Source of the DNA: Manduca sexta
Lineage: Eukaryota; Arthropoda; Insecta; Lepidoptera; Sphingidae
Length of the DNA stretch: 64,000 nt
NCBI RefSeq assembly: GCF_014839805.1
Contig: NC_051120.1
Span: forward strand, 3,348,001 to 3,412,000
Reading direction: 5' to 3'
Part shown: piece by piece, positions 1 to 64,000 of the stretch
How the letters are laid out: each line of letters opens with the position of its first letter
Position numbering within the stretch: position 1 is the first letter of the stretch
The notes under the pieces: generated by a model
Told to the model about the DNA's origin: nothing
Seen by the model: the letters and a program-made list of their open reading frames with translations, nothing else
Databases searched by the model: none
Program-made: the position numbers and the translations under genes

Positions 1-94
1 TATTTTTTGGCCAGACTGGACGAAATGTGTGCTGTTGACTTTGAATTTCATAAAATTGCAATAGACATCGATGTAGACGAAATGAAAATGTTGT
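1..94 (+). CDS. Possible 3' part of a coding exon (runs in from left edge)
   Basis: Frame 1 is open from the first base, reading YFLARLDEMCAVDFEFHKIA and onward (acidic, IDIDVDEMKML), up to a strong splice-donor match T|GTAAGT at 95-100. If not spliced, the frame ends at a TAA at 112-114. The product is not recognised and no domain is visible. A stretch this short can be open by chance; the perfect donor hexamer and the codon-like reading are the only support. If real, it is an internal exon of a plus-strand gene whose next exon is outside what I can identify. Confidence 0.25.
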
Positions 95-295
95 GTAAGT
101 TGATTGATCGGTAATTGTTTACATGGATCTGGATGTACGGCTCGACGTGATTTCTGCCACACGGAATGGATTTACGTTAAACGGGGATCATTCCCATTCG
201 GGATACGATCACGTCTCGCAAATAGACGTAGCACTGCGCATGTTATGAACTTAGAAATTAGATTCTCTGAATGTTGTTGATTTTTCAATGTGATT

Positions 296-531
296 TGTTT
301 GGGTGATATTTAAGTTTAAACTGACACTCCAAATAGACTTCCATCATTTAGCACATTCAGATCTATTTTTTTTTAAATACTATCCTTATTCGGATTTGAA
401 TGCTAAGATTTTAATATGGTTTCGTTTGAGTGATGTTTTAGGTATTTCCTAGCATTCTAAATACACATTCATCATTTAGCAATTCAGACCTACTTTTTTC
501 TGTAATACTATCCCTATTCGGATCAATGAAA
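296..531. repeat. Diverged two-copy tandem duplication
   Basis: Two adjacent units of roughly 110 bp (about 296-405 and 423-531) share the same order of words: GTTTGRGTGAT, a C..AAATA block, ATCATTTAGCA, ATTCAGA.CTA, a T-run, AATACTATCC and TATTCGGAT. They are clearly diverged. No coding potential is seen. The rest of 95-1,503 is AT-rich DNA in which nothing else was identified. Confidence 0.6.
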
Positions 532-1503
532 GTATCAGAAATTGTAGCGTCGTTTATCTAGCCCTCAATATCAACCCTCGATGCAACCTGATGAATTATT
601 GAATCAGCCAATTGCATCAAACGTACAAGCACGACCCTATAAATTGATTAACCACACCAAAACCAAGTAGGAAGACGTGAGGGTTTACGTAAACCGTACT
701 TGTAAAACCGTTACAACGGACGGTAATTGTCTTCGGTAACGGCGTGATAATGATACGTTGCGCTATCACAGTGTTACTTTCAGCGGATTGATTGTCAGTA
801 CCGCCACTTAATGATGTACCAGACGCGATTGCGATTCCGGCTTTTAATTGTGTAGTTAGTCTGTAAAGATGAACGTTTACTTGGTTAGTAATACCAGCCC
901 AAAACAGATCTCTATTTGCTTAAAGGGGTTTAAAAATAATAAAAATAAAATGCTTTATTCATCACGTAGGCGAACGTAGTTGCGTTTATGATAAGTCAAG
1001 GTACATGAGAATTTTAAATTATTACTTAAATTATGTCGCTTATATAACTACAGAAGTTTTTTATTGGACATAAAATAAATGAGACTACAAAGAAGCCAAC
1101 TCGTGCTGGCAGGAAAGAAGATATAAAAAAGATGTGTTTAATATTTATCTTAGTCTATTACTCTAGCTTAGTCTATGTTATTACTTACGTAATATGTCGA
1201 TTCATATGTATTTCAAAGAATTTTTATGCTTTATGAGTTTGAATTTTGTTATTACCTGATAATTTTGGGATTTTATGTGTAAGTCATAGTTCGACATGAT
1301 GTGATACAACTGCTAATAAAATTTGCTAACGTGTTACCTTCATGGTAATCTGTTAAAACGAAGTTATAGTGTTCTCATGAAATAAATTTGTATTTCATGT
1401 AATTCGAATTCAGCAAAAGACGTAGTTTAGATAATTATTAACCCGATGCCACAGATTTTCGTAGTAATTATCCTGTAATTGATTGTCATAAATAGAATTC
1501 AAT

Positions 1504-1508
1504 CGTCG
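1504..1508. repeat. Left 5-bp target-site duplication of Transib element
   Basis: CGTCG directly outside the left CACAGTG terminus, matched by CGTCG directly outside the right terminus at 3430-3434. Five-base, GC-rich duplications close to CGNCG are a known hallmark of the Transib superfamily. Confidence 0.85.
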
Positions 1509-1548
1509 CACAGTGATTCGTCTAGAACAAATTAGCTGGACAAAAACA
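1509..1548 (+). repeat. Left Transib terminus with RSS-like heptamer/nonamer
   Basis: CACAGTG at 1509-1515, then a 24-bp spacer (1516-1539), then ACAAAAACA at 1540-1548. The heptamer is identical to the V(D)J recombination signal heptamer, and the block at 1540 differs from the consensus nonamer ACAAAAACC at one base. The spacing is close to the 23-bp class. The TIR identity with the right end stops at 1545. Confidence 0.8.
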
Positions 1549-1903
1549 TTTGAGTGCGTATTTTGGTTGTTTTGGCTACAGACAGTAATATTTTAAAGGG
1601 GAAATGTGTTTTAAATGCTTCAAAAGTAATAATAATTACAAAACACACAAATTAAAATCGATGAAAAATTTTAATATAAAAGTGGCACCTTAGGAATTAT
1701 ATTATAATTTAATAATAAAACATAAAATAAAAGCAAAATACGTACATAGCACAAATTAGCATAGAAATAAAAATATATATTTTTTTAATAAATAATAATA
1801 ACATTAATAACATTTGAAATTCTCTACTTATAGCTAAATTAATTTCACCTATACACAAATTTAAAGTGTTAAAAGCAAAATAATTAAATAAATAAATCTA
1901 ATC

Positions 1904-2899
1904 CTAACCAGATGAGTCATCACTTTCACAATCAGACGAGTCAGGTGCCAAATAATCATCAACGTCACATGGCGTTAGACTATTTGATGCCCGAGGTATG
2001 GGTATTGAAGGCGGGACTACCAAATTCAGCACTTCTGATGGTAATGACTCTTTTTTCTTTTTAGGTAGTTCTCTGAGTGAATTAATTACAGGATCTGATG
2101 TTATTAAAAGCATATTCAGTAAATCTGTATTCGTGGTAATACGCGACTGTTTCCGTGTATGAAGTTCCCGGAATCTACGGCAGTCTTTATTTCGAGCCTC
2201 TTGAGCTTCCTCGGATAGTTGCCCAATAGGCACAATACAATACTTAATAACCTCCGTACTATGCACAAGAATTTTTCAATGACAGTTTTCGCGTTTGTTT
2301 GTAAGAATGACTGGTACATTTCGAATCTACATAGTAAGCTAATGCTTCGTCACTATTCAGTTGTCTACCACCGCACGTTTTTTCACTTGTTTCAATTCTG
2401 TCAGAGGATTGGCTACTCTTTCCGATCCTAGAAGCTATTTTTCTCTGACCTGCCATACGGTTTGCAACTTCCGCAGCTATGGTCAATTCTCCTGCACTGC
2501 GTGTTTGCACCAATTCTTCAACTTTGCGCTTTTTTGTTTTGTAACACGAGTCGTCGAAATCTTTTTTGGGTCGACCTTGAAGCCGACTCCCTTTTGATGA
2601 CGTGGATGGGCAAGGTCGATCCACACATATGGTAAAACTCATGTTGCCTCCTTCTAACCTCTTTTTATTAATATTTAAAAAGCGATCTAATAACATATTC
2701 GATGCCGCCCATTTTCCGGTTAATTTTGAATATATACTGGATATTTTCTGTTTAATGGCCCTCAACGAGTCACTAGTGATATCACTAACAGCAAATTTAT
2801 TATTTATATATTCCAATAAACGAACATTCCGTTCTTCTTTGGCATGTTTTCGCCATTCTTCAAAAAACTCAATTTTCGAAATGGGGAAGACACGTTCTG
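1904..2899 (-). pseudogene. Transib transposase remnant: N-terminal part plus catalytic-Glu C-terminus
   Basis: Minus strand. From about 2899 to 2259 a frame is open, preceded by an acceptor-like TTTTTCAG|AA. It reads ERVFPISKIEFFEEW, then a basic stretch GRPKKDFDD...KTKKRKVEEL and ends in LNSDEALAYYVDSK and a stop. This matches the N-terminal region of Transib-type transposases as I know it. A second frame, 2266-1904, contains VPIGQLSEEAQEARNKD, then RELHTRK, a LLITSDP motif and an acidic serine-rich tail. This is the C-terminal end that carries the third catalytic residue (Glu) and aligns by motif with the RAG1 segment around E962. The middle of the protein, including the two catalytic Asp residues and the NDGNTARR-type block, is absent, and the two pieces are in different frames. 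It is therefore an internal-deletion remnant with no transposase activity expected. Use of a non-ATG codon as start should be ignored; no initiating exon was found upstream. Confidence 0.75.
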
Positions 2900-3389
2900 A
2901 AAAATGAAATAAAACCAGTTAGTGGTGGAATGTGGTACCAAATTTGATCTCGTTTAAAAGGTGAATATTAGTACTATATACTGTAAAAAATTTAGACTGG
3001 ATACAATTGGATACAAAAAGATGCATACGATTAAAATATGGAAACTTGATAAAAAAAAAATATTTTTCAATACTATATTCCAAGCCATATTGGGCCAAAC
3101 CTACTCATATTAGAATCTTATGGGTGGTAAAATATGAAAATACATTCCCTCAACAGTAGAATCCATCACAAAAATCACGGTAATATATCACACAAATTAA
3201 AGGAGATGCTATCGAAAGCACTGCAAAAATGCAACTACTCCAATTACATTAATGCAACTATTACATTACCTACCTGCGACAGTTAATTACACATCCCTGT
3301 GGAATGTTTTTCACCCTTTCTACCTGTTTTCGTGACCTTGGGGATGTTGTTTACAACATGTGGTCACTAATTAGTAGATTCTTGGAAGT

Positions 3390-3429
3390 GACTTTTGTCC
3401 AGCTAATTTGTTCTAGACGAATCACTGTG
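3390..3429 (-). repeat. Right Transib terminus with RSS-like heptamer
   Basis: Reverse complement of the left TIR over 37 bp (3393-3429). Read inward on the minus strand it begins CACAGTG, has the same 24-bp spacer, and then ACAAAAGTC, a weaker nonamer match (first six bases). Both ends have the same spacing, as expected for a transposon rather than a 12/23 pair. Confidence 0.8.
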
Positions 3430-3434
3430 CGTCG
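3430..3434. repeat. Right 5-bp target-site duplication of Transib element
   Basis: CGTCG, a direct copy of the 5 bp at 1504-1508, so the insertion boundaries can be set to the base. Confidence 0.85.
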
Positions 3435-5460
3435 GTAGGACGTTTGTGTTAAATGACGTAATGTTTTCATGTTTTCCTCGCGCATCATCATTAAGGTTTA
3501 TTTTTCTCTGCTATAATGGAGCAATAATGTTTACTTTATCATTTCTATGTCATATTGTAACTCTTTAAACATTATTAAGAAATTATATGTATCTTAATGT
3601 ATTAATTATAGTATTTAATTTTGATATGTAACGGTGGCCCTTGCAATTGTCAACAAAGGAGCCAAGTATAATGATGTACACTTATTTAGCTGTTTCGTAT
3701 CTTGTAATCAAGTAAATTGTAGAAAGAAGGAGAAGCGAATTGATCTACATACAACTTATTAATCGAAATTGAGAACGATTGTTTCGAACAAAAATTGAAA
3801 TTACAATGAAATCAATGAATAAATGATTTCGTAAGTCTGCACTCTTAGTTTTCTTCAAGAAAAAAAAATGGGACCCATGGTATTTGATGAAGTATTCTTT
3901 TTTAAGTGTCGTATGATACATCGAACTTACGATATACTGTCTTCGAGTAGATAATTGTCTAGTTGATGTACAGGAAACGGTCCCACACGAGACGTTTAAC
4001 TGTAATGTATGTGTAAAACACGTTGCTGTTATGTTGCCGTTTGGAAAACCATTGTTCTGATGTAACACTCGTATCGAAGCACGTCTTTTGTGAACTTGAA
4101 GATATGTCAGTTACAATGAATAAACCTGTTTCTTTGCACTCCGACGCTGCGTGCCATTGTTGACTTGTTACTAGTTTTGTACTTTCTGGGTAATTTAGTT
4201 ACAGAAAATTGTAAATTATCTTGAAAAAATAATAAACTTTAATATATTTAAAATAAAATAATATCTTTTTTGATTCTCAGCTCAATACTCTCAGTAATTA
4301 TTGCCTCTATCAGATAAGAAGCTGTTTCATTAACTCAATAAAAACCCTTATATCCTCCTGGTGTATAACTGTCATTGGAAAAAGATTACTAAAATGGTGC
4401 TAAAACAGGGACCCGTATCGTTGAATGCACTTCCATTAATTAACTATCCACACATTTATCCGATATCCAGCCTTGACCCCATGCGTAGGCGCAGCCGTTC
4501 GCACGGTATTTCGTGTAATTTCTGTTGAACTTAAGTTATACGAATAATATTATTTAAGCTAATTCATGTTTAATGTTTTAGTTGTAGTGTTACGTTAAAT
4601 TATGTAATAGTATATATTTATACATAATAGCTTAAATTGGAGTGAAAGGCTTGGAACATGGTGTATTAGTGTATCAATTACTTAAATGTGTTCATTATTG
4701 TTTACGTTTACAGTATGTGAAATATGAGTTATGTGAAAAATTCTTGGTTATTTAGCAGTACTATGTTATATAATAAGTGAATTTGATCGACTATAGTGTT
4801 GTCTTAAAGATGAATTTACTGCTTTTTCAATATTTACCTATAAAGTCGCCGATTTCAAAACATTATCATGTCATATTTAATACAAAATATATGACTGAAA
4901 TACAGTTTACAAAACAAATGCCTTTTACCTTAGGGATAGTCACATTTTTTTAATAAGGATGGTATTACATACCTCATTTATAATATAAAATATTTCTGAA
5001 TAAATAATTTATTGCCTGTTCATTCCGTATGAGTACTAAAGAGACTTCCTAGAAATTAGCCTTACTTGGACTTCACGTTAAGTACGTGAAAACACTCCTA
5101 CGTACTTACGAATTAATATTAATAGCCATTGTTGAGTTTTACGGACTTTGGACTCCATCGACCTCTAACTTTGTAACTTACACATTTACATTATTCAGTA
5201 GTACCATGAATTTTAATACTCTATAGATTGATGTCCGCTTTTTTTTGTTAAAAGTATATGTTGAAGAATTATAGTGATTTTATTAATATAAACATTATTC
5301 ATTGATTAGTATTTTGAAGCTATAACAGTGTATGCTTTTAAAGGTGTTGTTTGGGTTTATAAATATTTGATATCCAAGTAAATGAAATGTTTATGCGAAA
5401 GTCACACATTTTTTTGTTTTATAAAATTGTATAATTGTAAATTGTAGTTAGATATTGTAA
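3435..5460. other. Unassigned AT-rich DNA
   Basis: No repeat end, exon-like block or convincing frame was found. A minus-strand frame of 107 codons at 3745-4068 has low-complexity, cysteine- and histidine-scattered content and no recognisable motif; it is treated as chance. Confidence 0.5.
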
Positions 5461-5461
5461 C

Positions 5462-5545
5462 TTTAACTTTGCGGCTGCAAAGCATTCGAAACGTCGGGAG
5501 AAAATTAAATAATTAATAAACCCGCGATAAAATCGGAAACCTAGT
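5462..5545 (+). repeat. Lepidopteran non-LTR-type 3' tail
   Basis: Contains GCGGCTGCAAAG, CGAAACGTCGGGAGAAAATT and AATAAACCCGCGATAAAATC in order. I recognise this as a very common dispersed lepidopteran sequence, usually the 3' end of a LINE-type retrotransposon. No reverse transcriptase sequence is attached, so this is a 5'-truncated copy. Confidence 0.55.
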
Positions 5546-6007
5546 TATATATCGATAAAACATGCCGGAGGTAGTGACTATATTATATAGATCGTTCAGC
5601 TGATTTCTTAAATTTAATATATTTATGATCGTATACTTCATACCTATATTTCCATAGAGGCACATCTCTAAAATCAAACTTTACAAGACACTGACCGCAC
5701 CATCTGTCCCATGTTTTAGTTTGCATATCAACAAATCTTGAGGTTTTCTAGTTTTCTTCGAGCTTTAATTTCCAACATTATGCAGACAGTATGCTGAAAC
5801 AAGATAACGACTTGCATCTCGTTCCAATATGTAAATAGAAACCGGACGTTTCTTAATTTACAATAATTTCTCTTTCAATTGCATTAGATAGTCTACAAGC
5901 GCGAAATTATATGCAAGGGGTTTGCGTAAATTCAGTATTTATTCTGTAGTACTTGTTAGTTACTGACGGTAGCAGAATTACTCAATAACTATGTTTTTTT
6001 TATTTAC

Positions 6008-6316
6008 TGGTGGTAGGTCTCTCATATGTGAGAGTCCGCCTGGGTAGGTACCACCGCAATGTCTATTTCTGCCGCCAAGCAAACAGTGTGAAGTTACTAT
6101 TGTGTTCCAGTTCGAAGGGCATTGTAGCCAGTGTAATTACTGGACATAATAAGACTTAACATCTCATGTCTCAGGATGGCAAGTGCAGTGGAATACCAAA
6201 CAAAACTTTGTAATTCAAGGTGTTGTATGGTGTTTCTACTGTTTATTGGCGACCGTATCGCTTACCATCAGGCGAATGGCAAACTCGTCTCATCATTCAA
6301 AGCAATAAAAAAAAAT
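6008..6316 (+). repeat. SINE (Metulj-like, 'TTACCATCAGG' family)
   Basis: Order of diagnostic words: GGTGGTAGGTCTCTCATATG, CTGGGTAGGTACCACC, TCTGCCGCCAAGC, GTGTTCCAGTTCGAAGGGC, CCAGTGTAATTACTGG, CTTACCATCAGGCG and an A-run at the end (6304-6316). This is the layout of a widespread lepidopteran SINE family. The frame 6176-6478 is a by-product of the element and not a gene. A second, 5'-to-3' similar copy is at 38,400-38,685. Confidence 0.75.
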
Positions 6317-7430
6317 AGTGTCTCCTATCTGATCTGTAGTTTGTTCTTTGGCTTGAAATATCCGAGTCACATCTTTACAATGAAACTCCGCAAAGAAAAA
6401 CGTCAGTTAATCTTCGTTCGAGGTGCTTATCGAATTGCATTCTTATATAAACGAGAATGCATGCGGGTAATATTGTAGATGAAGTCTATGAGGCAGGTTT
6501 TTTAACCAGACCCTATACACGAGTGGTTATTTAGCTCGATCATACGAAAGGATCGGAATGTTTATGGACTTTAATTAAATGCAAATTTTCAAATTAGTCT
6601 GTTACTTATGAAATAGCATTTACTGGTTTAGTCCACGCGGACTATGTCATTAACAATAATGAGTTATTAATTCTTACTTGTATTAAACTATATGTTTTAT
6701 TGTAAGACTCGAAAACAAGATTTATTTACGATTCAGTTATTACAGGGCATTGCGGTTGGTTGAGCAGATTCTATTAGGCTTATGAATATTAATTGTACAG
6801 TGGCGTCTCTACCAAGGTTGCAACTGGTTACATACATAAGCTAGTCAGAAATTCCTCTGGCCTCGTAAATTTTCAAGGCTGAGACATAAAGTAAGATTTT
6901 TTTTATTTTTTTATTGACTAAGTGAATTAAGTTACGTGCGTATTCCTTTTTTTCACTTATATGTTAATTAAAATATACAACGCATATGAATATTTATGTT
7001 GGTCTCCACAATTACAATCATATATGAATAATGTATTTTTTTTAATTCTGCGATCATAATAACATTACTGCGGAGTATTTTGCTGTAATCAAACTAAATC
7101 TTACTGTTATGCGTATGCCAATACATATCCGTATTGCATAAGGTCACACGTAGTTATATAACAATAACTACTTAATATTCGTTTTTAAAAACCGTAATAT
7201 CGTGTAAACCCATTTATTCGCTTCCGAATTACATTTTGGTGCAATTTCGGTAACCGTTATTCCGACAAAAGTTGACTTAGATTGTGGAAAGAAATATTCG
7301 TCTTAAATATTACTGTCTCGATTTAAACGACGGGTTTCATTACATATCTAGAAATATTGTAAATAATCTTTTGATAAATGTGGAAGTTTGCGAAGATGTT
7401 TCGATGTTTGTTAGAAGTGAGCGCAGAAAT
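6317..7430. other. Unassigned AT-rich DNA
   Basis: Nothing identifiable apart from homopolymer T runs near 6,900 and 7,035. Confidence 0.5.
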
Positions 7431-7437
7431 TGTTGGA

Positions 7438-7562
7438 CAGTTTTGAATGAAATTTAGCACTCAGATAGAGAGAGCATACCTGGATAATATTCATCCCGGA
7501 AAAGTTAACAGGGACGGGGGGCTTTATCCTAGGAAACTTTAACACGGATGGAACCGTGATCA
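7438..7562 (+). repeat. Degenerate Helitron-like tail
   Basis: Words such as GAAATTTAGCACTCAGATAGAG, ATTCATCCCGGAAAAGTTAAC and ACACGGATGGAACCGTG follow the 3' half of common lepidopteran Helitron-like repeats (normally ending ACGCGGGCGAAACCGCGGG). The CTAG end is not preserved. Confidence 0.4.
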
Positions 7563-10500
7563 ACCCTTCAGTATCAAGTAAATATAAAACTCCAACCCTA
7601 CGAGGACAATATTGTTATTGGAAAAAAAGATGATTTCCGTTGTCTTCCAAGTATTTATACTTAGTATTGTTTGTGGAAGGTTGTGAATGTCTCGTGTCTG
7701 CATTGGTTTATGAATGTATCAACTTCATTGCTTTTTTTAATACATTGGTACACGTACGCGTCGTATCTATGTTATTTGGTTAGTTTTTCTTGTGATACGT
7801 TATACTAAACGTACGACTGTATGTTTAGGTTATTTTATACGATGAAATTACAATTTCGTTTCGAACTGTTTCATATACGGATAGGCGGACAAATTTACAA
7901 GAAAGGTGTTTTTCAATGGTGAGGTAAAAGTTATATTTGAAATGAATTATAACCTCACAATTAAACTATGTATACATATATTTTATTTAAACAGAATGTG
8001 TGTCTGTATTGTATTTTATTTTACAAATAACTTTCCTCACGATTGACTGAGGGCTAGAACTACGTTTTAAAAGCAGCTGTGGTATTGTATGAAACTTTCT
8101 TACTAATTAAGAGTATAATTTTTTATCTCCATTCTCGTACTACCATTAACGTTGCCAACAGGTTTGAGTCGCATAAAACTTGCATTAAATACTACTAATA
8201 ACCATTGCAAAAACCATCATTTATTTATTGAATATGGTTATCTTTGTCAGCGAAGTCGTGGTTTAATTTGTTTTCAGAGAAATAAGCAATCTTATATTTA
8301 TGAGGAATCTATCTGGTCTGTTAACTAAAGACGAAGCAATCATTGCTATATAACAATCTTTAAATAATTTGCATTGTTAGTCAGTAAATAGATTAGTTAT
8401 ATATGTAGTTTTTGAGTCCGTTTCCTGGTAGAGTTTAGATGTGCTATGAGGTATTGTTTATAAAAAAAGGATATCCGATTAAATTCTTCTCTAGAGACAT
8501 CTCCAAATAATGCATGCAATGCTATTTGTGATAATATTAAGTAAAATTCTTTTGGAATTTGTTGCGGAAAATTACTAGATTGGAAAATGTCCTGGATACG
8601 TTTTATTGAATAGAATGGGCGCTTTGATATCGCTTGCGGGTTAAGGCTCGGCGAGCTCTTTAACAAGACTGGTTATGCCTACTTTGTTATTGTCGATCGC
8701 ATCGGTGTAAGTAGAAAATACTAGGTTCTGTCTCTAAAGTATTGTTGTATTTTTAAAGCTAATTTCACAGATAACTATGGGGTCATCGAAGGAAATTATG
8801 TGTTTGTCTGGACTACAAGGCATGTAAGGCATTATGTAAACGAGCGGATGTGTGCCTTGGAAATAATATACGTAAACTAAATATTGTAATTAGACTATGC
8901 TTTGGTTATTTATTCTATAGAATGATCGTTATTTATTTATTAAAATCCACAGCCCTTAATACTGAATGATGCGATCTGATAGACATAAAGCCAATAAGGG
9001 ATTAACATTTTGCTTACACGATTAAATAAACGGCAGTCAAAAACGGGATAGTATTTTAGAGGAACGTTTATGCTCTGTCTTATGTGAGATTTTCAATTTT
9101 GCTGTGCCTAAAGGTTAATACTGTAATCATATAGAATTCCAATTTTGCGCCAATTTGAAATGAGGTCACATCTGACCTGTCCATTACCCAGATAATGTTA
9201 CTCAGACACGAATTTAAGTCAAATTTTTGGATCGCCTTATCCAGTTACTAGCTGGGAGCCTTCTCCACTAGAAGACCCCCTAGCTATTTTTGTCAATAGC
9301 AATTTTTTTGCTAATACGCAGCATAATATTTATATTTGTACAAAGACACTGCTTGACTGATATCGAATTTGCTAAACCATGTGTAGTTTAATCCGTATTC
9401 TGTTACTTAGATTTGGAACGGTCATACTTCTAATTTCAAGGCCATGAGGCTTATCTAAAGGTTGGTCTTGATCAAAATCTGCATTCCGTCAAGTTCGTGG
9501 ACAATAAACCTGTCAAATATTATTTGAAAGATATCTATTTGCTTACCTCACGTCAATGTCCGTAATTACTTTCCGATGGATGCATATTTATTTAGGATTG
9601 TTTGGTAAGTTCAAAGAAATCTTCGAAATGTTTGATGTCTTTTCTTTGTTTATACATTTATCATCCAAAAAATCACGAGGGGGTTTATTTATCCTCCATC
9701 ACAACTTGAGTTACTAATAGTTTTCTTATTTATTTTCACTTAATTTACTTTATTTGTCAATTCTAATTTTCATTAAACTGTAATCACAAGATTTATTCTA
9801 CAATAATTGCTTGTTTAATTAAAGTAATACCTACCTACAATCGAAAATTCTATCTTCTAAATATCATCCTCTTTCGTACCCTCTCGTTAAGTTAAATAAT
9901 AACTAACAGTTGGTTATTTTAAATGCTCCATTTGTCAAGTGGAACGAGTAAGGTATTTTAAAACCACTGAACTCTGGAATATGCAAATTTAACACAAGAA
10001 CAGGTATCCGTCGCGCATCAATACTTTCGTTTACTCGCTCAACTAATGGCGGCGTATTAACTTCATATACAACTTTATGTGTTGCAATTTTTTATTCTTT
10101 ATAGCTTGTTTTAATTTAATATACGCTACATGTCTGAAGATGGGTTATTAAAGGCGAGTCGTTCTACTGAGAAACGTGAGTAAAAAATCAAAAGTCACTT
10201 CTTAAACTTGTTGCGGTATTGAACGTCTATTGCCATCTGCTGAATCCGTTTTATTCGTTTTGTGTTTCTTGTTAAATATAACCCCGCGTGCGACAGGTCG
10301 ACTCCTTCCAATTATACATCCAGCTGTACTTCTCGGAATGTTCGCAAACAGATAGTTGTTTCCATAAAGGAATTTGGATTGCGTTAATTTGTATAAACAC
10401 TGCATTAAATCAAGATCTTACGTCTTAAAATCCCCGTTCTCGATTCTAAATGTACCATTCTCACTGTTTGAACAGTTATTATTGTATCCGCTTTTGGTTT

Positions 10501-10840
10501 GTAAGTATTTAGGTTGAATTTTATAATTCATGTGTATCATACCGTTAAATTATGTGTGTGCATTTCATTGCATATCGTTTTGTTTGATATAATTATGTTT
10601 ATTTGAGAAATGTTGATTTTGTCACTTGGTAATTCCACTATCAACTTGATAATCAATGATTTAATTATTTTTTAACGTATATTATCCGATATCACCTCGA
10701 GCACTCGTTTGCCGTCCACACCGTAATCGTTGCATACATTCTTGAATGTCATATCTTGAGATCCTTGTTCAAGTTACTTGCCCATGTATGTAATATGCAA
10801 GTTTATTTGCAACCTTATAATCCGGACGATTTGTGGATTG
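7563..10840. other. Unassigned AT-rich DNA
   Basis: No repeat or exon recognised. A minus-strand frame at 8397-8666 (about 89 codons, ending TAA, preceded by an in-frame stop and an AG) reads like ordinary protein in part (IPKEFYLILSQIALHALFGD) but has no known motif; kept here only as a weak possible exon. Confidence 0.4.
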
Positions 10841-11407
10841 AGGTTGTGCAGGAAATGTTGTGAGCGTACGAGGCTGCGTTCGATTCGGTCGAGTAAAAGT
10901 TTGAAGTCCATTCGGTTCGGTTAGACGCGTCGCGTGGTTGCGCACGGCGGGCCGGCGGCGCCTCAGTTTGCTCGCGCTGCCCGCGCAGCTCACTCGTGTG
11001 TTCAACTTACGTTGCCACAAACGAAAACCGACTTGCCGATACGAATTTGGAACATTTTCGACCGGTAAAGTCGGTTCAACTGTCGCTTTTAAACGGCAGA
11101 ACAGCGACCGCCTAAATTTCGCATTGCGAATCGGACGTGCTATTGCCTCACTCTGTTACGCTGGTGTCTTAACAGATAACTGTGAAGGAACGTGTGTGAG
11201 CCTCGATCGTTCGGAGTCAGCAGTGTTGTGCTATCAGTGCTGTGGAATTGGAGCATGTGTTTTGTGGAAAGTGTTAATATATGTGTTGTATGAGACTTGC
11301 GATACGTTTCACTAAACTCGAGACAAAAAGTTGTTTCGTATTCGAGTTTGTGTGACCGCCGGTGTGTATATGCAGTGCTTTCCCCCTGTCTGTCTGCTTG
11401 ATTTATG
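10840..11407 (+). promoter_or_regulatory. GC-rich promoter / first-exon candidate ending ATG|GTGAGT
   Basis: A CpG- and GC-rich island stands out from the AT-rich surroundings, with the core GGCGGGCCGGCGGCGCCTCAG near 10,945. Arthropod initiator-like TCAGT words occur near 10,964 and 11,238. The block ends ATTTATG|GTGAGT, a consensus splice donor at 11,408-11,413 placed directly after an ATG. This is what a 5' UTR exon of a plus-strand gene followed by a long intron looks like. The 125-codon frame inside (10,938-11,315) is more likely a product of GC content than a protein. No downstream coding exon was found in the window. Confidence 0.4.
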
Positions 11408-11413
11408 GTGAGT

Positions 11414-14400
11414 CAATCATTTTACGTGGCAATAGTTCAAACAATTTTCTACAAAGTAATCAAAGTCGTAGCTAATTGGCTTTGCTTCTAATGTCCACGT
11501 GCAATAAACCTGATATCATTGGTAAAACGTATTTTTCAACGCATGTCATGAATATCCAAGGTCAATGCACACATGATGTTGTACACCCAGTGAGCATAAT
11601 GAATTCAATGACGGTTCATGCCTTGGACTTCCTTAAACGGTCACAGTGTTTGGTCAAACACAACAGTACGCAGAAAGTTGTGACATTGAAGAGCGGGGTT
11701 TAGAAGAAAGTGACATTAATAAGTTTATTACCAAACCGGCACGCATATTCATCACGCCAAAAGCAGACGTCGTAAAGCTCAACATTTGAAATTAATTAAT
11801 ACGAGGAATGAATCGACAATTCAATATGTACACGATAGTGGGTCAAGTTGTTTATTAATTGCGAATCTTGCGTACAAGTAGGACCGCCATTGTAAGGAAA
11901 ATGGGACTTGAGAAATCCATTCACTTTTAAAATTAGACAATAATGCGTTATTAGTAGGCACAGTACTTGGTACTTCAGTCGAGTTGATAGCCCATTTTGC
12001 GAACATTATTAATTGAGTCGAAGTTATTGAATCATTCGCGTCATAGAATAGCGTTGTGTTAAATGATTTCAAGCCTTGAAAGCATTTGTCAATAGTAGAA
12101 CCTGTTTCTAAACGCGAGACAGACAAACGTCCATAAAATTATAAGAAAGTAAATGCATCAAACATATATCTTGATCAAATGCACAACTTCCTCGAAACGT
12201 CTCAGTTGGATTTGACCACCACTTAAGTATGCTATGATAACAATCAAGTTCAGGTAGGCCTTTTGTAAAGGTATCAAAGATTTTATTTGTAGTAACGTGA
12301 TTTCTTTATTTATCTATTAAGTTAATTCGAGGTATAATCTATCTAAATTTGTATCTATTGTAGTTAATATACAATCGAAGTACAATGGGTTACTTTTGTG
12401 TGCATCAATCTACAGAAATATCAATGTCATTACTTTTATACAGATCGAGTAAAAATACATAGCCTGCCTCTATTGTCGAAAGTTCAATGCTTTTGACAAA
12501 AATAGTTTCTACCTTGGAATTACAATCTAAAACAATACTATGAGATACTTTGACCACGTCTCGGATTAAATTACAAAGTTTAAAGAGTCACTTCAATATG
12601 ATTTGCGGTCGCGCCGTGACCTTTGCATCACGACTCAAAGCAAAATATTATGAATTGTGATTTTCTATTGTGGATTCTAATGTACGCTTTAAAGTTCCGC
12701 CGTCCGATGTAGTATTTACTTGACGTGAATTGTCGTTGCATGACTCACGGATTTTAGTGTTGTCATAAAAATAGGCCGTTGTGGAGGTCTTATTATCTCT
12801 TTATTGAGTTATACCATCGCCGGTGTTAATTAAGATTACAAGTGCGTTAAGGTTTTGGGTACTCGTATGTTTTTCTTACTAGTAATATTTGTCTTGTATA
12901 TCTTGTTTTTGAAAAAGGCCTTCCAACTTCATCATGCGGTAACACTTCATGTGTTTGAAATTATCATTGGGAACGTTTGGTCTAGGGAGTACATTTACAG
13001 TGTTCTGTAGACCTTCTGGACTACCTTCTGTATTAGCGATAGTTATAAGTGATCTAATGCCTTTGATAGCTGCATTGTCGTGAGTGCAATACATTTTATA
13101 GCCTTCGGTATAAAACATGTTGATTTCAACTTTGCAATTTAATGTAGCGCTTGTGAATTTTATTATTATGACATTATCGTTAAGTGTAGAATATTAAAGA
13201 AAATAAAATAAGATTATGAGATCGTTCTTACTTGTTTTTAATTTCACTCGTTTTTTGCTGAATAAAAATATCCTCTCAAATTGTGATGGTAAATGCTTTC
13301 TCAAACCAATACTGATGTTACTGGTTTTACTACAGTAATCATTTTACATACTGCTTGGATGTTTTTTATTGTCAATCATATTATTTCAATCGTTTTGATT
13401 TAGTAAGTAATGATAGGTGACATAAGGATTCTTAAAAGATTCTCAGAATAACTTGTTATTTATAGGTAATTAATCATAATTACCTAATTTATATCATATA
13501 TGCTGTAACATGTTTGACCGCCTTAGCATTTGTGCTTAGTTTGCTTATTAGATTTGAATACGTCGTAAATTGTCGTTAATTAATTTTCATAGAATTTGTA
13601 ATATGATTCTACACTGATTCTATTGTAAACTAATACATTATTTGTTATTGTAAACAGTAAGTAAACCGCATTAATAAACTGATTTAATATTTTTATAATT
13701 TACGTACGATAGTTTACGATGCCATTCAGATTACATAAAAATACATTACCAATAAGTTTCATAATGAAAAACCCTACTCACCAACTTAAAGATAGCAATT
13801 TGCCCTCCATCAAACCTTATTATAAATGTACAAATTATACTAATGGAACGGTAATCGTAATTTTAAATTATTTTGATATTATTTAATGATATAATGTTGG
13901 CTGCATTTAGATTTGACTTTAAGTACTGTAAGCTCACGCTGTTTAACGTAATTTAATGAGTATTTGTTTTTTTTATTTACAAAACCTTTGGTACAATTTC
14001 TTAGTGAAGTCACTGTCCAAATATAGATAGTATTCATCAATAATCTATACTTATAATAATATAGTAATAAATTCGTAGATTTCAAAGATAAATGGAAACA
14101 AATAACAATCACACACTGCGGTCTTTATTTTCCAATTAGAATATTACGTATTTATCTATCTCCGGTATCTATTCAATTTGTTTCTCCGCATACTGATATT
14201 AAAACTTTAACTCGATAAGAAACACATTGCCTAATTAATTCGGGAACTTCTAATTCCATCGCTGCATTTATCTACAACTTTCTCATAAGAATTTAAAGTT
14301 CAGTGACCAGTCCATTCGTTTCGTTACCACTCCTTGTATTTTGTGTGGACTGATCTTTATTCCCGTCATGGGGTCATGGCTCGCTATAGACTTCGTTGGA

Positions 14401-15940
14401 CTTGAAGCATTAGTCAACTCTAGTTTAATGGTCACTTGTCTGTTAATTATGATTTTTTATTTGTAACTTAATATTTTATGTTGTTAGAAGATAGGAGAAG
14501 GTTCTGTTTAGCTTACTTCGCTTTTGTATGAAGGTAGTTAGTTCGATTATGGTAAGGTTTATAATTACGTACTCATGGTATTTTGCTTTACTAAATTTTA
14601 CAGTGATCATGTTTTTTATTTATATCTTATCATTTATTCTGACAGTTAGGGCTATATTAAAAATAAGTTTGTTCTCCCGAGCTTTAAATTTTAAATCACT
14701 TATTTAAAAAAAGACAGATTATACCGTAATTGTAGATATTACATAAAGTTATGTCGGATTATGTAAAACTATATCCTAAATATGTTACGGAATGTTTATC
14801 ATAATATTTAATACGTAAAAATGTTGCAATTTCCGGCGAACGACATCAAAATCACAGATTTAAATTTGCAAAAACGTTTTCCAGTTACTTAACCCAATCG
14901 TAATGTGCCTCGAAGCGAAACTAAACATTACCATACTAATTACTTTGTTCAAGTTTACGCAGTACGAGATTGTTTGTTGCCACCGAAGATTACTACTTCC
15001 CTAAATAATCTACTCAACAATGATTTTTTTGAGACAATTCAATGACTTGGTATTTTAGTTTTTATTATGCTAATGATGTTTCTGCGGTAGATTTGATTCT
15101 ATTTTTTCATCAGAATCGAATTGCAAAAAATAAACGGATATAATTATGCGTAGATGTGTTATTTTTGCGTTTCAAGTCATTAACATTACAATATCTAAAT
15201 GTGTATTCTATTGAGATCGCAATGAGTCGTCGTGGCACACATTTGCGCTCAACTAACTGTTTCTTTATGAGCAAAATGAATCGAACACACACATTGGCAT
15301 TGGGCATTACGTTGAGCAAGTTAACTCGTGGATTTGATTGTATTTTGGCAAAACCATTCCATTATATTCCCCTTTAGATATGTTTAATTAATGCCGGCAT
15401 CTGCCCGGTTCATTGTAATGTGCCGCACAGCATGGCTTTGTAATAAACGCAATCGTTATTATCAGCACAACGGGCGCTATAATATTGTGCGTTTGAGTCA
15501 TTGCACGCACGTCCGCTCCCTTTGACATCGGTTGTGAGAATGCACTTTATAAGAGCTGATTCATAGCTCCTGATGTACTAGAATAATCGATATTTGGAAG
15601 GTGAAGTCTTAATCGATATATTACATTATTAAGTTACCAAAAGTATAAGTTTTAACTTTCTTTGTGAATGTAAATATATATGTATATATATTATAAATAC
15701 TATTAATTACTGTACTTATTTCTTTGACGTTAAGGTGATAATTATTTGTAATGAAGTTCAGTTAAATGTTCGCGTTATATTTATCCTGCTATTTAAATGC
15801 AGTCGAGCCGGTCATAAACCAAATAAGCTAAGCTTTGTACAAAGTTTCCATTTGTTGGTACCTGCTACCCGATAAATCTATCTTACATGAGGAAGGTAAT
15901 TTTAAATTATAAAAGTCGTTATATCTGTCCTTATTTGCTG
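11414..15940. other. Unassigned AT-rich DNA (possible intron)
   Basis: No repeat ends recognised. Short minus-strand frames at 11,821-12,126 and 12,879-13,118 have no recognisable motif. A moderately GC-richer patch at about 15,390-15,550 has no splice or initiator signature I would stand behind. Confidence 0.45.
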
Positions 15941-15944
15941 ATTC

Positions 15945-16225
15945 AAAAGTTCAACAGTCGCGCCCTTTTCCGGTGCGCACGCGCCTGTGCATTCAGTGCA
16001 CGTTTCTGCGTACGCGCATATTGTCTTCTACTGCGGCCGTTTTTGTTTGAGCCTCGTTTGATACCGCTGAAAGGTTTTTGTGCACGGCTTGTATAAATCG
16101 TGTGCCGTAATAGCTTTGACCTAGATCGTTGCGTTTATGTTTTGTACGATATTTGGTTGTGCGTTCCGTCGACTTTTTGGGATTTCGTTCTGCTTATTAC
16201 TTAGGTTGTGTTTTATTGTAAATTT
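15945..16225 (+). promoter_or_regulatory. Second GC-rich promoter-like block
   Basis: A local GC- and CpG-rich block (CGCCCTTTTCCGGTGCGCAC, GTACGCGCATATTG) with an initiator-like ATTCAGTGCAC near 15,990. No clear donor follows. It may be an alternative first exon or an enhancer; strand is guessed from the initiator word only. Confidence 0.25.
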
Positions 16226-16721
16226 ATATCTCGGGGGTTTTTTTTATACCATAAGTAATTATTACGTTATGAAATTTGATAATTGATTATTATAATTCTA
16301 CTGCAAAAATAAGTAATCAAGACCAGGGACAGGGACTTCATGAACTTCTTCCGAAAAATTGCGTGTAGGTTAATAATTATTAATATGCGTCTATATTTTA
16401 TTAAACTGCTGTCTGCATTCCCATTTTATGTCTGTTCGGAAGTTACCTATAGACCGTTATTCTTAAAAACGATGTGACTTAGTTTAAGTGCGACTTGCAA
16501 AAACCGTTACAAATTATCTATTTCTGTCAACATTTCTGTTAACGTCAATGTTTTAGCAATAACTTTAAAATCATTTTGATATTGTGTTTCTGCTAAAGTA
16601 TATTAAAAATAATCGGACAAGTGCCATATTAAATTTTACAATCATATACTATAGTGGCGAAGGATTAAATTTTTCGAAAGGGAATCCGACATAATGTATA
16701 GCTTCTAATAATATGCTTCAA

Positions 16722-16850
16722 TGCGTTCTGGAAATCGTTCTAATGATAATTAGATTTTACAGAAATTACGAAAGGGAAGTCGACAGGAGTCGGGTTATAT
16801 GGACCCTTCACCGCTGATGTACTATAATACATAATCAGTATAATGAGAAG
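16722..16850 (+). repeat. Uncharacterised dispersed repeat, copy 1
   Basis: Shares GTTCTRATGATAATTAG, TTTTACAGAAATT, a TAGGA/AGGA.TCG block and TTATATGGACCCTTC.YCRC with a second copy at 18,335-18,460 in the same orientation. Family unknown. Confidence 0.5.
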
Positions 16851-17190
16851 GATATCCTTTACAATTCTGTTATGTGGAAGACGGGCGTCGTAGACTCAGT
16901 ATATACTTTTCTTACGTCTTACGGATGTCCGGCCATCAACGACTTACTCCGAGTTAGGTGTTATGAGTCATCAACACACAGTGCATAATGCATATATAAC
17001 AAACGGGTAATTCATGCATCGTATGCATGCATACGTGAGCGGTTGAGAGATCTGCGATGTTTCTACAGGAATATTTTACGTTGGAAATAGTTCGGGTTAG
17101 AATTTATGAGGTATACCTTCCTTTCACTATGATTAGTATATGTACAAATTTTCTCGGAGCAAGGTTTGAATTTTATAAAGGAGTTATGTT

Positions 17191-17364
17191 TTCCTGCGGC
17201 TCTGCCTGCGTGGAATAGTTTCTCTGGAATAAAAAGTAGCCTATAGCTTATGAGTGACGTAGCTTCCTATTAGTGAAAATATTTTCAAAATGGGTAGTAG
17301 TTTCTGAGATTAGCGCGTTTAAATAAACAAACAAACTCTTTAGCTTTATATATAATAGTATAGA
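17191..17364 (-). mobile_element. Short non-autonomous Helitron, minus strand
   Basis: Read on the minus strand it begins TCTATACTATTATATATAAAG directly after an A, continues GCTAAAGAGTTTGTTTGTTT, GCGCTAATCTCAGAAACTAC, and ends in the hairpin-type CCACGCAGGCAGAGCCGCAGG. The 3' CTAG is lost. This is the common lepidopteran non-autonomous Helitron type. Confidence 0.65.
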
Positions 17365-17969
17365 TAACACTATATTTGAGGGCTAATGCAGTACATTCCA
17401 AGTGAAATATCGACTAACAAGAGACGTGTAGATATATCGAGTGTACTCTAAATAGATCTTTCTATGGAGAAAAACATGTCGGCGAAGTGCGCATAGGCAT
17501 GCAGCCGCAAGCACCGCAGCACTTCGCCTCTTTACGAGCCCCTCGCGGTTGCAGAATTAATATGCTAATGGCGATCTACAAGAGAGGAACGCGTGAAACC
17601 TCGCATAAGACAAATTGTATTGCCATTTTTTACGATAGGCTAATAAATTGATCCGTATAAAAGATTTATCGAAAAACACACAGAGAGTGGTCGTACGCTA
17701 TGATGTCAGAAAAATGATTTTTGTTTTTGCCGAATTTAGCCAACAATGAGATTTTTTGTTCCGCTTTCAAATGCTTTTTATCTTTGGTTGATTACATGAT
17801 TTGTTCCTTGATGTTTTAATACCTGCGACATCGTGATTAAACGTTTTTGGGACCCATTGCGTAACGTATATTTTCTTTCTAAATATAAGTTTCAACTCTT
17901 TCATATAGAAGGAGGTACAGTGCAGTGGTCCGATGCGCAGTTAAGTGCATTCGAAATCAAGAGATTTTT

Positions 17970-18214
17970 ATTACGTACACGGCAAAGTAACGCCACTGCA
18001 CCTGATGGTAAGTGGATTGGGGTTCAATATAATGGCGACTGACAAAAGATGATTACCCCTCGGCAGTCGACACAATTATGCCGGCTTGTTGGAACCTAAT
18101 ATAGACGGACTGACCCCGGAACGCGAACGCGAACACTTACGTGGGCTAATATGTTTTAACACCTCGTACAGTGGTCGCTATCCGGGCGCATCTAAAATAT
18201 ATCCTACCAACAGA
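17970..18214 (+). repeat. SINE-like repeat ('CCTGATGGTAAGTGGA' family), copy 1
   Basis: Diagnostic words GCACCTGATGGTAAGTGGAT, GATGATTACCCCTCGGCAGT, CGACACAATTATGCCGGC, ACTTACGTGGGCTAATATG, and the tail ATATATCCTACCA. Other copies lie at 27,755-27,870 and 31,528-31,762, with their mirror copies at 55,545-55,665 and 51,577-51,812. Confidence 0.65.
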
Positions 18215-18334
18215 AAAAAAAATTGCGCTCGGCCTATCTAGCAGATTCGTGTACAGCAGTGGCGAAAGGTAAAGATTTCTGGTATGGAACCCGTCAATAT
18301 ACATAAATGCATGCATGATACTAATATATGTAAA

Positions 18335-18460
18335 TGCGGTCTGCAATAGTTCTGATGATAATTAGTTTTTACAGAAATTTTATTTAAAGGTAACCCGTAG
18401 GAATCGCGTTCGTTATATGGACCCTTCGTCACTAATGTACTGATATTATATTTCCATGTA
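18335..18460 (+). repeat. Uncharacterised dispersed repeat, copy 2
   Basis: Direct-orientation partner of 16,722-16,850, with the shared words GTTCTGATGATAATTAG, TTTTTACAGAAATT and TTATATGGACCCTTCGTCAC. Confidence 0.5.
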
Positions 18461-20580
18461 AATTGTAACATAAACAATCTCCATCGATCACTACGCAATG
18501 CAATCAGTTTTAAAACATTGCAGATTAGCATAAACGGTGAAACCGTCACTAATCTATTGGACCGGATCGTAAATTGTTATTAAAAGACATTAATCCACGG
18601 ATTTAATATCCATTTTATGCTTCTAGGGCTAAGATACTCTCATACATATAAATGGCTGATTTATGACTGAAATTAAACGCCACCTGACCATATTCTAAGC
18701 TGTCCTAGATGGTAGTCTAATTATTTACAGTTTAGTTCAATTTGAATTGTTGTTAATAGAGCTGCAACTATGTAGTGGCTTCATTTATTATATGGAGAAG
18801 TTCAAGTACCTAATATGCAGATTTTGACATTGCGTTAATAAATTAAAGCATATATTTGTCTTCTTGAAAATATTTTACCATAAGTTATTCTAATTATAGT
18901 TGTAAAATAAAAAAAGTGTAAGTTTCGAAAATTTTCGAAAAAAATAATAATTAATAAATAGCAATTTTATGACTTGAGGCCACTATAAAACAAATAGAAA
19001 TTATAGCTACAACGGTTAAGGTGCTCTTGTGGCCAAAATCATAAAAAAACGCCCTGTAAAGCTTTCGATGACAGATAAATAGTAACATCCCCGGAAAATT
19101 TGAAATGCAAGAATTACATGGCGCTCTGCGCTAGAGATCTAACACTTTAGATGCTATGAGTTAAAGAGTAATAGTCTTATTTATACCAGCTACAATATCC
19201 TCTAAATGTAACTGTAATAGAGCCTGCAGACTTAGCCGGCAGTTATAACATCAGCCGCTAGTCCCGTATAGAGAATAACCACCAGGTGGATAATATGTTG
19301 GTCAAAACTATTGAAAAACTAGTTTCCGACGTCAATTTATATCATAAAGACCACCCATACTGGCGTATTACCATTGATTTATTCATCACACTGTTCGAAT
19401 TCCACTGTTCATAAATTCAAAAAGTCACTGGCTTCATTGTCAGATCGACTAGTCATCTCAGTGAAAACAACCTAGTCATTAAAAAAAATTGCATCCGACT
19501 AAACTTTTCTATCAACTATTTTAATAATACCGTCGATTAAATCGGTTTAATCGCCTATGGGGGTCATTTTGTAGTCGCGGCTCGACGCGCTTTCTTTCAT
19601 GATTTATATACAAACTATTATATATTAGTATTGTAATGTTTGATAAGTCACTAGTGGACCGTAATTATTTCTCACTTCCCCGTAATTAGTGGACAGTTGT
19701 AAACGCAGGTGTTCGTTTCTACATCTTTAAATCTCTGTGATTGTTTAATTATGTAATTTACTTTCTGAGACTGTTTGATTCCGTCGACTTCATGGTCGTC
19801 TTAAGCTATTGCTGTATATCATTTCTTTTTGTTCATTGTGTCTGGTTAAATCTAGTGTTTTCTAAGTGGAGGTTTCTTTCTTACAATTTATCACTTTGCC
19901 TCTTTCATTATAAATTTTAAAATAAGGCATTGTTTATTAGTTATTAATATAGTATCGATCAACATTTTAATGTACGTGTTCTAAAATTTACCACACTCAT
20001 AGTTTATAATATACATCTTCTAACACTTATTTCACATGTTACACATAAAAAATGGGGTCCATGTGTTATGCAGAATAAATTAAATTGTAGATTCAGAACA
20101 TGAAACTAGAAAAACATGTTGCGGAACCAGATTTTTAGAATACTTTTTACGGAATTATAATCTATCCTTGTTTTAAGTTTATTTTTGTATATAGTTTTTT
20201 CCGGTTTCTATCGCCTTTGTTTCTACGTCAATTGCATTGCCTTGATTTTGTAAATCTTTTCAAACCATGAATCCGCCAATCTTGATATTTCAAATGAGTT
20301 TATTGTGAGTTGGTATTTTGTTTTAAATTTCATACATAAATACAGTATAAGGCTATTATTATATTACAAGATCGTGATTGTCAATATATTTGTGTATTTT
20401 ATTGTATTGTAAACAGTCTTATTTCTGATACAAATATTTTACTGATATCTCATATTTAAATATCTTTGATAAAAGTACGTACCTAGTAAGATCAGACACT
20501 GAAAAGTAGATTTAAATTCAACTTGCTAAATACATTTCATAACGACATAACAACATTGCTCTATACTCAAAAGTAAGTCA
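18461..20580. other. Unassigned AT-rich DNA
   Basis: No gene, TIR or repeat end recognised. Confidence 0.45.
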
Positions 20581-20700
20581 TTATCAACCAGTCTGATAAC
20601 TAGTTGAAACACTTACCTTTCATGAGTTGTTATCCATTTCAAGATAAAGTAAGGTATTATGACCTCTGGTTATCATGTGTGTATCTGTTATCAACAGATT
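20581..20700. promoter_or_regulatory. Cluster of GATA-type motifs
   Basis: Six GATAA / TTATC words within about 115 bp (TTATCA at 20,581, TGATAAC at 20,594, GTTATCC at 20,629, AGATAAA at 20,642, GTTATCA at 20,669, GTTATCA at 20,687). This density is well above what the surroundings show, and would fit a GATA-factor enhancer. Purely sequence-based. Confidence 0.3.
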
Positions 20701-22913
20701 TCATCTAATGTTTCATGTTGTTGCTTACGGAAGTAATTTCGGAAATCTATATCGCTTTATTCTTTTTCTTATCGATTATTTTTTAAAATTTTTACGACTA
20801 CTTAAATTATGAAAATATTAACCGAGATTTCCATATACACTGAATGAGGAATCTAAATTTTTAACGTTTAGATATTATATATTATAAATTTCTTTAATAT
20901 TTAAAACTAGTAATATTATAACAAAAAAGAATTTTCCCTATATATCTTATGTGTCGTCAAAATGTTTATTTCAGTTCAATCATTATAAAATTCTTATATA
21001 TAAGACAAATGAAAATGATGTAAATAAAGAATACGATTTCCTCGTTGAACGCAGTTCCACGTATCTTCCGGGTTACTTAATTAATGAGCACAGGAAATCA
21101 TAATTTCGTCGGTATGGTTAATTTTTTTCAATGTCGGAATGAATTGAGATTTTCCAGTTTGTTAATAAATATGTTGAAGATGATCATCATTTTCAATTTT
21201 AATAACGTGTGATTTGTAATCATTATGGAAGAGTACTTGGATTTGTTAATGGTGATGTTTTAATTAAAAATTAACAGTCATTTTAAAAATTGTTGCAGTA
21301 AAAGTCTAATAATATGCACGTTTTTTTAGTTTTATGAGTGATAGAGGATGTGCGACCACATTGGCCCATCGAGGAAGTGGTGGCCAAATAACCTAAAAAC
21401 TTAACTAAGTAGTTAATTAAAAGTGACAATAGTTTAAGTAGGAAATCGTGACTTTATTTTAAGAAAGATTGCAACAGGTGCTTACATAAATTCAATAGTA
21501 TCGCTCAATATAAGTCGGCATCTCACCTAAGCTAGCCATGTGGTAAAATGTGGAACTAATTTCTTGTATTATCAACCTTAATTTTAAAACAAAAAAGCAA
21601 AAGTGGCGCCCGCAAAGCACGTTTTTTAATTTTTCTAATAAAGCTATAAAATGTAAACAGTGTTTATATTCGCACATACAATAACACGAAAGTAAAGTGA
21701 TTACTCTGTCACAGGATGTTACGCGGCGTGCTGATGAGCCTCGCATAGATATCCGGCCTAGCTTTCCCTGTTCACCGGGAAGTCTCTTGTGAATCTGATA
21801 AAGATACCACCCAGTGTGACCTTTTGTTCGTTAAAGAGCAATGAGAATATGATATCATTACTTACGGGTGAAAGACTAGGAAAGAGTTGCCATTTTTTGT
21901 GAGAAGCTTTACCGGATGCAAAATGGTATGGTGTTTATTAAGTTTGGGGTTATGTTTCCATGAATTTAATTTTGGGAGAACATATTTCTCAGTATGTGGT
22001 GTCCTAGTTTGCTTGTGTTTTGCAAAGAAAGTAGTGTAGTTCATTGTAATTTACTCGAAAAATTTAATCCTTGTTTCTGTTTTTTTTTATTCTCTTGTCT
22101 TTGCAACACTCGAATATTTTGTCGAGTAAGATAATCAAAAGCACTTTCAGACAAAAGGGAAAATCAAATCACATTCGTCCAAAGCATTTAACGAAAGAAG
22201 TGGCCCCTATTACGTCTTCCAAAATATTTCTCGAGTAGTTCACAAACACGCAACGCGTTGTTTGTCAGCGCCTTTCTTTTCTTCATACATAATTTTCATA
22301 AATGTCATGTTTACACATTTTGTGGGAGAACGGTAGACCAATTTACCGATTCCGGAGTTTCTTACGTCCAACCGGACTGGAATCGGTGGCGTCTGTCAAA
22401 TACGGCATCTAATTAAGTCGTGTTTGTAGTAAAACGGTATATTATTAGTACTAGCTGTTATTAGCGGTCCCAGTGCGCGCGATAGGCTTATTTTAATATA
22501 TTATGCTGTGATTGGATTGTCACGGTATAACAAGTTAATCGCGTTGGTTTATTATTGTCATTTCCTCTGTTAAATGAGTTCACAGTAATTGGGAGTTGTA
22601 CTTGTTTAATGTTATAGCGGAAATTATGAACCGGAGTGTTCAAATGGTCAGATGGTAATGACCTTAAAAATCGAATACAGTGTCAGGGGCACGAGGTAAA
22701 AATAGTAAGTTGTGAATTTGCACCAACAATGTTTAGCTACTCTGTTCATAGCTATAAATAATTATGTTACTACTTGATTCGCTACTTTATGGTTCTGTGT
22801 TAATAATCATTTTGCAAATGGATATTTAGTTCATATTTAGCAGTACCACTTACAAATGTGATATAGTATAAATCTTCTACTGCGACAACGACCTAAAATA
22901 TCACCAGTCGCAA
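20701..22913. other. Unassigned AT-rich DNA
   Basis: No gene or named repeat seen. This is the last sequence that is single-copy before the inverted duplication starts at 22,914. Confidence 0.45.
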
Positions 22914-23787
22914 TACGAGCTATTATATGGGATATGAACCAACAAAGGTGATGCCATGAGCAAGTTGTGTACAACAACAATCCCGTAGTGGTTAATCCGC
23001 GGACCGTGTGAAATCTCTAATTAGCGTCGATTATGGCGAGCGTACGATGTATATGGTGAGACTGGGTACACTCCAGGATACTGTCTTTCACTTACTGTTC
23101 ATAATTATGTGGATTTATGTGTTTTGTTTGGTGATGTTGGCATCGCTTTCTTTTGCTGATTTATAGCTTGTATGTTGTATGTTGCTTGTATGTTGAAATT
23201 GTGAATTGATGGATGTTAAAATGTGAGTTTGAATTAAATTAAATAAAGTTAGTGATTTTATTTTGTTAAAGGGTGTGGTGTCGAAATGTCTGCGACACTA
23301 TTTTCACTTAGCTATATTACCAAAAATCCAGGGAAATCTTTTAAATTACCACTAATGGACAATTGGGTAGCACCGTAATGCACAATTTCTGCGGAAAATT
23401 ATTTCCATTGCTCAAGCTACCGCTGCTTGCCGCTAAAAGTCAAAGTAACCCGAAAGACGACATCTATTTTCCAACGAATATCAATTATCGAATGATAAGT
23501 TGATTTGCTGCCCACTGCTAGTTATCGTTCGCCCAACAGGTTAATTTTCACCTGATTTCACAACTACTATAATTTGCCTATAATTTAACCGAGATATTAA
23601 TTAATCCCTCGGCGTCTGTTAATCAGCATCTTTGGCAACCCAATTACTACGTACCTTCTATGATTCCATGGCAATTAGTTTAATATAGTGATCCGCTTAA
23701 TCAATTATGGCGTGCTAACAGTACCCTTATCTCGTGAAAGTAATGGTTCGAGGGAAGTTGGTAAAAACTACGAGCTTATAAGATCCC

Positions 23788-24384
23788 GTTCAGATGATAC
23801 GCGTTATATGCGCGTAAGCAAAACGCGCGTTAACAGCTACATGTATTTTGTGCGTTAAGCGCGCGTTTGCATGTGAACAACCCGATAAAATACTGTTACA
23901 ACTATTGGCATTCGTAAACAATAGCGCCTACCCGAATGTGGAGGGTTCGATGATGGAAGATTCTCGAAAGATCTCGATGTTCCCAGAATGTCGTGGAAAC
24001 TTATAACGGATATTAATTTTACTAAAGAGTTCCCGATCCCAGCCGCGTATAAAAGGACAGCTCGCGGCCGCCGCGAGGCCGTTTTGGTTACAACGCGACC
24101 AAGAGCAATAATTAATAGTAACTTCGATGCGAATACCGTCGATTGTTTGTAAACGTAGTAGTAATTGTGGTTAATAGTATTTGAATGTTTTAGTATTGTG
24201 GTTTTATTAACCTGTTGCTGTGTTAGAGTTTTTATTTGTGCTGGTGGTAATAAAAGAGTTTTTTTAAGTACAATCGGTATTGTTAACGTCTGTTAAAAAC
24301 CCTAACACGTAACAATACATACAAAATACGTGTAGTTTCGAACGCGCGTTTTGCTAACGCGCCTCTTACGTTTGTCATCTGAAC
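23788..24384 (+). mobile_element. 0.6-kb TIR DNA element, left-arm copy
   Basis: Imperfect terminal inverted repeats of about 75 bp: both ends start GTTCAGATGA and share GCAAAACGCGCGTT and a TACRYGTATTTTGTRYGT block. The interior contains a minus-to-TIR reading frame that is broken here by two extra G (GTGGAGGG at 23,938-23,945) but open in the other copy. A TATAAAAGG word at 24,048 and a CTCGCGGCCGCCGCGAG palindrome at 24,061 lie inside. Target duplication is not clear. Superfamily unknown. Confidence 0.65.
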
Positions 24385-24734
24385 AGAGTTTTACGTTCAT
24401 AACGATGTTGATTTATGGAATTCATATTTAATACGGTCTTGAATCAAATTGCCTAGATTTATGCAAATATGTTTAGTATCTACTTATTAGCTCTGTGGAT
24501 TAAGTCGATATTTTTAATTAGAACTTGGTAAGATCTCGATGTTGTGACCTAGATGTAGCAATGATTAGCATAGCCAGCAATTATTAGTTGAAAGTTGAAT
24601 TGCAAGCCTTTGGATAGCTAAGATTAGACTGCACGCATTACAATGGGCGAATTACGCCCAGTAAATATTATTTAGACGTCCATTTTTTATATTGGGCATA
24701 CAATAAGTCCGAAATCGTTGCTAATGATTGTGAA

Positions 24735-24850
24735 TAGTCGGTATTGTTTTCAACCGCCTTCAAAAAAAGGAGGAGGTTCTCAATTCGAATTTTTCATTTT
24801 TTTATGTTTGTTACCCCTGAACTTTTGTTTTTATTAATTTTGTGCATACA
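24735..24850 (+). repeat. Dispersed LINE-type 3' repeat
   Basis: Contains TTTTCAACCGCCTTCAAAAA, AGGAGGAGGTTCTCAATTCG and TTTTTTATGTTTGTTACC, a combination I know from many lepidopteran genomes. Mirror copy at 58,590-58,705. Confidence 0.5.
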
Positions 24851-25944
24851 ATCTGGTGAGACAGATTACAAAAGGTTTTGATATGTGAAAGAAACTTATA
24901 GTAAATTGAAATATAAAAGGGGATAAGAAAGTGTAAAATTACAGTAAAATAGCTTAGATCTTGTTTGCGAAACACGAGTTCTCACGTACAGAATAAACTT
25001 TATTCAATATTCCAAACCGAAAACTGCATAGAACATAATCTTAAAATTTATTGAAAATGATTTATCTGTAAAAGTTTTACGCCTTTGAAACAATGCCTCG
25101 TGAGAGAAAGGTACCACAAAAGTATGTTAACATCCCTATTGTTTTACTAATATTATTTTCGAGCATGTGTTGAACCGTGACGATTAGATCTTATCTTCTA
25201 GTGAATAAGGTTGAAATTACTAAAATGGTTGTAATATATGCGGTATTGAACACGCGGGTCCGTTTTGACCCAAGCATGACCATAAATAGTCTAACTCGGT
25301 GCGGTCGCGCATGAATGGATATTGCTTTTTCTGTTGCCGTGGAAATCGTGGCTCGCTCGGTCTTCATTCAAATTGGTAAACAGCTGACTGCTCTGCGTTT
25401 GTTGTCTGTAAAAAGCTTCTGGAAGAGTTGCATTATGATCCTTATAATAACGTACTCAGAGTACTGGAGAGCCGACGATCTAGCAAGGTTAACTTAAAGT
25501 TTATTTTTCAAAAGTAAGTTACATCAGATATCGAAGTATTTTTTTTTAATTGGTGGTTTTTAAATTTTGATACATACTGAGCAAAATAATGCTTTGAATA
25601 GTATAAATTCTGATGGCGTCATTCATCACGTACAGAAAATTGTTGATTCGGTATAATTATTTGTTTTGTTAGTTCCGAAATCGTGATAAGTTGACCTGTA
25701 AAGTGCAGAGAACACTTATTACAATAAACAAAAGGTCAAAATAATTCATAGTATTGAATTACGGAAACGTGATGCAAATAACTTCATTATAGTTTTGTAT
25801 GACCTTTATTAACAGACATAAGAATTCTTTCATAGGAACTACTTATGAAGAATTCTTTGAATGCAAGCCAAGCTATGCCAGTATTGTGGAGTAAGACATA
25901 AATTGTTCTGTTCTGTTATTATTTCTGATACCTACATTGTTGTT

Positions 25945-26083
25945 TTTCTATGTATAATCATAGTCTTCCTCGATATATGAGCTATCCGACAATAAAATAA
26001 TTGTGCAACTCGAACCAGCCGTTTCTGAGATTAACATGTTCAAACAAACAACTCTTTAGCTTTATATTATAGTAAAGAATAGA
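25945..26083 (-). mobile_element. Truncated Helitron, minus strand
   Basis: On the minus strand it starts TCTATTCTTTACTATAATATAAAG, preceded by A, then GCTAAAGAGTTGTTTGTTTGA and AATCTCAGAAACGGCTGGTT and a CGAGGAAGACTATG block. The 3' end is missing. Mirror copy at 57,318-57,460. Confidence 0.55.
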
Positions 26084-26929
26084 TGTGATTTCCATGCATT
26101 AAATCAATAAATATAATAAACCCTCTTAGTATTACTATTGAAGAATCCCGTGTCCCGCAGCAGGTCAACAGTAACATAATACTTATAATATTTATAACTT
26201 ATTAAAATACTTATGTAAGTGCCACCCGTGGGAGTTTGTTGAGCAAACATTACGAGACGGATTTGGATATGAAAGAAATGGTATCACTTTAATGTTGAAA
26301 TTGTAAATGTGTCGTAATTTTCTGTAACATTACAAAACTAAGGCCCATATACATATACAAACGTCACTTAGCTAAGTACGAAGCAATGGTATGATAGTAA
26401 GTCTGTTTGCTTCTTAGTGCTTCTGGCACGACTGGCTTTGCAGTGTGTAGCCGTAGGAGCGATGTGATTGGCTAATATTGAGATACAACATTATTTCACA
26501 TGGCTGCAGATAAACAAATCTGAACAAGACCAATGAAAACTATAAAATCGCTGACTCTATGCTAAGTAAAGAGTCTATTTACTAGAATAACAATCGTATT
26601 TGTGAATACGGGTGTTAATCTGGTCTATTTGGATTTGTATATTATGCTGATTAGATGGTTTAATAAAATCAATGTTTAGTCGCATACTTTGTCTAGCGAC
26701 AATAGACTCATTGGCCTTGGTCCTGGATTCTTATTGTTTCTGTAATATGAGCAAGAGCTGCGTGATAATATTGTCTCGCATTCTTAAAAGTAGAAATAAA
26801 ATTCTAAAAGTATTTATTAAGTAACATATATTCGTGAATTGCAAGTTATTCCACCTTATAGGTGTTAACAAATAACCCCGTTATAATTCCATAACATCGC
26901 GTAATTTGATTTTCATTAATTCACACTCC

Positions 26930-27130
26930 AGCAACTGTGCCACGAGTAGTGATTGAGAACCGGCCGAGTGTCATACGAATGTCTCTGGCACGTCGTACAT
27001 GCACGTACGAGTGTGCACACGAGTACGCGTATACGGTGTTGAGTCGAACGGTACTCGCCGGTGAGACAAAGAGTGTCGTCTTCGGCCGAACGGAAGCGAT
27101 TTTTGTACGGCAAAATTTCGATTAGCCAAC
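26930..27130 (+). promoter_or_regulatory. GC-rich first-exon-like block ending CCG|GTGAGA
   Basis: A GC- and CpG-rich island (GAACCGGCCGAGTG, CTTCGGCCGAACGGAAGCG) in AT-rich DNA, with a donor-like CCG|GTGAGA at 27,061-27,066. Only a handful of differences separate it from the mirror copy over ~230 bp, fewer than in flanking DNA. Frames of ~60-65 codons overlap on both strands, which is typical of composition rather than coding. Could be an alternative promoter or first exon on the plus strand. Confidence 0.35.
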
Positions 27131-27754
27131 AATGGTGTTGCGATGGTTTTCGTCATGGTTTTAACTTAAAATAGAAGGGTTTAATGATTGGGTTTTTTAT
27201 GTAGAAAAGTTGATTTTCTTCGGATGTTCCTGCGCCGTATATACACGAGGCGTTTAGCAACCACTCATGGTTATGCTCTTCTGACTATTTGTTAGCTTAC
27301 TACTATAAAATTACTTACGTACTTAATATTGAAGTTCTATTATAAAAGGTGAATAAAGCACGCATTTAATTTTTGAAATCGTTAATTCATTGAATAGAAC
27401 AATGAAATCGTACAAATCAGTTTGCAATAAAGAATACTTTATACGTACAGGAAACATAATCGCTGACTTATTTTTACTACCGTTTCAACGCCTTTATTGT
27501 TTTAAAACCGTTATCGACATCGACAATGGAATTTTGTGACCCGCGCATACATCGCTCTAAAAATATTCTACTCTTTGTTACCTCTGATTGATTAGTATTT
27601 TTATTTTACAGGTAAGGAAGTGCTTCAGCTGATATGAATTGCGTGAGTTTGCTCGTACTGGCCTAGTTAGTAAGGTATGAAGAACAATGTTGCGTATTTT
27701 GTTTACTGTTTTGAAGATTAATTAGTGTTTTGTTAGTACATTTTGTAGATTTTT

Positions 27755-27870
27755 TTATGCGTGCACGGCAAATTGAACCCTCTGGGTCTGATGGTAAACA
27801 GAGAGGGGTCCGGTTAGTGTTGGTGGACGAGAGATGATGATGCGTTGCCAGTCGATACAATTATGACGGC
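27755..27870 (+). repeat. SINE-like repeat ('CTGATGGTAAAC' family), short copy
   Basis: TGCGTGCACGGCAAATTGAA, CTCTGGGTCTGATGGTAAAC, GAGATGATGATGCGTTGCCAG and CGATACAATTATGACGGC: same family as 17,970-18,214, 3'-truncated. Mirror copy at 55,545-55,665. Confidence 0.6.
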
Positions 27871-28534
27871 TTTTGAAATTTGTTTGGTAATAAATGTATT
27901 TGTAAGGTGGTCCGTGGTACATATGGGTGAAATGTTTTGTTCTGTATGTTAATGCCGGAGGGGCTATTTTATTGATTTGTGGAAGATAATATTTGTCTTG
28001 CACGATTTGATGATCCTAATGGACATTAACTAAGATTATGCGTTCGCTAAAATTATACTGGCACGTTTTATATACAACCAGGTGATCGCGAAAAATAATT
28101 ACCAGAACAGGACATGCCTGGATTTTTGTAATCTAGCTAATTAAAAATAATTTATTCGGTACTTAGATATAAACACTTGGAAATCGAACCCAGTAAAGAC
28201 CAACGATGTAAGCTGACATAAAAATAATGAGATATTCATATAAACAGATGTATTAGAAGGCACACGTTGCCTACCGCACAGTTCCGAGTAAGTAATAAAA
28301 TTGGATCATGACTAAATATTATGCGCACACATCGCATGTAATAAATTAAAACATGTTCATTAATAGCACAACTCCTTGCGCATATTACACGCAACGGGTA
28401 GGCACAGTCGCAAGTGTACTGCTCGGTTTAAGTCCGTCTTACTAAGTCATAGAGACAAATCTTTAGCCATATCGGACATACATGCAAAATTTGGAAAATT
28501 CAGGGGTGTTTTTTAACCCAAATTATTTCCCGAT

Positions 28535-28855
28535 CAGGGATCTTATTATATATGATAGTGTAAACTCGTAACAAGGCCGTGTTACGTTACTGGGGCCTTA
28601 TGCTGTATCCCACACGTTATTTTAACTGTGCGTAACAAGCACGTAACACAACACATCATGTTTAGGACTATAGAAATTGGCTTACAGAATACCATTCCAC
28701 GCACATTTCACGAAGATAACATGACACGGCCGCGTTACACTACCATACAGAATAAGGGCCCTGTATGTCAATTCCTATTGTCTTAAACGCGACGCGGTGC
28801 GTTACGTGCTTACGCACAGTCAAAATAACGTGTGGCATAGAGAATAAGGCTCCTG
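28535..28855. mobile_element. MITE host copy carrying a second MITE
   Basis: Ends CAGGGATCTTATTATATATG (left) and, on the other strand, CAGGAGCCTTATTCTCTATG (right), with the shared internal words GTGTTACG and GACGCGGTGCGTTACGTG. In the mirror locus (54,713-54,862) the same element is uninterrupted and 150 bp long. Here it is split by 171 extra bases. Confidence 0.7.
28593..28760. mobile_element. Nested MITE present only in the left-arm copy
   Basis: Begins GGGCCTTATGCTGTATCCCA and ends CATACAGAATAAGGGCC, inserted between GTTACTG and CTGTATG. The other copy has the empty site GTTACTGTATG, so the insertion is flanked by a CTG duplication (28,590-28,592 and 28,761-28,763). Same MITE family as its host. 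Confidence 0.7.
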
Positions 28856-29062
28856 TATCTAACCTGGAACTTCTTACCTCAGTTTAAAACCCTATTATAT
28901 AGATCTATGCTATAGGACACACACCTGCAAGATACCGATGCATTACCAATATACCAATACGACATGTGAAGATAAATCACCACAAGACAGATGACGGGTG
29001 ATCTCAATTGATCTAAAGAATTCACGCTTTAGACATGCTTTGTGTGGCCCGTTGTAGGTAGG

Positions 29063-29142
29063 GTGCTGTCACATCGCGAATAGTTCGCGGCTGACGAATG
29101 GTCGACATAGTCATCGCATTGTCGATCAGTCAATGGCAGCAC
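29063..29142. other. 80-nt segment with multibranch hairpin potential (left-arm copy)
   Basis: The ends GTGCTGTCA and TGGCAGCAC pair over 9 bp. Inside lies CGCGAA-TAG-TTCGCG (6-bp perfect stem), and a second arm built from CTGA...TCGAC / GTCGA-TCAG. Only one base differs from the mirror copy at 54,426-54,505, although the flanks are diverged. It could be a structured RNA, a short palindromic element or a protein-binding site. No family assigned. Confidence 0.4.
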
Positions 29143-29284
29143 TCTATCCAGCGGCCGCAAAGAATTTCATTAGGCTAATTATATGAATTTATTTTATTTA
29201 TTTATTTACTACAATAAAAATGTAGTTTCTCAGCTGTCATGTAGGCGAAATAAAACTATAGATTTAATTAAATTCATTCATTTC

Positions 29285-29510
29285 TTTTTTTAAATAGGAA
29301 GCTACATTATCATAGCGCAAACGCTAGGTAGGACGTTTCACCACAAATTTGTATTTTTTTAATGCGAATGGGAGAAATTTGGAGTATTTTATTTGGAAGG
29401 GGGGGGGGGGTGTAATATATTTCAGTTTTAAATTCACTAAGTTCTGGGAGGATTTCATTGTTGTCATCATACAACAATCCAAGTAATGAAACCTAGTGAC
29501 AAATAAAAAA
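29285..29510 (-). pseudogene. Degraded version of the exon-like frame at 54,098-54,304
   Basis: On the minus strand the same acceptor-like GTCACTAG|GTTTCA is present, and the frame LPELSEFKTEIYYTP can still be read. A run of 12 G (29,399-29,410) replaces the interrupted C/T tract of the other copy, and substitutions turn the downstream KEYEFGVKPPTQRLRY part into a frame with a stop (CTACCTAG). No function expected. Confidence 0.4.
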
Positions 29511-30737
29511 ATGCAACGTAATTTACTCCGCGCCGTCAGAGACGCAAGTTAAAGCTGGCCACTAGTAAATAAATTGCGAAAAAAAACTCATCACACACAT
29601 TATGTGAACGGTTGCATCGAACAGTCATAACATGTGATGGTACGCATCTCGCGATGTTATCAGAAACGCGCGGTGACCACCGGGCGGCGGACAGTGACGG
29701 TGGGTCTAGGGTTGCTACTTGCTAGCTTTACTTTTCAACAAACATCATATGGTAGTAAAATTTGTGTGTGGTTTTTGGTGTTATACGTGGTGTGGACCAT
29801 TGAGTTGAAATATTTCGGTACACCAAATCAAACAAAGATTAATCGATAGTAAATCGAAGTATATTGTTAGGGTATATCTAAGGACCTGGCATATTTAAAT
29901 AACAAAATACCGGGTCCAGTCATTCATCGAGTCAACTGAAAATAAAAATAAGTTTATTGACGATAGGCAACCCTGCATGTGATTAATGAACGCTAATCGC
30001 TAATGAACATGTGTAACGAGCGACGCGGCGCTTGCGCACGCAACCGTTCACTACTTTACTCACCTAAGTTTTCCTAGAAAACCTTTCTTTTAGAAATTGT
30101 ACGATTGTTCTCAGATCATTAGATGTAGTGCGATCTGTTAAAAAAAGCTGGAGAAGTTTGATCTTAATCGGCATACTATAAATGCTCGTGAGGCATTTTA
30201 TAAAATATTCATATTAATATTTCATTCTTCATAAAATTATTTTGTACCATCCTTAAACGGGAAAGAAAAAAGACATAATCATATTGCCAATGGTGCCAAG
30301 AATAATAACTTATTATTAAAATATAAGTAAAAAGTATTCATTCAAGCTCTTTGATAAAAAACACATTACACTCGAAGTAGAGATAGCCGTTTTAAACCTG
30401 AAAGAAGTTATTTCACACAAGTCGACTGGCCGTAAGTGGGACAAGGTATCACGTATTATGTCCATTACGTACGGCCGCGTTCTGTGGTCGACTTAATTGA
30501 TAGAACGATTCCTTCAGGCCGTATTTATTGGTTGTATCAATAAATAATGTCAGTTTGCGTCTACGTAGTTGTTTATGATTGTTTATTAAATGCCGCGGGC
30601 GATTGTAAAGATCGATCTGTAAGAATAAACAGGTATCAAAAAAAAATTATGCAGTTATAAGGCTTTTCAAAGTTGGATTTAATTTCGAATTGACGTTGAT
30701 GCAATAGATTATTCTCTTTTTTATGATTAAAAACGTA

Positions 30738-31005
30738 CTAGGTATTGTTTGCTTTGCCTGCGTGAATAGCCTTTGCAGCTATAAAAGTTCCAAAAACACT
30801 AGCGATTTATAGTGATTTACGAGCCATCGCTATCTATTTTAAATAAATAGATTTAAAGTCCTATTACTATCCGTGGGAACAATTCACCGGGATAAAAGTA
30901 GCTTATACATATGTCCATCCAGTCCATGGACTATCTGTGTGTCAAATTATTTCCTAATCCGTTCAGCTATTTGTGCGTGTGCTTTTGACAAATATCCAAA
31001 AATTT
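30738..31005 (-). mobile_element. Helitron, minus strand, degenerate 5' part
   Basis: The 3' terminus is CTAG (30,738-30,741 on the minus strand) followed by T, preceded by CACGCAGGCAAAGC. The body carries ATCCCGGTGAATTGTTCCCAC, ACTGGATGGACATATG and an AATTTGACACACAGATAG block, typical of lepidopteran Helitrons. Mirror copy at 52,552-52,838. Confidence 0.6.
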
Positions 31006-31384
31006 TCAAAAATAATTAAATTAAATAAGAGTGTAAAAACCAACCGACCTTTTATTACAATATTAGTACATATGGTTCACACAGTTCATTACTCCAGAGT
31101 TTTTTAAGTTAATCTACAACGGTCATCAGCGTACCGGCCGACATTACTAGAGAGGCGAAAGTGAATCCGGCTTTGAATAATTTTCGCGAGGATATTGTTC
31201 ACAGCGTGAGACTGAGAGTTCGGCTCGATAGTTACGAGTATCAATACTGTAGGCGACACTGGGTTCGTATTTTTTTTTAAAACGTTACACAATTTGGGCG
31301 TATAAGTATTTAATTGTAGAGGTGTGCTGGATACTTCGTAGCCTGCTGAAATGCGATTATTGTAGGTGAACATTATAATATAAT

Positions 31385-31510
31385 AATAATATCAGCCCTG
31401 TATTATATACTGTCCCACTGTTGAGCACGGGCTTCCTGTACTACTGAGAGGGATTGTGAAGGAGGCGAGGTGTGAGGGAGGTGAACATAAATACCTAAGT
31501 TAATATGCCT
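31385..31510 (-). repeat. Dispersed retroelement fragment ('GTCCCACTGTTGAGCACGGG')
   Basis: TATATACTGTCCCACTGTTG, AGCACGGGCTTCCTGTACTA and CTGAGAGGGATTGTGAAGG are a common lepidopteran repeat signature, probably a non-LTR element end. The adjoining minus-strand frame 31,104-31,373 is shifted in the mirror copy (52,124-52,348), so it is not a conserved gene. Orientation uncertain. Confidence 0.45.
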
Positions 31511-31527
31511 TATTCCAAGGATTTTTC

Positions 31528-31762
31528 TGTTATACGCGCACAGCAAAATGCCTGATGATAAGTGGAGTAGAGTCCGATAGAATGTCGGCTGACGAGACAT
31601 GATTACCTCTGGATAATCGACACAATTATGCCGGCTTTTTGGAACCGGATACACAGATTAATCCCGAACATTACAAACATACGTGGGTTACTATGGCGAG
31701 TTTTAGCATCTTTTGTAGGGTAATCCCGGACGTATATAAAAAATATCCTACCACCAGCATCT
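31528..31762 (+). repeat. SINE-like repeat ('CCTGATGATAAGTGGA' family), long copy
   Basis: Same word order as 17,970-18,214: GCCTGATGATAAGTGGAGTA, GATTACCTCTGGATAATCG, ACACAATTATGCCGGC, ATACGTGGGTTACTATGGCG, and AAATATCCTACCACCAGC at the end. Mirror copy 51,577-51,812. Confidence 0.65.
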
Positions 31763-33080
31763 TACCTCTTTTCTGATCTTACTTTACTAGAGTCTATATT
31801 TGGATAATACTATATTTAACAGACCATTATACTCATTGTGGTGTAGGAATAAAAATGAACCAGACACACTACTTACCGGACTCCATCCAACGTCATTAAC
31901 GTCAATCAAAATATAATATGCCTCTGAATTTGGAAAGGAATTGACAAGAAAGTAAAAGTTGTCTTTAAGACCATCAAGATTTAGTAATATCGATCCTTTG
32001 ACATCAATATTAAGTTAATTATCCGTAAATAATGAAAACTATTTTGGTATTCGAATTTCAAAATTTAATCCAAGTTTCTCATTAAGCTTCTAGCCAATAG
32101 CTGTTAGACTAACTGCCAAATAAAAGTCTTATAACCAAATTCCTTAAACGTAATGTTTAGCGTTTTTTGCTGTTGACCGTAACTATATTTGTTTCAAACA
32201 ATGTACGGCTTTAAATTTAGACACATAAGTAAATTATGAAGTAAATCAGTTTGTTAATATTGAATTCTATGAATATAGGTAATAAGTTCCTTAGTGATTG
32301 AGATGGAAATGGTTGGTGAAAACGCGCTTGATACTTAACAGTATTCGGTTTCCATAAATCATTCCGATGACGTCGTTTCCATGACATACACATCGCCATA
32401 GTCCTCTGATGAGGATATCGCATGATCTACACGAATTTGTATATTTTGCGCGAGTTGATATTATAATTGCTGTTATTGATAAAACTTTCGTAAGAGACGC
32501 GTTGCCGATGTAACTTGGTTTTTGAGGTGTATTTAAGAAATATTTTGTAGAATTTTTAAACCCAGACGAATAGAGTGTAAAGAAATTTTACATTAATTAT
32601 TTCGAGAGCCTATATGCGACGAGCCTACATTATAAGACACAAATTCATTCGGAGCAAATAAACCGTTTTCCGAAAAAATAATAAGTATTTTTGCAACTTT
32701 TTTTGATATGATCTATAAGTATTCAGCTTATAAACAAACTTTTACATTAGCAAACATTTTCATTACAAGCAATACTGCGTTATAATATGCGTATGCTTTT
32801 TGTTGTCTAATAACGTTGCTGACAGTTGATGGGGGGTGATTCTTATCACTGTTAATTATACCAGTGTAGACTTAATGGACTCAAATGTGGCTCCAAGAAA
32901 TGACTCATCGTGATTAGTTTTTTCCATATTTGCTGGTCTGTCAAGGCCGTTATACATAGACTGAGCTATAGTAAGTCCAAGTGTATGTCTTATAATACTC
33001 TAGATTCGAATAACTAGTGAGTGTGTCGTATCGTTCAGCTACTCTTTTCAAATGACTCGAATTAATTTCTTGTTAATATC
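31763..33080. other. Unassigned AT-rich DNA
   Basis: No repeat end or exon recognised. The corresponding interval of the mirror copy is intact apart from small indels and a MITE insertion (50,132-50,313). Confidence 0.45.
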
Positions 33081-33083
33081 AAA

Positions 33084-33350
33084 GGTGGCATAGTTATATT
33101 GCGTGTGTGGTGCGGCCACTGCTGTAAGTTCTCGGGTTCAAATACCGGGTCATGCTTAGTGATATGTGGTCTTTCTTCTTATTACTAGCCCGGATTCTGG
33201 AATTTGTGCCCGATTTCTTGATAGACTCACCCCTTATCACATCATGGGACCGATCATGAAACACACTTAGCGAAAGAAGGCTACCTTAGTTACACCAGCT
33301 CTGCCTAGGTCTTCGGGGATAAAAGTGTGATTTGTGTGTGTATGTGTATT
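33084..33350 (+). repeat. tRNA-derived SINE
   Basis: A tRNA-like head (GGTGGCATAGTTATATTGCG as A-box region and CTCGGGTTCAAATACCGGGT as B-box), then the body CCCGGATTCTGGAATTTGTG, CCCTTATCACATCATGGGAC, CTTCGGGGATAAAAGTGTG and a GTGTGTATGTG tail. Same family as 45,921-46,183. Mirror copy 49,846-50,089. Confidence 0.75.
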
Positions 33351-33352
33351 TA

Positions 33353-34100
33353 TCTATATATATAAAAATCAATTGCTGTTCGTTAGTCTCGCTAAAACTC
33401 GAGAACGGCTGAACGGATTTATCTTATCTTGGTCTTGAATTATTCGTGGAGGTCTAGGGAAGATTTAAAAGGTGAGAAAATTCGAATAATTGCCGGGAAA
33501 ATCCTCAAAACAGCATTTTTCTATTTCCCATACAAACGTTTTCTAACTAATACGTAGAGTCAATTTGTAATTTATTACCGCTGCATAAAGTTCAAATTCG
33601 CGTGCGCGTTGGAGGATCTAATATCGCGTTCTGAAACTCAACAAAAGTGAAAGTGAATCGCGAACGCGACAAAATTGCATAGTCTCAAAATACATAGTAC
33701 ATAAATAGTGGTCGGCTTCGAGAAACTCAATTTTAGCTAACTTCAGTTGTTAATATAATATATAACTCAAAGGTGACTGACAGTGATATATCAAGGAACA
33801 GCCCAAACCATTGGACGGATCGGGCTAAGACTTTACATGCATAAAGCTACTATGACGTAGGCATCCCTAAGAAAGGATTTTGATAAATTCTACCCTTAAG
33901 GGGATATAGGGACATAGGGGATGAAAGTTTGTATAAATGTTCTTAGATTTTCGACTGATTGAACTGAAATTATAGATTGGGGATAAAATTAGTTTGAACC
34001 TATAAGTACCGGGAAAATATGTAGCAAGACTTTTATCAAACAGTGGAATTTTATCCTGAAAACTACCTTCACGCAGGGCGAAGCCGCGAGCAAAAGCTAG
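33353..34100 (+). mobile_element. Complete 748-bp non-autonomous Helitron with empty site in the other copy
   Basis: 5' end TCTATATATATATAAAAATC directly after A; 3' end GGGCGAAGCCGCGAGCAAAAG then CTAG, directly before T. The mirror copy (junction between 49,836 and 49,837) lacks these 748 bp and reads GTATTTA|TATAATAAAT, so the insertion is exactly between A and T, without target duplication, as known for Helitrons. The body has no Rep/helicase coding frame and so depends on an autonomous element. Confidence 0.85.
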
Positions 34101-35440
34101 TATAATATATAATTTAGTATAAAATTTTTGGAACCGAAGCGATCCGTGAACAAACGCGACCTACATGTTCAGTTCGTCTTGATGGTCACGTTTATATTGC
34201 GAGGTATGAGCTATACGACGTGCTTTGAATATCTTACAACCTTTTTGGATTACATATTTGTTCATATAATGTAGATTCAAGGCTGTATACTTTAAAGGGA
34301 AGGCAGAGGGGCGACGACTGAAGATATATTTCGATCCGTATTATTTTCCTTTACCCAGTAAGAGGATAACGTAGGTGTACTTTACCGATTTTAATAAATA
34401 AACCAATGTATAGTGCTTATAATGAAGATGGAATGTAAATCGAACGAATCGCTGTCGATCGATTCATACGGATTTTTTTGTATGGTATATTGCATTGATA
34501 TATCGTGCTCACTATTACAAGGTTATATATTATATTTTTTGCACTAATTGATTGATTGATTCCAGGTGTTTTCAATAAAGAAATCCAATAATCCCGAAAA
34601 ATAAATAAAGATGAAACCATGAATTATCTTTTCTAATTTTTAGCAACATGAAAATTTTAAATTTCGATTTTCCAACATAAATAAATGTTAACATAGAACC
34701 TTTTAATAGTGAGCCAGTGATATAAAGAAATAACGTACCACCTCAAACAATTTGAACTCTAACCGGTTTTAATAACATTCAATTTACTAAGTATGTAAAA
34801 TACTAATGGGTATAAAGAACGTACAGTCAGCGCGATAATATCGATGCCAACTTTCGTTACTATTCAATATTGTTCATACGAAAGGGTCTGAGTACTTTCG
34901 TTTTATTATGACGTCGCCATACCATTCGACCGGTTTGCGTTATCATAACGAACGAGTTTGGCTTGAATAATTTCAGTGTACATAAATTAGTTGTGAGACT
35001 GTAATTTACCAAGATTGCGCAAGAGATAGGGTCTGTAGATTTTTAATGTGCATGCGCAGCTCTCACAGACGCCTAATAGAGCATTGTCAGATCTGATTAT
35101 AACCAATGCGCAAACATACGATCATGTATCACTATCTTGACTATTTAGACCACTGCCAAAGAGGTTCAGTAAAGAGGGGGCAAAGGTATGTTGCCTGTTC
35201 ACGTACCCTGAAAAGAGATGCCTGACAATGAAAACGGTGCGATGACGTGGATAAATGCTTAAATTATTCATACTTGAGAGATCAAGATGACTTAATATTT
35301 AGGGGTCTTCTTGAATTAGAGGATGATGAAGACAAATATGAGCATTATTACTTAGTTTGTTGGTAGACATTATTATTGATACAGCTGTTGAGTAATAAAT
35401 ATATGTTTCTTTTGTGGGCATTAACATTCAATGCAGACAA
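34101..35440. other. Unassigned AT-rich DNA
   Basis: No gene or named repeat; it aligns with the mirror copy throughout. Confidence 0.45.
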
Positions 35441-35459
35441 TCCATTACATTTGTGTTAA

Positions 35460-35690
35460 ATGTATTTTATATTAATATATTTATGTCTTGGCACTGCAGT
35501 TTTTTCCTTATGGTATGACTCAATAATTCCACAAAAGTGTTATTTTGAGGTTGAATATTATGAACTAATTAATGTAGTTCCACCCGATAATGCTCAAAAC
35601 GGTCATTGGTTTTCCAGAATCCACTACGACGGAATTTTGAACGCATTTATTTCAATAACAATATGGCACAATTTAATAATATGGAATTAA
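35460..35690 (+). CDS. Small ORF with signal-peptide-like start (low confidence)
   Basis: 76 codons from an ATG: MYFILIYLCLGTAVFSLWYD followed by a polar part IIPQKCYFEVEYYELINVVP. The first ~50 residues are the same in the mirror copy (48,291-48,536, minus), but a one-T length difference in a T run (GGTTTTCC / GGTTTTTCC) then shifts the frame, so the C-terminus is not conserved. The hydrophobic start would fit a secreted peptide or an initial coding exon. No family recognised; chance is quite possible. Confidence 0.2.
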   Translation: MYFILIYLCLGTAVFSLWYDSIIPQKCYFEVEYYELINVVPPDNAQNGHWFSRIHYDGILNAFISITIWHNLIIWN

Positions 35691-36449
35691 CTACTCTAAC
35701 ATAAATCGATTTTGTGCAAAAACAACAAAACATCCGCAAAGACATAAGTTGACGGAAGCAGTCGATGTGAAAGTAATAAGCCGACGGCTGCGGGCGTTAT
35801 CAAATGCACCAAGGAATAATTAAGATAACATTACGTCCGATGTAATGGATCGGTAGAGGTTGTACTGTAGGTTAATCGCTTCGCAATGTTAACTATAAGG
35901 GATACAAGAGTACAGTCATTACAAGTTTTGAATTAGTTCAGCTGCTTATGTGGGTGACTGTATCTGCAAAACAGGGTAAAGCAAATTTTTTGTAATATGA
36001 AGGGCTAACAATTAGAGTAATCATGATTTGTATTGTTGCGACTACGTATACTAATGGACATGATTCTTTACATGCTAGATTCCAAGTTTGGAATCTTGGA
36101 GACTGGATTGGGCATTGTAGAAATAGCAACTAACTTACGTTCTAGTGGCACTCAGAAACAAGCTATCAATATTTCTACAAATATTAATTTTATCAAATTT
36201 GTTTATTTCTTTTGATATGCAGTAGCATTTTTCATCGTTGATTTAAATTTGACCTTTTTATACTAGAACCTACCGGATCACTATCATTATCGTAATGAAG
36301 TGCGATGAAAACTCTAATTCGACCTAGAACTTTCAACTAATACAGACAAAAGTTAAGGCAGTCTAAACAATGAGAAACTACACAGATTACGTACAATAAG
36401 TGGCACGGAAAAGTATACCATTGTTCAATAGACATCGCACACAGATTGG

Positions 36450-36599
36450 ATTCTTTTGAATACATTTTTTATGGTTGAAAGTTAATGAGCGACGTTGGAG
36501 GTATTTTTATACATCAACGGTTGTATGTCCGTGAAATATCGTTTCGGTGACGCTGTTTTTATCTATATTCGGTAGTTGGTAGCCCTCAATGGTCGCCAA
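36450..36599 (+). repeat. Contig-1 end, repeated at start of contig 3
   Basis: From CTTTTGAATACATTTTTTATGG to the gap this is the same, in the same orientation, as 60,988-61,135 (one T-run length difference and the very last bases). It indicates that the sequence after gap 2 directly continues the sequence before gap 1. Confidence 0.85.
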
Positions 36600-37099
36600 N
36601 NNNNNNNNNNNNNNNNNNNNNNNNNNNNNNNNNNNNNNNNNNNNNNNNNNNNNNNNNNNNNNNNNNNNNNNNNNNNNNNNNNNNNNNNNNNNNNNNNNNN
36701 NNNNNNNNNNNNNNNNNNNNNNNNNNNNNNNNNNNNNNNNNNNNNNNNNNNNNNNNNNNNNNNNNNNNNNNNNNNNNNNNNNNNNNNNNNNNNNNNNNNN
36801 NNNNNNNNNNNNNNNNNNNNNNNNNNNNNNNNNNNNNNNNNNNNNNNNNNNNNNNNNNNNNNNNNNNNNNNNNNNNNNNNNNNNNNNNNNNNNNNNNNNN
36901 NNNNNNNNNNNNNNNNNNNNNNNNNNNNNNNNNNNNNNNNNNNNNNNNNNNNNNNNNNNNNNNNNNNNNNNNNNNNNNNNNNNNNNNNNNNNNNNNNNNN
37001 NNNNNNNNNNNNNNNNNNNNNNNNNNNNNNNNNNNNNNNNNNNNNNNNNNNNNNNNNNNNNNNNNNNNNNNNNNNNNNNNNNNNNNNNNNNNNNNNNNN
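36600..37099. other. Assembly gap, exactly 500 N
   Basis: A fixed-length run of N, a scaffolding placeholder and not a measured distance. Frames across it are meaningless. Confidence 0.99.
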
Positions 37100-37400
37100 C
37101 ATAAAGACTATATATATATTCTTCTAAGCATAAATATGTGTAAGAATGTAGTTTTTAACATGTACTCGATGAGTGCACTAATTCTGCAGTGGGATCTCGT
37201 ACTATTACACGTGTTATTGTGAGTCAACCATAAAAGATAGACACATGCTGTCGTGGGATATTTTTTACATAATTTTAAGGAGAACATTTCCGTCATACAT
37301 GATTTCTGTGTAGCTTTAACCATTAAGCTTGCACACGCGACGGAAGCTTAAAAATGGAGTAACTTCTCCCGTTTTCCCAACATTTCCTTCACTGCTCTGC
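37100..37400. other. Start of contig 2, unassigned
   Basis: No counterpart elsewhere in the window and nothing recognised. If contig 2 is a reversed haplotype, this should match DNA to the right of the window. Confidence 0.5.
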
Positions 37401-37419
37401 TCCTATTAATTGTAGCGTG

Positions 37420-37662
37420 ATGAAAAGTATACTATAACCAGCACAGAAGTATGACAAATAATTGTACCAAGTTTCGTTAAAATCCGTCGAGTAGTTTTGT
37501 TTCTATAACGGTTATACAGACAGACAGACAGACAAAAATTTTACTAATTGCATTTTTGGCATCAGTATCGATCCCTAATCACCCCTGATAGTTATTTTTG
37601 GAAATATATTTCATGTACAGAATTGACCTCTCTACAGATTTATTATAAGTATAGATAGAAGA
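37420..37662 (+). repeat. Dispersed repeat with (CAGA)n, LINE- or Helitron-type 3' part
   Basis: GTACCAAGTTTCGTTAAAATC, CGTCGAGTAGTTTTGTTTCT, a CAGACAGACAGACAGACAAA tract, GCATCAGTATCGATCCCTAA and ATTTATTATAAGTATAGAT in order. This is a frequent lepidopteran repeat; I cannot settle its superfamily from this fragment. Confidence 0.55.
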
Positions 37663-38399
37663 AGATAGATGAGAGAGACAAACAGATGTTACCTAATCTG
37701 GATATTATCATTATATTTAAATAAGCTAAGGTAAAATACTTTAGACGACTCAAATGTGGTTCAACACTTTTTGTACTAAATGAGAAGTAAAAGGTCAAAC
37801 GTTTCATAATACAACAAAAAAGCGGAATGCAAGGCTGTGTAATATCAAGATAACATTTTCAGGTTAAATCTATTACATAGATATAATATGTTCTAAACAA
37901 AATTGATTTTTATTTATCAATAAATTTCGAACAAAACCCTCGAAAATGTAGGACTGTTGTTTACGTCAAATTGACCAAAACTACAAGTTTTTGAACAACA
38001 AATACAACTGCCAGCGAATGTAGTTTAGATAAGCGTGCTTGGTTTCGTCTCGCGGGGACAGATACAATCAAAGCCCAAAACTTGACATATTACAAACATC
38101 GTAAGTACTAAAACTGCTAGCAAACCTTATAAATTACATCCATAGTTGTACTCGTAGTTGATCACGACTCTACGAGCACCCAGATTAAAACAACAGATTA
38201 AAAATATCAAATGTATAATTTCACACGTGATTTGGTTAGAGGCTATATTACTTATACTGCAATTTTTGAATGTTATCTGTGAATACATAAATTAGATCAG
38301 CAAGAAACGAGGGCGGTCCGCTAGTTTGTTATGTTATAATCTATGATCAGTATCTACGTGTCGCTTTATTTAGCTGCTTGAACGCGTTAGTGAAATTTA

Positions 38400-38685
38400 A
38401 ATTACTAGTAGGTCTCTCGTATGTGAGAGTCTGGGTAGGTACTATCGCTGTCCATTTCTGCCGCGAAGCAGCAGTGTGGAGTCTGTTGGGTTCCGGTTTG
38501 AAGGATATTGTAGCCGGTGTAACTATTGGGCATAATAAGAATAAACATCTCTCAAGATGGCGAACACAGTGGAATAACAAACAATACTTTGTAATTCAAG
38601 GTGTTGGATGGTGCTTCTGCTGTTTATAAGCGGTCGTATCGCTTACCATCAGGCGAACAGCAACCTCGTCTCGTCATATTAAATG
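38400..38685 (+). repeat. SINE (Metulj-like), second copy
   Basis: Same layout as 6,008-6,316: AGTAGGTCTCTCGTATGTGAG, CTGGGTAGGTACTATC, GGTTCCGGTTTGAAGG, CCGGTGTAACTATTGGGC and CTTACCATCAGGCGAAC. The overlapping frames on both strands belong to the SINE. Confidence 0.7.
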
Positions 38686-38734
38686 ACCCAATTTGGATTG
38701 AGATGTCTAACTAAAAGCTTAGTGTACTAAATTA

Positions 38735-38785
38735 CTAGATTTTACTCGCGGTTTCGTCTGCGTATCAAACAATCCCAGAACTAAA
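38735..38785 (-). mobile_element. Helitron 3'-end remnant, minus strand
   Basis: Minus strand: CGCAGACGAAACCGCGAGTA followed by AAATCTAG and then T, the hairpin plus CTAG end of a lepidopteran Helitron. The body is not recognisable. Confidence 0.5.
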
Positions 38786-39249
38786 ACTGACTGTGTACTA
38801 TACCATAAAAAATAGTACGTCAATACATGGTCGATCAAAGACCAAACACCCGTATTCAACAGTTTTGCATTCAAACATCTTCACGAACGTTCGTGTATTA
38901 GATTGCGGCACAACCAATAAACCCCGAGGACAGGGCGTCAGTGCAAACTGAACGGGCGGGTGATAACATTACTTTCACTATGGCCGCGGGTTTATTTCTA
39001 CACGATCGGAGGCATGGTTGGCTCTGTTACTGGAATGCCACCGGCCATAATCGACCGATAGATAAACAATTCGCAAATGAATTTGTATGTGCTTTCAACT
39101 GATAATAAACAGCGTACCGACGGTCTACTTGAGAAAGTGTGGACGTCTGGACTATCGTTTTAATGTATTAATCGATTTGGATTCATGAGTTGTAAACGAG
39201 CAGAAAATCTAGACCTGTATTTATCGTAATGCTTCTGTTCTTGAACACA

Positions 39250-39500
39250 CATAATCACGCATTTATCCCCGAAGGAGTATGCAGAGGCAGGGCACCTACT
39301 TTTCGCCAAGTGTGATCCCATCCCTTGATGTGAGTACAGGGGGGCGAGCCTATCGGTCCACATCGGGCACAAATTCCAAACTCCGGGCTGATGCTGAGCA
39401 TAAAAATCCAATTATCACTTTGCCCGACCTGGGCTCCGATCCCAAGGTCTCAGCGCTGCCGTACCACACATGCAGTACAACTATGCAACCGAGGCTTCTA
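39250..39500 (-). repeat. tRNA-derived SINE, minus strand
   Basis: Reverse complement of the family at 45,921-46,183: ATCACGCATTTATCCCCGAAG, GGCACCTACTTTTCGCCAAG, CGGGCACAAATTCCAAACTC and a tRNA-like head ending ATGCAACCGAGGC. The GGGCTCCGATCCCAAGG B-box region is mutated. The ORFs over it are not genes. Confidence 0.75.
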
Positions 39501-42500
39501 TTCATTCGATTAAAAAATTTAAAATGTACTATATATCTCAATTACGTTGCTGTTTCCGAAAAAGTAACTATCGAAATTAACCTTAAAAGATGTCTTTATC
39601 ATCTCCATGATAAAGTGCTAATTTACTAGATCTGTCAACACTTTTCCAAATCAAGATACAATGATACTGTTTACTTAAAAAAAACATATATTCTGTGTGC
39701 ACATTTAAGGCTTAGAAGAGAATTTTTTTGATCGGAATCTTAGATTAACTCTGTACGCATAGCCTTAAAAATTTTGCGTAAACACGTGATAACTATATAT
39801 AGCAATTTTATATCACGCATATTTGGTATATCATTTTTTATGGCGCGACAAAAGGACCGTACCAGCACTTGTGAAATGTATCTGTAGAATGTCTAGAAAT
39901 ATTATCAATCTTTGCTTTACTATTGTTTTATTATTGTTAATTCAACGTTTGATCAGTGGTATACCTCCAGTAAAGTGCAAGAAATACGAGGTAAAATTTA
40001 GTCTCCAGACATTTCATGTTACTACATACATACATACATTCACATATCTATATCCTAGATGCGTAAATATAATAAGCTATAAATAATTTTTGTTTAAGTA
40101 ATGTATTCGTCCCACAGCAATAACTCCCGAAATAAATATTTGCACACAACAAATTTGTCTCAGAAGGGACTCCGACACCTATCACTTTACAACCGATTCA
40201 TTACTTGCTACACCATAGAAGGTAGTGAGTGGGTGAGAATTGAGTTCATAGTTTATAACTTTAAAATGTGGCACATGAAATACACTTTTGAACACATAAT
40301 ATATTTTTATGACGCGTGAACACTGAACGTAAACAATAAACTAAACAGTTAATTTACAACTCCGCTAACTTAGAGAAAACGTGTTAAATATTTCTCGTCG
40401 CGGCTTTGTGTGGCTTATTAGAAAATTGACAAATAAGGTCGTGGTTGCTATAGATTTTTAGAAGAGATAGTGTGTAACCGTATCTCATACAAAAAAATAT
40501 AATAATATTGTTCTGATGAGAGCTACAATGAATACTTAATTCGCTACAAAATAATCCAAAACCATATCTCCACATAGCTTGGCGAAATAAAAATTGACTA
40601 GAGATATGTATTTAATTAGGCCCTGCATTAACAACTCAAATTAAGCTTACCAGAATTATCTACCTATGATGGAAGTCTTGGGGCCGCATCCAGGACCCCT
40701 TTGTATAAACATTTAAGCTAATAGAAAACAAACATGTGTACGGGAACAATATATCCGAGCGTCAAACTTATCGATAGAATTTATAATTCCTATACATTCT
40801 TTACTTTTGCCATTAACGATTACAAAAAAGCGTCTAGGCAAAGGCCCTTGATGTACGAAAAGTTTCTAAAGTCAAACATAATTATTGTTATAATTAACAC
40901 AACGTCGATGAACTAAACGTATGTAAAGATCGAGTTATCACCAATCGATTTATAACAACCGCTATTTCACAACTCGTCTGAACCAAATCATTATAATTAC
41001 GCCAAAACATCACTATAAAATATTTAAAAATTCATCAATAAACCCGAGGAAAGAAAGCCTTGTGAATCGATAAAAAACAATTTCATCAGTGAAATCGAAA
41101 TTAATCGATTTAATCGTGTTGCAATGGTGCGGACGGAAGACCGCTTTTGATTGACCTATTTGTTTCCACTTTTAATAACAGTAGCAATACTGCGTAATAT
41201 GTTTAGCACTTTCGTTGAAGAAATACGGATTGTGTATGTGTAACTTCAGGAATCGTGGCAAAGCTATATCGTTTTTAATTAATTTTATCTTAATTCATCG
41301 TATTCATTTTTCAACACAAAACATTTTCAGTTTTATATATTTGTATAGATACCTATAATCTTAAAGAATCATCGTATTGTTATAAGTTTAATTCATTAGT
41401 TCTTTCACATATAACTCACTGGTAACGAACATATTTATTACTCTATTTAGCTCCACTATTAGACCGATCGTAATATTGTATATCATGAACTTACTATCAC
41501 AACTGTAGTGATTGAACAAAAACCCAAAAAATTACTAAATTGCTAACTCATACTATCCAATAATTGGGTGTATTTCGTTAGAAAACGCCTATAAAACCAT
41601 ATTCTACTTGATACGTATAATACTTGGCAAAACTTTATTTATGTGGCAAATTCATTTATCGCAGAAGAAATATATATAATTTTAATTTCATCCAATCAAT
41701 CAATATTTTAGATTACCATAAGAAAATAGACAAGAGAGAAATTGCAAATGAAAACCCCATAGAACCACTTTCGCTGACAAGATAAACGATAAAAAGTGGA
41801 GCAATAACTTTTAATCTATTCTTTGTACGTTAAATGCTTTTCTTTTAAAAAACAAAAGGCGATATCGGTGGCACCTATAAGGTGCTATGGTTGCAACTAG
41901 TTTAACTCGTGGTCAAGTAACAGAAGAAAGCGAGTAACTAATAAGGAAATATAGGACACATTTTTTTAAAATTCGAATTCATATTTTTTTAATACCAATG
42001 GAAACATTAAAGACAATTAATTACAACAAATTTTCACAATATCTAACGATAAGAAAATACTGAACATTTTAAGATTAAAAAAAAAAACAAAAAATATAAG
42101 CAAGGGTTCTAAGTTCAGTTTTCTATTGGCAAATAACGTATAGAGGGTTGAAACGCCGCAGACCACAATTCAGTGCTGAGGGTTAGACTAGAACCACGTC
42201 TAGTATCAGATTTATTCTGCACGTGTACGGCTTCTGTCTAGTATAATACCTGTTGCCGCTCAACTAATATCCCTGACACTGGCTTAATGAACAACGGAAG
42301 GAACTGAATGGTTTAGTAGATATTATGTTTAGACCAGAACCGAGAAATAGTTCCGCCTAAAAACCATATCCCAAAACGTTTGAACCAAGTGCTTTAATAA
42401 TTTTATGAATACACGTAAATATAGTTACATGATTTGAAGAAATTATCGTGTAAATTAAATGTAATCCTACCCTAGTATATCTAGTTAGATTATTTAGGAC

Positions 42501-43130
42501 ACACCAATCATACTTACGAGAAGACACATTAGAATAATGATATAGTGAAGAATATAAACGTCCGCTGTATAACCAACTAAGATATTACAGACAGAGGTAA
42601 CTACTAAAAATCGCGTGAAACTCATGTACTGAACCACGCAGTATCGTTATCAGCTGGCAGTCAGTCAGTCGTCAATACTAGATGAAACAAACTGACTCAA
42701 CCTGCTTCTTTATAATTACACACGTTTCAAGTTTCTAATATTAACAAAAACTTTACATTACTTTCCATGGCAAATGGCATGGGGAGAGTACATTGAAAAC
42801 TAATAAATATGTTTAATTCGTAAAACATTAAATAACAATTAAATTCAATAAACTACCATCAGTTCGGGAAGCGGTTGCCACCAGGGAAGAACGGGCAAGA
42901 AACTCTAGTGTTGTCCTTATCAAAATCAATTCAAAGGTAGAACGTATTTACAGTATATGACAGAAAAAGTTGCCTACCCTCAATAAAACCGGTCTGAAAA
43001 TAGTTACAAACTCCATAACAGCTGTTCTAAGGGTTGAAGGGTAACAGGAAACTTAAAGTTCGGATGACTCTCTTCAAGCTATAGCTAGGCGTCATTTATT
43101 GCGAACCCAACTTACTTCAAAAACATCCAT
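39501..43130. other. Unassigned AT-rich DNA
   Basis: Searched for TIRs, Helitron ends, SINE boxes and exon-like GC blocks; none found. Small frames at 39,823-40,319 have no motif. GGCAGTCAGTCAGTCGTC at about 42,655 resembles an initiator region but stands alone. Confidence 0.45.
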
Positions 43131-43132
43131 AA

Positions 43133-43343
43133 TCTATACATATTATAAAACAAAGTCCCGTTTTCTGCCTACCGAACATGCCTATCGATTTTCTCAAAAT
43201 TTACTTAACGGATTTATATGGAATTTGGTATGGAGATAGTTACCCTGGGGAGGTTGTAGTTACTTTCTATCCCGAAAATATATAGCGGGACTTTTATCCT
43301 GAAAAACCCTTCACGCGGGCGAAGCCGCGAGCAATATACTCAG
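43133..43343 (+). mobile_element. Short non-autonomous Helitron
   Basis: Starts TCTATACATATTATAAAACA after A. It carries ATTTACTTAACGGATTTATATG and ends TTCACGCGGGCGAAGCCGCG then AGCAATATACTCAG|T. The terminal hairpin is well kept; the CTAG is changed to CTCAG. Confidence 0.65.
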
Positions 43344-44156
43344 TACAGAAATAAAAAATGAATTCATAACTGCCACCGTAACTTTTATAACCTACGCTCG
43401 AGTACAAAATAGCTTGGTAAAAAAGAATATTGTTTACGTTCCAAGAGAGGCAATATCGGCTTATCTTTAGAAACGGCAATAAATCAGTATTTTAAGCTGC
43501 ATCGTCGAGTTAAAACTTACAAGTGACGCCTAGAGCCGTAAACGTGAGAGTTTGTGTCATCAGACATAAACACGGGACGTCTCTACCGTGCAACTAATAA
43601 TAAACTTAAGAACAATGTATTTAAAATATTTTTTAGAGCATTTAAATATGCAAAATTTATTTTAAGTTGACGTTAAGTTATTTCACGGGCTGTTGTTATG
43701 AAGAATATCATTAATTAAATATACAAATATTTTTTTTAGACATGAAGGCCATAAAATGTTATGATATTAAATTATTTCTTTAATTTGGTTGACTTTTCTT
43801 TATTAATCTAATTAAATAACACGCAATATGTATCGTTTATAAAATATCAAGCACGAAAATATAGAATATATTTCTCATCTAACATCATTAGAACAGTTCA
43901 CAATTAACAGTTCTTATGTAATACAATAAAAATCTCATTCCCGTTTCCAAGACATTTAAAAAATACAACTATCTCAAATAACCATTACTATTTTATTTCA
44001 ATCGATCAAAGCGTCAATCAATTCCAAACAAAATAAACTAAATTTATTACCAACAAAACAAACGTAGTTTTAAACTCTACCGGATTACAACCGTGGACTC
44101 TACAAAACTCGTGCCACGATACCTGCTAATGGTAAGAACCATAAACTTTTATACAT

Positions 44157-44339
44157 CTGGGGCCTTATTCTCTATCCCGCACGTTATTTTAACAGTGTGT
44201 AACAAGCTCGTAACACAACGCGTCATGTTTAGGACTATAGAAACTTGACTTACAGAATACCATTCCACGCACATTTCTCGAAGATAACATGACACGGCCG
44301 CGTTACGCGTTTATACTATCATACAGAATAAGGGCCCAG
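44157..44339. mobile_element. MITE, 'CAGGGGCCTTATTC' family, full length
   Basis: Left end CTGGGGCCTTATTCTCTATC, right end (other strand) CTGGGCCCTTATTCTGTATG. Internal words TTATTTTAACAGTGTGTAAC and GATAACATGACACGGCCGCG. It abuts the next copy, sharing CAG at 44,337-44,339. Confidence 0.7.
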
Positions 44340-44752
44340 GGGCCTTATTCTGTGTGACACTCGTTATTTGACGGTGCGTAACAAACACGTAACGCACCGC
44401 GTCGCGTTTAAGACGATAGAGGCCGGCGCATATATATATGGCGGAGCGTAGAGCGGAGAATTTTTTACTGTTATACTATTATCGACATTATATTTACTGA
44501 AATAATATTCAAATTCCACTAACACAACATTAAATTGCGTTACATTGTTGAGTTAATTGATTTTGAATATTATTTCAATTAAGACTAATGTTGACAATAC
44601 TTTGACAGTAAAATTATTTATGCTGCGTACCGCCATACATGCGCCGGCTCTTAAACTTGCCATACAGAATACCCTTCCACTGTTTTTCCACGAAGATAAC
44701 GTAACACAACCATGTTAAGAGTTAACACTATCATAGAGGATAAGCCCTTTGG
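44337..44752. mobile_element. MITE of same family, interrupted by another MITE
   Basis: Left part CAGGGGCCTTATTCTGTGTG to GACGATAGAG (44,420); right part CTTGCCATACAGAATACCC to TAGAGGATAAGCCC. The intervening 44,422-44,648 is a different palindromic element. Without it this copy would be about the family length (~185-190 bp). Confidence 0.65.
44422..44648. mobile_element. Nested palindromic MITE with ~100-bp inverted repeats
   Basis: Ends GCCGGCGCAT / ATGCGCCGGC, followed inward by TATGGCGG, a TTTTACTGTYAAAGTATTRTC-like block and GAAATAATATTCAAA on both arms, with a ~50-bp centre containing ATTAAATTGCGTTACATTG. Target duplication not clear. Its mirror copy starts at 63,869 and runs off the window end. 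Confidence 0.65.
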
Positions 44753-44887
44753 ATGTTTAGTGCCTGTGCTATAAAAATGATATAAAAATAATGACATTCC
44801 ATTCAATCGAAGTTTTATCGGAGATGGGTATGGAGCGGGGAATGATTACTTCCTGACATCATTTTCTTTATGAGCTTTTTATTTGTT

Positions 44888-45160
44888 TAAGAGTGTGAGT
44901 TACTTTATACATTTCATTGCTGAAGTATTATCGATGTAAAAACTAAATTACATTACTTGATTAAAGAATCTGACGCTATATAATGCGTATCCATACTATA
45001 CGGCTTGCCGTCTTTAAGAATGTGAGTTATTTTAGGCGTCTTATTGCTGAAGTGTTGTCGAGGATTTAGAGAAAACGAACTTATATTACTTGGTTAAAGA
45101 AGTAAATACGAAGAGTAGTGCGTTATTACTTATTATGAATGCTATACAGTTTGCCGTCTC
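44888..45160 (+). repeat. Diverged tandem duplication
   Basis: Two units start TTTAAGARTGTGAGTTA (44,888 and 45,012), both continue ATTGCTGAAGTRTTRTCGA, TTACTTGRTTAAAGAA and end in TATACRGYTTGCCGTC. Lengths about 124 and 147 bp. Confidence 0.65.
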
Positions 45161-45322
45161 ACTGGCCTATGATAGTGAAAGAACAGAGAGTACACCTGGG
45201 TATTGCGCACACACTTGTGCACTATAATATCTATCTAGCTGATCTCTATCGATATTGGCTGCCGTGGCCGAAATTGGACCAGGAGGCATTAATTCGATTC
45301 ATACTGCAAAATGAATTCTAGA
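45137..45322 (+). repeat. Dispersed lepidopteran repeat ('TTTGCCGTCTCACTGGCCTA')
   Basis: CAGTTTGCCGTCTCACTGGC, GCGCACACACTTGTGCACTA, TATCTATCTAGCTGATCTCT and GCTGCCGTGGCCGAAATTGG in order. I know this block from several moth genomes as a repeat. The 60-codon frame it contains is identical in the mirror copy (63,196-63,378) only because the whole DNA is. Confidence 0.5.
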
Positions 45323-45920
45323 GCTCCACAATTACCACTTCAAATATATATATATATAAGAATATTTTTTTAATGACCATATGTTATTTTTACAATATCT
45401 CACAATAACGATCAGCAAAAATCGCCTATTATCAAATATTTCAACTTTTCAATACAAGTACATTACCAACAAAAACCTAATCTAGGTCAATTAGCATCAT
45501 ACCAAAACCTCAAACACAAAAATAACCATTACTCAACAGTCAATACTAATCTTATAAAGTAAATACAAGATTGCAAAATAAATTCATTATGTCTATAGAT
45601 TGTAAAAAAACTTGCCGTGACCAATCGGATCCAATTTGAGAAATCGCTCCAACTGCGCCGCGGACACCGTGAGAACGTTGGAAACAGTAAATAAACATTG
45701 CCAAGCGGCTATAGGGCAAGCGTAAGATAAGAAAAACAGGTTACTACTGTGCACGTTCCGTACACGTACTGAAAGTTAGCAAACGTATATCGTTAAGCGA
45801 GATAAGTTAAACCTTATTGAAACCGGGCGCCACCTTGAACGTGTTTTAAGGCGGTATCCCCTACAAAACGACGAACTATTCGATCTATTCGAAATTTATA
45901 ATACATATTACACATCTGAC

Positions 45921-46183
45921 TGCCTCGGTGGCGTAGTTGTATTGCATGTCCGGTACAATAGCGCTCTGAGGTCCTGGGTTCGAATCCCGGGTCGGGCAAA
46001 GTGATATTTGAGTTTTTCTGCTCAGTATCAGCCCGGAGTCTGGAATTTGTGCCCGATATGGCGATAGGCTCGCCCCCTATCACATCATGGGACGGAACAT
46101 ACTTGGCGAAAAGTGGGTGCCCTAGTTGCGCCTCTGCATACCCCTTCGGGGATAAAATGCGTGATGTTATGTATGTATGTATT
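45921..46183 (+). repeat. tRNA-derived SINE, best-preserved copy
   Basis: tRNA-like head TGCCTCGGTGGCGTAGTTG (A-box) and GGGTTCGAATCCCGGGTCG (B-box, perfect stem-loop), then a body ending CTTCGGGGATAAAATGCGTG and a TATG repeat tail. The head can fold like a tRNA but lacks a credible complete acceptor stem and continues into the SINE body, so it is not a tRNA gene. RNA polymerase III transcription would be expected if active. Confidence 0.8.
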
Positions 46184-46187
46184 ACAC

Positions 46188-46345
46188 ATCGCCGGTTAAA
46201 AGGCTAATTGACTGAAGCGACTTTTCTTTGCGATAATTAGTTTCATACATATTTAAAATCAGCACTCTTTTCTGTTTTTTTAAACTAGTTAGAACTTTTC
46301 GAATAAAAAAATAACGCTAAGTCAATTAGCCTTTTAACCGTCGAT
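46188..46345. mobile_element. ~155-bp TIR element attached to SINE tail
   Basis: Left CGGTTAAAAGGCTAATTGACT and its reverse complement AGTCAATTAGCCTTTTAACCG at the right, extending to ~30 bp with mismatches. The centre is AT-rich. TCG flanks both sides. Mirror copy 62,176-62,334. Confidence 0.6.
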
Positions 46346-47398
46346 ATTAAATATAATTAAACATCATTTCTATAATGTGTTATCTTTACTTAAGTTGTTT
46401 AATTTTTTTATATAATATTGAGTTTCAATAATTTTCTAATGAAAATGAAACTAAAAATGTTAATTAAGTGCATCTCCTTCCAAAGTACACATCGTTTTAA
46501 TTCGCAAGCAAAGCTATAAAATATAAAATATTTTTAGTGGGTTAAAAGTTTCAAAAAGATCTAAAATCTATTTATTATGTAAATTATTCGTAAAACTGCA
46601 TATTTCCGTCTGTAACTCGTGCTCCGTTAATGTATACGACTGCTCACGGCCGTTTGCTTGTGGGAGTATCTTAATTGAACGGTTTAAAGTATAAATCCAT
46701 GGCCATACTTTAATTCTATGACTTACAATCTTACCACCCAATTCTCATGCACTCAGAACCGTAGCAAATTGCCGACAAAACAAACTTTTTTTTTTCCCTA
46801 ATGCACGAATCAAATACGCGGTCATTCGTTTTTATACGAGTTACTAATGCATAATGTAAATCCCTAAATTATTAAATGGCATCTTCTCATGGGCTATACA
46901 TTTCATATTGATATACGCCTGTATATTTAGTAGGTAGGCTTAACGCCAAATAACATAAACTAATGCCGTTACAGTCGAAACTATCATGTTTATGTATTTC
47001 TGCGCGCCACACGCTGTTTATGCAAACGCTGACACACAATTTAATTCAACAATAGAATTAATGCTAATAACAATCCGAAGTCATTCACATAGTTTCGCTA
47101 GAAAATTTAGTTTTGGACATATATTGAGAAGCTTCGTTGTAATGGCTTAGCCATGTGCTACCAAAACTAAAAATTGTGTGCATGTTTTATTGCATGCGAT
47201 TAGACAAGTTTGAGCTCCGATCCTGTAGTTTTAATGGAGTCAGTGAGGCGTCCCACGCTATCCTTTAAATGCTTAGATGCGAATGTGTACCAGAATTTGA
47301 GTAAATCGAAAATTATTAGCGTCATATTGACTCTCTACGAGTCGCGTTCCGGGAGCAGCTCAACATCCAAAAAGTAACAAAGCCGAATATAATTCTGG
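46346..47398. other. Unassigned AT-rich DNA
   Basis: No gene or repeat recognised; mirrored in contig 3. Confidence 0.45.
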
Positions 47399-48290
47399 CG
47401 ACCATTGAGGGGCTACCAACTACCGAATATAGATAAAAACAGCGTCACCGAAACGATATTTCACGGACATACAACCGTTGATGTATAAAAATACCTCCAA
47501 CGTCGCTCATTAACTTTCAACCATAAAAAATGTATTCAAAAGAATCCAATCTGTGTGCGATGTCTATTGAACAATGGTATACTTTTCCGTGCCACTTATT
47601 GTACGTAATCTGTGTAGTTTCTCATTGTTTAGACTGCCTTAACTTTTGTCTGTATTAGTTGAAAGTTCTAGGTCGAATTAGAGTTTTCATCGCACTTCAT
47701 TACGATAATGATAGTGATCCGGTAGGTTCTAGTATAAAAGGTCAAATTTAAATCAACGATGAAAAATGCTACTGCATATCAAAAGAAATAAACAAATTTG
47801 ATAAAATTAATATTTGTAGAAATATTGATAGCTTGTTTCTGAGTGCCACTAGAACGTAAGTTAGTTGCTATTTCTACAATGCCCAATCCAGTCTTCCAAG
47901 ATTCCAAACTTGGAATCTAGCATGTAAAGAATCATGTCCATTAGTATACGTAGTTGCAACAATACAAATCATGATTACTCTAATTGTTAGCCCTTCATAT
48001 TACAAAAAATTTGCTTTACCCTGTTTTGCAGATACAGTCACCCACATAAGCAGCTGAACTAATTCAAAACTTGTAATGACTGTACTCTTGTATCCCTTAT
48101 AGTTAACATTGCGAAGCGATTAACCTACAATACAACCTCTACCGATCCATTACATCGGACGTAATGTTATCTTAATTACTCCTTGGTGCATTTGATAACG
48201 CCCGCAGCCGTCGGCTTATTACTTTCACATCGACTGCTTCCGTCAACTTATGTCTTTGCGGATGTTTTGTTGTATTTGCACAAAATCGAT

Positions 48291-48536
48291 TTATGTTAGA
48301 GTAGTTAATTCCATATTATTAAATTGTGCCATATTGTTATTGAAATAAATGCGTTCAAAATTCCGTCGTAGTGGATTCTGGAAAAACCAATGACCGTTTT
48401 GAGCATTATCGGGTGGAACTACATTAATTAGTTCATAATATTCAACCTCAAAATAACACTTTTGTGGAATTATTGAGTCATACCATAAGGAAAAAACTGC
48501 AGTGCCAAGACATAAATATATTAATATAAAATACAT
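48291..48536 (-). CDS. Mirror copy of signal-peptide-like small ORF (low confidence)
   Basis: Same first ~50 residues as 35,460-35,690, then a different tail (HWFFQNPLRRNF) caused by one extra T. Not recognised. Confidence 0.15.
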   Translation of the reverse strand: MYFILIYLCLGTAVFSLWYDSIIPQKCYFEVEYYELINVVPPDNAQNGHWFFQNPLRRNFERIYFNNNMAQFNNMELTTLT

Positions 48537-49845
48537 TTAACACGAATGTAATGGATCATCTGCATTGAATTTTAATGCCCGCTAAAGAAAAATATTTATT
48601 ACTCAATAGCTGTATCAATAATAATGTCTACCAACAAACTAAGTAATAATGCTCATATTTGTCTTCATCATCATACAATTTAAGCATTTATCCACGTCAT
48701 CGCACTGTTTTCATGTACAGGCATCTCTTTTCAGGGTACGTGAAACAGTCAACATACCTTTGCCCCCTATTTATTAAACCTCTTTGGCAGTGGTCTCAAT
48801 AGTCAAGATAGTGATACATGATCGTCTGTTTGCGCATTGGTTATAACCAGATCTGATAATGCTCTATTAGGCGTCTGTGAGAGCTGCGCATGAACATTAA
48901 AAAAATCTACAGACCCTATCTCTTGCGCAATCTTGGTAAATTACAGTCTCACAACTAATTTATGTACACTGAAATTATTCAAGCCAAACTCGTTCGTTAT
49001 GATAACGCAAACCGGTCGAATGGTATGGCGACGTCATAATAAAAACGAAAGTATCTCAGACCCTTTCGTATGAACAATATTGAATAGTAATGAAAGTTGG
49101 CATCGATATTATCGCGCTGACTGTACGTTCTTTATACCCATTATTTTACAAACTAATTTGAATGTTATTGAAACCGGTTAGAGTTCAAATTGTTTTAGGT
49201 GGTACATTATTTCTTTATGTCGTTACCTCACTATTAAAAGGTTGTATGTTAATTTTTATTGATGGTGGAAATCGAGATTTAAAATTTTCATGTTGCTAAA
49301 AATTTGAAAAGATAGTTCATGGTTTCATCTTTATTTATTTTTCGGGATTATTGGATTTCTTTATTGAAAAACACCTAGAATGTATCAATCAATTTGTGCA
49401 AAAAATATAATATAGAACCTTGTTATAGTGATCACGATATATCAATGCAATATACCATACAAAAAATCCGTATGTATCGATCGACAGCGATTCGTTCGAT
49501 TTACGTTCCATCTTCATTATTAGCACTACACATTGGTTTATTTATTAAAATCAGTAAAGCACACCTACGTTATCCTCTATTGGGTAAAGGAAAATAACAC
49601 GGATCAAAATGTATCTTCACTCGTCGCCCCTCTGCCTTCCCTTTAAAGTATACAGCCTTGAATCTACGTTATATGAACAAATATGTAATCCGAAAAGGTT
49701 GTAAGATATTCAAAGCACGACGCTAGCTCGTACCCCGCAATATAAACATGACTATCAAGACGAACTGAACATGTAGGTCGCGTTTGTTCACGGATCGCTT
49801 CGGTTCCACAAATTTTATACTTAATTATTTATTATATAAATACAC

Positions 49846-50089
49846 ACACACAAATCACACCTTTATCCTCGAAGACCTAGGCAAAGCTGTAACCAGGCTA
49901 CTTTTTTTCGTTAAGTGTGTTCCATCCCGGGATGTGATAAGAGGTGAGTCTATCACCAAATCGGGCACAAATCCCAGGCTCCTGCCTAAAAGTAAGAAAA
50001 AAAACATACCACTAAGATGACCTGGGATATGAACCCGAGACCTCACAGCAGTGGCCGCACCGCACACGCAATATAACTATGCCACCTTT
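49846..50089 (-). repeat. tRNA-derived SINE, mirror copy
   Basis: Counterpart of 33,084-33,350 on the minus strand, without the adjacent Helitron (empty site at 49,836/49,837). Confidence 0.7.
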
Positions 50090-50131
50090 GATATCACCAA
50101 GAAATGTATTCAAATAATTTTAAATGAGCAG

Positions 50132-50313
50132 CAGGGGCTTTATTCTCTATGAGAGTGTAAGCCCGAAACAAGGTCATGTTACGTTATCTTCGGGAAATTG
50201 GCGTGGAATGATATTCTATATGCCAGTTTCAATCATTTTAAACGCGACGTGATGCGTTACGTGTTTGTTACGCGCCGTTAAAATAACATGTAGCATGGAG
50301 AATAAGACCCCTG
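50132..50313. mobile_element. MITE present only in the right-arm copy
   Basis: 182 bp with ends CAGGGGCTTTATTCTCTATG and (other strand) CAGGGGTCTTATTCTCCATG, internal TTACGTTATCTTCGGGAAAT. The corresponding place in the left arm (about 33,040-33,050, GTTCAGCTACTC) has no element. Confidence 0.7.
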
Positions 50314-51576
50314 AACAATACGAGACATTTACGTGTTAATAAAGAGTATTACAAGACTTGAACTTGAACTTACTATAGCTCAGTCTATGTATAACGGCCT
50401 TGACAGACCAGTAAATATGGAAAAAACGAATCACGATGAGTCATTTCTTGGAGCCACATTTGAGACCATTAAGTCTACACTGGTATAATTAACAGTAATA
50501 AGAATCACCCCCCATCAACTGTCAGCAACGTTATTTGACAACAAAAAGCATGCGCGTATTATAATGCAGTATTGCTTGTAATGTAAATGTTTGCTAATGT
50601 AGAAGTTTGTTTATAAGTTGAATACTTATAGATCATATCAAAAATGATGCAAAAATACTTATTAATTTTTCGGAAAACAGTTTATTTGCTCCGAATGAAT
50701 TTGTGCCCTATAATATAGGCTCCTCGCATATAGGCTCATAATTCATGTAAATTTTTCTTCACACTCTATTCGTCTGGGTTTAAAAATTCTACAAAATATT
50801 TACACACCTCAAAAACCAAGTTACACCGGCAACGCGTCTCTTACGAAAGTTTTATCAATAACAGCAATTATAAAATCAACTCGCGCAAAATATACAAATT
50901 CGTGTAGATCACGCGATATCCTCATCAGAGGACTATGGCGGTGTGTATGTCACGGAAACGACGTCATCGGAATGATTTATGGAAACCGAATTCTGTTTCC
51001 TCTATTAAGCGCGTTTTCACCAACCATTTCCATCTCAATCACTAAGGAAATATTTCTTATATTTAAAGAATTCAATATTTACAATCTGATTAACTTCATA
51101 ATTTACTTACGTGTCTAAATTAAAAGCCCTATATTGATTGAAACAAATAAAGTTACTGTCAACAGCAAAAAAACGCTAAACATTACGTTTAAGGAATTTG
51201 GTTATAAGACTTTTATTTGGCAGTTAGTCTAACAGCTATTGGCTAGAAACCTAATGAGAAAGTTGGATTAAATTTTGAAATTCGAATCCCAAATAGTTTT
51301 TCATTATTTACGGATAATTAACTTAAAATTGATGTCAAAGGATCGATATTACTAAATCTCGATGGTCTTAAAGACAACTTTTACTTTCTTGTCAATTCCT
51401 TTCCAAATTCAGAGGCATATTATGTTTTGATTGACGTTAATGACGTTGAATGGAATCCGGTACGTAGTGCGTCTGATTCATTTTTATTCCTACACCACAA
51501 TGAGTATAATAGTCTGTTAAATATAGTATTATCCAAATATAGACTCTAGTAAGGTAAGATCAGAAAAGAGGTAAGA

Positions 51577-51812
51577 TGTTGTTGGTAGGATATAGTTTAT
51601 ATACGTCCGTGATTACCCTACACAAGATGCTAAAACTTGCTATAGTAGCCCACGTATGTGTGTCATGTTCCGGGATTAATCTGTGTATCTCCGGTTCCAA
51701 AAAGCCGACATTATTGTGTAGATTATCCAGAGATAATCATCTCTCGTCAGCCGATATTCTATCGGACCCTACTCCACTTATCATCAGAGGGCGTTTTGCT
51801 TTGCACGTATAA
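51577..51812 (-). repeat. SINE-like repeat, mirror copy
   Basis: Counterpart of 31,528-31,762; ends TTGGTAGGATATAG... and ...CCACTTATCATCAGAGGG. Confidence 0.6.
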
Positions 51813-52551
51813 AAAAAATAAATGTTCAGGGCATGTTTTGAAAGAGGCCTATATCTAGTGTAGAGGATTGACACGGACTGATGACGAAGGTTAGATGTTT
51901 AAAGAGCTTCTACGGTCGCCAGAATTATCCCAGTATGTCTTACTAGTTGTCAACTGGCTAACGTCAGGAAGCGATTCCTTAGAATAAGGCATATTAACTT
52001 AGGTTTTTATATTCACCTCCCTCACACCTCACCTCCTTCGCAATCCCTCTCAGTAGTAGAGGAGGCCCGTGCCCAACAGTGGGACAGTATATAATACAGG
52101 GCTGATATTATTATTATATTATAATGTTCACCTACAATAATCGCATTTCAGCAGGCTACCAAGTATCCAGCACACCTTTACAATTAAATACTTATACGCT
52201 CGAACTATGTAACGTTACTAAAAATCCCGAAACCAATGTCGCCTACAGTATTGATACTCGTAACTATCGAGCCGAACTCTCGGTCTCACGCTGTGAACAA
52301 TATCCTCGCGAAAATTATTCAAAGCCGGATTCACTTTCGCCTCTCTAGCAATGTCGGCCGGTACGCTGATGACCGTAGTAGATTAACTTAAAAAAACTCT
52401 GGAGTAATGAACTGCGTGAAACATATGTACATATATTTTATACAAGATAGGTTAGGTTAGGTTGGTTTTCATACTATTAATTTAATTATTAATGCTTTTT
52501 CACAACGTAAAAGCACATTTTTTTTTCAATTCATATCTTACTAATATTACA

Positions 52552-52838
52552 AGTCTTAATAATATGATAAATGCGAAAGTTTGGATATTTGTAAATAACA
52601 TGTAGAAACAGATGAACGGATTTAGATGCAATTTGACACACAAATAGTCCATGTCCTGGATGAACATATAGACTACTTTCATCCTCGTAAATGGTTACCA
52701 TTGTAAATAACAGGACTTTTAATCTATTTTTTAAATAGATAGCGGTGGCTTCGTACATCACTATAAATCGCTAGTGTTTTAGGATTTTTTACAGCGGGAA
52801 AGGCTATTCATGCAGGCAAAGCCGCAAACAATACCTAG
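52552..52838 (+). mobile_element. Helitron, mirror copy
   Basis: Better preserved than the left-arm copy: ATAAATGCGAAAGTTTGGAT near the 5' end, GAACGGATTTAGATGCAATTT, ATAGCGGTGGCTTCG, GCAGGCAAAGCCGC and a CTAG end at 52,835-52,838 before T. Confidence 0.65.
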
Positions 52839-54097
52839 TATGTTTTTAATCATAAAAATGAGAATAATCTATTGCATCAACGTCAATTCGAAATTAAATC
52901 CAATTTTAAAAAGTCTTATAACTGCATACAAATTTTCTAGTACCTGTTTATTCTTACAGATCGATCTTTACAATCACCCGCGGCGGTAAATAAACAATCA
53001 TAAACAAGTACGTAGACGCAAACTGACATTATTTATTGATACAACCAATAAATACGGCCTGAAGGAATCGTTCTATCAATTAAGTCGACCACAGAACGCG
53101 GCCGAACGTAATGGACATAATACGTGATACCTTGTCCCACTTACGGCCAGTCGACTTGTGTGAAATAATTTCTTTCAGGTTTAAAACGGCTATCTCTACT
53201 TCGAGAATAATGTGTTTTTTATCAAAGAGCTTGAATTAATACTTTTTATACTTTTATAATAAGTTAATATTCTTGGCACCATTGGCAATATGATTATGTC
53301 TTTTTTCTTTCCCGTTTAAGGATGGTACAAAAGAATTTTATGAAGAATGAAATATTAATATGAATATTTTATAAAATGCCTCATGAGTATTTATAGTATG
53401 CCGATTAAGATCAAACTTCTCCAGCTTTTTTTAACAGATCGCACTACATCTAAACATCTGAGAACAATCGTACAATTTCTAAAAGAAAGGTTTTCTAGGA
53501 AAACTTAGGTGAGTAAAGTAGTGAACGGTTGCGTGCGCAAGCGCCGCGTCGCTCGTTACACATGTTCATTAGCGATTAGCGTTCATTAATCACATGCAGG
53601 GTTGCCTATCGTCAATAAATTTATTTTTATTTTCAGTTGACTCGATGAATGACTGGATCCGGCATTTTGTTATTCAAATATGCCAGGACCTTAGATATAC
53701 CCTAACAATATACTTCGATTTACTATCGATTAATCTTCGTTTGATTTGGTGTACCGAAATATTTCAACTCAATGGTCCACCACGTATAACACCCACAACC
53801 ACACACAAATTTTACTACGTTACGATGTTCGTTGAATAGGTTCAAAATAAATCTAGTAAGTAGCAACCCTAGACCCACCGCCGCTGTCCGCCGCCCGGTG
53901 GTCACCGCGCGTTTCTGATAACATCGCGAGATGCGTACCATCACATGTTATGACTGTTCGATGTAACCGTTCACATAATGTTGTGTGATGAGTTTTTTTT
54001 TCGCAATTTATTTACTAGTGACCAGCTTTAACTTGCATCTCTGACGGCGCGGAGTAAATTACGTTGCATTTTTTTTTATTTGTCACTAGGTTTCAAT

Positions 54098-54304
54098 TTT
54101 TGGATATTGCACGATGACACCAATGAAATCCTCCCAGAACTTAGTGAATTTAAAACTGAAATATATTACACCCCCCTCCCCCTTCCAAATAAAATACTCC
54201 AAATTACTCCCATTGGCATTAAAGAATACGAATTTGGAGTGAAACCTCCTACCCAGCGTTTGCGCTATGATAATGTAGCTTCCTATTTAAAAAAAATGAA
54301 TTGA
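54098..54304 (+). CDS. Exon-like open frame, intact in this copy only
   Basis: After an acceptor-like TTATTTGTCACTAG the frame reads FNFWILHDDTNEILPELSEF and continues with IYYTPLPLPNKILQITPIGI, a basic KPPTQRLRYDN part, and ends SYLKKMN-stop. The composition looks protein-like and the reading is clean up to a TGA. The other copy (29,285-29,510) is degraded by a poly-G tract and substitutions. Possibly a terminal exon of a host gene or a piece of an old element; no family recognised. Confidence 0.3.
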   Translation, partial: FWILHDDTNEILPELSEFKTEIYYTPLPLPNKILQITPIGIKEYEFGVKPPTQRLRYDNVASYLKKMN

Positions 54305-54425
54305 ATCTATAGTTTTATTCCGCCTACATAACAGCTGACAAAGTACATTTTTATTATAGTAAATAAATAAATAAAAAAAAAATATATATTTTGACTAGTC
54401 AAGTTCTTTGCGGACGCTGGATAGA

Positions 54426-54505
54426 GTGCTGCCATTGACTGATCGACAATGCGATGACTATGCCGACCATTCGTCAGCCGCGAACTATTCGCGATGTGAC
54501 AGCAC
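54426..54505. other. 80-nt multibranch hairpin segment, mirror copy
   Basis: GTGCTGCCA...TGACAGCAC outer stem, CGCGAACTATTCGCG inner hairpin; one base differs from 29,063-29,142. Confidence 0.4.
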
Positions 54506-54712
54506 CCTACCTACAACGGGCCACACAAAGCATGTCTAAAGCGTGAATTCTTTAGATCAATTGAGATCACCCGTCATCTCTCTTGTGGTGATTTATCTTC
54601 ACATGTCGTATTGGTAAATTGGTAATGCATCGGTATCTTGCAGGTGTGTGTCCTATAGCATAGATCTATATAATAGGGTTGTAAACTGAGGCACGAGGTC
54701 CCAAGTTCGATA

Positions 54713-54862
54713 CAGGGGTCTTATTCTCTATGCCACACGTTATTTTGACTGTGCGTAAGCACGTAACGCACCGCGTCGCGTTTAAGACAATAGGAATTGA
54801 CATACAGTAACGTAACACGGCCTTGTTACGAGTTTACACTATCGTATATGATAAGATCCCTG
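54713..54862. mobile_element. MITE, uninterrupted counterpart
   Basis: 150-bp element, CAGGGGTCTTATTCTCTATG to GATAAGATCCCTG. It shows the empty site of the nested MITE of the left arm. It lacks the central ~30 bp of the family (ATACCATTCCACGCAC block) in both copies. Confidence 0.65.
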
Positions 54863-55544
54863 ATCGGGATATAATTTGGGATAAAAAACGCCCCTGAATT
54901 ATCAAAATTTTGCATATATGTCTGATATGGCTAAAGGTATGACTCTATGACTTAGTAAGACGGACTTGGCCGAGCAGTACACTTGTGACTATGCCTACCT
55001 TTTGCGTGTAATATGCGCAATGAGTTGTGCTATTAATGAACATGTTTTAATATATTACGTGCGATGTGTGCGCATAATATTTAGTCATGATCCGATTTTA
55101 TTACTTACTCGGAACCGTGCGGTAGACAACGTGGGCCTTCTAATACATCTGTTTGTATGAATATCTCATTATTTTTATCTCAGCTTACATCGTTGGTCTT
55201 TACTGGGTTCGAATTCCAAGTATTTATATGTAAGTACCGGGGAAATTATTTTTAATTAGCTGGATTACGAAAATCCAGGCATAGTGTTCTGTTCTGGTAA
55301 TTGTTTTTCGCGATCACCTGGTTGTATATAAAACGTGCCAGCATAATTTTAGCGAATGCATAATCTCAGTTAATGTCCATTAGGATCATCAAATCGGGCA
55401 AGAGAAAACATTACTTTCCACAAATCAATAAAATAGCCCCTCCTGCATTAACATGGAGACAATATGATTACAGAACAAAGCATTTCACCCATATGTACCA
55501 TGGACCACCTTACATCTACATTTATTACCAAACAGATTTCAAAG

Positions 55545-55665
55545 GGCCCGTCACTATTGTATCGACTGGCAAAGCACCATAGTATCCCGTCCACCAACAC
55601 TAACTGGACACTTTTCCGTTTACCATCAGACCCAGAGGGTTCACTTTGCCGAGCACGTATAATAA
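55545..55665 (-). repeat. SINE-like repeat, short mirror copy
   Basis: Counterpart of 27,755-27,870. The frames across it differ between the copies and are not genes. Confidence 0.55.
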
Positions 55666-56269
55666 AATTTATAAACAAAACACTAATTAATCATCTAAAC
55701 AGTAAACAAAATACGCAACATTGTTCTTCGCAACTTACTAACTAGGCCAGTACGAGCAAACTCACGCAATTCATATCAGCTGAAGCACTTCCTTACCTGT
55801 AAAATAAAAATACTAATCAATCAGAGGTAACAAAAAGTAGAATATTTTTAGAGCGTTGTATGCGCGGGTCACAAAATTCCATTGTCGATGTCGATAACGG
55901 TTTTAAAACAATAAAGGCGTTGAAACGGTAGTAAAATAAGTCAGCGATTATGTTTCCTGTACGTATAAAGTATTCTTTATTGCAAACTGATTTGTACGAT
56001 TTCATTGTTCTATTCAATGAATTAACGATTTCAAAAATTAAATGCGTGCTTTATTCACCTTTTATAATAGAACTTCAATATTAAGTACGTAAGTAATTTT
56101 ATAGTAGTAAGCTAACAAATAGTCAGAAGAGCATAACCATGAGTACTTGCTAAACGCCTCGTGTATATACGGCGCAGCAACATCCGAACAAAATCAACAT
56201 TTCTACATAAAAAACCCAATCACTAAACCCTTCTATTTTAAGTTAAAACCATGACGAAAACCATCGCAA

Positions 56270-56472
56270 CACCATTGTTGGCTAATCGCAATTTTGCCAT
56301 ACAAAAACCGCTTCCGTTCGGCCGAAGACGACACTCTTTGTCTCACCGGCGAGTACCGTTCGACTCAACACCGTATACGCGTACTCGTGTGCACACACGT
56401 ACGTGCATGTACGACGTGCCAGAGACATTCGTATGACACTCGGCCGGTTCTCAATCACTACTCGTGGCACAG
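56270..56472 (-). promoter_or_regulatory. GC-rich first-exon-like block, mirror copy
   Basis: Counterpart of 26,930-27,130, with the donor-like GTGAGA at 56,346-56,341 on the minus strand conserved. Confidence 0.3.
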
Positions 56473-57317
56473 TTGCTGGAGTGTGAATTAATGAAAATCA
56501 AATTACGCGATGTTATGGAATTATAACGGGGTTATTTGTTAACACCTATAAGGTGGAATAACTTGCAATTCACGACTCTATGTTACTTAATAAATACTTT
56601 TACTATTTTCTTTCTACTTTTACGAATGCGAGACAATTTTATCCCGCACCTCTCACTCTTGTTACAGAAACAATACGAATCCAGGACCAAGGCCAATGAG
56701 TCGATTGTCGCTAGACAAAGAATGCGATTAAACATCGCTTTAATGAAACCATCTTAAAATTTGCATAAGTTACAAATCCAAATAGACCAGACTAACACCC
56801 GTATTCACAAATATGATTATTAGTCTAGTAAATAGACTCTTTACTTAGCATAGAGTCAGCAATTTTATAGTTTTCATTGGTCTTGTTCAGATTTGTTTAT
56901 CTGCAGCCATGTGAAATAATGTTGTATCTCAATATTAGCCAATCACATCGCTCCTACGGCTACACACTGCAAAGCCAGTCGTGCCAGAAGCACTAAGAAG
57001 CAAACAGACTTACTATAATTGCTTCTTATTAGCTAAGTGACGTTCGTATATATGGGCCTTAGTTTTGTAATGTTACAGAAAATGACGACACATTTACAAT
57101 TTCAACATTAAAGTGATAACACTTCTTTCATATCCAAATCTGTCTCGTAATGTTTGCTCAACAAACTCCCACGGGTGGCACTTACATAAGTATTTTAATA
57201 AGAGTCATAAATATTATCAGGCTTGTGTTACTGTTGACTTGCTGCGGGACACGGGCTTCTTCAATAGTAATACTAAGAGGGTTTATTTATTTATTGATTT
57301 AATGCATGGAAATCACA

Positions 57318-57460
57318 TCTATTCTATAATATAAAGCTAAAGATTTGTTTGTTTGAACGTGGTAATCTCAGGAACTGTTGGTTTGAGTTGCACAATTCTT
57401 TTAGTGTCGGATAGCTCTTTTATCGAGGTAGGCTATAGAAATATAGGTATAATATAGAAA
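57318..57460 (+). mobile_element. Truncated Helitron, mirror copy
   Basis: TCTATTCTATAATATAAAGC start after A, then AATCTCAGGAACTGTTGG and CGAGGTAGGCTATAG; counterpart of 25,945-26,083. Confidence 0.55.
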
Positions 57461-58589
57461 AACAACAATGTAGGTATCAAAAATAATAACAGAACAGAAC
57501 AATTTATGTCTTACTCCACAATACTGGCGTAGCTTGGCTTGCATTCAAAGAATTCTTCATAAGTAGTTCCTATGAAAGAATTCTTATGACTGTTAATAAA
57601 GGTCATACAAAACTATAATGAAGTTATTTGCATCACGTTTCCGTAATTCAATACTATGAATTATTTTGACCTTTTGTTTATTGTAATAAGTGTTCTCTGC
57701 ACTTTACAGGTCAACTTATCACGATTTCGGAACTAACAAAACAAATAATTATACCGTATCAACAATTTTCTGTACGTGATGAATGACGCCATCAAAATTT
57801 ATACTATTCAAAGCATTATTTTGCTCAGTATGTATCAAAATTTAAAAACCACCAATTAAAAAAATTACTTCCATGCCTGATGTTACTTACTTTTGAAAAA
57901 TAAACTTTAAGTTAACCTTGCTAGATCGTCGGCTCTCCAGTACTCTTAGTACGTTATTATAAGGATCATAATGCAACTCTTCTAGAAGCTTTTTACAGAC
58001 AACAAACGCAGAGCAGTCAGCTGTTTACCAATTTGAATGAAGACCGAGCGAGCCACGATTTCCACGGCAACAAGAAAAAAGCAATACCCATTCATGCGCG
58101 ACCGCACCGAGTTAGACTATTTATGGTCATGCTTGGGTCAAAACGGACCCGCGTGTTCAATACCGCATATATTACAACCATTTTAGTAATTTCAACCTTA
58201 TTCACTAGAAGATAAGATCTAATCGTCACGGTTCAACACATGCTCGAAAATAATATTAGTAAAACAATAGGGATGTTAACATACTTTTGTGGTACCTTTC
58301 TCTCACGAGGCATTGTTTCAAAGGCGTAAAACTTTTACAGATAAATCATTTTCAATAAATTTTAAGATTATGTTCTATGCAGTTTTCGGTTTGGAATATT
58401 GAATAAAGTTTATTCTGTACGTGAGAACTCGTGTTTCGCAAACAAGATCTAAGCTATTTTACTGTAATTTTACACTTTCTTATCCCCTTTTATATTTCAA
58501 TTTACTATAAGTTTCTTTCACATATCAAAACCTTTTTGTAATCTGTCTCACCAGATTGTATGCACAAAATTAATAAAAAACAAAAGTTC

Positions 58590-58705
58590 AGGGGTAACAA
58601 ACATAAAAAAATGAAAAATTCGAATTGAGAACCTCCTCCTTTTTTTGAAGGCGGTTGAAAACAATACCGACTATTCACAATCATTAGCAACGATTTCGGA
58701 CTTAT
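58590..58705 (-). repeat. Dispersed LINE-type 3' repeat, mirror copy
   Basis: Counterpart of 24,735-24,850 (AACCTCCTCCTTTTTTTGAAG). Confidence 0.5.
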
Positions 58706-59022
58706 TGTATGCCCAATATAAAAATGGACGTCTAAATAATATTTACTGGGCGTAATTCGCCCATTGTAATGCGTGCAGTCTAATCTTAGCTATCCAAAGG
58801 CTTACAATTCAACTTTCAACTAATAATTGCTGGCTATTCTAATCATTGCTACATCTAGGTCACAACATCGAGATCTTACCAAGTTCTAATTAAAAATATC
58901 GACTTAATCCACAGAGCTAATAAGTAGATACTAAACATATTTGCATAAATCTAGGCAATTTGATTCAAGACCTTATTAAATATGAATTCCATAAATCAAC
59001 ATCGTTATGAACGTAAAACTCT

Positions 59023-59618
59023 GTTCAGATGACAAACGTAAGAGGCGCGTTAGCAAAACGCGCGTTCGAAACTACACGTATTTTGTATGTATTGTTACGT
59101 GTTAGGGTTCTTAACAGACGTTAACAATACCGATTGTACTTAAAAAAAAACTCTTTTATTACCACCAGCACAAATAAAAACTCTAACACAGCAACAGGTT
59201 AATAAACCAAAATACTAAAACATTCAAATACTATTAACCACAATTACTACTACGTTTACAAACAATCGACGGTATTCGCATCGAAGTTACTATTAATTAT
59301 TGCTCTTGGTCGCGTTGTAACCAAAACGGCCTCGCGGCGGCCGCGAGCTGTCCTTTTATACGCGGCTGGGATCGGGAACTCTTTAGTAAAATTAATATCC
59401 GTTATAAGTTTCCACGACATTCTGGGAACATCGAGATCTTTCGAGAATCTTCCATCATCGAACTCCACATTCGGGTAGGCGCTATTGTTTACGAATGCCA
59501 ATAGTTGTAACAGTATTTTATCGGGTTGTTCACATGCAAACGCGCGCTTAACGCACAAAATACATGTAGCTGTTAACGCGCGTTTTGCTTACGCGCATAT
59601 AACGCGTATCATCTGAAC
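59023..59618 (-). mobile_element. 0.6-kb TIR DNA element, right-arm copy
   Basis: Same GTTCAGATGA-ended TIRs as 23,788-24,384. In this copy a frame of 100 codons remains open. Confidence 0.65.
59256..59558 (-). pseudogene. Open frame inside TIR element (possible transposase C-terminal remnant)
   Basis: 100 codons, beginning in the TIR (MCVKRAFACEQPDKILLQLL), through FDDGRFSKDLDVPRMSWKLI and PIPAAYKRTARGRREAVLVT to NTVDCL-stop. It reads like a real protein fragment. As it lies entirely in a short TIR element it is most likely the tail of a once longer transposase, but the family is not recognised. The left-arm copy carries a 2-bp insertion that breaks it. Confidence 0.35.
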
Positions 59619-60487
59619 GGGATCTTATAAGCTCGTAGTTTTTACCAACTTCCTCGAACCATTACTTTCACGAGATAAGGGTACTGTTAGCACGCCATAA
59701 TTGATTAAGCGGATCACTATATTAAACTAATTGCCATGGAATCATAGAAGGTACGTAGTAATTGGGTTGCCAAAGATGCTGATTAACAGACGCCGAGGGA
59801 TTAATTAATATCTCGGTTAAATTATAGGCAAATTATAGTAGTTGTGAAATCAGGTGAAAATTAACCTGTTGGGCGAACGATAACTAGCAGTGGGCAGCAA
59901 ATCAACTTATCATTCGATAATTGATATTCGTTGGAAAATAGATGTCGTCTTTCGGGTTACTTTGACTTTTAGCGGCAAGCAGCGGTAGCTTGAGCAATGG
60001 AAATAATTTTCCGCAGAAATTGTGCATTACGGTGCTACCCAATTGTCCATTAGTGGTAATTTAAAAGATTTCCCTGGATTTTTGGTAATATAGCTAAGTG
60101 AAAATAGTGTCGCAGACATTTCGACACCACACCCTTTAACAAAATAAAATCACTAACTTTATTTAATTTAATTCAAACTCACATTTTAACATCCATCAAT
60201 TCACAATTTCAACATACAATACAAGCTATAAATCAAGCTAAAAAGAAAACGATGCCAACATCACCAAACAAAACACATAAATCCACATAATTATGAACAG
60301 TAAGTGAAAGACAGTATCCTGGAGTGTACCCAGTCTCACCATATACATCGTACGCTCGCCATAATCAACGCTAATTAGAGATTTCACACGGTCCGCGGAT
60401 TAATCACTACGGGATTGTTGCCAGTTGTACACAACTTGCTCATGACATCACCTTTGTTGGTTCATATCCCATAGAATAGCTCGTATT

Positions 60488-60987
60488 NNNNNNNNNNNNN
60501 NNNNNNNNNNNNNNNNNNNNNNNNNNNNNNNNNNNNNNNNNNNNNNNNNNNNNNNNNNNNNNNNNNNNNNNNNNNNNNNNNNNNNNNNNNNNNNNNNNNN
60601 NNNNNNNNNNNNNNNNNNNNNNNNNNNNNNNNNNNNNNNNNNNNNNNNNNNNNNNNNNNNNNNNNNNNNNNNNNNNNNNNNNNNNNNNNNNNNNNNNNNN
60701 NNNNNNNNNNNNNNNNNNNNNNNNNNNNNNNNNNNNNNNNNNNNNNNNNNNNNNNNNNNNNNNNNNNNNNNNNNNNNNNNNNNNNNNNNNNNNNNNNNNN
60801 NNNNNNNNNNNNNNNNNNNNNNNNNNNNNNNNNNNNNNNNNNNNNNNNNNNNNNNNNNNNNNNNNNNNNNNNNNNNNNNNNNNNNNNNNNNNNNNNNNNN
60901 NNNNNNNNNNNNNNNNNNNNNNNNNNNNNNNNNNNNNNNNNNNNNNNNNNNNNNNNNNNNNNNNNNNNNNNNNNNNNNNNNNNNNNN
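60488..60987. other. Assembly gap, exactly 500 N
   Basis: Same fixed length as the first gap. The left flank is the mirror of 22,914, the right flank continues 36,450. Confidence 0.99.
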
Positions 60988-62175
60988 CTTTTGAATACAT
61001 TTTTATGGTTGAAAGTTAATGAGCGACGTTGGAGGTATTTTTATACATCAACGGTTGTATGTCCGTGAAATATCGTTTCGGTGACGCTGTTTTTATCTAT
61101 ATTCGGTAGTTGGTAGCCCTCAATGGTCGCCAGAATTATATTCGGCTTTGTTACTTTTGGATGTTGAGCTGCTCCCGGAACGCGACTCGTAGAGAGTCAA
61201 TATGACGCTAATAATTTTCGATTTACTCAAATTCTGGTACATTCGCATCTAAGCATTTAAAGGATAGCGTGGGACGCCTCACTGACTCCATTAAAACTAC
61301 AGGATCGGAGCTCAAACTTGTCTAATCGCATGCAATAAAACATGCACACAATTTTTAGTTTTGGTAGCACATGGCTAAGCCATTACAACGAAGCTTCTCA
61401 ATATATGTCCAAAACTAAATTTTCTAGCGAAACTATGTGAATGACTTCGGATTGTTATTAGCATTAATTCTATTGTTGAATTAAATTGTGTGTCAGCGTT
61501 TGCATAAACAGCGTGTGGCGCGCAGAAATACATAAACATGATAGTTTCGACTGTAACGGCATTAGTTTATGTTATTTGGCGTTAAGCCTACCTACTAAAT
61601 ATACAGGCGTATATCAATATGAAATGTATAGCCCATGAGAAGATGCCATTTAATAATTTAGGGATTTACATTATGCATTAGTAACTCGTATAAAAACGAA
61701 TGACCGCGTATTTGATTCGTGCATTAGGGAAAAAAAAAAGTTTGTTTTGTCGGCAATTTGCTACGGTTCTGAGTGCATGAGAATTGGGTGGTAAGATTGT
61801 AAGTCATAGAATTAAAGTATGGCCATGGATTTATACTTTAAACCGTTCAATTAAGATACTCCCAAGCAAACGGCCGTGAGCAGTCGTATACATTAACGGA
61901 GCACGAGTTACAGACGGAAATATGCAGTTTTACGAATAATTTACATAATAAATAGATTTTAGATCTTTTGAAACTTTTAACCCACTAAAAATATTTTATA
62001 TTTTATAGCTTTGCTTGCGAATTAAAACGATGTGTACTTTGGAAGGAGATGCACTTAATTAACATTTTTAGTTTCATTTTCATTAGAAAATTATTGAAAC
62101 TCAATATTATATAAAAAAATTAAACAACTTAAGTAAAGATAACACATTATAGAAATGATGTTTAATTATATTTAA

Positions 62176-62334
62176 TATCGACGGTTAAAAGGCTAATTGA
62201 CTTAGCGTTATTTTTTTATTCGAAAAGTTCTAACTAGTTTAAAAAAACAGAAAAGAGTGCTGATTTTAAATATGTATGAAACTAATTATCGCAAAGAAAA
62301 GTCGCTTCAGTCAATTAGCCTTTTAACCGGCGAT
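62176..62334. mobile_element. ~155-bp TIR element, contig-3 copy
   Basis: CGACGGTTAAAAGGCTAATT left and AATTAGCCTTTTAACCGGCG right; mirror of 46,188-46,345. Confidence 0.6.
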
Positions 62335-62338
62335 GTGT

Positions 62339-62601
62339 AATACATACATACATAACATCACGCATTTTATCCCCGAAGGGTATGCAGAGGCGCAACTAGG
62401 GCACCCACTTTTCGCCAAGTATGTTCCGTCCCATGATGTGATAGGGGCGAGCCTATCGCCATATCGGGCACAAATTCCAGACTCCGGGCTGATACTGAGC
62501 AGAAAACTCAAATATCACTTTGCCCGACCGGGATTCGAACCCAGGACCTCAGAGCGCTATTGTACCGGACATGCAATACAACTACGCCACCGAGGCAGTC
62601 A
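62339..62601 (-). repeat. tRNA-derived SINE, contig-3 copy
   Basis: Mirror of 45,921-46,183. The 123-codon plus-strand frame across it (62,333-62,704) is antisense to the SINE and not a gene. Confidence 0.75.
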
Positions 62602-63194
62602 GATGTGTAATATGTATTATAAATTTCGAATAGATCGAATAGTTCGTCGTTTTGTAGGGGATACCGCCTTAAAACACGTTCAAGGTGGCGCCCGGTTTCA
62701 ATAAGGTTTAACTTATCTCGCTTAACGATATACGTTTGCTAACTTTCAGTACGTGTACGGAACGTGCACAGTAGTAACCTGTTTTTCTTATCTTACGCTT
62801 GCCCTATAGCCGCTTGGCAATGTTTATTTACTGTTTCCAACGTTCTCACGGTGTCCGCGGCGCAGTTGGAGCGATTTCTCAAATTGGATCCGATTGGTCA
62901 CGGCAAGTTTTTTTACAATCTATAGACATAATGAATTTATTTTGCAATCTTGTATTTACTTTATAAGATTAGTATTGACTGTTGAGTAATGGTTATTTTT
63001 GTGTTTGAGGTTTTGGTATGATGCTAATTGACCTAGATTAGGTTTTTGTTGGTAATGTACTTGTATTGAAAAGTTGAAATATTTGATAATAGGCGATTTT
63101 TGCTGATCGTTATTGTGAGATATTGTAAAAATAACATATGGTCATTAAAAAATATTCTTATATATATATATATTTGAAGTGGTAATTGTGGAGC

Positions 63195-63385
63195 TCTAGA
63201 ATTCATTTTGCAGTATGAATCGAATTAATGCCTCCTGGTCCAATTTCGGCCACGGCAGCCAATATCGATAGAGATCAGCTAGATAGATATTATAGTGCAC
63301 AAGTGTGTGCGCAATACCCAGGTGTACTCTCTGTTCTTTCACTATCATAGGCCAGTGAGACGGCAAACTGTATAGCATTCATAAT
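63195..63385 (-). repeat. Dispersed lepidopteran repeat, contig-3 copy
   Basis: Mirror of 45,137-45,322. Confidence 0.5.
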
Positions 63386-63630
63386 AAGTAATAACGCACT
63401 ACTCTTCGTATTTACTTCTTTAACCAAGTAATATAAGTTCGTTTTCTCTAAATCCTCGACAACACTTCAGCAATAAGACGCCTAAAATAACTCACATTCT
63501 TAAAGACGGCAAGCCGTATAGTATGGATACGCATTATATAGCGTCAGATTCTTTAATCAAGTAATGTAATTTAGTTTTTACATCGATAATACTTCAGCAA
63601 TGAAATGTATAAAGTAACTCACACTCTTAA
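63357..63630 (-). repeat. Diverged tandem duplication, contig-3 copy
   Basis: Mirror of 44,888-45,160. Confidence 0.6.
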
Positions 63631-63764
63631 ACAAATAAAAAGCTCATAAAGAAAATGATGTCAGGAAGTAATCATTCCCCGCTCCATACCCATCTCCGAT
63701 AAAACTTCGATTGAATGGAATGTCATTATTTTTATATCATTTTTATAGCACAGGCACTAAACAT

Positions 63765-64000
63765 CCAAAGGGCTTATCCTCTATGATAGTGTTAACTCTT
63801 AACATGGTTGTGTTACGTTATCTTCGTGGAAAAACAGTGGAAGGGTATTCTGTATGGCAAGTTTAAGAGCCGGCGCATGTATGGCGGTACGCAGCATAAA
63901 TAATTTTACTGTCAAAGTATTGTCAACATTGTCTTAATTGAAATAATATTCAAAATCAATTAACTCAACAATGTAACGCAATTTAATGTTGTGTTAGTGG
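63765..64000. mobile_element. MITE with nested MITE, cut by window end
   Basis: Host end CCAAAGGGCTTATCCTCTATG at 63,766; nested GCCGGCGCATGTATGGCGG starts at 63,869; mirror of 44,516-44,752. Confidence 0.65.

What the first reader, a model, noticed from the sequence alone, without database searches (positions are those of the whole stretch)
1504..3434. Transib transposon with V(D)J-signal-like ends and a CGTCG target duplication
Seen directly: perfect 37-bp inverted repeats, both starting CACAGTG; CGTCG on both sides; 24 bp inward an ACAAAAACA (left) or ACAAAAGTC (right) block. Known: the RSS is CACAGTG, 12/23-bp spacer, ACAAAAACC; Transib elements are the proposed source of RAG1 and have 5-bp CGNCG-like target duplications and CACWRTG-type ends. 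A terminus matching the full heptamer and 8 of 9 nonamer bases at near-23 spacing is unusually RSS-like. Inference: this family may be informative on how RAG substrates arose, and the perfect TIRs suggest recent movement.
Basis: partly seen in the sequence, partly recalled or inferred. Interest (0 to 1): 0.85.

Follow-up and report, generated by a model that had tools for sequence, protein, structure and literature searches.

The report
Broken Transib transposon in hornworm moth
This is a shortened, non-self-sufficient copy of a RAG1-related 'Transib' jumping gene in the tobacco hornworm moth, whose ends resemble the signals cut by our antibody-gene recombinase; elements of this kind are already known, although this family's ends are more signal-like than those of the other Transib families looked at in the same genome.

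The parts
1504..1508 (.). left target-site duplication CGTCG
   Evidence: read directly; repeated exactly at 3430-3434
1509..1545 (+). left terminal inverted repeat, 37 bp, begins with heptamer CACAGTG
   Evidence: perfect inverted copy at 3393-3429 and ends of three further copies in the genome
1540..1548 (+). nonamer-like block ACAAAAACA, 24 bp from the heptamer, 8 of 9 to ACAAAAACC
   Evidence: present in 4 of 4 copies
1904..2266 (-). C-terminal transposase fragment (120 aa) with SEEAQEARNK; catalytic Glu codon at 2198-2200
   Evidence: HzTransib 6pqn, E 7.3e-19; Glu aligns with chain index 419 = residue 436 (offset of 17; E436 catalytic per PMC6941560 passages)
2274..2275 (.). internal deletion joint: most of the catalytic core missing (about 1.09 kb that the C3527 copy has)
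   Evidence: copy C3527 carries about 1.09 kb more here; short A-run shared at the joint
2259..2816 (-). N-terminal transposase reading frame (185 aa from the listed start; the frame is open upstream to about 2918)
   Evidence: relatives P0001-P0006 and P0129 ff.
2409..2579 (-). nonamer-binding-domain-like region (residues 80-136), GRPKK at 2562-2576
3390..3398 (-). right nonamer-like block ACAAAAGTC, 7 of 9, spacer 24
3393..3429 (-). right terminal inverted repeat, 37 bp
3430..3434 (.). right target-site duplication CGTCG

Best explanation
The feature is a non-autonomous copy of a low-copy Transib family in Manduca sexta. It is a cut-and-paste DNA transposon of the superfamily that gave rise to RAG1. 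Shown: ends, target duplication, homology to HzTransib, loss of most of the catalytic core, three sister copies. Inferred: it was inserted by a Transib transposase, its own before the deletion or one supplied in trans by a fuller copy. That enzyme cuts next to CAC at each end and joins the element to a CG-rich target with a 5-bp stagger. The core was lost in a deletion with a short shared A-run at the joint. With all four copies found in this assembly defective, it is now probably immobile unless a related transposase is supplied. The family's transposase carries a RAG1-NBD-like region, which may contact the A-rich block 24 bp inside each end (inferred, untested).
For: C-terminal frame matches HzTransib, E 7.3e-19, including the catalytic Glu. 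Three further copies share both ends; 3 of 4 copies have perfect 5-bp duplications: CGTCG, CGATG, CGCAT. Copy C3527 holds the missing core, with 3 stops, and matches relative P0002 at 72% over residues 2-312; P0002 matches HzTransib at 1.3e-50 and RAG1 chains at 6.5e-6 and weaker. A profile of the window frame and 71 relatives matches HzTransib at 3.7e-217, RAG1L at 9.1e-14 and RAG1 at 5.9e-12 in the core. Eight further Transib copies of three other families in the genome have 5-bp duplications, 7 of 8 perfect and 6 of 8 of the form CGNCG (the end pairs were picked partly by that agreement). Host: an ORF of the same genome is 99% identical to Manduca protein O3G_MSEX009874, and G000 size and contig number fit JHU_Msex_v1.0.
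Against: The fourth copy (C4) has flanks CGACG and CGCTG, which agree at only 3 of 5 bases. No empty site was found in this genome and no other strain could be searched. Pfam named no Transib family for the window ORFs. The NBD-like fold match has no significant Foldseek E-value (best 0.76), and the profile search reached RAG1 only in the core, not in its NBD.
Confidence: 0.95

Rival explanations
1. The ends work as bipartite RSS-like signals: the core reads CACAGTG and the NBD-like domain reads the ACAAAA block at 24 bp, as RAG1 does with a 23-RSS.
For: Block present at both ends of 4 of 4 copies: 8/9 at four left-type ends, 7/9 at three and 6/9 (spacer 23) at one right-type end. Chance of 8/9 at 22-24 about 0.0011 per end, 0.0047 for either end at any of six spacings. 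NBD-like fold aligned to RAG1 389-456. GRP motif in 27 of 35 readable blocks among 124 proteins of the P0002 searches and in 7 of 50 readable blocks among 120 of the family D search (motif patterns of my own); families D, C and B of this genome, whose N-termini read SRKSF, PRKPF and PPKEF, have no nonamer-like block.
Against: Four copies are identical by descent, so conservation has no power. The model of non-GRP family D also has three helices at the same place, and several RAG1 rows there begin at residue 385-408, so the fold does not discriminate. Only one GRP family could be checked for ends. No sequence-level match to the RAG1 NBD. ProtoRAG works with a quite different distal element (PMC8289069 passages).
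Confidence: 0.25
2. The nonamer-like block is a coincidence in an A-rich subterminal region; only the outer 15-20 bp matter.
For: Best matches at the six spacings tested are 5/9 (D), 4/9 (B) and 3/9 (C) in other Transib families that evidently transposed. PMC8289069 states that most Transib families have symmetric TIRs, such as those of Hztransib, with little or no nonamer similarity (passages). The block straddles the inner end of the repeat.
Against: Chance about 0.001-0.005, although the feature was picked after the fact; the 7/9 match at the same spacer on the other end is not independent, because the repeat shares 6 of the 9 bases.
Confidence: 0.6
3. The shortened copy persists as a repressor: it encodes a catalysis-free DNA-binding fragment, like the KP derivative of the P element (recalled).
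For: Window and C8 copies lost the core by different deletions, yet both keep an open N-terminal frame.
Against: Window versus C8 in this frame (214 codons): 14 of 17 changes nonsynonymous (82%), against 79% expected without selection, so no sign of purifying selection.
Confidence: 0.04
4. A different superfamily with look-alike ends.
For: None found.
Against: Protein match, duplications and sister copies.
Confidence: 0.01

Closest known systems
HzTransib (Helicoverpa zea, PDB 6pqn and others)
   Same: Same transposase family: C-terminal fragment E 7.3e-19, catalytic Glu retained; long TIRs and a 5-bp GC-rich duplication, GCTCG (PMC1852546 passages).
   Different: The solved chain starts after the NBD-like region: chain index 1 aligns with residue 190 of the 708-aa Manduca family D protein, and index 10 with residue 191 of P0129. 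Its TIRs are reported to have little or no nonamer similarity (PMC8289069 passages). The window copy lacks the first two catalytic Asp.
Transib2, N1, N2, N3 (Anopheles) and Transib5 (Drosophila) with RSS-like ends
   Same: Heptamer plus nonamer-like block at 12 or 23 +/-1 bp (PMC8355894, legend and section 6).
   Different: Those are 12/23-type asymmetric; this one is symmetric 24/24. Their sequences were not compared here (Kapitonov and Jurka 2005 not held).
Transib families B, C and D in the same genome
   Same: CAC ends (required by the search; CACAGTG in B and C), mostly CGNCG duplications.
   Different: No nonamer-like block, longer repeats (51-509 bp by the scoring), no GRP motif before the NBD-like helices.
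RAGL / ProtoRAG transposons
   Same: RAG1-like core, CAC ends, 5-bp duplications (PMC7204232 passages).
   Different: No second gene resembling RAG2L was noticed among the frames read, though no RAG2 model was run; distal end element differs (PMC8289069 passages).

Membership tests
Transib superfamily | transposase homologous to HzTransib / RAG1 core | tested here: met
   for the window fragment (7.3e-19); for the core in copy C3527 and relatives
Transib superfamily | terminal inverted repeats starting with CAC heptamer | tested here: met
   CACAGTG at 8 of 8 ends
Transib superfamily | 5-bp, GC-rich target-site duplication | tested here: met
   perfect in 3 of 4 copies; C4 agrees at 3 of 5 bases
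Transib superfamily | only a transposase gene, no RAG2-like gene | tested here: inconclusive
   frames of 60 aa or more in the 4 family copies were read by eye: Transib pieces, short frames and a piggyBac-like frame in C4; no RAG2 model was run
Autonomous Transib | intact DDE triad | tested here: not met
   window copy keeps only the Glu; C3527 reads V at the D126 position and has stops; C4 and C8 are interrupted or deleted there. Hence filed as non-autonomous
V(D)J recombination signal (23-RSS) | heptamer CACAGTG | tested here: met
V(D)J recombination signal (23-RSS) | nonamer ACAAAAACC after 23 bp | tested here: not met
   5/9 and 4/9 at 23; 8/9 and 7/9 at 24
V(D)J recombination signal (23-RSS) | 12/23 asymmetry of the pair | tested here: not met
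   24/24 symmetric
RAG1 nonamer-binding domain | GRP AT-hook-like motif followed by three helices | tested here: met
   GRPKK at residues 81-85 of the window frame; helices 92-105, 108-121, 125-139 in the model (mean pLDDT 83.4, pTM 0.39)
RAG1 nonamer-binding domain | fold or sequence match to RAG1 NBD | tested here: inconclusive
RAG1 nonamer-binding domain | binds the nonamer | not testable with these tools
   needs a binding assay

The most novel reading that the evidence does not exclude
The GRP-bearing Transib lineage keeps a working bipartite recognition system: a RAG1-type NBD that reads an A-rich nonamer-like block about 24 bp inside each end. The sister families without GRP lost both halves. 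If so, heptamer-plus-nonamer recognition would predate RAG1/RAG2, and living insects would hold its symmetric form.
Probability: 0.15. Interest if true: 0.7.

Novelty: new member of a known kind. Interest (0 to 1): 0.33.

Why it matters
By itself it is one more decayed Transib. Its use is comparative. In one genome, four Transib families can be set side by side, and the one with a GRP-type NBD motif is also the one with an RSS-like nonamer block. The solved HzTransib chain lacks the NBD-like region, so those structures do not test whether Transibs use it. A census of GRP motif against nonamer-like block across insect Transibs would test whether nonamer recognition is ancestral.

Tried and rejected
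Other copies by looser ends: a 20-mer with up to 3 mismatches gave 18 places, 8 of them the known ends (0 mismatches) and 10 at 3 mismatches, against 7 reversed-control places (5 forward, 2 reverse), so no MITE derivatives are claimed. Two C7 places 79-80% alike over about 350 bp (L012, L013) are remnants; the best end match there was 20-21 of 37, so no end was found.

Empty site: flanks joined through one CGTCG found only the window's own two halves. Relatives in viral contigs and genome contigs: 31 and 38 pattern stretches, none confirmed; the 20-mer end in viral contigs gave 0.

Repressor idea: rejected for lack of selection. Pfam on the window ORFs: one sub-threshold match, TscT, E 0.029, below its cut-off; relatives P0002, P0005 and P0009 match the Pfam RAG1 model below its cut-off (21.7, 15.9 and 19.5 against 25 bits), P0006 and P0129 do not. 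The profile of window frame plus relatives reached RAG1 only in the core, not in the NBD. RSS pattern in the window: with a 24-bp spacer and up to 3 mismatches, 3 matches against 0.78 expected, 9 of 100 shuffles reaching 3; so only the 1- and 2-mismatch hits at the element ends are notable; the 23-bp pattern gave one 3-mismatch match against 0.59 expected.

Other Transib ends: one search gave 34 matching stretches, family A copies included. Ends were sought in 19 loci and accepted in 8 (L040, L052-L058); 11 of the 19 loci, L040 among them, held only about 1.5 kb each side of the match. In the other 11 loci there was no pair, or only a weak pair or one without a duplication. The search demanded CAC ends and its ranking rewarded a shared 5-bp flank; in L054 I took the third-ranked, outermost pair. 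CAC and duplication counts in families B-D are therefore not independent tests.

Dating: no rate was applied; only raw counts are given. GRP counts: a looser landmark count gave 10 of 15 and 4 of 48; one search is the one used. Both look only at the 120 best listed of 272 and of 553, plus P0001, P0003, P0004 and P0008 (P0002, P0005 and P0006 recur's list). Recalled, from no call: Kapitonov and Jurka 2005 details and the KP repressor.

Full report
What is there. The element occupies 1509-3429 of the window and is flanked by CGTCG on both sides. Its 37-bp inverted repeats are identical and begin CACAGTG. The first 22 bases occur nowhere else in the window within 3 mismatches, and the 37-mer, within 3 mismatches, occurs eight times in the 470-Mb assembly, as both ends of four copies.

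Host. The window is G000:C6:3348001-3412000 of a 470,002,661-base assembly in 4056 contigs. A Transib frame from another contig of that genome is 99% identical to a Manduca sexta protein, O3G_MSEX009874. The JHU_Msex_v1.0 assembly has 470,051,811 bases in 4,057 scaffolds (PMC8022704, passages seen). I take the genome to be Manduca sexta.

Protein. The frame 2266-1904 (minus) matches HzTransib, PDB 6pqn, at E 7.3e-19. The Glu in SEEAQEARNK falls on chain index 419. Searches give an offset of 17 to residue numbers, hence E436, the catalytic Glu named in PMC6941560 (passages). The frame upstream (2816-2259) is the N-terminal part. Between them, at about 2274/2275, the window copy lacks roughly 1.09 kb that copy C3527 has. 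The joint shows a short shared A-run. The regions of D126 and D225 are therefore absent from the window copy. A profile of the N-terminal frame and 71 relatives matches HzTransib (3.7e-217), RAG1L (9.1e-14) and RAG1 (5.9e-12), the RAG matches lying in the core.

Sister copies. C3527: 3247 bp, duplication CGATG on both sides, core present but with three stops in the matched stretch and with V where relative P0002 and HzTransib have the first catalytic Asp, plus a foldback insertion near one end. C8: 2159 bp, duplication CGCAT on both sides, core lost by a different deletion. C4: 6504 bp, interrupted by a piggyBac-like element (PF13843, E 5.5e-63) and another insert; its flanks are CGACG and CGCTG and agree at 3 of 5 bases. 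No intact copy was seen. Pairwise differences to the window copy are 2.0% (C8, 39 of 1914), 2.4% (C3527, 45 of 1856) and 3.0% (C4, 58 of 1908). The window copy has 16 private differences among 1844 columns shared by all four. Perfect repeats therefore say little about very recent movement.

Comparison inside the genome. A protein search with relative P0002 gave 34 matching stretches. Ends were sought in 19 loci and accepted in eight copies of three other families. Families: B, five copies, beginning CACAGTGGACGG; C, two copies, CACAGTGGATCG at three of the four ends and CACAGTGGACCG at the other; D, one copy, CACGCTGGTCC. Seven of these eight have perfect 5-bp duplications, six of the form CGNCG and one AGACG; the eighth has CGCCG and CGCTG. 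The search required CAC ends and favoured shared flanks, so only the further agreement (CACAGTG, CGNCG) is informative. Heptamer and target preference are thus ordinary here. The best nonamer matches at spacers 11-13 and 22-24 are 4/9 (B), 3/9 (C) and 5/9 (D). In the window's family they are 8/9 at the left-type end of all four copies, and 7/9 at the right-type end in three and 6/9 (spacer 23) in one. With a first-order random model of the subterminal DNA, 8/9 at 22-24 has probability 0.0011 per end, and 0.0047 for either end at any of six spacings. The feature was chosen after being seen, so these values flatter it.

Reading. It is a Transib, non-autonomous, low-copy and decayed. RSS-like Transib ends are in print: symmetric ones with 20-22 bp spacers and asymmetric ones with 12 or 23 +/-1 (PMC8355894, legend and section 6). 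PMC8289069 notes that most Transib families have symmetric TIRs, such as those of Hztransib, with heptamer but little or no nonamer similarity (passages). The window's family is on the RSS-like side of that range, with a symmetric 24/24 layout. Whether the block is read by the NBD-like domain is open. One family is not a correlation, and the copies are identical by descent.

Literature search on the host: 'Transib' with 'Manduca sexta' lists 5 papers; in the one opened, PMC8730325, the single passage reports CMC-Transib expression in muscle. I did not open that listing's other four.

Noticed in passing
L052:801-5362 (G000:C9:7160800-7165361): Family D Transib with 442-bp repeats (436 identical), CGCCG duplication on both sides and an uninterrupted 580-aa frame whose 708-aa database counterpart (P0009) is annotated in Manduca sexta.
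   Followed up: partly
L010, nested insert of about 2.5 kb inside the C4 copy (element nt about 2260-4833): A piggyBac-like element with TTAA at both flanks and a 392-aa DDE_Tnp_1_7 frame has jumped into the C4 Transib copy.
   Followed up: partly
L009 (copy C3527), about 297 bp near the 3' end of the gene: A foldback insertion with 57-bp perfect inverted arms is present in this copy and not in the other three.
   Followed up: no
L012 and L013 (G000:C7, about 118.5 kb and 206 kb): Two stretches that share flanking frames carry remnants, 79-80% alike, of an older relative of the window's Transib; they look like a segmental duplication.
   Followed up: partly
PDB 6pqn chain versus P0009 and P0129: The solved HzTransib chain lacks the roughly 190 N-terminal residues, with an NBD-like region, that longer insect relatives have.
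   Followed up: partly
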